NCBI GenBank assembly: GCA_012514535.1
Contig: JAAZAA010000088.1
Span: 1-39,724, forward strand
DNA: 39,724 nt
Origin: Myxococcales bacterium
GTDB lineage: Bacteria > Myxococcota_A > Polyangia > Polyangiales > Polyangiaceae
Direction of reading: 5' to 3'
Positions 1 to 39,724 of the stretch are shown one piece after another; the stretch's first letter is position 1; each line of letters begins with the position of its first letter. A model generated the notes under the pieces. The model was not told the DNA's origin. It searched no databases and worked only from the letters and a program-made list of their open reading frames with translations. The position numbers were made by a program, and so were the translations under genes.

Positions 1-110
1 GCCGCCCCTGTGTGAAGCCGCCCCTGTGTGACACCGCCCCGCGAACCCACGAAGGGCGCACGGGGCGGCGAGCAGCGTTCGAGGAACCGCGACGGCCGTA
101 TCGGGCTGTA

Positions 111-866
111 TCAGCCGCCGCAACCCGTGAACTGAATCTCGTCGACGTAGACGTCGAACTTCTGTCCGGGCTCGCTCACCTGGAACTGGATCCCGTAGAG
201 CGTCGTCGGATCGATGGACCGCTTGCGAGGCTTGCCCCAGCCCTTCTGCTGCTTCATCGCGTAGAACGGGATGGTGTACTTCTGCCACTCCTCGGTGAGC
301 GTCAGATCCATGCCGAAGTCATTGAAGCACTCCGAGCACGCGCCACCGTCCGGATCCGTGTACATGTCCGGCACCTTGATCCGCACCTTGTTCGTGGAGC
401 CCGGCCCCCTCTTGGCCCAGAACGAAATCCCGCCGTACTTGCTGGCGTCGTACTGACCCTTGGGATCGACGAAGTTCATCCCCATGCCCACGAAGAGCAC
501 GGAGCCGGTGCCGACCGAACCATGCATGCGCGCGGCGTACTTGGTTCCGTTCGCGCCGCCGGGAGACATCTCGAAGGTGCCGCCGTGGGCGCCCGCCTCG
601 GGCCACACCGTCGACCCCGAGTCATCGACGAAGGTGTACCAGTAGCCGCCCCGGCCTTCGTGGAGCTCCACCTGGTTGTTGTTGTCCTCCCCGTCCGAGA
701 TCACCGCCGTGGGTGCGGAGCAGGGGGTGCCTTCCGGGAGTTTCTCCGTGTCCGGAGACGTTGGGTTCACCCTGCCGCAACCCACCGTCGCGAGCACCAA
801 GGCAGCCGTCGCCGCGACCGCCAGGCCATTCGTCTGGGAAGTGAAAGCCCTCTGAATAAAGCTCAT
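111..866 (-). CDS. Secreted lipoprotein with CBM-like beta-sandwich domain
   Basis: A 251-residue protein. It begins with a lipoprotein signal peptide (hydrophobic core 14-28, lipobox ending LATVGC, Cys30), followed by a short polar linker. Residues about 65-251 resemble a carbohydrate-binding/galactose-binding-like beta-sandwich of the CBM11/CIA30 kind: WYTF near its start, then GGISFWAKRG, a conserved tryptophan region and DVYVDEIQF at the end. This start was chosen because the signal peptide follows it directly and AGGAG lies about 9 nt upstream; the open frame extends upstream to 1022 but that part is basic, low-complexity sequence. It lies downstream of the GH9 cellulase gene on the same strand, 300 bp away, so a role in binding plant or microbial polysaccharide at the cell surface is plausible but inferred. 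The exact CBM family is uncertain. Confidence 0.8.
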   Translation of the reverse strand: MSFIQRAFTSQTNGLAVAATAALVLATVGCGRVNPTSPDTEKLPEGTPCSAPTAVISDGEDNNNQVELHEGRGGYWYTFVDDSGSTVWPEAGAHGGTFEMSPGGANGTKYAARMHGSVGTGSVLFVGMGMNFVDPKGQYDASKYGGISFWAKRGPGSTNKVRIKVPDMYTDPDGGACSECFNDFGMDLTLTEEWQKYTIPFYAMKQQKGWGKPRKRSIDPTTLYGIQFQVSEPGQKFDVYVDEIQFTGCGG

Positions 867-1122
867 GTTCAACCGTCTCCTGCGTGATTTCTCGTTGTGT
901 TGCACGGACCTTGCGTCGCTCGGACCCGAGGGCCCCTCGTCGCTGCACCGACGCTCTTCGTAGAAGAGGCTTCCTGAGGGAGGCCTCCCGGGAGAGGACC
1001 GCGCTCCAGAACCTCCCCGCATGTGAAAGCTCGTCCCCGAGCCGGCTCGAGGCGGGCCTTTGTTAGCAGCATTCTCGCGCCGCTTTCAAGCGCGAGTGGA
1101 AGCGCGACCTCCGTGAAGGTCC

Positions 1123-1142
1123 CGCCGCAGCGCGCTGCGGCG
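1123..1142 (-). terminator. 20-bp perfect palindrome after the GH9 gene
   Basis: CGCCGCAGCG and its exact reverse complement abut with no spacer, 25 bp beyond the stop codon of the GH9 gene. The position fits a transcript-end hairpin for that gene. There is no T-run on the minus strand, so it would be an atypical terminator or a protein-binding site. A second, shorter palindrome (GGGAGGCCTCCC) lies at 978-989. Apart from these two elements I see nothing else in the 867-1166 gap. Confidence 0.35.
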
Positions 1143-1166
1143 CTCTCCACCCGCCCGAAGAGCGGT

Positions 1167-2936
1167 TCACTCCGCCGCCACCAGGGCATAGACCAACGCC
1201 GTATTCCAATTGATGGCGATCTCGTTGTGAATGTAATTCTCCGCCCGATCCTCCCAGGTGAGCCCCTCCGGCACGTTCGCCGCCGGATCACTGAAGAGCT
1301 CCGAGTGGGGTCCCCCGATGAGGAGCCCGGGCCAGGGGAAGCGGCCGCCGCTCGCCATGGAGGGCCGATGGTGGGGGAACTGGGGCGGGCGATACCCGAC
1401 CCCCGTGAGATAGCTCCGGCCGTAGGGATTGCGCCCGAAGAGGTGGTCCAGCTGGCCGGTGATGGCGTCCAGGTACGTCGGATCGGGGTCGAGGCGGTGC
1501 GCGGCGACGAGGTTGAACGCGGTGCGGGCGATCACCCCGTTGATCCCCCAGTAGTAAATGGACCCGACCGAGCGCCCGTAACCGTGGCTCTTCCAGTTCT
1601 CCACGAGGCTCTGGGCAGTGCTCAAGGTGGTGGCCCGGATGCTCTCGACGAGATCGGGGTCGCGCCCTTCCCGCTCGGAGCGCAAGTAGGTCGCGAGGGC
1701 CAGGTTCGTCGAGTTCGACCAGTCGAAGTTCAGGAGCATGCTCATGCCGAGCTCCCTGGCCAGGAGCTCGAACTCTTCGAGGGCAGCGGGATCTCCGGTG
1801 GTCTCCCACAGCTCGGCGGCAGCCCAGGCGCGCTCGTCGTCATAGCCGGGGGCTTCATAACCGCCGGTCCGGAAATCCGACTGGTTGGGGGTGATGTCCT
1901 CTCGATTCTCGAGGAGGAAGTCGAAGGCCTGCTGCGCGGCCTCGAGGCACGTCGCCGCGAAGTCCGGATCGAAGGGTTCGTAGACGCGCGCCGCCAGCGC
2001 CAGGGTGGCGGCGAAGGTCCCCGTCGCGGCGGTGCCGGCGGGCACGAAGAACCGCGGCGCGTGGTCCGCCTCGGGCATGATGTTGCCTTCGAAATTCTTG
2101 GCGGTGACCTTGTGCGCCACGGAGCCGTCGGCGAGCTGCATCTTCAGCAGCCACTCGAGCTGGAACCGAGCCTCGTCCAGGATGTCCGGTAGCTCCCCGC
2201 CCCGCTCGGGGATCGGGAGTTCGAGATCCTTCAGTCGGTCGGGAAAATCTTCATAGGCCTGGAGCAGGAAGGCGACGGCGAAGGCCCCGTTGACGGTGTA
2301 CTTCCCGTAGTCTCCCGCGTCGTGCCACCCGCCGGTGGCGTCTTTGGTGCCCTGCTCCCCGTCGATGTAGTCGAGTCCCGCTTCCTCCAGGTGGCACGCT
2401 GCGTGCTTGAAGGTGCCCTCGCCCCACTCGAGTTCGACCGCGGTTCCGCAGCGCTGGCCATGAAGAGCGAGCAAGGAGGCCACGAGGGGCTCGTGGAAGA
2501 CGTCGTCGCCGATACGAAAATCCGGCGAGCGCCCGACGCCCGGGACCTCCAGCCAGTACTCCCCGGGCTCCTCCAGCTCCGAAAAATCCGCGATGCGCAC
2601 GCGCTCGCCGGAGTCACGCGCCGACACCTCGGTGGTGGCCGAGCCCTCGAACACGACTCTCCCCTCCCTGGTCATCACCTGGAAGGAGGTCTCGTCCCCC
2701 ACGTAGGACGCCAGCTTGGCGCGCGTGGGCAGGTAACCCACGGAGTTCAGACGGATCATGTGCGGTTGGACGCACTCCCCGTCGATGAAGATCTCGGTGC
2801 CGGGGCAACCGCGGGTCGGAGCGGCGTCGCAAGCGGGAAGAGCCGTCAACGAGGCGGCTCCGACGAGCAGGGCGCTCAGCGATCGCAGGGGGCCGAGTCC
2901 GAGGCGGAGGGGCTGGGTGGAGTGTCGCATCGTCAT
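1167..2936 (-). CDS. GH9 endoglucanase-type lipoprotein (cellulase)
   Basis: A 589-residue secreted glycoside hydrolase family 9 enzyme that would cleave beta-1,4-glucan internally. It has a lipoprotein signal (LTALPAC, Cys36), an N-terminal Ig-like CelD_N domain (about 58-140, starting IRLNSVGYLP) and a full GH9 (alpha/alpha)6 domain (about 155-589). Key motifs are visible: GGWHDAGDYGKY with Asp206 and Asp209 as base/nucleophile-binding residues, the late substrate-binding stretch FGRNPYG and FPHHR, and the C-terminal NEIAINWN with Glu572 as the likely general acid. A second ATG lies two codons in (2930). Its neighbours on the same strand are a CBM-like lipoprotein downstream and a fibro-slime lipoprotein upstream, suggesting a small surface polysaccharide-handling set. 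The family call is firm; the substrate is inferred. Confidence 0.93.
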   Translation of the reverse strand: MTMRHSTQPLRLGLGPLRSLSALLVGAASLTALPACDAAPTRGCPGTEIFIDGECVQPHMIRLNSVGYLPTRAKLASYVGDETSFQVMTREGRVVFEGSATTEVSARDSGERVRIADFSELEEPGEYWLEVPGVGRSPDFRIGDDVFHEPLVASLLALHGQRCGTAVELEWGEGTFKHAACHLEEAGLDYIDGEQGTKDATGGWHDAGDYGKYTVNGAFAVAFLLQAYEDFPDRLKDLELPIPERGGELPDILDEARFQLEWLLKMQLADGSVAHKVTAKNFEGNIMPEADHAPRFFVPAGTAATGTFAATLALAARVYEPFDPDFAATCLEAAQQAFDFLLENREDITPNQSDFRTGGYEAPGYDDERAWAAAELWETTGDPAALEEFELLARELGMSMLLNFDWSNSTNLALATYLRSEREGRDPDLVESIRATTLSTAQSLVENWKSHGYGRSVGSIYYWGINGVIARTAFNLVAAHRLDPDPTYLDAITGQLDHLFGRNPYGRSYLTGVGYRPPQFPHHRPSMASGGRFPWPGLLIGGPHSELFSDPAANVPEGLTWEDRAENYIHNEIAINWNTALVYALVAAE

Positions 2937-3271
2937 GCTGGGGCCGGCGCGTGCACCGGAAAGGGGTGCTCTGCTGGTTGCATGCGCTCAGGTCTCGGAA
3001 CCTTCGAGAAAACGTCCCCGAAGCAGCGAAGTTCTCGCCGATCGGGTGCTCCCGGGGCTCGCGAGCAAGCTCCTTTCGCTGGACGCCGAGAACCCATCGG
3101 GGCGGCCCGGTATCGCTCGGGCGACGAACGGTCGAGCCAAGGCAGGCCGTTCGTCGTGACCAGAAGGGGCGACGAGCGCCTCGCTCCGTGAGCAGATCAG
3201 GGGGCGGAACGATCCCATCGAGCGCCCCGCAGGGGGTGCGGCCGTCAGCCGACGGGGAAACGATCGGTGTG
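2937..3271. other. 335-bp gap between GH9 and fibro-slime genes
   Basis: No credible gene. The main element is the hairpin at 3122-3156, listed separately. The rest is GC-rich sequence without a promoter that I can support. Confidence 0.5.
3122..3156 (-). terminator. 10-bp-arm hairpin after fibro-slime gene
   Basis: CGACGAACGG (3122-3131) and its exact reverse complement (3147-3156) enclose a 15-nt loop. The hairpin lies about 115 bp beyond the stop of the minus-strand fibro-slime gene and before the GH9 gene, where a transcript end would be expected. No T-run follows, so it could instead be an operator or an RNA-stabilising structure. Confidence 0.35.
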
Positions 3272-4354
3272 CTACGGGCAGGTGGCTTCGGCGGCGATCG
3301 ACGTCTCGATATTGAAGTTCGAGTCCACGGTGTGCCGCTCCGCAAAGAAGATGTGCAGGGGGTAGACCCCGCCCGGCGTGATGCCGATCTCATCGGCGAC
3401 TTCGTCGAGGGCGACCGCCGCGGACGCGCTCGTGTGGAGCCCTCCGAGATCGATGACGAGCCAACCGTTGACGAACACCCAGACGTCATCGTCGCCGGTA
3501 AAACGGAAAGTTTCACCCCCGACGTACTCGAACTCCGCCACCGCCTCGAGCGTGAAGTGATAGTTGTGGGGGCGCCCCTCGTTCCCGAAGAGCTGACCGT
3601 CGATGGGGAAGAACGACGCGTTCTCGTAGACCCACAGTCCGCTCGTGCGCGACACGGTGAGGGGCAGCTCGATGGTCGTCGACCGGTTCACCCCGGGGAC
3701 GTCCCGGTACCACTGATCGAAGTTCTCCCGCCCGCTCGTCGTCCAGCTACCCGTCCCGGTGTACACGGGTTTGCCGTCTTCCCCCAGCCGGCGGTCCACG
3801 ATCCCAGGCTCCACGGAAGACGAGTTCGCACCGATCTCGAAGTCCGAGTGAGAGTCGCGGAAGTCCCGGATCGTCGCCGTCAACGTAGGGGGCAGCGGCC
3901 GCGGCGCGTCGCAGGGGCCCCATACCCCTGCCTCGCAGACCTCCCGACCTTCCCCGCAAACGGATCGACAGGCTCTCGAAGTCGAGGGTACCTCGCATTC
4001 GCCCCAGACCCCCGCCTCGCAGCGCCGGGTCCCCTCCCCGCAGGGATCCGTGCAGGACGCGGTCACGGGCGCGACGAAGCACTCGCCCCAGACACCGTCC
4101 TGGCAGAGCCGCTCCCCGTGGCCGCAGGCGTCCTCGCACACCTCGGTGACGGGTGGCACCTCGCAGCGGCCCCAGAAGCCTCCTTGGCAGAGGGCGGTGC
4201 CCTCACCGCAGACGTCCTGACAAGGCCGAACGGCGCCCTCCTGGCTGCACGGTTCCGCCGCCTCCAGGGAGGAGCGGGCACCACACCCTGGCACGACCAG
4301 GGCCATCACGGCGCCGACCACCCCGAGGATCCCGAGATTTCTGCTCGTCTTCAT
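3272..4354 (-). CDS. Fibro-slime domain lipoprotein with four Cys-rich modules
   Basis: A 360-residue lipoprotein (lipobox ending VVPGC, Cys24). Residues 45-150 hold four tandem modules of about 28 residues, each with four cysteines in the pattern Cx3CGxGx3CxxGxWGxC. Residues about 155-360 form a fibro-slime (TIGR02148) domain, marked by FDQWYRDVPGVN, FRFTGDDDVWVFVNG, VIDLGGLH and a closing SNFNIET. Fibro-slime domains are known from Dictyostelium extracellular-matrix/prespore proteins and Fibrobacter surface proteins. The bacterial role is unclear but is thought to involve adhesion or surface structures. The sixteen module cysteines imply disulphides outside the cytoplasm. GGAG lies four bases before the start. 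A paralogue without the Cys modules sits at 23534-24499. Confidence 0.88.
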   Translation of the reverse strand: MKTSRNLGILGVVGAVMALVVPGCGARSSLEAAEPCSQEGAVRPCQDVCGEGTALCQGGFWGRCEVPPVTEVCEDACGHGERLCQDGVWGECFVAPVTASCTDPCGEGTRRCEAGVWGECEVPSTSRACRSVCGEGREVCEAGVWGPCDAPRPLPPTLTATIRDFRDSHSDFEIGANSSSVEPGIVDRRLGEDGKPVYTGTGSWTTSGRENFDQWYRDVPGVNRSTTIELPLTVSRTSGLWVYENASFFPIDGQLFGNEGRPHNYHFTLEAVAEFEYVGGETFRFTGDDDVWVFVNGWLVIDLGGLHTSASAAVALDEVADEIGITPGGVYPLHIFFAERHTVDSNFNIETSIAAEATCP

Positions 4355-4483
4355 CGCTCCGAAACTCCGCTCTGCAACTCCGCTCCGAGGGGGCTCCGGC
4401 CGAAGGCGAAGCCAACGCTAACACATCGCGGGCACCTCCCCGCACATTCCCGCCCTGGACACCCAGGCCGGTCCTTTTCTTGA

Positions 4484-4498
4484 AGGGGAGTCTCCCCT
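4484..4498. promoter_or_regulatory. Inverted repeat upstream of the PFK gene
   Basis: AGGGGA and TCCCCT flank a 3-nt centre, 33 bp upstream of the phosphofructokinase start, in the 176-bp divergent intergenic region shared with the fibro-slime gene. The size and position fit an operator or a leader hairpin; no regulator can be assigned. The gene lacks a recognisable ribosome binding site next to its ATG. Confidence 0.35.
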
Positions 4499-4530
4499 AC
4501 CCTGAATGCACCAGTCCCTCGGTTTTCTTC

Positions 4531-5808
4531 ATGACGGACAGAAATCGGCTCGCGATCATCGTCGGGGGAGGCCCCGCACCCGGCATCAACAGCGTCATCG
4601 GGGCAGCCGCCATCCGCGCCAACCTCGGCGGGGTGGAAGTCCTCGGCATCCTCGACGGTTACACGCACCTCATGCGGGGCGACACCTCGCAGGTGATGCC
4701 CCTCGACATCGAGGCCGTGTCCCGCATCCACTTCCGAGGTGGATCCATCCTGCGCACCGCCCGCGCCAACCCGACGAAGCGCCCCGAGCACATCGCGGCG
4801 TGCCTCGCGGCGTTCGAGCGGCTCGGCGTCGACAAGCTGGTCAGCATCGGCGGCGACGACACGTGCTTCAGCGCTCTCACCCTCGCCCGCAGCTCCGGGG
4901 GCAAGCTGAAGGTCGTCCACGTCCCCAAGACGATCGACAACGACCTCGATCTGCCCCCCGGGATCCCGACGTTCGGCTACCAGACGGCGCGGCACATCGG
5001 CGTCGGCATCGTCAAGGACCTGCTGGTGGACGCGCGCACCACCAACCGCTGGTACTTCGTCGTCGCCATGGGGCGCAAGGCGGGGCATTTGGCCCTCGGC
5101 ATCGGCAAGGCGTCGGGCGCCTCGCTGACGGTGATCCCCGAGGAGTTCGGGCGCAAGGTGGTGCCTCTCCAGGAGATGGTCGACGTCGTGGCTGGCGCCA
5201 TCATCAAGCGGCGCAGCTACGGCCGCCCCGACGGAGTCGCCGTGTTGGCGGAGGGCCTCGTCGAGCACCTCGGTGAAGACGATCTCAAGACCCTCGGCGA
5301 CATGGAGCTGGACGAGCACGGTCACATCCGCATCGCCGAGCTGAACTTCGGCGAGATCATGAAGAAGCAGGTCCGCAAGCGCCTGGCGGCCCTGGGCATC
5401 TCCACGACCATCGTCGACAAGGACATCGGCTACGAGCTGCGCTCCGCCGATCCCATCCCCTACGACATGGAGTACACGCGCGATCTGGGTTACTGCGCGG
5501 CGAAATTCCTGCTCGAGGGCGGCTCCGGCGCCATGGTCACGATCCAGGAGGGGAAGTTCCAGCCCCGACGCTTCGAGGACATGCTCGATCCGGAGACCGG
5601 GCGCACCCGGGTGCGCATGGTCGACGTCGACACGGAGTCCTACAAGATCGCGCGGCGCTACATGCTCCGACTCCGGCGCGACGACTTCGAGAACGCCGAC
5701 GCCTTGGAGAAGCTGGCCCGCACCGCGGGGCTCAGCGTGGAGGCCTTCCGCGAGGAGTTCTCCTACCTGACGGCCAACGAAGCGCCGCCGCTCCGGTTCC
5801 AGCCCTGA
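4531..5808 (+). CDS. pfp: Phosphofructokinase with PPi-type signature residues
   Basis: A 425-residue phosphofructokinase that phosphorylates fructose 6-phosphate at C1. The nucleotide-loop motif is GGGPAPGIN (12-20). The phosphoryl-donor motif reads GGDDT (108-112) and the catalytic loop PKTIDND (132-138). Asp in GGDD (where ATP enzymes have Gly) and Lys in PKTIDND (where ATP enzymes have Gly) are the recognised markers of pyrophosphate-dependent enzymes, so a reversible PPi-linked reaction (EC 2.7.1.90) is likely. MGRKAGHLA (180-188) and VIPEE complete the substrate site. The first in-frame ATG that gives the family N terminus (RLAIIVGGG) is used. It is followed after 16 bp by alanine dehydrogenase, so the two probably share a transcript linking glycolytic flux to pyruvate/alanine. 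Donor specificity is inferred from two residues. Confidence 0.9.
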   Translation: MTDRNRLAIIVGGGPAPGINSVIGAAAIRANLGGVEVLGILDGYTHLMRGDTSQVMPLDIEAVSRIHFRGGSILRTARANPTKRPEHIAACLAAFERLGVDKLVSIGGDDTCFSALTLARSSGGKLKVVHVPKTIDNDLDLPPGIPTFGYQTARHIGVGIVKDLLVDARTTNRWYFVVAMGRKAGHLALGIGKASGASLTVIPEEFGRKVVPLQEMVDVVAGAIIKRRSYGRPDGVAVLAEGLVEHLGEDDLKTLGDMELDEHGHIRIAELNFGEIMKKQVRKRLAALGISTTIVDKDIGYELRSADPIPYDMEYTRDLGYCAAKFLLEGGSGAMVTIQEGKFQPRRFEDMLDPETGRTRVRMVDVDTESYKIARRYMLRLRRDDFENADALEKLARTAGLSVEAFREEFSYLTANEAPPLRFQP

Positions 5809-5824
5809 GCCCCAGGAGCGCGGC

Positions 5825-6928
5825 ATGATCATCGGCGTACCCAGGGAAATCAAAGCTCACGAGTACCGCGTCGGCATGCTGCCCGTCGGGGTCGAGGAGC
5901 TGATCAAGGGGGGGCACCGTGTGATCGTCGAGGCGGGCGCAGGGCTCGGCAGCGGCCTGCTGGACAGCGACTATACGGATGCCGGCGCCGAGGTCACGGC
6001 GGACGCGGCCGAGATCTGGGATCAGGCCCAGCTCATCGTGAAGGTGAAGGAGCCCCAGGAGCCCGAGTGGTCGCGGATCCGTGGAGATCAGCTGATCTTC
6101 ACCTACTTCCACTTCGCCGCGGATCGAGCGCTCACCGAGGCCATCCAGCGCTCTGGCGCGACGGCGCTCGCCTACGAGACCCTCCAGGACGAGGAGGGGA
6201 AGCTGCGCTTGCTCACGCCCATGAGCGAGGTGGCGGGGCGCATGAGCATCCAACAGGGCGCCAAGTACCTCGAGCGTCCCCAAGGGGGGCGCGGCATCCT
6301 CCTCGGCGGTGTTCCCGGGGTCGAGGCGGCGCACATCACCATCCTGGGAGGCGGTGTCGTGGGCACCAACGCCGCCAAGGTGGCAGCGGGGTTCGGCGCG
6401 CGGGTGACGGTGCTCGACACGAGCGTCGAGCGCCTGCGTTACCTCGACGACGTGCTCCCCCCGAACGTGACGACCCTCCACAGCGACCGTCACACGATCC
6501 TGCAGGAGATCCAGCGGGCGGATCTGATCGTCGGGGCGGTGCTCCTCCAAGGCGCCCGTGCTCCCCGCCTGATCCGGCGCGAGGATCTACGGCTGATGAA
6601 GCCGGGGGCGGTGATCGTCGACGTGGCCGTGGATCAGGGTGGATGCGTGGAGACGACGCGCCCCACCACCCACGGGCAACCCACCTTCGTCGTCGACGAC
6701 GTCGTGCACTACTGCGTCGCCAACATGCCGGGGGCCGTGGGGCGCACTAGCACCTATGCGCTGTGCAACGTGACCCTCCCCTACGTGATCCGCCTCGCGG
6801 ACCACGGGCTCGACGGCGCCTGCCGCCTCGACCCCCAGCTCGTGACGGCCGTGAACATCCACCGCGGCCGGATCACCCACCCCGCCGTCGCCGCGACCTT
6901 CAACCTCAGCTACCGCCCCTTCGCCTGA
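5825..6928 (+). CDS. ald: Alanine dehydrogenase
   Basis: A 367-residue NAD-dependent L-alanine dehydrogenase (pyruvate + NH3 + NADH to alanine), close in length and sequence to the Mycobacterium enzyme. The catalytic lysine and histidine fall at the same positions as there: Lys75 in KVKEP and His96 in TYFHFAAD. The Rossmann loop is ILGGGVVGTNAAK, and the substrate/NAD segment MPGAVGRTSTYAL lies near residue 300. AGGAG precedes the ATG by six bases. The gene sits 16 bp after the phosphofructokinase gene and is likely co-transcribed with it. Nothing unusual is seen. Confidence 0.96.
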   Translation: MIIGVPREIKAHEYRVGMLPVGVEELIKGGHRVIVEAGAGLGSGLLDSDYTDAGAEVTADAAEIWDQAQLIVKVKEPQEPEWSRIRGDQLIFTYFHFAADRALTEAIQRSGATALAYETLQDEEGKLRLLTPMSEVAGRMSIQQGAKYLERPQGGRGILLGGVPGVEAAHITILGGGVVGTNAAKVAAGFGARVTVLDTSVERLRYLDDVLPPNVTTLHSDRHTILQEIQRADLIVGAVLLQGARAPRLIRREDLRLMKPGAVIVDVAVDQGGCVETTRPTTHGQPTFVVDDVVHYCVANMPGAVGRTSTYALCNVTLPYVIRLADHGLDGACRLDPQLVTAVNIHRGRITHPAVAATFNLSYRPFA

Positions 6929-6960
6929 CCCCTGGGTCGGCCCCCTGATACGGGCGGGCC
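6927..6960. terminator. Possible bidirectional terminator between ald and nagZ-aspA
   Basis: Two short inverted repeats fill the 36-bp convergent gap: GACCC/GGGTC with a 2-nt loop (6927-6938, overlapping the ald stop) and GGCCC/GGGCC with a 12-nt loop (6939-6960). They have no T-runs. The position is right for ending both converging transcripts, but the structures are weak. Confidence 0.25.
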
Positions 6961-6964
6961 GCGT

Positions 6965-9169
6965 TCAGATCCGGCGTACCTCGCGGCGCGTAAGCGAGAA
7001 GGCGATCTTCTTCTCGTAGTACGCCGCTTCGTTGATGAAGACCGGGCACAGCCCCGGAGGGCCGTCGTAGCGCAGCGTCTCCCCGTCCAAGGTCTCGAAC
7101 AGGGGCGCCCCGGGCTCCAGGGGCAGGTAATCCCGGTCCTGGAGATCCTGGTGGATGAACCCGCGGATGCGCTCTCGCTCGTCGCGGGGGAAGTCCACGC
7201 TGCGTTCGTGAATGAAGAGCTCGACCTCGTCGGCGCCGTCGAAGGCCACTCGCCCCGCGTTGTACTCCTCGACGAAATCGAGGACGCCCCCGACGGTCTG
7301 CTCCGTTTTCCAGAAGAGATCCCCCCGGACGATCCCGTTGGCGACGGGCCCCACCTCGATGGTGACGCCCCGCTCCACGACCGAGCTCGCCGAGCGCCGC
7401 GGCAAGCTCTCGTCGAGCCAGCAGTAGGCCCTCACGCCGGGCTGACGCTTCTGCATCCAGGCAGCCAGCTTGAGGTTGAAGGGGGACTGGTTCACGAAGA
7501 TGAGCGACACCCCCATGTTCGCGGTGGTGTTGTGCAGATCCACCAGGACGCCGTCGGGGATCACGCGAAACGTCTCGAGCTGTCCTCGCAGGGCGAGGGC
7601 GCGCTCGTACTCGTAGTTCCGCTCCCCCCGGGTGGCGACGTCCGCGCGCTCCGACGCCACGGCGTCTCGATCGAAGCTGCGGTTCAGATCCTGATCGATG
7701 TAGCGCCGCACCTGCTGGAGCGCCTTCGGGTTCCCGAGCAGCACGTGCGTTTGGAAGCTGGGGCGCCGGACCACGTCCGCGTGGCGCCGCCAGCGCTCGA
7801 GCAGCCAGGCTCCGGTCAGCTCGTTGCCGTGGGTCCCTCCGATGATGGCCAGATGTTCGACTCTATGGTGATCCACGATGCCTTGTGAGTATGGGCCGGA
7901 GGCGACCGCGACTCTAGGGGAACGAAGGGCTGTCCCTTCCTGGCCCGTGCCTGCGGGCGCTCCCTCCTCGCTCCCAGGTGACACCTTCTCCGTTGCCGAG
8001 CGCTGGTCCCCGCCGGCGCCAGCGCGTCGTTCCCGCTGCTCCCGCTCTTCGCGGACCTGGGCCATGATCGCCGTGGGATCGTCTCCGAGCGCCGTCAGCG
8101 CGGGCTCCAGCCCCTCGAGGACCTCCTCGACGCAGGCCAGGTGCTCGTCCCGCTGCAACACCTCGAGCCGCGGCTCCGTGGGAGGACGCCCCCAGCGGGC
8201 GACGAAGGCTTCCACGCGTCGCGCCGCCTGGTTCAGGCGCTCCCGAGGCTCCCCCCCCGCGCCGGCCTCCCGCGCCAGCAGGTCGATGATCGCGTGGGCC
8301 AGGTCCGCCGTGTGACAGCACAAAAAGCTATCGACGCCAGCGAGGAGCCCCAAGCGGGCGGCCTCGACGCACCCGTAGTGATCCGCGATCGCCTTCATCT
8401 CGAGATCGTCGGAGACGACGAGCCCTGCATAGCCGAGGCGCTGTCGGAGGATGCCCTGCACGACCGCGCGGCTCATCGTCGCCGGATAGCGGGGATCCAC
8501 CGCCTCGAAGACGACGTGCGCCGTCATCAGAGCGGCGAGGTTCGCGGCGACCGCCGCGCGGAAGGGCACCAGCTCCACCTCGTCGAGGCGCTCCATCTGG
8601 TGAGCCAAGCGCGGCAGGGCCACGTGCGAGTCCTGCACGGTGTCGCCGTGCCCGGGGAAATGCTTTCCACAGGACGCCACCCCCTCCGCCTCCAGCCCCT
8701 GGGCGAGCGCTATCCCCAAGCGAGCGACCACGTGAGGATCCCGGGAGAAGGATCGGTCGCCGATCACGGGGTTGTCGGGGTTCGAGTCGACGTCCAACAC
8801 GGGCGCGTAATCGACGTCGATGCCGACCGCGCGCAGCTCCCTGCCGAGCAACCGCCCGATCTTCTCCGCCAAGACGACGTCCCCGCGAGCGCCCAGCGCC
8901 CGCATCGAGGGGACCCGCGTGAAGCCCCGCCGCAGACGAGCGACGACGCCGCCCTCCTGATCCACGGCGACGACGAGCGGGCGCCCCGCCGCGTGCTTGA
9001 TCTCCGCGACGAGGTGCGCGACCTGCTCTGGCCCCTCGACGTTGCGGCGAAAGAGGATCACCCCCCCGACGCCGCGTCGGAGCAGGGCTTGCAGCTCTGG
9101 GCTCACCTCCTGCCCATGGAAGCCCACCGTGAGCAGGCTGGCCGCCTGGCGCTCGAGCTCGGCGCTCAT
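6965..9169 (-). CDS. NagZ-type GH3 hexosaminidase fused in frame to aspartoacylase
   Basis: One uninterrupted frame of 734 codons carries two complete enzymes. Residues 1 to about 330 are a NagZ-type GH3 beta-N-acetylhexosaminidase, with the diagnostic KHFPGHGDT (169-177) and the SDDLEM nucleophile segment (253-258). NagZ releases GlcNAc from muropeptides in cell-wall recycling. Residues about 432-734 closely resemble animal-type aspartoacylase, a zinc enzyme that hydrolyses N-acyl-aspartate: GGTHGNELTG with zinc ligands His447 and Glu450, DLNRSF, DLHNTT and the C-terminal FINEAAYYEKK. Between them (about 365-431) lies a charged, Gly/Glu/Arg-rich linker. AGGGGG precedes the ATG. An internal GTG (codon 432, position 7876) would give a stand-alone 303-residue aspartoacylase of normal length, so a separate product is possible. 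No stop or obvious frameshift separates the two. Confidence 0.85.
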   Translation of the reverse strand: MSAELERQAASLLTVGFHGQEVSPELQALLRRGVGGVILFRRNVEGPEQVAHLVAEIKHAAGRPLVVAVDQEGGVVARLRRGFTRVPSMRALGARGDVVLAEKIGRLLGRELRAVGIDVDYAPVLDVDSNPDNPVIGDRSFSRDPHVVARLGIALAQGLEAEGVASCGKHFPGHGDTVQDSHVALPRLAHQMERLDEVELVPFRAAVAANLAALMTAHVVFEAVDPRYPATMSRAVVQGILRQRLGYAGLVVSDDLEMKAIADHYGCVEAARLGLLAGVDSFLCCHTADLAHAIIDLLAREAGAGGEPRERLNQAARRVEAFVARWGRPPTEPRLEVLQRDEHLACVEEVLEGLEPALTALGDDPTAIMAQVREEREQRERRAGAGGDQRSATEKVSPGSEEGAPAGTGQEGTALRSPRVAVASGPYSQGIVDHHRVEHLAIIGGTHGNELTGAWLLERWRRHADVVRRPSFQTHVLLGNPKALQQVRRYIDQDLNRSFDRDAVASERADVATRGERNYEYERALALRGQLETFRVIPDGVLVDLHNTTANMGVSLIFVNQSPFNLKLAAWMQKRQPGVRAYCWLDESLPRRSASSVVERGVTIEVGPVANGIVRGDLFWKTEQTVGGVLDFVEEYNAGRVAFDGADEVELFIHERSVDFPRDERERIRGFIHQDLQDRDYLPLEPGAPLFETLDGETLRYDGPPGLCPVFINEAAYYEKKIAFSLTRREVRRI

Positions 9170-9221
9170 GGACCACCCCCTGGCGCGCTCCGCGCCGCGC
9201 TCACGACAGCCAGCGCGTGGC

Positions 9222-9725
9222 TCACTTGAGCGCCGAGGTGATGTCCGCCCCCAAAGAGTCGAGGCTGTCCATCTTCTTCTTGGAATCGGCCTTCGACGGC
9301 GCGGGGGCTGAGCTCGCCTTCGGCGGTGACGACTTCTTGGCGACGGCCGCGGCGGACTCCGGAGGCGCAAAAGCCGGCTCCGCCTCGCCCTTCGCCTCTT
9401 GCGCTTCCTGCGCCTCCTGGGCCTTCGTGGCGGCGACCTCCGCTTCGGCGGCGGCGAGGGCCTTCTGGGTCTTGGCCAGGTGCTCTCTCGCCTCCTTGGC
9501 CGAGATCTGTGGCTCCCCAGTCCCCGCCTGCTCCGCCTTCAGCGCGGCGGGACGAGCCTCCGGCTCCCCTCCGCCCGAACCCACGATCACGACGGCTCCG
9601 ACGATGACGGCCACCCCGCCCAGGCCCACCCAAACCAGCGGGTTCGTCTTCTTCATGGGGATGCTCGGCTCGAGATCGCCCTCGTCCGCGCGCTCCCGTC
9701 CCCGACTCGACTGGTCCTCGGCCAT
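9222..9725 (-). CDS. Small anchored Ala/Lys-rich coiled-coil protein
   Basis: A 167-residue protein of unknown function. It has a short charged cytoplasmic N terminus, one transmembrane helix (about 30-50), and then an exported region. Residues 76-114 form a likely coiled coil rich in Ala, Glu, Lys and Gln, including an EAQ repeat encoded by a 9-bp DNA repeat. A Pro/Ser/Lys linker follows, and a conserved-looking C-terminal tail (DSLDSLGADITSAL). AGGAG lies two bases from the ATG, which is close; a second ATG at 9656 has no ribosome site. It is transcribed toward the NagZ-aspartoacylase gene with a 52-bp gap, so co-transcription is likely. It could tether a periplasmic complex, as TolA-like proteins do, but this is conjecture. 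Confidence 0.65.
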   Translation of the reverse strand: MAEDQSSRGRERADEGDLEPSIPMKKTNPLVWVGLGGVAVIVGAVVIVGSGGGEPEARPAALKAEQAGTGEPQISAKEAREHLAKTQKALAAAEAEVAATKAQEAQEAQEAKGEAEPAFAPPESAAAVAKKSSPPKASSAPAPSKADSKKKMDSLDSLGADITSALK

Positions 9726-10151
9726 GCTCCTACTTTTATCGCACCCGCTGGGTGGGATCCAGCACCGGGTAGGGAGCCGTCGCCGGCGCTCCATCGAGAC
9801 ATGATCGATGGAGGGTCGACAGGTGATCGGTACGAGCGAGCTGCGACCGATGATGGGGGTTGGCACGTGACGGCGGGACGGGCGTCGGAGCCCCCCTACC
9901 GGGCCCGAGCCGTGGCACCGCGCCGGCGCTGGACGATCATCACTGTTGGCACTGCTGGCATGCTGGCGCTGCTGGCATGCTGGACCCGACGCACGGCTCC
10001 CGAGGCTCAGCCCTCCCCTGCGCAGCGTCATTTGCGCGGGGTCATCGGTGCCGGGTCATCCGTGCGGGGCCATCTCGTGCTGGGCCGTTCGTGCGGGGCG
10101 GCCGGTGTTGGGGTCGCGGCTCCGCACCGGTCGTCGGAGCCGCGCCACCTC
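9726..10151. other. 426-bp gap with short repeats
   Basis: No credible gene. It holds the 9-bp-arm inverted repeat at 9789-9813 and, near 9950-9985, short iterated ctggca/gctggcatgctgg tracts. The stretch to 10130 is GC-rich with repeated cgtgcgggg-like words. The upstream gene's end and the downstream gene's start are both minus strand, so this gap should contain the terminator of one and the promoter of the other. Confidence 0.5.
9789..9813. promoter_or_regulatory. Inverted repeat upstream of the coiled-coil gene
   Basis: CTCCATCGA and its exact reverse complement flank a 7-nt centre, 64 bp upstream of the ATG at 9725. Nine-base arms with short spacing suit a dimeric repressor site or a leader hairpin. 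No regulator is identifiable. Confidence 0.4.
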
Positions 10152-10769
10152 TCAGTATTTCGACAACATCCGTCTCACGAATCGCACACGCTTGGCAGCG
10201 CCCTTCCACTGACAGGACTTGCCCGTCGCGTAGTTGGCGACAGCACCCTCGAGGGAGCCCTTGCAGAAGTTGCGGCCCCGAGACAGCGCCCGTGACGCCT
10301 CGATGGCCGCCTCTCGGGTCGACTCGAGATCCGTCCCGGCCAGGCTGCGCCAGCGCTCGACCGGCAGATGATAGCCGTGATGGAGCTGCCAGAGGCTGAT
10401 CGCTCTCCCCCCGTCGCACTCACCGATCTCCACGCGGCACTGGCCTGCGTGCACGTGCAGCGCGAGCCGCGTCTCGAAGAACGCCTGACCGAGGAGCAAG
10501 AACCCGAGCTCCCGCGGCGTGCCATGCCAAAAGCGCTTACAGGTCTGTGATTCGCTCTTCTCTGCGTCGTCCTTCGACTCGGAGCTTGCCTGAGACGGCG
10601 AGCGCTCCCGGCTCGAGTTTTCGTTGCGACAGGTAGCGATCGCGACTGCCTCGTCGATCGCCTGAGCAATCACGTTCAGTCGCACCTCTCGATCCTCGGT
10701 GCTTTCCTGGTCACCATGCCAAGCAGGAAAGGCCATTGCGGCCGCGAGTAGAGACTCTTTCAACATCAT
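10152..10769 (-). CDS. Lysozyme/transglycosylase-like protein
   Basis: A 205-residue protein with a weakly recognisable lysozyme-like (SLT) fold. FLLLGQAFFETRLAL puts a candidate catalytic glutamate at 99. It is followed by a glycine-bearing segment, GGRAISLWQLH (120-130), that resembles the second SLT motif, and by a C-terminal helix pair containing VANYATGKSCQW. If active it would cleave the peptidoglycan glycan strand. The N-terminal 16 residues (LLAAAMAFPAW) are hydrophobic but a poor signal peptide. Residues 50-76 are a Ser/Glu/Lys-rich insert. The seven cysteines are unusual for a cytoplasmic protein. GGGAG precedes the ATG pair at 10769/10766. Sequence here is less GC-rich than its neighbours. 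The functional call is tentative. Confidence 0.6.
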   Translation of the reverse strand: MMLKESLLAAAMAFPAWHGDQESTEDREVRLNVIAQAIDEAVAIATCRNENSSRERSPSQASSESKDDAEKSESQTCKRFWHGTPRELGFLLLGQAFFETRLALHVHAGQCRVEIGECDGGRAISLWQLHHGYHLPVERWRSLAGTDLESTREAAIEASRALSRGRNFCKGSLEGAVANYATGKSCQWKGAAKRVRFVRRMLSKY

Positions 10770-11252
10770 TCGCTCCCATTCCTCCGTCGAGAACCGCTGC
10801 CGAGAAACGCCTCCGCTGCGTAGCCCGGGAGGGCCATCAGCCGAATCGCGGCTCCTGCGAGCCGGTCGTGCGCTCGCGCGGTCTCCCCGTTCCGTCCCCC
10901 TCCAACGGCCCCGCCCAAAGACGACTTCAGAGGCGAGCCGTCGGCCCATGACTCGGCGCTGCCCGCAGGGCATTTTCCGCCTCGATCACGGCGGCGGACT
11001 CCAGTCCAGGGCTGTGAGCCGCCCGCGCCCTGCTGACGGGTCGGAAGCGGTGGGCGCTCCGACCCTCGATCTCGTTGGACACACATGAATCGAACTCAGT
11101 CCTTCACCCCCCAAGCTCGGTGCTTCGTACGCTCTGCACACTCAATCATTCACCCACGACCGAACATGCTTGGCGCCGCTTTCGGGTGCCGCTCGGAAGG
11201 GGAAGTGCTCTGCGCGGGCGCAAACACAGCGCAGCTCGCGGCCCTCGTCAAT

Positions 11253-11264
11253 ACACCATGGTGT
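11253..11264. promoter_or_regulatory. 12-bp perfect palindrome
   Basis: ACACCATGGTGT is its own reverse complement, in the lower-GC part of the gene-poor region. It is possibly a protein-binding site; no adjacent gene tells which. Confidence 0.25.
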
Positions 11265-11431
11265 GACGCATCGCGCGGATCGGCGCAGAGTGCACTGACA
11301 GCGTACGCGAGGTGACGAAGACATCGACGTGTCGTTTTCATCTCGCCGGAATGCACACCCCTGCACAAAACGTGCAAACCGAGGATAGTGAGCGATTTTG
11401 TATGAGGAATTCCGCGCGTCTCAGATCCGCA

Positions 11432-11446
11432 ATGCAGCGGCTGCAT
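11432..11446. promoter_or_regulatory. 7-1-7 inverted repeat
   Basis: ATGCAGC and GCTGCAT flank a single central G. This is a typical operator geometry, about 100 bp upstream of the dispersed repeat, with no gene assigned. Confidence 0.25.
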
Positions 11447-11540
11447 CCGTGAAATGGACCAGCGCGCACGTCGACGTCTCGCGTCGAAAAAATGTCGCTC
11501 CGTTCCGTTCGAAGTGCTCCCCGACCATCCCCGACACCTG

Positions 11541-11683
11541 AGGCGCAGGCGCCGCCCGTCAAGCTCGGCCGCTCCCGTGATAGCCAGCGGCGAGGCTTTC
11601 GCGAGCACCGGAGCGGAGCCCCCATGGAACCGAGGTGCACGAAGTCCAGCACGCTGGACGGAGTGCACGGAGGCCTACGGCCC
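11541..11683 (+). repeat. Dispersed repeat, copy A (143 bp)
   Basis: Matches 39522-39664 along its full 143 bases in the same orientation, with three substitutions that I can find (11547, 11577 and one near 11596). Its core (11635-11668) is a symmetric 34-bp element: GTGCAC at both ends, three bases, then GTCCAGC and GCTGGAC around a 2-nt centre. It could fold into a hairpin or bind a dimeric protein. No transposase or target duplication is seen. Directly after it, CCCTCGCC (11682-11689) and GGCGAGGG (11693-11700) form an 8-bp-arm hairpin found only in this copy. Confidence 0.9.
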
Positions 11684-11763
11684 CTCGCCTCTGGCGAGGG
11701 AGCGCCGCAGGCGCAGTGAACGTACGTGGGTACTCGAGCACCGGAGCGCAGCGCCCCTTCCCC

Positions 11764-11795
11764 CTGAGAATTGGGCCCCCTGAGAATTGGGCCCC
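11764..11795 (+). repeat. 16-bp unit in perfect tandem duplication
   Basis: CTGAGAATTGGGCCCC occurs twice head to tail. Just upstream (11735-11752) a second copy of part of the dispersed repeat occurs (CGAGCACCGGAGCGCAGC, compare 11602), so the area appears built by local duplication. Confidence 0.85.
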
Positions 11796-12219
11796 GAGGA
11801 TGGGGCGAAGCCAAAACCCGAGATCGGCGGGCGTCCTGGTCCGTTCAGATACCGGCGATGGCTCCACGTCACCGCGCTGGGGTCCCTCGCAGCACTGCTC
11901 GGGTCCCTCGGTGCCGCTTCGGCGTCGAGCCACCGTGCGCCCTGCCCACCGCGTCGCGCGCCCTCCCCTCGGGCGCGCCTCGGCGCACGACCTGTACGAG
12001 CGGGTCGAGATCCCCTCACCGAGGGGCCTCCTCCTGCGCCGTCACCACGGAGACCCATCGCCCCCGCGCGCGCCTCTCCTGCGTCATCGAGGCGTTTCAC
12101 CCAACCCGAAGCTCCCTCCGAAGCCTTCGGGTCCTGTGCTCCCGTTCCCTCACACCGAATGGGCGCGGCAGCTCCCGCGGTCGACGGTCGACCCGAGCGG
12201 CGGCACCTGACCCCCCCGA

Positions 12220-12249
12220 GCCGAAGCTTTCCGCTTCGGCCACTTTTCC
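12220..12249 (+). terminator. Intrinsic terminator before tRNA-Gly
   Basis: GCCGAAGC (12220-12227) and GCTTCGGC (12233-12240) form an 8-bp stem with a 5-nt loop, followed by cacTTTT. This is the best-formed terminator in the window. It would stop a plus-strand transcript coming from the gene-poor region, and it isolates the tRNA promoter just downstream. Confidence 0.65.
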
Positions 12250-12252
12250 CGG

Positions 12253-12280
12253 TTGCAGACCGGCGCGGCGTGGCTATGCT
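12253..12280 (+). promoter_or_regulatory. Sigma70-type promoter of tRNA-Gly
   Basis: TTGCAG (-35, 12253-12258) and TATGCT (-10, 12275-12280) are spaced by 16 bp and end 13 bp before the tRNA. They are close to the housekeeping consensus and rightly placed for a short 5' leader. Confidence 0.6.
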
Positions 12281-12293
12281 CCGCTCACTCTCT

Positions 12294-12366
12294 GCGGGAG
12301 TAGCTCAGTTGGTAGAGCACGAGCTTCCCAAGCTCGGGGTCGTGGGTTCGAGCCCCATTTCCCGCT
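12294..12366 (+). tRNA. tRNA-Gly (anticodon CCC)
   Basis: A 73-nt cloverleaf. Acceptor GCGGGAG pairs with TTCCCGC (one G-U). D-arm GCTC/GAGC has loop AGTTGGTA. Anticodon stem CGAGC/GCTCG holds loop TTCCCAA, giving anticodon CCC for GGG codons. The T-loop is TTCGAGC. The discriminator is T and the 3' CCA is not encoded (CCG follows). It is preceded by its own promoter and by a terminator. Confidence 0.95.
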
Positions 12367-12612
12367 CCGGGCGAGACGCTGTCCAGCGTCTCGCCCCCTG
12401 AACTTGCGTCTGGTAGCGCGGTCCCCCGCGGCCCGGCTCCACATTCCGGCTCGCCAAGGTCGGCGAGGAGGACGCCGGGCATCCGCGCCCCTCCCTTCGG
12501 CCTGCGCCACGCTCCGCAGACCCCGAACCAGTTGATTTCGCGGGCCTCGGGGTGGTAGGTGGCGCGAGCCGGGGTGCCCCGGTCAGGACTGAACGAGGGA
12601 AAACACAGGGAC

Positions 12613-12831
12613 ATGAGCTCACCCACCCCGAAAGCCCAGCCGGCCCCCCGCGGCCGCCTGCCCTTTGGCTCCGTGATGATGATCGGCGCGGCATGGCTGA
12701 TGTTCGCCATGGTCGCGGTCTTCTACTCCATGCTGCCCCTGATCCTCCTGCCGGGATTGCCCTTCCTGTTCCTCGGCGTGGTGAGCCTGGTCACCGCCGT
12801 GACCCAGGAAGCGGAGAAGACGCGTCGCTGA
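12613..12831 (+). CDS. Small two-helix membrane protein
   Basis: 72 residues: a Pro/Arg-rich N terminus, then two predicted membrane helices (about 18-39 and 42-63) joined by a tight Pro-Gly turn, and a charged C terminus. AGGG lies just before the ATG; the frame is open upstream to 12559 but lacks a ribosome site there. The hydrophobic pattern is coherent and the next gene starts 7 bp after its stop, supporting a two-gene unit. The function is unknown. Confidence 0.6.
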   Translation: MSSPTPKAQPAPRGRLPFGSVMMIGAAWLMFAMVAVFYSMLPLILLPGLPFLFLGVVSLVTAVTQEAEKTRR

Positions 12832-12838
12832 GCTTGCC

Positions 12839-13111
12839 ATGAAGATCGCGAAAGTCTCGTCTCGTTGTGAGTGCCAGGCGCGGCTCGGAGCCGAGCTCGA
12901 TGAGGATCGCAAGGTGCTCCGGGGCTGGAGCCGCGACATCCGCAACCGCACGTTGGTGTCGCCGTGCACCTTGGCGGGCACCGAAGGTGAGCGCTTCCAC
13001 CTCGTCTGGCTCTGCGCCGTCTGCGGCCGCAACACCCTGCGCTCCTTCGACGCCGGAGCGCTCGTCTTCCAGGACGTCCCCGAAGCTTCCGGGCCACACC
13101 AGAGCGCCTGA
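12839..13111 (+). CDS. Small Cys-pair protein of unknown function
   Basis: 90 residues. Two cysteine pairs (CEC at 10-12 and CAVC at 59-62) and a further Cys43 could bind a metal in a zinc-ribbon-like way. The overlapping longer frame from 12867 is Arg/Pro/Ser-rich and looks like a shadow, whereas this frame gives balanced protein composition. The start lies 7 bp after the preceding small membrane protein gene; no strong ribosome site is seen, so translational coupling is likely. No family is recognised. Confidence 0.5.
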   Translation: MKIAKVSSRCECQARLGAELDEDRKVLRGWSRDIRNRTLVSPCTLAGTEGERFHLVWLCAVCGRNTLRSFDAGALVFQDVPEASGPHQSA

Positions 13112-13260
13112 GAGCTCCCCGGCGAGCGTCCGGCGAGCTCTCGACATCGACGGCCTCGGTCACCAGCGTCCGCGGCGCGGCGCCGGTACGGGTGCGCCCG
13201 CGCGCCGTCGCCACGAGGCGTCACCGCGCAACGCCGCCCCCACGCCGTCGCCCGACTCCC

Positions 13261-13312
13261 CCCACCTCACGGGCCCACCTCACGGGCCCATTTCACAGGC
13301 ACACCTCAGAGC
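13261..13312. repeat. Four decaying 13-bp tandem units
   Basis: CCCACCTCACGGG occurs twice perfectly (13261-13273, 13274-13286). Two diverged copies follow, the last running into the stop codon of the alcohol dehydrogenase gene. It is a short simple repeat that probably extended or replaced the 3' intergenic sequence. Confidence 0.7.
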
Positions 13313-14436
13313 GACGCCTGATACAGGGCGAGCAGATCGTCCCGCGTGCACGGGCGGGGGTTCGAGGTGTGGCAAGCGTCCTCGATCGCGAGATCCGCGA
13401 GGCCCTCGAGGTCTTTCTCAGCGACGTCCACGGCGCGCAGCCCCCGGGGGAGCCCGAGCCGAGCGCGCAGCCTCTCGACCCGCGGCGCCGTGTCGTGCGC
13501 CGTCTTGCCCCCGAGCAGGACGCCCACGTCCCGGATGCGATCGGGACACACCTCCAGGTTGAACCGGAGCACCGCGGGCAGGCACAGGGCGTTGGCCAGG
13601 CCGTGATGGACGTCGTGCTGACTCCCCAGTGGATGGGCGAGCGAGTGACACGCGCCGAGCCCTTTCTGGAACGCGACGGCGCCCATCATCGCCGCCTTCA
13701 TCATGGCGCCGCGGGCGTTCAAGTCGGCGCCGTCCTCCACCGCGCGCTCCAGATTCTTCGCCACCAGATCGATGCCGCTCAAGGCGACGGCGTCCGCCAT
13801 GGGGTGGTCACCCTTCGACAGGTAGGCCTCGATGCAGTGGGTGAGCGCGTCGAACCCCGTCGCGGCGGTCACGTGGCGTGGCAGCCCCCGCGTCAGCTCC
13901 GGATCGAGGATCGCGACCCGGGGCATCAGCCGGGGAGAGAAGATGACCGTCTTGCGGCCGGTGGAGCGCAACGTCAACACGCCGCTGCGTCCCACCTCGC
14001 TCCCCGTCCCCGCGGTCGTCGGGATGGCGATGGAGGGCGGCACGTGCTCGGGGACCAGGCGATCGCCGCCCCGCGCGTCGTCGAGCTCCTCGAAGGGCAA
14101 CCGGGTCGCCGAGCGCAACACGATGAGCTTGCCTGCGTCGAGCGCAGAGCCCCCGCCCACCGCCACGACACCGTTGGCGCCCTGCTCGGCGTAGGCGCGG
14201 GCGCCCTGCTCGACGTCACTCTCCGTCGGGTTGCCCTGCACCCCGCTGAAGATCGCCGCTCGGATGCCCGCGGCGCCCAGCGACTCCAGCACCGGCTCGC
14301 ACAGGCCCGCCTGCAGCACGCCGGGATCGGTGACCACGAGTGCCCGCGTGATCCGCGCGGCGCGCGCCTCGTCGCCGACGGCGCGCACGACTCCTACCCC
14401 AAAGACGATGCGCGTCGGAAACGCCCAAATGGCCAT
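13306..14436 (-). CDS. Iron-type (group III) alcohol dehydrogenase
   Basis: A 376-residue NAD-dependent alcohol dehydrogenase of the iron-containing family. The nucleotide motif GGGSALDAGK is at 94-103 and PTTAGTGSE at 139-147. Metal ligands are visible as Asp196 and His200 in FDALTHCIEAY, His268 in LAHPLG and His278 in HHGLANA, matching the FucO/lactaldehyde reductase arrangement. AGGAGG lies about nine bases upstream of the ATG. It starts 27 bp after the glutamine-synthetase-like gene, so the two are an operon. The natural substrate may therefore be a gamma-glutamylated amino alcohol or a related compound rather than a simple alcohol; this is inferred from context. Confidence 0.92.
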   Translation of the reverse strand: MAIWAFPTRIVFGVGVVRAVGDEARAARITRALVVTDPGVLQAGLCEPVLESLGAAGIRAAIFSGVQGNPTESDVEQGARAYAEQGANGVVAVGGGSALDAGKLIVLRSATRLPFEELDDARGGDRLVPEHVPPSIAIPTTAGTGSEVGRSGVLTLRSTGRKTVIFSPRLMPRVAILDPELTRGLPRHVTAATGFDALTHCIEAYLSKGDHPMADAVALSGIDLVAKNLERAVEDGADLNARGAMMKAAMMGAVAFQKGLGACHSLAHPLGSQHDVHHGLANALCLPAVLRFNLEVCPDRIRDVGVLLGGKTAHDTAPRVERLRARLGLPRGLRAVDVAEKDLEGLADLAIEDACHTSNPRPCTRDDLLALYQASL

Positions 14437-14463
14437 GTGTGAGTCCTCCTCGAGCGCGGCGGC

Positions 14464-15912
14464 TCAGATGGTTTCGAAGTAACGACGAAGCTCCCAGTCG
14501 GTGACCGCCCGCCGGTAGCACTCCCACTCCCAGCGACGGGTCATCGTGAAATGCTCGACGAACTCGGCGCCGAACAGCTCCCGCGCAGCGCGGCTCCCCG
14601 CGAACAGCTCCGTGGCCTCGTTCAGCGTCCGCGGCAGCGTGGGCCCTCCGACGCCGGGCTCGCCCCGCACGGCCGCGGCGGGCTCGAGCTCGTGCTCGAT
14701 GCCCCACAGGCCCGCGCCGAGGGTGGCGGCGATCCCGAGGTACGGGTTGACGTCCGCTGCGCCCTGGCGGTGCTCTACCCGCAAGGCGTCGGGCTCGTCG
14801 GGCCCGATGATGCGCAGCGCGCAGGTCCGGTTCTCGACGCCCCAGCACGGGACGAGCGGCGCCCAGAGCCCGGGCACGTAGCGCTTGTAGCTGTTCACCG
14901 TCGGCGACACCATCGCCGTGAGCTCCCGCATGAGCGCGAGCTGCCCACCGATGAAATGGCGCATGAGCGCGCTCATGCCGTGTTCGGCGCGCGGGTCGTG
15001 AAAGGCACTCTTGGAGCCTCGCCAGAGGCTCTGATGGATGTGCCCGCTGCAGCCCGGCAGGTTCGCGTTCCACTTGGCCATGAACGTCGCCGTCAACCCA
15101 TGACGGTGAGCGATTTGTTTGACCGTCGTCTTGAACAGAGCTGCGTCGTCGGCGGCCCGGAGGGGGTCGGTGACCGCCAGGGCAGCTTCGTACACCCCAG
15201 GCCCCGTCTCCGTGTGTAGGCCCTCGACGGCGATGCCCGCGGCGGCCAAGGTGTCCTGCAGATCTGCCATCAGCTCCGCATCCTGCCCCGTGCGCAGCCA
15301 GCTGTACCCGAACATTCCCGGATCGAGGGGCTCGAGGTTCGTGAAGTTCTTGCTCACCAAGGACTCACGCGTCTCTCGAAAGACGAAGAACTCGAACTCG
15401 AGGGCGACCTTGGCTCCGAGCCCGAGAGACTCGAGGCGCGCGAGGACGTGTCGCAGCAGACTCCGCGGGCACGCCGGATGCCGCTGCCCGCTCGAATCCA
15501 GAAAATCCGCCAAGAACGCCGCCACGCCGGGCTCCCAGGGGATGCGCCGCTCCGTCGTCGGATCGATCCACGCGTGCGCGTCGGGATACCCCGTGTGCCA
15601 CCCGGTGACCTGCGCGCCATCGTACAGGACGTCGCCCACGTCCCAGCCGAAGATCACGTCACAGAAGCCAAAGCCCTTCGCCAGCGCGGACTCGAGCTTC
15701 TCGAGGGAGACGTACTTTCCCCGGAGCACGCCGTCGATGTCGAAGCTCCCGATCTTGGCGCGACGGATCCCCTCGCGCCGCAGCCTCCGAACGATGTCGC
15801 TCGCCGCGCTGCGCGCGCCGGAGCTCGAGCCCGATCCGGAGGGAGCCCGCCGCGCGCGCTTCTTCGTTGCCCCTCGAGACGACTCACCTCGACCTGCTCC
15901 CCCGCCGCGCAT
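14464..15912 (-). CDS. Glutamine-synthetase-like gamma-glutamyl-amine ligase
   Basis: 482 residues. After a 35-residue basic Ser/Gly-rich leader, the protein is a full GS-fold ligase. Metal and substrate motifs are EFEFF (172-176), ETGPGVYEAAL (235-245), the SGHIHQSL histidine loop (289-296), NSYKRYVPG and ENRTCALRI. The pattern is that of gamma-glutamylpolyamine/ethanolamide synthetases (PuuA, GlnA3/GlnA4, IpuC types) rather than of ammonia-fixing GlnA, so it probably joins glutamate to an amine using ATP. GGGAGG lies seven bases upstream of the ATG, supporting this start despite the odd leader. It is followed by an iron-type alcohol dehydrogenase, which fits a pathway that glutamylates an amino alcohol and then oxidises it. 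The substrate is not determinable from sequence. Confidence 0.9.
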   Translation of the reverse strand: MRGGGAGRGESSRGATKKRARRAPSGSGSSSGARSAASDIVRRLRREGIRRAKIGSFDIDGVLRGKYVSLEKLESALAKGFGFCDVIFGWDVGDVLYDGAQVTGWHTGYPDAHAWIDPTTERRIPWEPGVAAFLADFLDSSGQRHPACPRSLLRHVLARLESLGLGAKVALEFEFFVFRETRESLVSKNFTNLEPLDPGMFGYSWLRTGQDAELMADLQDTLAAAGIAVEGLHTETGPGVYEAALAVTDPLRAADDAALFKTTVKQIAHRHGLTATFMAKWNANLPGCSGHIHQSLWRGSKSAFHDPRAEHGMSALMRHFIGGQLALMRELTAMVSPTVNSYKRYVPGLWAPLVPCWGVENRTCALRIIGPDEPDALRVEHRQGAADVNPYLGIAATLGAGLWGIEHELEPAAAVRGEPGVGGPTLPRTLNEATELFAGSRAARELFGAEFVEHFTMTRRWEWECYRRAVTDWELRRYFETI

Positions 15913-16047
15913 CGACCAGCCTCCCGGGCCTCGCTCCGCGAGAGACCCCCCAAACTTCTAGGATGACACATCCCCGCGTCGCCGGGGGCAGAAACGGTCC
16001 CGGGCGCCGTCAGCCAAAGTGCTCGGGCCCTGGAGCGAGCACCGTCC

Positions 16048-18285
16048 TCACTCGGAGCGCCCGAGCACCGACGCGGCGGCCAGAACGACCGCCACCCCGA
16101 ACAACCCCAGGCTGATCCAGAGGGCGGGGAGCGGCCCCCAGGAGAGGCTCTCTCCCCCACTCGCAGCCGCGTGGGCCTGGTTGCGGGCCGCGATGAGGAC
16201 GGCGCCCACGAGCAGCACCCCCGCCCCCGTGAGGCGTCCCCAGTCGACGGTCGAACGGCGCGTCGACGCGGGGGGGCGGGATGTCGGCCGCTGCGAGGGG
16301 GCCCGCAGCGAGGGAGCTGGCTGCGAGGGGAACTGGGATCCAGAGGCCGGCGGGGGAAGGCGCGAAGGAGAGGGCCCCGGCGACGGGGCGAGGGACGGAC
16401 GAGAGGACCTCTGGTTGGCTCCCGGAGGCGCCAGGGATGCGACCCTGCGGTCGTCTCCGTTTGCACCCTCGCCTCCGTCGAGGGGCTCCAAGAGCACGTT
16501 CCCCGGCCGAGCAGAGGGCGAGCCCGGGGGCAGCGTCGAGCGCCTCGGTGGCGCGCCCGTGGAGATGGCCACAGAGGCATCCGGGGAAGCTCCCAGCGCC
16601 GAGGGGCGTCCGTGGGACGCGAGCTCGCCTGGGGAGGGCCCGGGCGCATGGAGCGGCGGGCGGAACGAAGGGTGGACCGACGTCCGCGGCGGCGGAGGGG
16701 CGGAGGGATGAATCGACGGGTGGGAGGACGCGCGCGGCGGAGCGGACGGACTCGGGCGCCGATCGGGCCGCGGCGCCGGGGGCGCGGTCGACTCCAGGAG
16801 AGACTCCAGGGGCAGGTCGTCGAGCTCTCCCGGGGCCGAACCGACGGCGGCAACCCCGGAACGCTTCAAGTCGCCGGGCAGCGGCGGCGCCCCGGGGATA
16901 TCCAGCGGGGGCACGACGGGCATGTTCCCGGAGGACGGCGCCGCGCCGAGAACCGGGGGCAACTCCGAGCGGGAGGGCGGCTCGAACTCGAGGGCGTCGA
17001 GGGCGGGCGGAGGTTGCCACCGGCGCCTCCGGGAGCCGAGGGGGGCCCGCGGTGGGGGCGGAGGCTGGCTCTCCCGGAGGGCATCCCAATCCACCGCCAG
17101 GTTCGAGGGGCCTGGGGGCGGGAGCCCCGTGAGCCGCGGCGCGGCGCCGACGGTCTCGTCCGCGCGTCCTTCCACACCGTACCCGTCCACGCCGCGTCCT
17201 TCGTGTTTTTCGGCGCGGGGATCCTCGCGGCGCGACCACCTCGGGTTTCCATTCGAATCGAGGTCCAGCGCCTCGAGGAGCTGGTCCCAGAAGCTCCGGA
17301 CCGTGACGAAGCGCGTCCTCGGATCGAGCGCCAGGGCTCGCTCGAAGATCGCCTCCACGTCGTCGGAGACGCGCACGCCGCGCGTCCGCGGGGTCGGCCG
17401 CTGCGCGGGGTCGAGGATGGCCCGGCGCAACGCAGGGGGCTCCCCGTCGAAGACGCGCCCCCCGCGGATCGCCTCCACCAGAGTGAGCGCCAGACCCCAC
17501 ACGTCCGTCCACGTGCCCGTCGCCCCATACCTGTCCGGCGCCCACTGCTCGGGGGCCGCATAGGCGGGAGAGACGCCGCCGGCGAGAGCCTCGCCCCCAA
17601 CGGGGGCCCTGCGAGCGCTTCCCATCGAGCCGCGGACGCCGAGGCCGAGGATCTTGACGACCTGCTCCCCCCCGATGAAGGCGACGAAGAGCTTCTTTGG
17701 CTCGAGCCCGCGATGAATCAGCGGCGATGTGCCCGGTGGCACGGAGAGCGCGTGGGCTTGCTCCAGGGCTCGAGCCACCGGCGTGAGCATCCGCACCAGC
17801 TTGCGCAGGCCGATCGGCGGGCGTCCCTGAGCGACCCGCTGGGCGACGATGACGTCGAGGGTCCACCCCTCGAGCCACTCGAGCACGATGAGGGGGACGA
17901 GCTGTGCTCCGCCTAATCCAGGGCCTGATCCAGGGCCTGATCCAGGGCCCGATCCAGCGCCTGATCCAGCGCTCCGGCCTCCACTGGATCCACCGCTCTG
18001 TCCACCGCTCTGGACGACGTCGACGTGCAGCGGACGCGCGATGGCGGGGCTCACGGCGGCGAGGCGAAACGACGGCTCCGTCTCCCTGCGGAGCTGCTCC
18101 AAGAGGCGCGCACCGTCGACCGAGGGCTCCGCGGGGACCTTCAGGCACTTGAGGGCCACCCGCACCCGGAAGCCGCGGTGCTCCGCCCGATACACGACGC
18201 TGAAGGCGCTCTCGGCGATCACCTCCTCGACCAGGTAGGTGCCGGCGACGACTTTACCCAGGATGCCGAAGCGATCTTCCACCAT
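16048..18285 (-). CDS. Ser/Thr kinase-like receptor lacking catalytic aspartates (pseudokinase)
   Basis: A 745-residue Hanks-type kinase fold with a long disordered middle and two C-terminal membrane helices (about 680-700 and 718-738). The VALKCLK lysine (Lys46) and AAPEQW (243-248) are kept. The catalytic loop reads HRGLEPKKL (191-199) where HRDLKPxN is expected, the DFG position reads GLG (214-216), and the Gly-rich loop is IAESAFSVV. With both catalytic aspartates gone, phosphotransfer is unlikely; binding or scaffolding is the expected role. Residues 92-127 are a Gly/Ser/Pro insert in the N-lobe made by a 12-bp DNA repeat. Residues about 330-670 are Pro/Ser-rich. The start at 18285 gives the normal kinase N terminus; the frame is open upstream, but that would overlap the divergent EI24 gene. 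Confidence 0.85.
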   Translation of the reverse strand: MVEDRFGILGKVVAGTYLVEEVIAESAFSVVYRAEHRGFRVRVALKCLKVPAEPSVDGARLLEQLRRETEPSFRLAAVSPAIARPLHVDVVQSGGQSGGSSGGRSAGSGAGSGPGSGPGSGPGLGGAQLVPLIVLEWLEGWTLDVIVAQRVAQGRPPIGLRKLVRMLTPVARALEQAHALSVPPGTSPLIHRGLEPKKLFVAFIGGEQVVKILGLGVRGSMGSARRAPVGGEALAGGVSPAYAAPEQWAPDRYGATGTWTDVWGLALTLVEAIRGGRVFDGEPPALRRAILDPAQRPTPRTRGVRVSDDVEAIFERALALDPRTRFVTVRSFWDQLLEALDLDSNGNPRWSRREDPRAEKHEGRGVDGYGVEGRADETVGAAPRLTGLPPPGPSNLAVDWDALRESQPPPPPRAPLGSRRRRWQPPPALDALEFEPPSRSELPPVLGAAPSSGNMPVVPPLDIPGAPPLPGDLKRSGVAAVGSAPGELDDLPLESLLESTAPPAPRPDRRPSPSAPPRASSHPSIHPSAPPPPRTSVHPSFRPPLHAPGPSPGELASHGRPSALGASPDASVAISTGAPPRRSTLPPGSPSARPGNVLLEPLDGGEGANGDDRRVASLAPPGANQRSSRPSLAPSPGPSPSRLPPPASGSQFPSQPAPSLRAPSQRPTSRPPASTRRSTVDWGRLTGAGVLLVGAVLIAARNQAHAAASGGESLSWGPLPALWISLGLFGVAVVLAAASVLGRSE
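17912..17971. repeat. Five 12-bp units inside the pseudokinase gene
   Basis: The unit cctgatccaggg occurs five times with few changes. It encodes the repeating Gly-Ser-Gly-Pro part of the N-lobe insert. In-frame length (four codons per unit) means copy-number change would lengthen or shorten the linker without a frameshift. Confidence 0.9.
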
Positions 18286-18400
18286 GCGCGACCCATCCAA
18301 GTCGACGACACCGCGCGGCTCCGTCGAGCTTGCTCCACGGGACGCTATCGCCGCCGCCGCCTCGGGGCTAGAAGAAGCGGTCGGGAGAATCGGCGACTCA

Positions 18401-19219
18401 ATGCTCTGGGGCCTGCTCAGCGTCATCCGCGGCGCGGCGTATCTCGTCCGCACCCCCGCCACCTGGCCCCGCGCCGCGGTGCCCGTCCTGGTGTTCTTCG
18501 TCCTGTTCGTGGGCGGCCTCGCCCTGTCGATCGGTCTGCTCCGGCCGGGGGTGCTGGCCTGGCTCGGCGCCAGTACGGACGCCCCCCTCTCCGACTGGCG
18601 GACCCTCGGCAGCGAGGCGCTCGCCTGGCTCGCCACCCTGGCTGCCGGAGCCCTCGGCGCGATCGTCGCGCTCCTGCTCGCCCCGCCCCTCTCCGCGCCC
18701 GCCCTCGAGGGCATCGTCGCCCTGCGGGAGCGCAGCCTGAACGTGCCCGAGCGCGGCCCCAGCAGCTTCTGGCAGGAGCTCCTCTGCGGCCTGCGGGCAC
18801 AGCTCTTCGGCGGGCTGGTCCTCGGCCCCCTCCTGCTTCTGACTTGGCTCGGAGGACTCGTCGTCCCCGCCGCAGCGCCGGTGCTCGTCCCCCTGTCGTT
18901 ACTCGGCACCGCCTTCGGCGTCGCGTGGGGGCTGCTGGACTATCCCTTGACCCTCCGCGGAGTCGGCGCTCGGGAGCGCCTTCTGTTCCTGCGGCGGCAC
19001 GCGCGCGTGTGCCTCGGGTTCGGGGCAGGCTTCGCGCTCGTGTTCTGGGTGCCCTGTCTGTCTCTGCTCTTGCTCCCGGTGGGTGTGATCGGCGCGACGG
19101 AGGTCGTCTGGCACCTCGCCGCCCTGGACCCGGAGGCCCCCCCAAACCTCCGGGGGAACTCCACGGCGAGCTCCGCGGGGAGCGACGACGCCTCGACGAA
19201 CCGCGCGGAGATGAGCTGA
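18401..19219 (+). CDS. EI24/CysZ-family membrane protein
   Basis: 272 residues with about four to six hydrophobic segments in the EI24 (PF07264) pattern. The N terminus is MLWGLLSVIRGAAYLVR, followed by a long helix, then a paired hydrophobic region containing LLLAPPLSAPALEGIVALRER, and a final helix pair around GLLDYPLTLRGVGARERLLFLRRH. Bacterial members include the sulphate importer CysZ; the role here is unassigned. GGGAG lies about 12 bases before the ATG. The frame is open upstream to 18239, but that part is polar and overlaps the divergent pseudokinase gene. The FxsA-family gene follows after 19 bp. Confidence 0.8.
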   Translation: MLWGLLSVIRGAAYLVRTPATWPRAAVPVLVFFVLFVGGLALSIGLLRPGVLAWLGASTDAPLSDWRTLGSEALAWLATLAAGALGAIVALLLAPPLSAPALEGIVALRERSLNVPERGPSSFWQELLCGLRAQLFGGLVLGPLLLLTWLGGLVVPAAAPVLVPLSLLGTAFGVAWGLLDYPLTLRGVGARERLLFLRRHARVCLGFGAGFALVFWVPCLSLLLLPVGVIGATEVVWHLAALDPEAPPNLRGNSTASSAGSDDASTNRAEMS

Positions 19220-19238
19220 GGCGGACCTGAAGGGGGAC

Positions 19239-19769
19239 GTGACGAGTCCGGGATCCTGCTACGCTGAACTCGTGCTGCGCTGGCTTCCGCTCGGAATCGT
19301 GCTCCTCGTCCTGACGGAGCTGTACCTGCTGCTCGCGCTGGGGCGACTCATCGGCCTCGGCCCGACGGTGGCGCTCACGGTGCTCACGGCCCTGCTCGGC
19401 GCCGCCATGGCGCGCTGGGAGGGGCTGCGCGTGTGGAGAGAGTGGATGCTCACACTCCAGCAGGGGCGCCCCCCTGCCAGGGGGCTCTTCGAGGGGGTGC
19501 TGGTGCTGGTCGGCGGGGCGCTGCTCATCCTCCCCGGGGTGCTGACGGACTTCGCGGGGCTGCTCTTGCTGTTCCCCCTCACCCGCCGAGCCATCGCTCG
19601 TCCCTTGGAGCGCGTCGTCTCGGGGCAGGTCATCCACACGAGCGTGCGCTTCATCGGGACGCCGCCCCCGGGTGCCCCGTCGATGCAGCGGCGGCACGGC
19701 CCCCACGACGTCGTGGACACGACGGGCGAGACCCTGCACGACCACAAAGGCGAGCTCCCCGGCCGCTGA
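19239..19769 (+). CDS. fxsA: FxsA-family cytoplasmic membrane protein
   Basis: 176 residues. Hydrophobic segments at about 14-32 and 36-52, then the FxsA signature region (GLFEGVLVLVGGALLILPGVLTDFAGLLLLFPLTR) over residues about 84-120, and a polar C-terminal tail. E. coli FxsA eases phage T7 exclusion by the F plasmid when overproduced; its normal role is unknown. The start is a GTG with AGGGGG two bases before it; a second GTG at 19272 (giving VLRWLPLG) is a possible alternative. It lies 19 bp after the EI24-family gene, so the two are probably co-transcribed. Confidence 0.82.
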   Translation: MTSPGSCYAELVLRWLPLGIVLLVLTELYLLLALGRLIGLGPTVALTVLTALLGAAMARWEGLRVWREWMLTLQQGRPPARGLFEGVLVLVGGALLILPGVLTDFAGLLLLFPLTRRAIARPLERVVSGQVIHTSVRFIGTPPPGAPSMQRRHGPHDVVDTTGETLHDHKGELPGR

Positions 19770-19837
19770 CGGGATCCCGATTCGAGCGACGTCCTCGCTC
19801 CGGCAACCAGCGGCCCGTTCTGGGTGGACAACCGTCC

Positions 19838-20992
19838 ATGGTCACCGCACAGAGCACGCACTTGGGCTGGACCGTCGCTTCCCTCCTGTTCGCTGCGGTC
19901 GCCTGCAGCGACGAGCAGACAGACGATCCGATCGGCGGCGGAGGGGGCGGCGGGGGTGACGTCGAGGCCTCCGGGGGCAGCGGGGGCGATCTTCCTGGCT
20001 CGACCGGGGGCAGCGGAGCACAGGGGACGGGGGGTAGCTCCGTCGTCTGGCCTTCGAACCCGGAGAACTCCCCGGAGATCGAGCTGTGGTACGGCGACGA
20101 GCAGATCATCGGCGGTCCAGAGCAGCCTGCTCCTCAGCGCTGGGTGAACGTGCTCGGTCGCATCACCGAGCCGACCGCGAGCAGCGCGACCTACCGGGTC
20201 AACGACGGTCCGGCGCGGTCGTTTCCCTTCGGGCCGAGCACCACACGCCTCCTCGGCCCCGGGGACTTCAACCTGGAGGTGGAACGTGCCGCCCTCCTGC
20301 CGCCCCCCGACTTCAACAGCGTCGACATCCTGGTCGAGACGGGGAGCGACGAACCGTTGTTCCGTCGTGTCTACCTGCAGGTGTACCCCCCGGTCACCGT
20401 GGCGCCCGACCTGTACGTGGACTTCTCGGCTCTCCCGGACGTCGCCGCCCTCAACCAAGTGGCGGCGGTGGTCGACGGCCTCTGGGAGCTCACCGACGAC
20501 GGCGTCCGGACCACGGAGCTGGGCTACGATCGCCTCATCGCCCTCGGCTCCCAGGACTGGTCGAGCGACTACGAGGTCCTCGCGGAGTTCACCCTCCACT
20601 ACTGGCGCAACTGGGGAGCGGTGGGAGTCGCCGTCGGGTGGCAAGGGCACACGGGCGCGCAGGATCCGCGGGAAGACTGGCCCCTGGAGGCGTTGGGCTG
20701 GGTGCGCAAGGTCGTGCCCCAACCGGAGCTCCAGATCATGGCCTACAGCGGGGGCGTCCTCGATCGCCGCGCCTTCGAGCTCGTCGAGGGCAACACCTAC
20801 CTTCTGCGCACCAGGACCGAGCGGGGCGCGGGGAACGCGCGCTCGGCCTCGCTCCGGATCTGGCCAGCAGGCGCGGACGAACCCGCAGACTGGCTCCTCG
20901 AGACCGCGGCCCCCCTCCACGATGGCTCCGTGCTCCTCGTCGCGCACCACGCGGACGTGACCTGGCACAACGTGACCGTCACGCCCCTGTGA
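19838..20992 (+). CDS. Secreted lipoprotein of unknown function
   Basis: A 384-residue lipoprotein (lipobox AVAC, Cys23). A 35-residue Gly/Ser-rich linker (33-70) leads to an exported globular part. The centre has alternating hydrophobic/polar stretches that suggest a beta-sandwich (for example WSSDYEVLAEFTLHYW, then GAVGVAVGWQGH). It resembles a LamG/concanavalin-like fold only loosely, and no catalytic motif is seen. The C terminus ends VTWHNVTVTPL. A 68-bp gap separates it from the FxsA gene. I do not recognise a named family. Confidence 0.75.
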   Translation: MVTAQSTHLGWTVASLLFAAVACSDEQTDDPIGGGGGGGGDVEASGGSGGDLPGSTGGSGAQGTGGSSVVWPSNPENSPEIELWYGDEQIIGGPEQPAPQRWVNVLGRITEPTASSATYRVNDGPARSFPFGPSTTRLLGPGDFNLEVERAALLPPPDFNSVDILVETGSDEPLFRRVYLQVYPPVTVAPDLYVDFSALPDVAALNQVAAVVDGLWELTDDGVRTTELGYDRLIALGSQDWSSDYEVLAEFTLHYWRNWGAVGVAVGWQGHTGAQDPREDWPLEALGWVRKVVPQPELQIMAYSGGVLDRRAFELVEGNTYLLRTRTERGAGNARSASLRIWPAGADEPADWLLETAAPLHDGSVLLVAHHADVTWHNVTVTPL

Positions 20993-21256
20993 GCTCCGGG
21001 CTCCACACCGGTCGGATGCTCCCTGTGGTGTCCTCTCTGGTGCCCTCGCCCCTCGGGGCCGTCGCAGGTACGGAGCGGCTCGAGCAAGCACGCCGGCCGC
21101 TCGCGAAGCGGTTCTCGGCGATCCTCCGCTCGCGACGAACGCCTGCGGACGAAGCTCTGGGGGCGCGGGGGGCCGCAGAAGCCGGGCGCGCGCGTTTTGG
21201 CGGGGGTCTCGAAATCGATCCGAGAACCTTTTGCCGCGCCGTGCGTCGAACGGTGC
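20993..21256. other. 264-bp gap before the VWA gene
   Basis: No gene is supported. The VWA frame is open through the last 60 bp from a TTG at 21197, but the signal peptide begins at 21257. No clear terminator or promoter is seen. Confidence 0.4.
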
Positions 21257-23395
21257 ATGCGCTGGCTATCGTGGATGGGTTTCGCCGGGGTGTGCCTCGG
21301 TGTGGGATGCAACTCGGGGTGCTCGGGGAGCTCCCCCCCTCTCGGCGGCTCGCTGCCTCCAGGCGTCGTGGCGGCGACGGGAGCCGACGCCGGTAGTCGT
21401 CCCCCGGGAGCCGACGTCGCCCAGGTCACGGAGGCTCTCTCCCACGCCCCGCATCGGTTCGTCGCGCGCACGCCGGCGCCCCGTCACCGCCCCCCGCCAC
21501 CCCCGCCGCCCCACGTCCACACGCTGCCCGCGTTCGTGGACGGCTCGGCGCGCTGCCTCCCCGTCGCCGTCAGCCCTTCCCCTCGCCCGCGGCCGCTCCC
21601 ACCGCCCCGTTGGCCCGCGGGGAGCCAGGACGCCGCGGCCCCGAAACCCAGCAAGGGCGCTTCTCGATCGGGGCTCGGAGCGTCTGGCGCTCCCCGTCCC
21701 TCGACGCCGCGGGAGGCGGCAGGGAGCGTCCATGAGGAGAGCTCCCTTCAGGCTCGGAAAGAGCGCGCGGAGGGCAAACCCACGGCAAACGTGCCCCCAG
21801 CTCCAGCGGCTGGTTACGGCGACGCGTCCCGCGCGCCCCTGCTCCCTCCGGACGCGCCGGATGCGTCGCCGCTCAGCGTGCCCTCCGCCGAGTGGGGAGC
21901 GTCCATCTATCTGTCCAATGATGACTCGATGAGCCTGTCGTCGGCGCAGCGGGTGATCTGGGCCATCGACCACTACCAGCCCATCCCCCGCGCTCACGTC
22001 CGCCCCCACGAGCTGCTCAACTATTTCTCGTTCGAGACCGCGGAGGTCCCGACGGATCGCGACTTCTCCGTCGTCGCCAACATCGAGCCCCGCGGGGACG
22101 AGAGCGGTCTGTATTCCCTGGCCTTGGCCATCCAGGGGCGGCCGCTGACCACCGACACGCGCCGCAACGCCAACCTCGCCTTCGTGATCGATCGCTCCGG
22201 TTCGATGGCCGCGGAGGGGCGCATGGAGTACGTCAAGCGCGGCTTGCTCCGCTCGCTCGCCGAGCTCAAGCACGGTGACATCGTCCACCTGGTGCTCTTC
22301 GACGGCGCGGCGTGCACGGCCGCCAAGAACTTCGTCGTCGGGCGCGACTCCCACCAGCGCCTCGCGGACATCATCCGCCGCATCGAGCCGCGGGGCTCCA
22401 CGAACCTGAACGACGGCCTCTCCCAGGGCTACGCGGCGGCCGACGCAGCCTACCAGCCCACCTACACGAACCGCGTCGTGCTCGCCACGGACGCCTTGAC
22501 GAACACCGGCGTCACCGATCAGGGGCTGATCTCCATCGTCGCGAAGCACTTCGACGCCCGGCGCATCCGTCTGAGCGGCGTGGGGGTCGGCAGCGAGTTC
22601 AACGACGCGCTCCTCGACGAGCTGACGGAGCGCGGCAAGGGGGCCTACGTCTTCCTCGGCAGCGACGCGGAGGTCGACGCCGTGTTCGGCAGCCGCTTCG
22701 TGTCCCTCATCGAGACCACCGCCAACGACGTCCATTTCCGCCTGCACCTGCCGCCCTCCCTCGCCATGAGCGTCTTCTACGGAGAAGAGGCCTCCACGGA
22801 GAAGGCGCGGGTGCAAGCGATCCACTATTTCGCCAACACCGCGCAGCTCTTCCTGAGCGATCTGAAGACCCGTCACGGCGCCCTCTCGACTCAGGACGAC
22901 ATCATGCTCACCATCGAGTACGAGGATCCCGAGAGCCTGGAGAAGCGCGCCGAGGAGTACGCCTTCAACCTCGGCTCGATCCTGGGAGAGTCGAGGAACG
23001 TGCGCAAAGCACGGCTCGTGGATCGCTTCATCCGTTCGGTGCAGGCCCTCGCCGACCGCCCCCTGCCGCCGCGCTACGCCTATCGACCCGCGTCCTGGTA
23101 CGACGACGGAGCGTGGGGGACGTGTGAGTCCGTGCGCGGCGAGCTCGCGACGCTCGCCCACGGACTCTCTCAGGACCCGGAGGTGCTCCGCGTCCAGGGC
23201 CTCTGGGACAAGTTCTGCGGCCGCTACGTCACGCCCGTCGAGCCTCCCCCCACGCGTCCCTCGCCTCCGGTCCGTCCCGTCCCCCGCCCTGTGCCGCCGC
23301 CCTTCACTCCCACCCCGGACGTCCCGCCGCCACCCCATCAGCGGAACAACGACTACGCGCCGCCGCCCGCGGGCTGGCCCAGCGCCCAACGATGA
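21257..23395 (+). CDS. von Willebrand factor A domain lipoprotein (YfbK-like)
   Basis: A 712-residue lipoprotein (lipobox GVGC, Cys18). A Pro/Ser/Ala-rich extended region runs to about 215. A VWA_N-type segment follows (ending around HVRPHELLNYFSFETAEVP), then a VWA domain from about 305. Its MIDAS metal site is intact: DRSGS (Asp312, Ser314, Ser316), the threonine in GSTNL and ATDA. A C-terminal DUF3520-like region follows, and the tail (about 660-712) is Pro-rich. The architecture matches E. coli YfbK and many myxobacterial paralogues; ligand binding via divalent metal at the cell surface is the expected activity. No strong ribosome site is visible before the ATG. Confidence 0.9.
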   Translation: MRWLSWMGFAGVCLGVGCNSGCSGSSPPLGGSLPPGVVAATGADAGSRPPGADVAQVTEALSHAPHRFVARTPAPRHRPPPPPPPHVHTLPAFVDGSARCLPVAVSPSPRPRPLPPPRWPAGSQDAAAPKPSKGASRSGLGASGAPRPSTPREAAGSVHEESSLQARKERAEGKPTANVPPAPAAGYGDASRAPLLPPDAPDASPLSVPSAEWGASIYLSNDDSMSLSSAQRVIWAIDHYQPIPRAHVRPHELLNYFSFETAEVPTDRDFSVVANIEPRGDESGLYSLALAIQGRPLTTDTRRNANLAFVIDRSGSMAAEGRMEYVKRGLLRSLAELKHGDIVHLVLFDGAACTAAKNFVVGRDSHQRLADIIRRIEPRGSTNLNDGLSQGYAAADAAYQPTYTNRVVLATDALTNTGVTDQGLISIVAKHFDARRIRLSGVGVGSEFNDALLDELTERGKGAYVFLGSDAEVDAVFGSRFVSLIETTANDVHFRLHLPPSLAMSVFYGEEASTEKARVQAIHYFANTAQLFLSDLKTRHGALSTQDDIMLTIEYEDPESLEKRAEEYAFNLGSILGESRNVRKARLVDRFIRSVQALADRPLPPRYAYRPASWYDDGAWGTCESVRGELATLAHGLSQDPEVLRVQGLWDKFCGRYVTPVEPPPTRPSPPVRPVPRPVPPPFTPTPDVPPPPHQRNNDYAPPPAGWPSAQR

Positions 23396-23466
23396 GGGGA
23401 CGTGGGCTCCTGGGGCGCAGCTCCGTCCACAGCCGTCGCTCCGGAGGCTGGAAGCGGTCCCCCTCG

Positions 23467-23513
23467 CCCCTCGCGGTGGGCCGCGCCCTCCTACGGCCCG
23501 GCGTCGCGAGGGG
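23467..23513. terminator. Nested hairpin between convergent genes
   Basis: The outer arms CCCCTCGCG (23467-23475) and CGCGAGGGG (23505-23513) enclose inner arms GGGCCG (23478-23483) and CGGCCC (23494-23499). Lying between the converging VWA and fibro-slime genes, it is suited to end both transcripts. No T-run is present. Confidence 0.5.
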
Positions 23514-23533
23514 GGCCTCGCGCGGCGCCCTCT

Positions 23534-24499
23534 TCAGCGAACGATCGGCCCGGGCACGAAGCAGGAGATGTTCGTCTCGATCTTGAAGTTCGACTCGGAC
23601 GTGTGTCGCTCGGCGTGGAAGATGTCCATGCTGTAGGTATTCCCCGGCACGATGCCGAGCTCGCCGGCGACGGCGTCGAAGTCGATCTCTCCGGTCTTGG
23701 GCAGGTGCATGCTGCCGAGATCGAGGGCGAGCTTGCCGTTCACGAAGATCCACATGTCGTCGTCGCCCGTGAAGCTGAAGACCTGCCCCTTGACGTACCC
23801 GAACTGCAGGTGGACTTCGGTGGTGAAGAGGTAGTTCTTCGAGTTGTTCGCCGGGCTCACCCCGAACCCCTCGTCGGGACCGAGGGGGAAAAACTCGCTG
23901 CTCTCGTAGACGAACTTACCGGGCTCCGTCGGGCTCTCCGTGAGCTCGAGCTCCTTCACGAAGGTCTGGTTCACGCCCTCCACGTCCCGGTACCACTGGT
24001 CGAAGGTCTCGGCGCTGGTGATGACGGGGATGTCGGGGGACCAGTACGGATCGCACTCTCGCGGCGTCGGGGGATCCTCGTTGATCCCCCACGGGCAGCC
24101 CACCGAGTCTCGAAAGACCGGCTTCGAATCGGGTCCGAGGGTCGCCTCGACGAGCTGGAGGCGGACCTCGTCCCCGGAGAACTGCATCTCGAAATCCGGA
24201 TGAGCCTCCGTGAAGTCTCGGTACACGACAGGGAGCACGGTGCCGCAGTCCTCGTTTTGGGGCTCGTCCTCGTCCGGAACGGGGATCAAACCGCCGCCGC
24301 TGCCCTCGGCGGGCCCCGCACCAGAGCCGCTGCCACCCGCGCCGTTGCCACCGTTCGACCCCAGGGGGCCCTCCCCGCGGCCGCTGGGCTCGCCAGAGCA
24401 GCCCGCCAGGAGAAGTGCCAGAGCAAATGTAGGAGTGAGTAGGGAGCGCAAAGCCAAGATCGTCCTCCGTAGGGTCAACGGGCTGGCTGATTCTCGCAT
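23534..24499 (-). CDS. Fibro-slime domain lipoprotein, second copy
   Basis: A 321-residue lipoprotein (lipobox LLAGC, Cys34) with a Gly/Ser-rich linker (36-68) in place of the Cys-rich modules of its paralogue at 3272-4354. The fibro-slime domain covers about 78-321 and shares FDQWYRDVEGVN, FSFTGDDDMWIFVNG, LDLGSMH and the ending SNFKIET. It carries an insert with two extra cysteines (GCPWGINEDPPTPRECDPYW). The chosen ATG gives the signal peptide directly; an ATG at 24550 is also possible. It is divergent from the ribbon-helix-helix regulator gene, which could control it. Surface adhesion or matrix function is inferred. Confidence 0.88.
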   Translation of the reverse strand: MRESASPLTLRRTILALRSLLTPTFALALLLAGCSGEPSGRGEGPLGSNGGNGAGGSGSGAGPAEGSGGGLIPVPDEDEPQNEDCGTVLPVVYRDFTEAHPDFEMQFSGDEVRLQLVEATLGPDSKPVFRDSVGCPWGINEDPPTPRECDPYWSPDIPVITSAETFDQWYRDVEGVNQTFVKELELTESPTEPGKFVYESSEFFPLGPDEGFGVSPANNSKNYLFTTEVHLQFGYVKGQVFSFTGDDDMWIFVNGKLALDLGSMHLPKTGEIDFDAVAGELGIVPGNTYSMDIFHAERHTSESNFKIETNISCFVPGPIVR

Positions 24500-24595
24500 A
24501 GCCCCGCGCCGCCGACCACCAACCCCGGCCACCCCACCGAGAACGGTCATGCCTCGCCTGGCACGTGAAGCGTTTTGCATTACACTTCCGCCGCC

Positions 24596-24769
24596 ATGGG
24601 AGAACAGCGCCGTGAACGCACCCTCAACGTCCGCATCACCGAGGTCGAAGCCGCGATGCTGCGCGCCCTCGCCGCCCACGCCGGCTTGAGTCAGTCGGAC
24701 ATGGTGCGCCAGTACATCCGCCGCGCCTTCGCGGAGCTCCCCCAAGCGTCGAAGCCCCCGCGCAAATGA
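24596..24769 (+). CDS. Ribbon-helix-helix DNA-binding protein
   Basis: 57 residues matching the MetJ/Arc/CopG fold. The DNA-contacting strand is RTLNVRI (8-14), with helix A about 15-28 and helix B about 32-45 (SQSDMVRQYIRRAF). The length is typical for a stand-alone dimeric repressor; no toxin gene follows. It is divergent from the second fibro-slime gene with a 96-bp shared intergenic region, so auto- and cross-regulation is plausible. A TACACT hexamer 15 bp before the ATG could be a -10 box. An ATG overlaps its stop (24766), but that frame runs through the antisense of tRNA-Lys and is not credible. Confidence 0.85.
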   Translation: MGEQRRERTLNVRITEVEAAMLRALAAHAGLSQSDMVRQYIRRAFAELPQASKPPRK

Positions 24770-24932
24770 ACGCCCCCATCGAGGGCGGCGCTCCGAAAGG
24801 CGAGGTCCCTCACCGTATCCCCGAGCTCGCTCCGAGCGCGCCAGACCCCACGCAGCCAGCTGAGTGGCGTCTCTCGATGCCAGTCGGGAGCTCCGCCCCG
24901 CTCCACTTCGATTGCGACTGCGGCTGTGTTCC

Positions 24933-25008
24933 TGGTGGGCCGACAGGGACTCGAACCCTGGACCTATGGATTAAAAATCCACTGCTCTACCGACTGAGCT
25001 ATCAGCCC
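24933..25008 (-). tRNA. tRNA-Lys (anticodon TTT)
   Basis: A 76-nt cloverleaf including an encoded CCA. Acceptor GGGCTGA pairs with TCGGCCC, and the D-loop region is GCTCAGTCGGTAGAGC. The anticodon arm GTGGA/TCCAT holds loop TTTTTAA, giving anticodon TTT. The T-loop is TTCGAGT, with stem CAGGG/CCCTG. The discriminator is A. It stands alone between the RHH gene and the DUF4388 gene. Confidence 0.96.
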
Positions 25009-25051
25009 TTGGGGGCGCTGTGTAGCGGAAAGCCGCCGCGCGCGCCACTCC

Positions 25052-26329
25052 TCACGGTGCCCCGCGAGGCCGAAGTCGCGACAGGGCCGGACCGACCTCC
25101 CGCTGGAGGGTCGCCTCCCCTTCCTTGCCAAGGAAAGCCCCGATGCTGAAGAGCGCGAAGCTCGCGTAGTCGAAGAGGAGCTGGCGGACGGTCACCTCCG
25201 GATCTTCCCCCGGGGCCACCAGGGGCACGTTCGCGGCGACGCGGCTGGGGTTCAGGCGCCCCTGTTCGTCCGGCCCTGCGCCGCGGAACAGGAGATCGTA
25301 GACGACGCCCGCGCCTACGGCGAAGGAGCTCAGGCTGGCGCGCAGCTCCTCCGCTTGCCCGGCCTGCCGCGCGGCCCGGAAGACCGCCACGAGGACCTCG
25401 TTCGCCGCCTCCACCACGGCGGTGATGCCCCCCGTGAGGCGCGGCGGGAGGATCACCACCTGCTTGGCCTGGGCGAGACCATAGATTTTCTTGGTGGTCT
25501 CGAACTCACCGAGCCCCGTCGCCCGACCGATCACCTCGACGCTGTTCCGCCCGTCGATGTGCGCCCAGACGTCCTGGTACTCGGCGGCCACCTCCTCGAT
25601 GCCCTCCACGCGTTGGGGCACGTGGTCCCGCGACGGGATCTTCTCCTGGAAGTAACGCACCTCGTCCATGCGCGTGACACCATCCATGAGGAGCGCGTTC
25701 ACGCTCACCATCTGCCGCGTCGGCATGCGGGTGTCGTCCAGGCCGTCGAGGAAGAAGAACGTGCCGTCGGACACGGTCATCGCGCCGAAGACGACCTCCT
25801 CGATCTGGCGCCGGATGGCGTGGTAAACTTGTTCTTTCTGCAGGAACCCTCGCTCGACGGCGGTCTCTCCGAAGCGCTTCCCTTGAGCCGTGCTCTGCTC
25901 CACCTCGCGCAGCTGCTCCTCCGAGAGCAGGCCGTAGTGGAACATCACCTGACCGAGGCGTTCGGAGGGGACGTTCGTCTGCACGCCGATCACTTGCGCC
26001 TGGTCCAGGAAGATCCGCCTGCAGTGATCGCCCTCGTGCACGCTCAGGACCCCGCGCCAGCCGGTCTGACCCACGAGCGCGAGCACGTCGCACACCGTGC
26101 CCGGCGCCGTCAGCTCGCCGGCGAGCCGCACGATGGCTCCATCCCCCTCGTCGACCCGCCCGTCCTCCCCCGTGTAGCGCATGAACACGACGTGGTCGGG
26201 CGCCGGCAGGAGGCGGTACGTACCGCGGTGAGGACGCATGCGCTGGCTCGCCACCGTCCCGATCGGATGCGCCACCCCCTGGGCGTCGATGCGGATGAGC
26301 TCGTCGCGTGCGTCTCTCATGACCACCAT
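25052..26329 (-). CDS. DUF4388 (PATAN)-domain protein
   Basis: A 425-residue cytoplasmic protein with no signal peptide. Residues about 70-215 match the DUF4388/PATAN domain found in two-component and gliding-related proteins of delta-proteobacteria and cyanobacteria: TGWRGVLSVHEGDHCRRIFLDQAQVIGV, LGQVMFHYGLLSEEQL, GETAVERGFLQKEQVYHAIRRQIEEVVF and a final DGTFFFLDG. The remainder is helical and not recognised. Two ATGs (26329 and 26320) are possible. Signal transduction or protein interaction is the expected role. It is downstream of dnaE on the same strand with a 287-bp gap, so it probably has its own promoter. Confidence 0.82.
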   Translation of the reverse strand: MVVMRDARDELIRIDAQGVAHPIGTVASQRMRPHRGTYRLLPAPDHVVFMRYTGEDGRVDEGDGAIVRLAGELTAPGTVCDVLALVGQTGWRGVLSVHEGDHCRRIFLDQAQVIGVQTNVPSERLGQVMFHYGLLSEEQLREVEQSTAQGKRFGETAVERGFLQKEQVYHAIRRQIEEVVFGAMTVSDGTFFFLDGLDDTRMPTRQMVSVNALLMDGVTRMDEVRYFQEKIPSRDHVPQRVEGIEEVAAEYQDVWAHIDGRNSVEVIGRATGLGEFETTKKIYGLAQAKQVVILPPRLTGGITAVVEAANEVLVAVFRAARQAGQAEELRASLSSFAVGAGVVYDLLFRGAGPDEQGRLNPSRVAANVPLVAPGEDPEVTVRQLLFDYASFALFSIGAFLGKEGEATLQREVGPALSRLRPRGAP

Positions 26330-26616
26330 GACTCTAATGCACACCGCCGCTCCAGGGAAAACCTCCAGCGCCTCCCTCGAGCTTTCCCTCGACGTCCCCC
26401 GGAGCCTCCCGGCGTCCGCCCCATCCGCCCGAAACGTGCGGCACGGGACATGCCCGACGCGGGCCCCGACCCACGAAAGTCCACCGCGGAGAGCCGGACG
26501 CGAGCACCGTCCCCCAACGTGAGCCCTCCAGGAGGCTCCGCCGCGACGACCGCGAGCACCCACGAGTCCTCCTCGGTGGCGGACAGTCGGCGCCCTGCGC
26601 GCCCCTCCAGCGCCCT
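26330..26616. other. Gap between dnaE and the DUF4388 gene
   Basis: 287 bp without a gene. A bulged hairpin at 26521-26538 (CCTCC and GGAGG around one base, with outer GAG/CTC) lies about 80 bp after the dnaE stop and may mark its transcript end. Confidence 0.35.
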
Positions 26617-29600
26617 TCAGCGCAGCTCAGCGACGGTGTCGCCAAACATCCGCTCGAGGCCCGCCAGCACGACGTCGCTGGGGGTCACCCGCAACTGGGT
26701 GAGCTCCAGGGTGGCTTCGGCCCCGTCGGGGAGGGAGACGATCAGGTCCACGGGGCACTCCCCGGGGCACCGCGCGAGCAGCGACCGCAGGGCCTCGAGC
26801 TGGCTCCGTCCCAGGCGATCGGAGTGCAGCCGGATGGCCATCGAGCGGGTCGCCGCCATGACGGCGTCCGCCAGCGGCTCCACCGAGTCCACGAGCAGCG
26901 TCGGCTCCTTCTCCTCGTCGGGCTCGTCGCTGATGGGGAAGCTCACCTTGCCGGAGACGAGCACGGGCTCTCCGCTCGTGAGGAGGTGTGAGTACGTGTC
27001 GATGCGATCACCGCGCAGCTTGGCCTTCACGCGGCCGAAGGCGTCCTCCACCTCGAAGAAGGCGGCCTTGCCCCCCGCGCCTCCCTTGAAGAGGCGCTCC
27101 TGGTAGTTCTCGACCATCCCGGTGACGCTCTGCACGCTCCAGGCCTCCGCCTCCCGCAGCTTGATCGAGCTGACCGCTCCGAGGCGGGTCATCTTGGTCC
27201 CATACCGGAAGAGCGGGTGCCCGGAGACGTAACAGCCGAGGGCCGCCTTCTCCCGCCGCAGCATCTCCAAGCGATCCCAGGCCTCGACCTGGGGGTAGTC
27301 GTCGTTGATGCTCCCGCCGGCGTCGCCGCCGTTCGAGCTCCCCGCCGCCTGCTCGAACAATCCGAACAGGGTCGCCTGGCCTCGCTCCCGATCGCGGGTG
27401 GCGCTGCGGCTGCGTTCGAGGGCCCGATCCACTGCCTCGAAGGCCCGGGAGCGAGGGATCCCCATGGGGTCGAGCACCGAGTCGAAGGCGCCGCACTGGA
27501 CCAGGGATTCCAGCACCCCCTTATTCAGGCGCCGGGCGTCGACCCGCGACGCGAAGTCGAACAGATCTCGGAATGGGCCTCCCGACGCGCGGATCTCGAA
27601 CATGCTGGCGAGGGCCGCCTCGCCCACCCCGCGCACGGCGCCGAGCCCGAACCGGATCTGAGGGCCGTACTTGTCCCGCAGCTTTCCCGGGCCTCGGGCG
27701 CTGCCGGAGCCGTCGGGGTAACGATACACCACCGTGAAGTCGGTCTCGCTGGCGTTGATGTCCGGCGGCAGCACGCTGACGCCCCAAGCGCGCGCTTCGG
27801 CGATGGTCCGCACCACCTTGTCGATCTTGTCCTTGTCCGTCGTGAGCGCGGCGGCGAAGAACTCCGTCGGGTAGTGCGCCTTCAGGTAGGCGGTCTGGTA
27901 GGTGACCAGGGCGTAGGCCGCCGAGTGGCTCTTGTTGAAGCCGTAGGACGCGAAGCCCTCGATCTCGTTGAAGATCGCCTCGGCCTGAGCAGGATCGACG
28001 CCCTTCTTCGCGGCTCCGTCCACGAAGAGCTGCTTCTGCTTGGCCATCTCCTCGGCCTTCTTCTTGCCCATCGCGCGGCGCAGCAGATCGGCGCCGCCGA
28101 GGGAGTACCCCGCGAGGCGCTGCGCGATCTGCATGACCTGCTCCTGGTAGACGGGGACGCCATAGGTCGGCGCGAGCACCTCGTCGACGAGGTCGTGGAG
28201 CTTGCGGATGGGTTTGCGGCCGTGCTTGACGCCGATGAAGTCGTCGATCATGCCCGTGCCGAGGGGGCCCGGGCGATAGAGCGCCACGGCGGCGACGATG
28301 TCCTCGAAGCAGTCCGGCTTGAGGCTCCGGAGCAGCTGCTGCATCCCGCTCGACTCGAGCTGGAACACGCCGGTGGTGTCACCACTCGAGATGAGCTGAT
28401 AGGTGGCTCGATCGTCGAGGGGTAAGGTGCGCACGTCCAGGGGGCGCCCCTTGCGATCGGGGCGGGCGTTCACGAGCCGCTGCGCCACGTCGATGACCGT
28501 GAGCGTCTTGAGGCCCAAGAAGTCGAACTTGACGAGGCCCGCCTCCTCGACGTCGTTCTTGTCGTACTGCGTGACGATCGCCGAGTCGCTCAGGAACGTC
28601 GGCACATGATCGTCGAGCGGCCCTTCGCTGATCACGACGCCCGCCGCGTGCATCCCGGCGTGCCGCGTGAGCCCCTCGAGGCGCTGGCTCTGCTCCACCA
28701 GCTCCGCGATCCGCGGATCCGTGTCGACCAGGTTCTTGAGCTTCGGCTCCATCTCCAGGGCCTGGGCGATGGTCGCCGTCTTGCCCTGGCCCAGATCCGG
28801 CACGAGGCTCGCGATGCGCTGCGCCTCCGGAGCCGCGATGCCCATGGCCCGCGCGACGTCCTTGATCACGCTGCGCGCTTTCAGGTTCTGAAAAGTCGCG
28901 ATCTGCCCGACGCTCTCTTTGCCGTACTTTTCCGCGACGTAGTCGATCACCCGGTCCCGCCGCGACATGCAGAAGTCGATGTCGAAGTCGGGCATGCTCA
29001 CGCGCTCCGGGTTGAGGAAGCGCTCGAACAGCAGGTTGTAGGGGATCGGGTCGATCTCCGTGATCTCCATGCTGTAGGCGACCAGCGACCCGGCACCGGA
29101 GCCTCGCCCCGGGCCGACGGGGATCCCCATCGACTTCGCCTCACGGATGAAGTCCCAGACGATGAGGAAGTAGCCGGCGTACTGCATGCGCAGGATGACG
29201 TCGATCTCCCGGCTCAGGCGATCACGGTACTCCTGCTCGTCGAAGGCCTGCCCCAAGGCGCGCATCTGCTCGAAGCGCAGCTCGAGGCCCTGCTCCGCCA
29301 CGTGGCGAAAATAGCTCTCCGGAGTGTGATCCTCCGGGACGGGGAACCGCGGCAACATCGGCGTGCCGAGGCTGAGCTCCAGCCCCGAGCACATCTCCGC
29401 CACGCGCAGGGTGTTCTTCAGGGCCTCCGGGTACTCTCCGAAGCTCGCCGCCATCTCCGCGGGGCTCTTCAGGTACATCTCGGAGGAGCCGTGGTGGGTC
29501 GGCAGCGCCTCCTGATAGGTCCGCCCCAGGCGCACGCACTCCAGATAGAGCTGCGCCGCGGCGTCCTCCTTGGCCATGAAGTGCACGTCGTTGGTGGCGA

Positions 29601-30186
29601 CGATCGGCAGATCGAGCCGTCGCGCCGCCGCCGCGAGGATGCCGTTGACCACGGGCTGCTCGGCGAAGCCGTGGTTCTGGAGCTCGACGAACAGATGCCC
29701 GGGAGCGAAGCGATCGCGCAGCTCCGCGAGCACCGCCTCGCCCTGTTCCTCCCCCAGCTCCATCACCCGCTGGGCCGCCACCCCGCCGAGACACCCGGTG
29801 AGGCAGATCAGCCCCTCCGTCGCCCCCTCGAGGTCCGCGAGGCCGATGCTGGGCCCGGCGTCGCTGACCGGCCGACACTGGCCTCGCGACACCAGCTTGA
29901 CCAGGTTCTTGTATCCCCGCTCCGTGGCGGCGAGCAGCACCAGGTGGTCGAGGTGGCCGCCGCCGTCCCGAGCCACGTTGAGCTCCGCGCCCAAAATCGC
30001 CTGGAGCCCGGCGCTGCGGCACTCCTTGTAGTGCCGGATCGCGCCGAACATGTTGTGGTGGTCCGTCATGGCCACCGCAGACATCCCGAGCGCCTTGGCT
30101 CGGGCCGCGAGCTGCCCCACCTTCACCGAACTCGACAGGAACGAGTACTGGGTGTGGACGTGCAAATGGACGAACTCGACCGCCAC
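26617..30186 (-). CDS. dnaE: DNA polymerase III alpha subunit
   Basis: The replicative polymerase, 1189 residues. An N-terminal PHP domain (3 to about 280) starts HLHVHTQYSF. The palm motif PDFDIDF is at 399-405, with metal-binding Asp400 and Asp402. Finger and thumb motifs are QEQVMQIAQRLAGYSLGGAD and RRAMGKKKAEEM. FNKSHSAAYALVTYQTAYLK follows, then a helix-hairpin-helix region (FGLGAVRGVGEAAL) and a C-terminal OB-fold/tau-binding part. The PHP metal-site positions (HVH, TDHH, GAE, HLVLLA, QNHG, ATNDVH) look intact, unlike E. coli DnaE. The GTG start is inferred from where family homology begins; the frame stays open upstream into the divergent cytochrome gene. GGGGGG lies 14 bases upstream. 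Confidence 0.96.
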   Translation of the reverse strand: MAVEFVHLHVHTQYSFLSSSVKVGQLAARAKALGMSAVAMTDHHNMFGAIRHYKECRSAGLQAILGAELNVARDGGGHLDHLVLLAATERGYKNLVKLVSRGQCRPVSDAGPSIGLADLEGATEGLICLTGCLGGVAAQRVMELGEEQGEAVLAELRDRFAPGHLFVELQNHGFAEQPVVNGILAAAARRLDLPIVATNDVHFMAKEDAAAQLYLECVRLGRTYQEALPTHHGSSEMYLKSPAEMAASFGEYPEALKNTLRVAEMCSGLELSLGTPMLPRFPVPEDHTPESYFRHVAEQGLELRFEQMRALGQAFDEQEYRDRLSREIDVILRMQYAGYFLIVWDFIREAKSMGIPVGPGRGSGAGSLVAYSMEITEIDPIPYNLLFERFLNPERVSMPDFDIDFCMSRRDRVIDYVAEKYGKESVGQIATFQNLKARSVIKDVARAMGIAAPEAQRIASLVPDLGQGKTATIAQALEMEPKLKNLVDTDPRIAELVEQSQRLEGLTRHAGMHAAGVVISEGPLDDHVPTFLSDSAIVTQYDKNDVEEAGLVKFDFLGLKTLTVIDVAQRLVNARPDRKGRPLDVRTLPLDDRATYQLISSGDTTGVFQLESSGMQQLLRSLKPDCFEDIVAAVALYRPGPLGTGMIDDFIGVKHGRKPIRKLHDLVDEVLAPTYGVPVYQEQVMQIAQRLAGYSLGGADLLRRAMGKKKAEEMAKQKQLFVDGAAKKGVDPAQAEAIFNEIEGFASYGFNKSHSAAYALVTYQTAYLKAHYPTEFFAAALTTDKDKIDKVVRTIAEARAWGVSVLPPDINASETDFTVVYRYPDGSGSARGPGKLRDKYGPQIRFGLGAVRGVGEAALASMFEIRASGGPFRDLFDFASRVDARRLNKGVLESLVQCGAFDSVLDPMGIPRSRAFEAVDRALERSRSATRDRERGQATLFGLFEQAAGSSNGGDAGGSINDDYPQVEAWDRLEMLRREKAALGCYVSGHPLFRYGTKMTRLGAVSSIKLREAEAWSVQSVTGMVENYQERLFKGGAGGKAAFFEVEDAFGRVKAKLRGDRIDTYSHLLTSGEPVLVSGKVSFPISDEPDEEKEPTLLVDSVEPLADAVMAATRSMAIRLHSDRLGRSQLEALRSLLARCPGECPVDLIVSLPDGAEATLELTQLRVTPSDVVLAGLERMFGDTVAELR

Positions 30187-30267
30187 GGGACGATTCGAGT
30201 ACCCCCCAGCGGCCAGGTTGGCAACGGAAACCACCGACCGCGCGCCTGGTGTGGTATGGGCACGCCC

Positions 30268-30906
30268 ATGACGCGCACCTCGAGGAGAGCAAGCTGGCGC
30301 CCGCTCGTGGCGCTCGCCGCCCTGGCGACCATCGCCGCCGCCTGCGACCGCAGCGAGGAGGGGCTGCGGGAGTGGAGCCCCCAGGATCACGACCACCAGA
30401 CGACCCCCAGCGCCGGCCAGGTGGACGCGAGCCAACAGCGCCCCGCCCTCGAAGAACACGGAATTTCGGACGTGATCCTCGCCAGCTGGAAGCAAAACTG
30501 CGTCACCTGCCACGGCCCGGTGGGGCGCGGCGATGGTCCTCAGGGCCCCATGGTTCGCCCGCCGGACTTCACCAACCCCGTGTGGCAGAAGAACGCCATG
30601 GACGACCACATGCGTCGCACCATCACGAAGGGGCGTGGAGCGATGCCGGGCTTCGCTCATCTCCCGGAGGAGACCGTCGACGGGTTGATCCGCTTGATTC
30701 GCTTGCTGAACCGCGATCGCCCTGCGCCCGCCGCGGCAGCGCCCGCCGCGGCAGCGCCCGCCGCCGCACCGCCGACCACGGCGACGCCACCCGCCGCGAC
30801 GTCCCCCGCGACGCCCCCTCCAGCGGCCGCGCCCAACCCGGCCTCCCCCGCCTCGACGCCCGCTGCCCCGGCAACCGCTGCTCCGGCAGCCCCCGAGCAG
30901 CCGTGA
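30268..30906 (+). CDS. Cytochrome c lipoprotein with Pro/Ala-rich tail
   Basis: A 212-residue lipoprotein (Cys26 after TIAAA). A small class I cytochrome c domain covers about 65-150, with one heme site CVTCH (78-82), the nearby GPVGRGDGPQG loop and a probable axial methionine at 126 in GAMPGF. Residues about 152-212 are a Pro/Ala/Thr tail with no structure. The domain resembles single-heme electron-transfer cytochromes that shuttle between membrane complexes. A second ATG at 30256 is an alternative start. The stop overlaps the GTG of the next gene (GTGA), so the two are translationally coupled. It is divergent from dnaE with an 81-bp gap. Confidence 0.85.
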   Translation: MTRTSRRASWRPLVALAALATIAAACDRSEEGLREWSPQDHDHQTTPSAGQVDASQQRPALEEHGISDVILASWKQNCVTCHGPVGRGDGPQGPMVRPPDFTNPVWQKNAMDDHMRRTITKGRGAMPGFAHLPEETVDGLIRLIRLLNRDRPAPAAAAPAAAAPAAAPPTTATPPAATSPATPPPAAAPNPASPASTPAAPATAAPAAPEQP

Positions 30907-31412
30907 ACCCGCCCGAGTCCGACGCCGAGCGCCCCGAACCAGCGCCCTCCCGCGCCTCTGAAGAGCCCGCCGTGGCGGAGCTTTCTCCCCCCAGCGGCTG
31001 GGCTTTCTGGCGCCTGCGCTTGGCGCGCGCCCTCGTCGTCGGTGGGCTCGCCGTGGCGGTGCTGCGCCTCGCCCCGGCGCTCCCGCGGGAGCAACACGTG
31101 ATCGTCGAGGCGCCTCCGGGGACGAACATCACCGCCCTCAACCTGAGCTGGCGGAGCCAGGAGGACGACCGCGTCGTCGGCGGGGTCGAGCTCAAACCCC
31201 ATGGCGAGACCCGCCGAGTCTCCCACCTCCTCAAGGTCCCGAACGGCGACTACACGCTCGCCGTCAGCGCCCACGTCGTGCGTCCCGATGCAGCGCCGAC
31301 TCTGCCCGCGCCGGAAGCGGCCGCGACCAGTCGTCCCCCAGAGCTCCTCTTGCTCGAGCGCACGGTCTCCCTCGACGGGGACACCACACGACTCACACTC
31401 ACCGACCGCTGA
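30903..31412 (+). CDS. Single-pass membrane protein coupled to the cytochrome
   Basis: 169 residues. A Pro/Glu-rich cytoplasmic head is followed by one membrane helix (about 38-57) and an exported domain of about 110 residues with strands such as EQHVIVEAPP, LNLSWRSQ, VGGVELKPHG and LLKVPNGDYTLAVSAHVV. The exported part looks like a small beta-sandwich. The GTG start overlaps the stop of the cytochrome gene, a strong sign of paired expression. I do not recognise the family; a partner or anchor of the cytochrome is a guess from position. Confidence 0.7.
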   Translation: MNPPESDAERPEPAPSRASEEPAVAELSPPSGWAFWRLRLARALVVGGLAVAVLRLAPALPREQHVIVEAPPGTNITALNLSWRSQEDDRVVGGVELKPHGETRRVSHLLKVPNGDYTLAVSAHVVRPDAAPTLPAPEAAATSRPPELLLLERTVSLDGDTTRLTLTDR

Positions 31413-31427
31413 CTATCGGCACACACA

Positions 31428-31451
31428 TCGCCCCCCACACCCATGGGGCGA
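31428..31451 (+). terminator. Hairpin after the cytochrome unit
   Basis: TCGCCCC (31428-31434) and GGGGCGA (31445-31451) with a 10-nt loop lie 16 bp after the stop of the membrane protein gene. The position is right for a transcript end; there is no T-run. Confidence 0.4.
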
Positions 31452-31599
31452 AATGGCGTCCAGGCGGCGCGCCCCGCCCCGCTCGGGCCGCCCGGGACGG
31501 GTCGTTCCCACCTTGACGGCTTGGGCGTCTCGGTGTCGAGTGGTCAGGATGAGTCTTCCAGCCCTGGATGAGACGCGCGCCCTGCACCAGGAAGGAACG

Positions 31600-32906
<1,307 letters not shown>

Positions 32907-32910
<4 letters not shown>

Positions 32911-34409
32911 ACGACTCGCTCCGCACCAGCAACGGCGACGCCCCCGTCGCCTTTCGACACGCCCGTGACTTCATCCCTGGCGACGCCGGGGGCGCGATCG
33001 GGCTCGGCCCCCTCGAGAGCGAATACGAGCGGCTCTTCACGGAGGCGCTCGCCGACGGCGTCATCGACGCGGACGAGCGCGAACGCCTCGATCGCGCCGC
33101 GGAGGAGCTGGGCCTCGACGGGCGCCGCCTGCGACGCCTCGAGGAGGCCCTCCTCGCCGCCTACCAGGCGCGACATCGGGTGCGGGTCGTGGAGCGCTTC
33201 GAGGAGCACCGCGACAGCTTGCTCCCCTGGACCCTCACCGCCGACTCGCCCCCGCAGCCCGCGGACCTCGTGGCGGAGGTGGAGCGCCTACGGGCCCGCG
33301 TGGCCGAGCTCGAGGAGGAGCTTCGCCGCGCCCGGGCGGCAATCAACGTCGAGGTCGATCTGAGCGGCCTCGAAGCGGAGGCCGAGGCGATCGCCGAGGA
33401 GCCCGACGAGCAATGGAGGCGCGTGCGGCGGGACCCGACGGACGTCGAGGCCCTCCGTCAGCTCTACCGCATCCACACCGCCCGCGAGAACCTGGATGGC
33501 CGCTGGTGCGTCGCCCAGGCGCTCACCCTGCTCGGCCGCGCCAACGCCGAGGAGAAGGCTCTGTTCGACGAGCACCGCACCCGCGGCCTCATCGCGCCGA
33601 AGGCAGGGATCGGGGCGAGCGCCTGGCACGACTGCCTGTTCCATCCCGAGGAAGAAGCGCTCACCGGGCAGATCTTCTCGCTCATCGCGCCGGCCGTCCT
33701 GATCGGTCGCGTCACGACCCTGCGACGGGAAGGCTCGCTCCATCGCGTCGATCCGGCGACACGACAGAGCCCCGAGACGAGCACCGTCATGGCCGTCCGC
33801 GCGATGGCCTGGGGCGCTGCCCTGCTCGGTCTGCCTCTGCCCCCGGTCTACGTGGAGAAGGAGCGCTCGGCGGCCTACGAGCACATCCCCGCGGTCCCTC
33901 CCGTGACCGTCGTGGGCGGTGGCGCCCTGCGCGGCAGAACCGAAGCGGAGCTCGCCTTCCTGGTGGGGCGGCACCTGTGCGGCTACCGCGGAGAGCACTT
34001 CGTGAAGACCCTCTTCTCCTCGGTGCCCGATCTCGAGGATCTGTTCCTGTCGGCGCTGGTGATCGGTCAGCCTACCCTGCCGATCGCGAGCAGCGTGCGC
34101 CAGCGCGTGGAGCCGATCGCGCGCGCCATCTCTCCCTTGCTCGAGCCCGTCCACCTCGACGCCTTGCGGGGGCACTTCCTGCGCTTCGTCGACGAGGGCG
34201 GGCGGACGAACCTGCAGCGCTGGTCGGCCGCCGTGGAGAAATCCCAGTGCCGTGTCGGGCTCGCCCTGAGCCAGGACTTGCTGGCGGCCTGCGGGGTGCT
34301 CGAGGCGGAGGAGGGCCCCCTCGGACCCCTCGTCCAGGATCTGATCGCCTACTCGACGAGCTCTCGCTTCCTGCGCCTCCGCAAGCAGCTCGGGATCGCC
34401 CTGTCCTGA
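32907..34409 (+). CDS. 500-residue protein coupled to the FHA-sigma54 activator
   Basis: Soluble, with no signal peptide. Residues about 35-95 form an acidic helical region with an ADGVIDADER motif, like TerB or EF-hand-type loops. Residues about 115-150 are a coiled coil. The rest (about 180-500) is mostly helical and contains AELAFLVGRHLCGYRGEH (near 350), which looks like the zinc helix of an M48-type peptidase that has lost its HExxH residues. No active site can be assigned. The ATGA overlap with the activator gene makes shared expression and a common pathway likely. It could be a regulator or target of the FHA protein. Related proteins appear to be myxobacterial, but I do not recognise a named family. 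Confidence 0.8.
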
Positions 34410-34436
34410 TCATCCCGCTCTGCCTACCGCGCAGAC

Positions 34437-34955
34437 TCACCCCGACGATTCGACGGGGCGCGGAGCCCCTTCGCCGAGGGCGGCGAGGGCGGCACCCGCC
34501 ACCCGGAAGGTGGTCCACTCCCCGAGCGCGCTGGCTCCGAGCGACTCGTAGAAACGAATCGCGGGCGTGTTCCAGTCGAGCACCGCCCACTCGAGCCGTC
34601 CGCAGCCCCGCTGGACGGCGAGCCGCGCCACCGCCTGCAGGAGGGCCTTCCCGTGACCGTGGCCGCGCTCCTCGGGGAGCACGAACAGATCCTCCAGGTG
34701 GATGCCGGGCTTGCCGAGCCAGGTGGAGTAGGTCGGGAAGAAGAGCGCGAAGCCCACGGGGCGGCCCTCGACCTCACAGAGCAGGCACTCGAAGGGGGGC
34801 CGAGCCTGCCCCAGCTGCTCCCGGAGCACCTCGGGGCGGGTCACCACCGCGTCCGGCTCCCGCTCGTACTCGGCCAGCGCTCGGATGAAATCGAAGATGA
34901 CCGCGGCGTCGTCGGGCGTCGCGGGGCGGATCTGGCGCGCTCCGATCGGACTCAC
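34437..34955 (-). CDS. GNAT acetyltransferase, spermidine/diamine type
   Basis: 172 residues with a complete GNAT fold. The acetyl-CoA loop is LPEERGHGHGKALL, and the C-terminal strand-helix is WNTPAIRFYESLGA. EDLFVLPEERG together with LDWNTPAIRFY recalls spermidine/spermine or diamine N-acetyltransferases, so an amine substrate is likely though unproven. The start is a GTG that overlaps the stop of the DUF3570 gene (GTGA), with GGGAG three bases before it. It is the last gene of a five-gene overlapping unit. Confidence 0.87.
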   Translation of the reverse strand: MSPIGARQIRPATPDDAAVIFDFIRALAEYEREPDAVVTRPEVLREQLGQARPPFECLLCEVEGRPVGFALFFPTYSTWLGKPGIHLEDLFVLPEERGHGHGKALLQAVARLAVQRGCGRLEWAVLDWNTPAIRFYESLGASALGEWTTFRVAGAALAALGEGAPRPVESSG

Positions 34956-36208
34956 AGGCTCCCCGAGAGGGTCAGGGACATCACCCCCGCGAGGGTATCG
35001 TCCGGGCTCCTCCCCGCCCAGGTGAACTCGCGCAGGTCCGTCTTGATGAGATCGAGGGAGGCCCCCGCGGCGCCCTGCAGGAAGATCCCCAGCAGGCGGT
35101 CGCCAGCGCGTCGCTGCGTCGTCAGGAGCGCGCGCGCGCCCAAGGAGTAGCTGCGCAGCGGGCTCAGCTCCCGATCTCCCGTCCAGTACTGCCCCCGCGG
35201 ACCCGTGAGCGGCTCGCCCCCCGTGTAGTCGTCGCTCCAGAAGAGCACGCCCGTCTGCTGGTGCACGCGGGCGCGCCCGAGGAGGCGGAACCAAGGGGTC
35301 CAGTGCTTCTCCAAGGAGAGCTCGAAGGTGCCCGCCCACATGTCCCAGGTGTCGCGGTACAGGCGCGCGTCGGCGCCCCAGGCCGCCTGCCAGGAGCGCA
35401 CGAAGTATTTCGTGCGTAGCGCCAACGCCACGCGAGCCCGATTCTCCGGATGGTTCTCGAGGGCCGAGGCGCCCGACGGCGCGATGACCACCGCCCGGTA
35501 GGGGTTCTCCAAGAAGCCGTTCTGAAGCTGTCCCGTGAGCACCAGCTGGGTCGACAAAACCGGGGACCAGCTCTGCGTCCACGCCAGCTGCAGGTTGTCG
35601 AGAGCGATGTCCCGGGTCGCCCGACGTCCCTCCTCGCGGGCCCCCGCGGTGAAGCAGCCGCTCGAGGCGTCGAGGGGCTGCCGGGAGCTCGTCGGGAGGG
35701 TGGCGGAGAAGGCGCTCGTGCAGACGTCGTCGAAGCTGCGCACGTAGGCGAGATCGAGGCTCGTGTTCTTCTGGTTGAAGTCCGCGCCCGCGCCCACGCT
35801 GAAGGAGTGCGATCGGTAGTCGCTCTCCGTCCCGAACTGGTAGCCGCCGCTGAGCCGCGTGCGCCGGCGCTCGATGGAGAAGCCCCCTTGCGCGACGTGC
35901 CGCACGTCGTCGAAGGACGTGGCCGACGACACCACGTCGACCCCACCGAGCGGGCCTCCCTTGATGGCCTCCGTCGCCCCCGTCACGATGTCCGCGTCGT
36001 AGCCGGCGGAGACGGTCACGCTCTCCCCCACCCGCGCCGCGGTGCGCACGCCGGGGTGCAGCACGAGCAGCTGGCTCGAGCTGGAGGGCTCCACGAACAC
36101 CGTCATCCGCGCCTCGGAGTCCACCACCTGCGCGGACGCCGCGCCGGTGAGCGCGCAGGCACAGGCGAGCCCGAGCCCCGAGACGGCGCGCCTCAGTTGC
36201 ACCCGCAC
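34952..36208 (-). CDS. DUF3570 outer-membrane protein
   Basis: 418 residues. It has a signal peptide (cleaved after about residue 26, ALTGAASAQ) and many alternating amphipathic strands typical of a beta-barrel. The DUF3570 pattern is clear: GYDADIVTGAT, VDVVSSATSFDDVRH, LSGGYQFGTESDYRSHSFS and DFNQKNTSLDLAY. Members pair with DUF4266 lipoproteins, and here the DUF4266 gene sits immediately upstream and overlaps it by 16 bases. The GTG start is the only one that precedes the signal peptide. Pore or anchor function in the outer membrane is inferred. Confidence 0.9.
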   Translation of the reverse strand: MRVQLRRAVSGLGLACACALTGAASAQVVDSEARMTVFVEPSSSSQLLVLHPGVRTAARVGESVTVSAGYDADIVTGATEAIKGGPLGGVDVVSSATSFDDVRHVAQGGFSIERRRTRLSGGYQFGTESDYRSHSFSVGAGADFNQKNTSLDLAYVRSFDDVCTSAFSATLPTSSRQPLDASSGCFTAGAREEGRRATRDIALDNLQLAWTQSWSPVLSTQLVLTGQLQNGFLENPYRAVVIAPSGASALENHPENRARVALALRTKYFVRSWQAAWGADARLYRDTWDMWAGTFELSLEKHWTPWFRLLGRARVHQQTGVLFWSDDYTGGEPLTGPRGQYWTGDRELSPLRSYSLGARALLTTQRRAGDRLLGIFLQGAAGASLDLIKTDLREFTWAGRSPDDTLAGVMSLTLSGSL

Positions 36209-36471
36209 CCGCCTCCGCGCACGGAGCCACCACCGAAGGCCCCCTCACGGTTCTCGAGGACGTGTCGCCGTGCCTCCGCCTCGAGGCTCTCGTCGTCGTG
36301 CTGCATCGTCGGATCCGCCAGGATCGCCCGCTGCTCGGGGCGCACGCTCGCGCAGCCTCCCGAGAACGTCGCGAGCAGGAACATCGCCAGGGCCCAACGC
36401 CCCGGGGAGCCGGCGTCGCGAGGCACGGTGGCGCGCGTCGTGTCGATGGATGATCCCGAATGCTTCGTCAT
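36193..36471 (-). CDS. DUF4266 lipoprotein ending in CGCN
   Basis: 92 residues. It has a signal peptide with lipobox SGGC (Cys40), then a short mature part: the conserved ILADPTMQ, an acidic stretch, HVLENREGA, and a Gly-rich tail ending GGGCGCN. The two C-terminal cysteines flanked by glycines are the hallmark of the family and could bind a metal, carry a modification or form a redox pair; none of these is proven. It lies between the SH3/beta-barrel gene (5-bp gap) and the DUF3570 gene (overlap), where only this arrangement of small lipoprotein plus barrel is expected. No strong ribosome site is visible, so translation may be coupled. Confidence 0.88.
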   Translation of the reverse strand: MTKHSGSSIDTTRATVPRDAGSPGRWALAMFLLATFSGGCASVRPEQRAILADPTMQHDDESLEAEARRHVLENREGAFGGGSVRGGGCGCN

Positions 36472-36476
36472 GGCCG

Positions 36477-37292
36477 TCAAAAGTACGTGCCGAGCCCCGC
36501 CGTGTAGCTCTGCTCGTTGTCGTAAGAGTCCTCGGCGAAACGGACGAGGTTCGTGGCCTCCAGGCGCACCAGCATGCGCCAGCGCAGGGACACCAACAGG
36601 CCGCCCCCCGCGCGCACGTGGAACGACTTCAGCTGGTCGCGCACGACGTCGTCCCTCGGCTGCTCCAGGATGCCCCCGGCCCCCAACGAGAAGTACGGCG
36701 CCACGGACCAGTCCGGCGCGAAGTTCACCGCCAGCGCCCCGCCATAGAGCACCCGCCGACCGTCCCGCTGCAGGGCGACGCCGACGTAGGGCTCGATCGC
36801 GATCTCCGGCGCGAGGAACCACGCGGGGCGCACCTCGGCGAGGGCATCCCCCCCCAAGATCCCCCCCTGGAGGGTGAAGCCTCCCCAGGAGCCCTCGAGG
36901 GCGGGCGGCGCGAAGACGCCCGGTCGTCCCGCCGCCTCCGGCGCGTCCCGATCCAGGGCGATCCGCTCCACCGCGTCTCCCAGCACGAACGCGTGGCGTC
37001 CATCGGGGAGCGCCACCTCGAGCCAGTAGCCGCTCGTCTCCCGGCCGATGACGAGGAAGGTGTCACCGCGCGCGGCCCGCGCCACCAGCCGATGGGCGAG
37101 GCCCGGCCCGGAGCGGAGCTCGACCTCGTCCACGATCACCCGCGCGTAGGTCTCCGCCGAGCTCGCCGCGGACACCTCCAGCGGCGGCGCCGCTCCGCTC
37201 CACGAGGTCGCGCACAGCACCGCGAGCAGCCCTCCCCACGACAAGCGTCGCAGGAAGACTCTCAGCGTCGGCGCTCGTCCGTCCGTCCTCAT
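36477..37292 (-). CDS. SH3-domain protein with C-terminal outer-membrane barrel
   Basis: 271 residues. A signal-anchor-like N terminus (hydrophobic 17-33) is followed by a bacterial SH3 domain (about 50-112; VELRSGPGLAHRLV and GYWLEVALPDGRHAFV). Residues 135-271 are alternating strands ending in Phe (GLGTYF), as in small outer-membrane barrels of the OmpA/PagP size class. The ATG overlaps the stop of the upstream lipoprotein gene by four bases. SH3b domains often bind peptidoglycan, so it may link the cell wall to the outer membrane. Confidence 0.82.
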   Translation of the reverse strand: MRTDGRAPTLRVFLRRLSWGGLLAVLCATSWSGAAPPLEVSAASSAETYARVIVDEVELRSGPGLAHRLVARAARGDTFLVIGRETSGYWLEVALPDGRHAFVLGDAVERIALDRDAPEAAGRPGVFAPPALEGSWGGFTLQGGILGGDALAEVRPAWFLAPEIAIEPYVGVALQRDGRRVLYGGALAVNFAPDWSVAPYFSLGAGGILEQPRDDVVRDQLKSFHVRAGGGLLVSLRWRMLVRLEATNLVRFAEDSYDNEQSYTAGLGTYF

Positions 37293-37813
37293 TGGTCCGC
37301 GACCTGCGACGCCCACTGGCGGATCACCGCCGCGGCCTCGCTGTCCTCCTCGAAGATGGTCCGTGGGTGCGCCGCCCGACCGGTCGGCCGCGTGAGCAGG
37401 GGCGCGACGGTCGTGTCGAGCCGCATGCGCGCCTGGCTCGCCCGATAGTTCTGGCGTGCGGGCTCCGTGATGCTCCCGGGAGCCGGCACGACGCCTTCAC
37501 ACCCCTCCGCCACGAGGGGCGCGTAGTCCGTCAACCGATAGCTCGTCACGTTGGCGTGGCAGCCTCCGGTCGCATCTCCTCGACTCGGATCTCCCGCGCC
37601 GCAGGAGTGGGCGAAGAGCACGGGCTCGACCTCACAATAGAAATAGGCCTCGTCGAACAGCACGTCGGCGACGGCGAAGTTCGCTCCGGGATCCACCGTC
37701 GTCGGCAGCAGGCCCTCCTCACCGCAGCCCAGGCCCCAGGCCACGCCGGAGAGCGCGATCCCCACCCGCAGGGCCCCACGCACCGTCCGGCCCGCCGCCA
37801 AGCTCGAGAGCAT
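37289..37813 (-). CDS. Lipoprotein with wide-spaced CX13CH heme-like motif
   Basis: 174 residues (lipobox GLGC, Cys30). The mature part contains a pair, Cys71 and Cys85-His86, separated by 13 residues. The sequence after it (CHANVTSYRLTDYAPL) resembles the region after the heme site in short cytochrome c-like domains of secreted myxobacterial proteins. Cys60 and Cys105 could form a disulphide. Wide-spaced heme sites are known in a few cytochromes (CX15CH, CX17CH), so covalent heme is possible but unproven; zinc binding or plain disulphides are alternatives. It is the first gene of the overlapping DUF3570/DUF4266 unit. No ribosome site precedes the ATG, and a promoter places the transcript start near the ATG, suggesting a leaderless mRNA. 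Confidence 0.72.
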   Translation of the reverse strand: MLSSLAAGRTVRGALRVGIALSGVAWGLGCGEEGLLPTTVDPGANFAVADVLFDEAYFYCEVEPVLFAHSCGAGDPSRGDATGGCHANVTSYRLTDYAPLVAEGCEGVVPAPGSITEPARQNYRASQARMRLDTTVAPLLTRPTGRAAHPRTIFEEDSEAAAVIRQWASQVADQ

Positions 37814-38190
37814 CGAGGAGACATTAGCCTGCAAATCGCTGGATTTGTCGAGCCCCACCGAACGCCGCGCGGGCCGGTGCGCGCCGCCGGGGCTTCGCTG
37901 CCCAGGCTCCTTTCTCCCTCCCCTAGCGCTCCTCGGATCGGGGCCGTTGGAGCACGAGGCGACGCCCACCTGCGCCCACCCTTTCCATGACGACTGCGTG
38001 ACCGACCCTTGAGCGCACGCCCGGGAGCCGCTAACAACTTGTGCGACCGGCCTCGGCCGTGGCACCTTTACCTACACCAGCATACCTAGACCCACCCGAT
38101 CCCATGGGGGGTCGCTGGGGGACCCTTCGGGCCTGGTGTCCGGCGGGCATCCCAGGACTGGAAAGCCCGGACGAAACAGCGGAGAGTAGA
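37814..38190. other. 377-bp divergent intergenic region
   Basis: No gene is supported. It holds the promoter and inverted repeat next to 37813, then GC-rich sequence. A somewhat A/T-richer stretch near 38035-38090 might contain the promoter for the small membrane protein gene, but no clear boxes are seen. Confidence 0.4.
37821..37851 (-). promoter_or_regulatory. Promoter with inverted repeat for the DUF3570/DUF4266 operon
   Basis: On the minus strand, TCGACA (-35-like) and TAATGT (-10-like) are 19 bp apart, or CGACAA gives an 18-bp spacer. The -10 box ends seven bases before the ATG at 37813, so transcription would start at or near the start codon. Between the boxes, CAAATC and GATTTG around 4 bases (37832-37847) form a likely operator. 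This is the only A/T-rich patch in the region. Confidence 0.45.
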
Positions 38191-38367
38191 ATGAGCCTGA
38201 AGCCCTGGTATCTCGTCGTCCCTGGCGCACTCGCCCTCCTGGCCCTCACGGGGACCATGGGTGCCCAGCTGGCCATCCTCGGAGTTACGCTGGGCATCTT
38301 CTTCGGGACGCTGTCCCTGGGTCGGACGCAACCCGGCGACGCGACGTCCACCAGCCCCGGTCACTGA
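38191..38367 (+). CDS. Small membrane protein
   Basis: 58 residues with two closely spaced hydrophobic segments (about 5-22 and 25-43) and a polar Thr/Ser/Gly tail. GGAGAG lies four bases before the ATG, a good ribosome site, and the frame upstream lacks one. The RelA/SpoT-like gene begins 23 bp after its stop, so they may be co-transcribed. No family is recognised. Confidence 0.65.
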   Translation: MSLKPWYLVVPGALALLALTGTMGAQLAILGVTLGIFFGTLSLGRTQPGDATSTSPGH

Positions 38368-38390
38368 CTGGGTAGCGGGTTCGAGACGCC

Positions 38391-39488
38391 GTGGCTCGCG
38401 AACGACTTTCCCGGGGGGGTCCCCCGCGCCGCTCGAGCGCCCCTCCCCGCCTCCGAGAGAGCTCCGATTTCCTGCTCCACGATCTCGAGGCGGTGCGCCT
38501 GGTGCTCCAGGGCGAGAGCGTCATCGACTGGCATCGCCTCAACTTCACGTCCGAGGACGACGCGCGGCGGCTGATCGAGAACCACGAGCTGCGTCTCGAC
38601 GATCCCTCGGATCTCGCCTTCATGGAGCGCGTCAAGGAGGACGCGATCTCCTACCTCCGGCGAAACTTCGCCCTCGCGATCCCCAAGCCGGTCGAGCAGG
38701 CGAGCATCCTGGAGCTCCTCACGATGGCCGCCGGCAAGGGACACCGGCAGCTGTGCGCCTGCACGATCTTGAAGACCGTGCACATCATCAATCACATGGC
38801 GGGCCGGGAGCTCCTGTTCCGCCTGCCCGTGAGCGACCGCGACCTCTTCCATCTCGTCGAGGAGAAGGTCTACCGCGTCGTCGGGGCGATGCTGAGCGGC
38901 GGCTTCCCCATCACGGAGTTCATCGGGGGCCGAAAGAACCTCGACTCGACGTACACGAAGCTCCTGTCCAAGCGGGAGTCCACGGCCGCCGCCCTCTACG
39001 ACAAACTGCGCTTCCGCATCGTCACCCGGACGAAGGACGACATTCTCCCGATCCTGCTCTACCTCACGGAGCACCTCTTCCCCTTCAACTACATCGTCCC
39101 GCGGGAGAGCACGAACACCCTGTTCCCCTTCCGCGAATACTGCAGCCAGGATCCGCACCTGATGCGCCTGCTGGAGCGCTCGCAGGGGGAGCCGGACAAG
39201 AACACCCTCGCCGTCGACAACCAGTTCAGCGCTCCGACCTACCGGGTGATCCACTTCGTGACGGACGTGCCCGTGCGCGTGCCGAGCCACATCATGGAGT
39301 CCGCCCCGCCCGGCTCGGAGACCCTGGGGCCGATCGTCTACATGCTGTGCGAGTTCCAGATGCTGGACGCGGAGACGGACGCCGCCAACGAGATCGGCGA
39401 GGCCAGTCACGACGCCTACAAGCGCCGCCAGCGAGAGGCCGTGTTCCGGCGCCTGCGCCTGGGCGCCCGCTCGAAGCTGTCGAGCTGA
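38391..39488 (+). CDS. TIGR04552-type protein with RelA/SpoT synthetase-like motifs
   Basis: 365 residues, soluble. I believe it belongs to the conserved TIGR04552 family of myxobacteria. Reading the C-terminal half against RelA/SpoT synthetase domains gives the motifs in the right order. GRKNLDSTYTK (180-190) resembles GRxKxxYSIYxKM; DKLRFRIV (204-211) the D..A.R.I metal-binding strand; NYIVPR (233-238) the DYI.PK loop; YRVIHF (284-289) the YQSLHT loop; EFQ (321-323) EVQIRT, with its catalytic Glu kept; and NEIGEASHDAYK (333-344) AExGxAAHWxYK. This suggests a nucleotide pyrophosphotransferase fold without hydrolase, TGS or ACT domains. The N-terminal 170 residues are helical and unknown. A GTG start is used; no ATG lies near. 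The activity is inferred. Confidence 0.85.
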   Translation: MARERLSRGGPPRRSSAPPRLRESSDFLLHDLEAVRLVLQGESVIDWHRLNFTSEDDARRLIENHELRLDDPSDLAFMERVKEDAISYLRRNFALAIPKPVEQASILELLTMAAGKGHRQLCACTILKTVHIINHMAGRELLFRLPVSDRDLFHLVEEKVYRVVGAMLSGGFPITEFIGGRKNLDSTYTKLLSKRESTAAALYDKLRFRIVTRTKDDILPILLYLTEHLFPFNYIVPRESTNTLFPFREYCSQDPHLMRLLERSQGEPDKNTLAVDNQFSAPTYRVIHFVTDVPVRVPSHIMESAPPGSETLGPIVYMLCEFQMLDAETDAANEIGEASHDAYKRRQREAVFRRLRLGARSKLSS

Positions 39489-39724
39489 GCCTCAGCCGTC
39501 CCCCATCCCCGATAATACGTCAGGCGCGGGCGCCGCCCGTCAAGCTCGGCCGCTCCCCTGATAGCCAGCGGCGAGGCTTTCGCGAGCACCGGAGCGCAGC
39601 CCCCATGGAACCGAGGTGCACGAAGTCCAGCACGCTGGACGGAGTGCACGGAGGCCTACGGCCCTCGGATGGGCCTCCGACGTGGTCGACTCGAGCGAGG
39701 CACCACGGCCCGTGCTGGGCGCAC
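39489..39724. other. Window end, intergenic
   Basis: After the RelA/SpoT-like gene the window holds 33 bp, repeat copy B, and 60 bp containing short inverted repeats (GTGGT/ACCAC near 39682-39706). A minus-strand open frame covering the repeat is shared with copy A, but it reflects the conserved repeat rather than a supported gene. Confidence 0.5.
39522..39664 (+). repeat. Dispersed repeat, copy B (143 bp)
   Basis: Same length and orientation as copy A (11541-11683), about 28 kb away, with three substitutions found. The symmetric core is at 39616-39649: GTGCAC ends, GTCCAGC and GCTGGAC inner arms. It begins 33 bp after the stop of the RelA/SpoT-like gene, so here it could act in the 3' untranslated region. 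The 8-bp-arm hairpin and tandem duplication found after copy A are absent. Confidence 0.9.

Follow-up and report, generated by a model that had tools for sequence, protein, structure and literature searches.

The gene and its family

The window analysed here is the whole stretch of 39,724 nucleotides of contig JAAZAA010000088.1 from a Myxococcales bacterium. Its final gene, located on the forward strand and followed by 236 further bases, encodes a protein that is a member of the TIGR04552 family (Table 1). Comparison with the closest relatives revealed purifying selection on this coding ORF (dN 0.20-0.27 vs dS 0.71-1.16). The start codon is uncertain, since the family alignment starts only around residues 21-29 and some relatives have no ATG, GTG or TTG nearby upstream. 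An antisense ORF that overlaps the gene (38361-39410) was not taken as a gene, such ORFs being a common by-product of high-GC coding DNA.

Table 1. Features of the TIGR04552 gene and of its predicted product (positions in the window).
Feature	Position	Strand	Remarks
TIGR04552-family protein, predicted divergent RelA/SpoT-fold nucleotidyltransferase with N-terminal helical domain	38391..39488	+	365 aa, GTG start (uncertain)
N-terminal all-helical domain, residues 21-148	38451..38834	+	pLDDT 86 in the AlphaFold model
RelA/SpoT (SYNTH) domain, residues ~147-350	38829..39440	+	matches RelQ, RelP, Rel and RelA structures
Predicted ATP-phosphate motif GGRKNLDSTYTKLLSK (179-194), counterpart of RelSeq GRPKHIYSIYRKM	38925..38972	+	K182, S186, K190 and K194 invariant
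DKLRFR (204-209): predicted Mg2+ ligand D204 and adenine-stacking R209 (RelSeq D264, R269)	39000..39017	+	both invariant
Putatively rebuilt G-loop region, N233 to Y284	39087..39242	+	flanking lysines lost; Y284 corresponds to the stacking Tyr
EFQMLD...EIGEASHDAYKRRQ (321-347): predicted second Mg2+ ligand E321	39351..39431	+	family alignment, RelSeq counterpart E323

Membership in TIGR04552 is defined by a score above the curated cut-off of 125 bits over the full model, and the window protein scores 324.4 bits (E-value 9.6e-97, model positions 3-350 of 352). The sister model TIGR04562 is matched almost as well (E-value 3.7e-92), far over its cut-off. Both models are named by number alone, with no function in the name. 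Relatives of TIGR04552 were found across Myxococcota, and the family is also annotated in Bdellovibrio. The first-pass annotation spoke of a nucleotidyltransferase hidden in a conserved myxobacterial family; the family is not hidden in the sense of lacking a name, as it is in NCBIfam.

In the open-access literature searched we found only one incidental mention of TIGR04552/TIGR04562, in a mutation table (PMC9888234), and no paper stating the relationship of TIGR04552 to RelA/SpoT; we do not claim that this link has escaped others. The main text of the 2011 RSH classification by Atkinson (PMC3153485) contains no mention of Myxococcus, Bdellovibrio or Deltaproteobacteria written as one word. According to that table, from a 2023 paper, the TIGR04552 gene of Bdellovibrio sp. 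NC01 lost a single base in one evolved line, and this deletion rose to a frequency of >75% there (PMC9888234), so the gene is dispensable in that strain.

Relationship to RelA/SpoT synthetases

The Pfam RelA_SpoT model (PF04607) reports the window protein alone with 19.7 bits (E-value 0.0011), i.e. below the gathering score of 27 bits, hence the protein should be regarded as a divergent homologue and not as a member of the curated family. The analysis was extended to 57 diverse members of TIGR04552 with 25-75% identity to the window protein; the same set underlies the conservation counts given below. Scanned singly, 56 of them matched RelA_SpoT at E <= 0.1 (best E-value 6.7e-8), while no other Pfam family was matched by more than one member. 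Unlike the score of the single protein, this family-wide evidence is decisive.

The profile of the family, compared with all PDB sequences, retrieved 11 entries, 10 of which are (p)ppGpp synthetases, with RelSeq (1vj7) as the best match (E-value 1e-4). The alignment to 1vj7 comprises two collinear stretches, K-x3-S-x3-K...D-x4-R followed by E-x-Q...H-x2-Y-K. The hhalign comparison with the synthetase domains of myxobacterial Rel proteins yielded a score of 58.9 (probability 93.7%, E-value 1.9e-7, 131 columns), whereas the controls gave at most 24.2 (40 column shuffles), 15.0 (reversed alignment) and 12.6-21.8 (nine unrelated neighbour families). This confirms that the resemblance to RelA/SpoT is far over the chance level.

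The AlphaFold2 model, built from an alignment of 48 sequences, has a pLDDT of 85.8 and a pTM of 0.85. In a Foldseek search of the PDB, the best 50 matches were all alarmone synthetases (best E-value 1.5e-5). VIA-align superimposed residues 146-345 of this predicted model on RelQ with bound pppGpp (Z-score 10.7, rmsd 3.5 over 145 residues), followed by B. subtilis Rel (10.4), RelSeq (9.6), CapRel (6.1) and Tas1 (5.5). The first unrelated fold was that of DNA polymerase lambda (6.1), with the polymerase-beta-like structures at 6.1 and lower. Both the homology and the fold are therefore assigned with near certainty: the C-terminal half of the window protein has the fold of alarmone synthetases (SYNTH). 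A prediction with a different fold had been named in the first-pass annotation as grounds for abandoning its reading; the fold that was predicted is that of RelA/SpoT synthetases, with RelQ at the top of the VIA-align results.

The N-terminal domain contains three invariant residues (G41, S43 and D46). In addition, one long helix carries a stripe of conserved polar residues, C124/K128/H131/H135/R139, which by arithmetic from the positions falls within ~80 degrees. Pfam reports no HD domain in the window protein, and the possibility that the N-terminal domain is a shrunken HD hydrolase received no support (hhalign probability 0.6% against 31 HD regions of Rel proteins). Searches of the PDB with this domain alone gave a best Foldseek E-value of 3.1 and VIA Z-scores <= 3.1, which does not prove a new fold; several weak Foldseek matches to MazG-like pyrophosphatases (E-values > 3) were given no weight. 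We infer that the domain, with its Lys/His/Arg stripe, either regulates the enzyme or aids in the binding of the acceptor.

Donor and acceptor sides of the putative active site

Work on SaRelP and RelSeq assigned the contacts to the ATP phosphates to Lys80, Ser84 and Lys88, and the Mg2+ ligands to Asp107 and Glu174 (PMC5794853, PMC7983052). Their predicted counterparts in the window protein are K182, S186 and K190, and D204 and E321, respectively, with the register of the K-x3-S-x3-K motif and of the Mg2+ ligands taken from the PDB-profile and hhalign alignments. All five residues, as well as R209, the counterpart of the second adenine-stacking Arg (RelSeq R269), are present in 57/57 members. 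The block around E321 additionally contains the invariant residues Q323, D326, H340, Y343, R346 and Q347 (RelSeq Q325, H342 and Y345 are among the counterparts). The first adenine-stacking residue appears to be shifted: K182 corresponds to RelSeq K243 in the profile alignment, so that Arg241 lands on G180, with R181 (conserved in 54 of the 57 members) one position later. Altogether, the donor side appears largely standard and catalytically complete.

The invariance of the catalytic residues makes it probable that the family is active in pyrophosphotransfer from ATP. The alternative, a catalytically dead or regulatory nucleotide-binding relative, would be consistent with the apparent loss of one adenine-stacking Arg and with that of both acceptor-side lysines (see below), but we consider it very unlikely, as a pseudoenzyme would not be expected to keep K182, S186, K190, D204 and E321 without exception in sequences that range from 25% to 75% identity. 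These conserved catalytic residues and the predicted fold lend support to the first-pass interpretation of the protein as a divergent RelA/SpoT-like nucleotidyltransferase, including its statement that the catalytic D204 and E321 are retained.

The acceptor side, unlike the donor side, appears to be rebuilt, judging from the alignments. The two Tyr positions that delimit the G-loop are separated by 42-67 residues in the family, compared to 9 in the canonical, including myxobacterial, Rel. The counterpart of the guanine-stacking Tyr (RelSeq Y308) is Y284, occupied by Y in 50, F in 6 and N in 1 of the 57 members, while position 288 is occupied by H in 48, N in 5 and Q in 4. The NYIVPR motif aligns with the KDYIAxPK block, with the preceding Lys replaced by F or W and the following one mostly by G, R, A or S. 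The corresponding lysines that flank the G-loop (RelSeq K297 and K304) are K in all 23 readable myxobacterial Rel sequences and are absent from TIGR04552. The first of them discriminates poorly within the superfamily, since RelA-type enzymes have an acidic EFDD instead of RFKD (PMC3153485). In addition, A335 of RelSeq, which contacts guanosine (PMC7983052), corresponds to Asn333 of the window protein in the family-profile alignment to the PDB.

The six motifs on which the first-pass annotation was built are all present in the ORF, in the order in which they were listed. Their detailed reading needs correction at three points: R181 is off by one from the Arg241 site, H288 is not invariant, and the lysines that flank NYIVPR are not kept. 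Likewise, the five residues singled out there for conservation, R181, K182, D204, H288 and E321, are conserved with the exception of H288, which varies in part.

With K297 and K304 lost, the G-loop rebuilt, and Arg241 aligned with a Gly and R181 one position off, neither the use of GDP/GTP nor the standard mode of ATP binding is assured. The altered acceptor side would be compatible with (p)ppGpp synthesis as well as with the new signalling chemistry suggested in the first-pass annotation. It is possible, and we hold this reading tentatively, that TIGR04552 members are true (p)ppGpp synthetases with GDP/GTP as the acceptor, which would feed the stringent response of myxobacteria by a second route that does not depend on the ribosome. 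The closest folds are RelQ and Rel rather than the tRNA-modifying CapRel or Tas1, and the position of the guanine-stacking Tyr is Y or F in 56/57 members; against it stand the loss of both acceptor-side lysines, the length of the loop and the Asn at the guanosine-contacting position. A different nucleotide, such as ATP, ADP or AMP (yielding (p)ppApp), or another metabolite could serve as the acceptor, as alarmone synthetases with adenosine acceptors exist (PMC12691689) and the acceptor loop differs from that of the myxobacterial Rel. We identified in the family no sequence features specific to adenosine-using enzymes, and the pppApp makers that we considered are mostly toxins, with a genomic setting unlike that of TIGR04552 (see below), which leaves this option unlikely.

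Genomic context, putative function and related systems

A TIGR04552 gene (match over the cut-off) was found in 168 of the 284 sampled Myxococcota genomes, nearly always in a single copy. Among the genomes listed without a match, those nearest to the genome of the window share its class, and the genomes drawn from the same family and the same order appear to be all positive. The genome of the window also encodes one canonical Rel (HD and SYNTH domains) on another contig, so that TIGR04552 supplements Rel there instead of replacing it. In another Myxococcota genome (G045, 95% complete), TIGR04552 is matched with an E-value of 3.6e-86, while the best match of canonical RelA_SpoT has an E-value of only 0.09; this may be due to a missing contig or to a true loss of Rel. 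Three relatives (L062, L065 and L066) form a very divergent second branch (25-29% identity to the window protein), in which the catalytic residues are kept, VGVR is found in place of LRFR, and the F-x-GG-R strand is replaced by F-E-x-K with an extra residue.

The window ends in 127 bases (39598-39724) that are identical to positions 1-127 of another contig of the same genome (C196), so the two are neighbours split by the assembler. Downstream, on C196 and in the same direction, follow genes for DUF507, yicC, gmk (guanylate kinase), mtnP and pfkB. DUF507 and gmk are found downstream in 15 of 44 relatives (yicC was detected in 11 of these 15), while in 18 others a lon-type protease gene is nearby, nearly always upstream and divergent. 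On the tree of the relatives each of these contexts clusters, with about two changes, indicating that the gene order is inherited. The linkage to gmk was therefore rejected as a proof of function, as it tracks the phylogeny. The presence of guanylate kinase, which makes GDP, downstream of the gene in one lineage would agree with the synthesis of (p)ppGpp and is suggestive of guanosine metabolism, but it is not functional evidence. Upstream of the gene lie two ORFs on the reverse strand (34952-36208 and 36477-37316), whose order with it is kept in 11 relatives. Going by the relative L002, on which the families were assigned, they encode a homologue of a DUF3570 protein and one of a protein with an SH3_3 domain.

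Searches for mobile or viral links reported no plasmid match, no PHROGs match, and no BFVD match at E <= 0.001. A phage origin was rejected, because the sole phage match, in Microcystis phage MaAM05, is flanked by the bacterial housekeeping genes mtgA, glyS, gatD and secDF. This entry (MW495066.1, 273,876 bases), which encodes a relative with 26% identity amid mtgA, glyS, gatD and secF/secDF (117543-130607), looks like a fragment of a bacterial chromosome deposited as a phage.

A role in defence or as a toxin was likewise rejected, the window protein having no PADLOC match, and neither an antitoxin-like neighbour nor a fused neutralising domain was found in the conserved contexts (lon, or DUF507-yicC-gmk-mtnP-pfkB). 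This bears on another candidate acceptor, an RNA (for example tRNA) whose 3' end would be pyrophosphorylated or otherwise modified as by toxSAS enzymes, with the long loop and the N-terminal domain binding the RNA. FaRel2, PhRel2 and CapRel, which possess the RelA/SpoT fold, modify the CCA ends of tRNA (PMC11559606), and an acceptor of larger size might be accommodated by the rebuilt loop together with the basic stripe of the N-terminal domain. The vertical and usually single-copy inheritance, the missing antitoxin-like neighbour and PADLOC match, and the lower structural similarity of CapRel compared to RelQ or Rel make this rather improbable.

We propose that TIGR04552 members are most likely ATP-dependent 3'-pyrophosphokinases with a housekeeping signalling role; that they are divergent RelA/SpoT-fold enzymes acting in housekeeping or stress signalling alongside the canonical Rel seems probable. 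In the proposed reaction, an acceptor positioned over Tyr284 would receive the beta,gamma-pyrophosphate of ATP on its 3'-OH. This acceptor would be a nucleotide, with GDP/GTP as the likeliest single choice, and would be gripped otherwise than in Rel or RelQ, given the G-loop of ~5 times the length and the absence of two conserved lysines. The enzyme would operate alongside the canonical Rel, which is bifunctional. A role as a toxin is unlikely, because the gene occurs phylum-wide, is inherited vertically and usually in one copy, and has no partner gene. That the acceptor is something other than GDP/GTP, so that these housekeeping pyrophosphokinases would make another 3'-pyrophosphorylated nucleotide or RNA end, is in our opinion somewhat doubtful; if true, Myxococcota and Bdellovibrionota would possess a signalling branch distinct from their Rel-dependent stringent response.

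Fruiting-body development of Myxococcus is triggered by starvation signalling credited to (p)ppGpp, with RelA named as the source (review: PMC12288465). A second, phylum-wide enzyme of the synthetase fold with a seemingly intact catalytic core is, as far as we found, not part of that picture. If TIGR04552 makes (p)ppGpp, the genetics of the stringent response will have to be reconsidered for these predatory and social bacteria. If the acceptor is a different one, the outcome would be a new alarmone, or a modification of RNA, that does not belong to a toxin system. In both cases, a family so far annotated by number only becomes directly testable by a standard assay. For the present, we regard TIGR04552 as a named, uncharacterised family of predicted RelA/SpoT-fold proteins with an unmatched N-terminal domain and an apparently rebuilt acceptor loop.

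Among the known systems, the small synthetases RelQ/SasB and RelP/SasA (5ded, 5dec, 6fgk, 6ewz) are among the best structural matches (Z-scores 9.4-10.7) and share with the window protein the catalytic frame of K-S-K, Asp, Arg, Glu and Tyr. They differ in that the window protein has 365 aa, an N-terminal helical domain and an insert of 42-67 residues for the short G-loop, with only ~17-19% identity over the aligned part. The long RSH proteins Rel, RelA and SpoT (1vj7, 24io, 8acu) include the best sequence match, 1vj7, in which the H-x-x-Y-K ending aligns as well. In contrast to them, the window protein has no detected HD, TGS or ACT domain (no Pfam match to TGS or ACT, and the protein ends 18 residues past the last motif) and does not have the KDY and PK lysines, which are conserved in the myxobacterial Rel. 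The first-pass remark that neither the flanking domains of Rel nor the architecture of the classical small SAS fit this protein thus agrees with our results. The toxSAS/CapRel tRNA pyrophosphokinases and the Tas1-type pppApp synthetases share the overall fold (Z-scores 6.1 and 5.5), but the TIGR04552 gene differs from theirs in being phylum-wide, vertically inherited and usually single-copy, with no antitoxin, immunity or secretion context seen.
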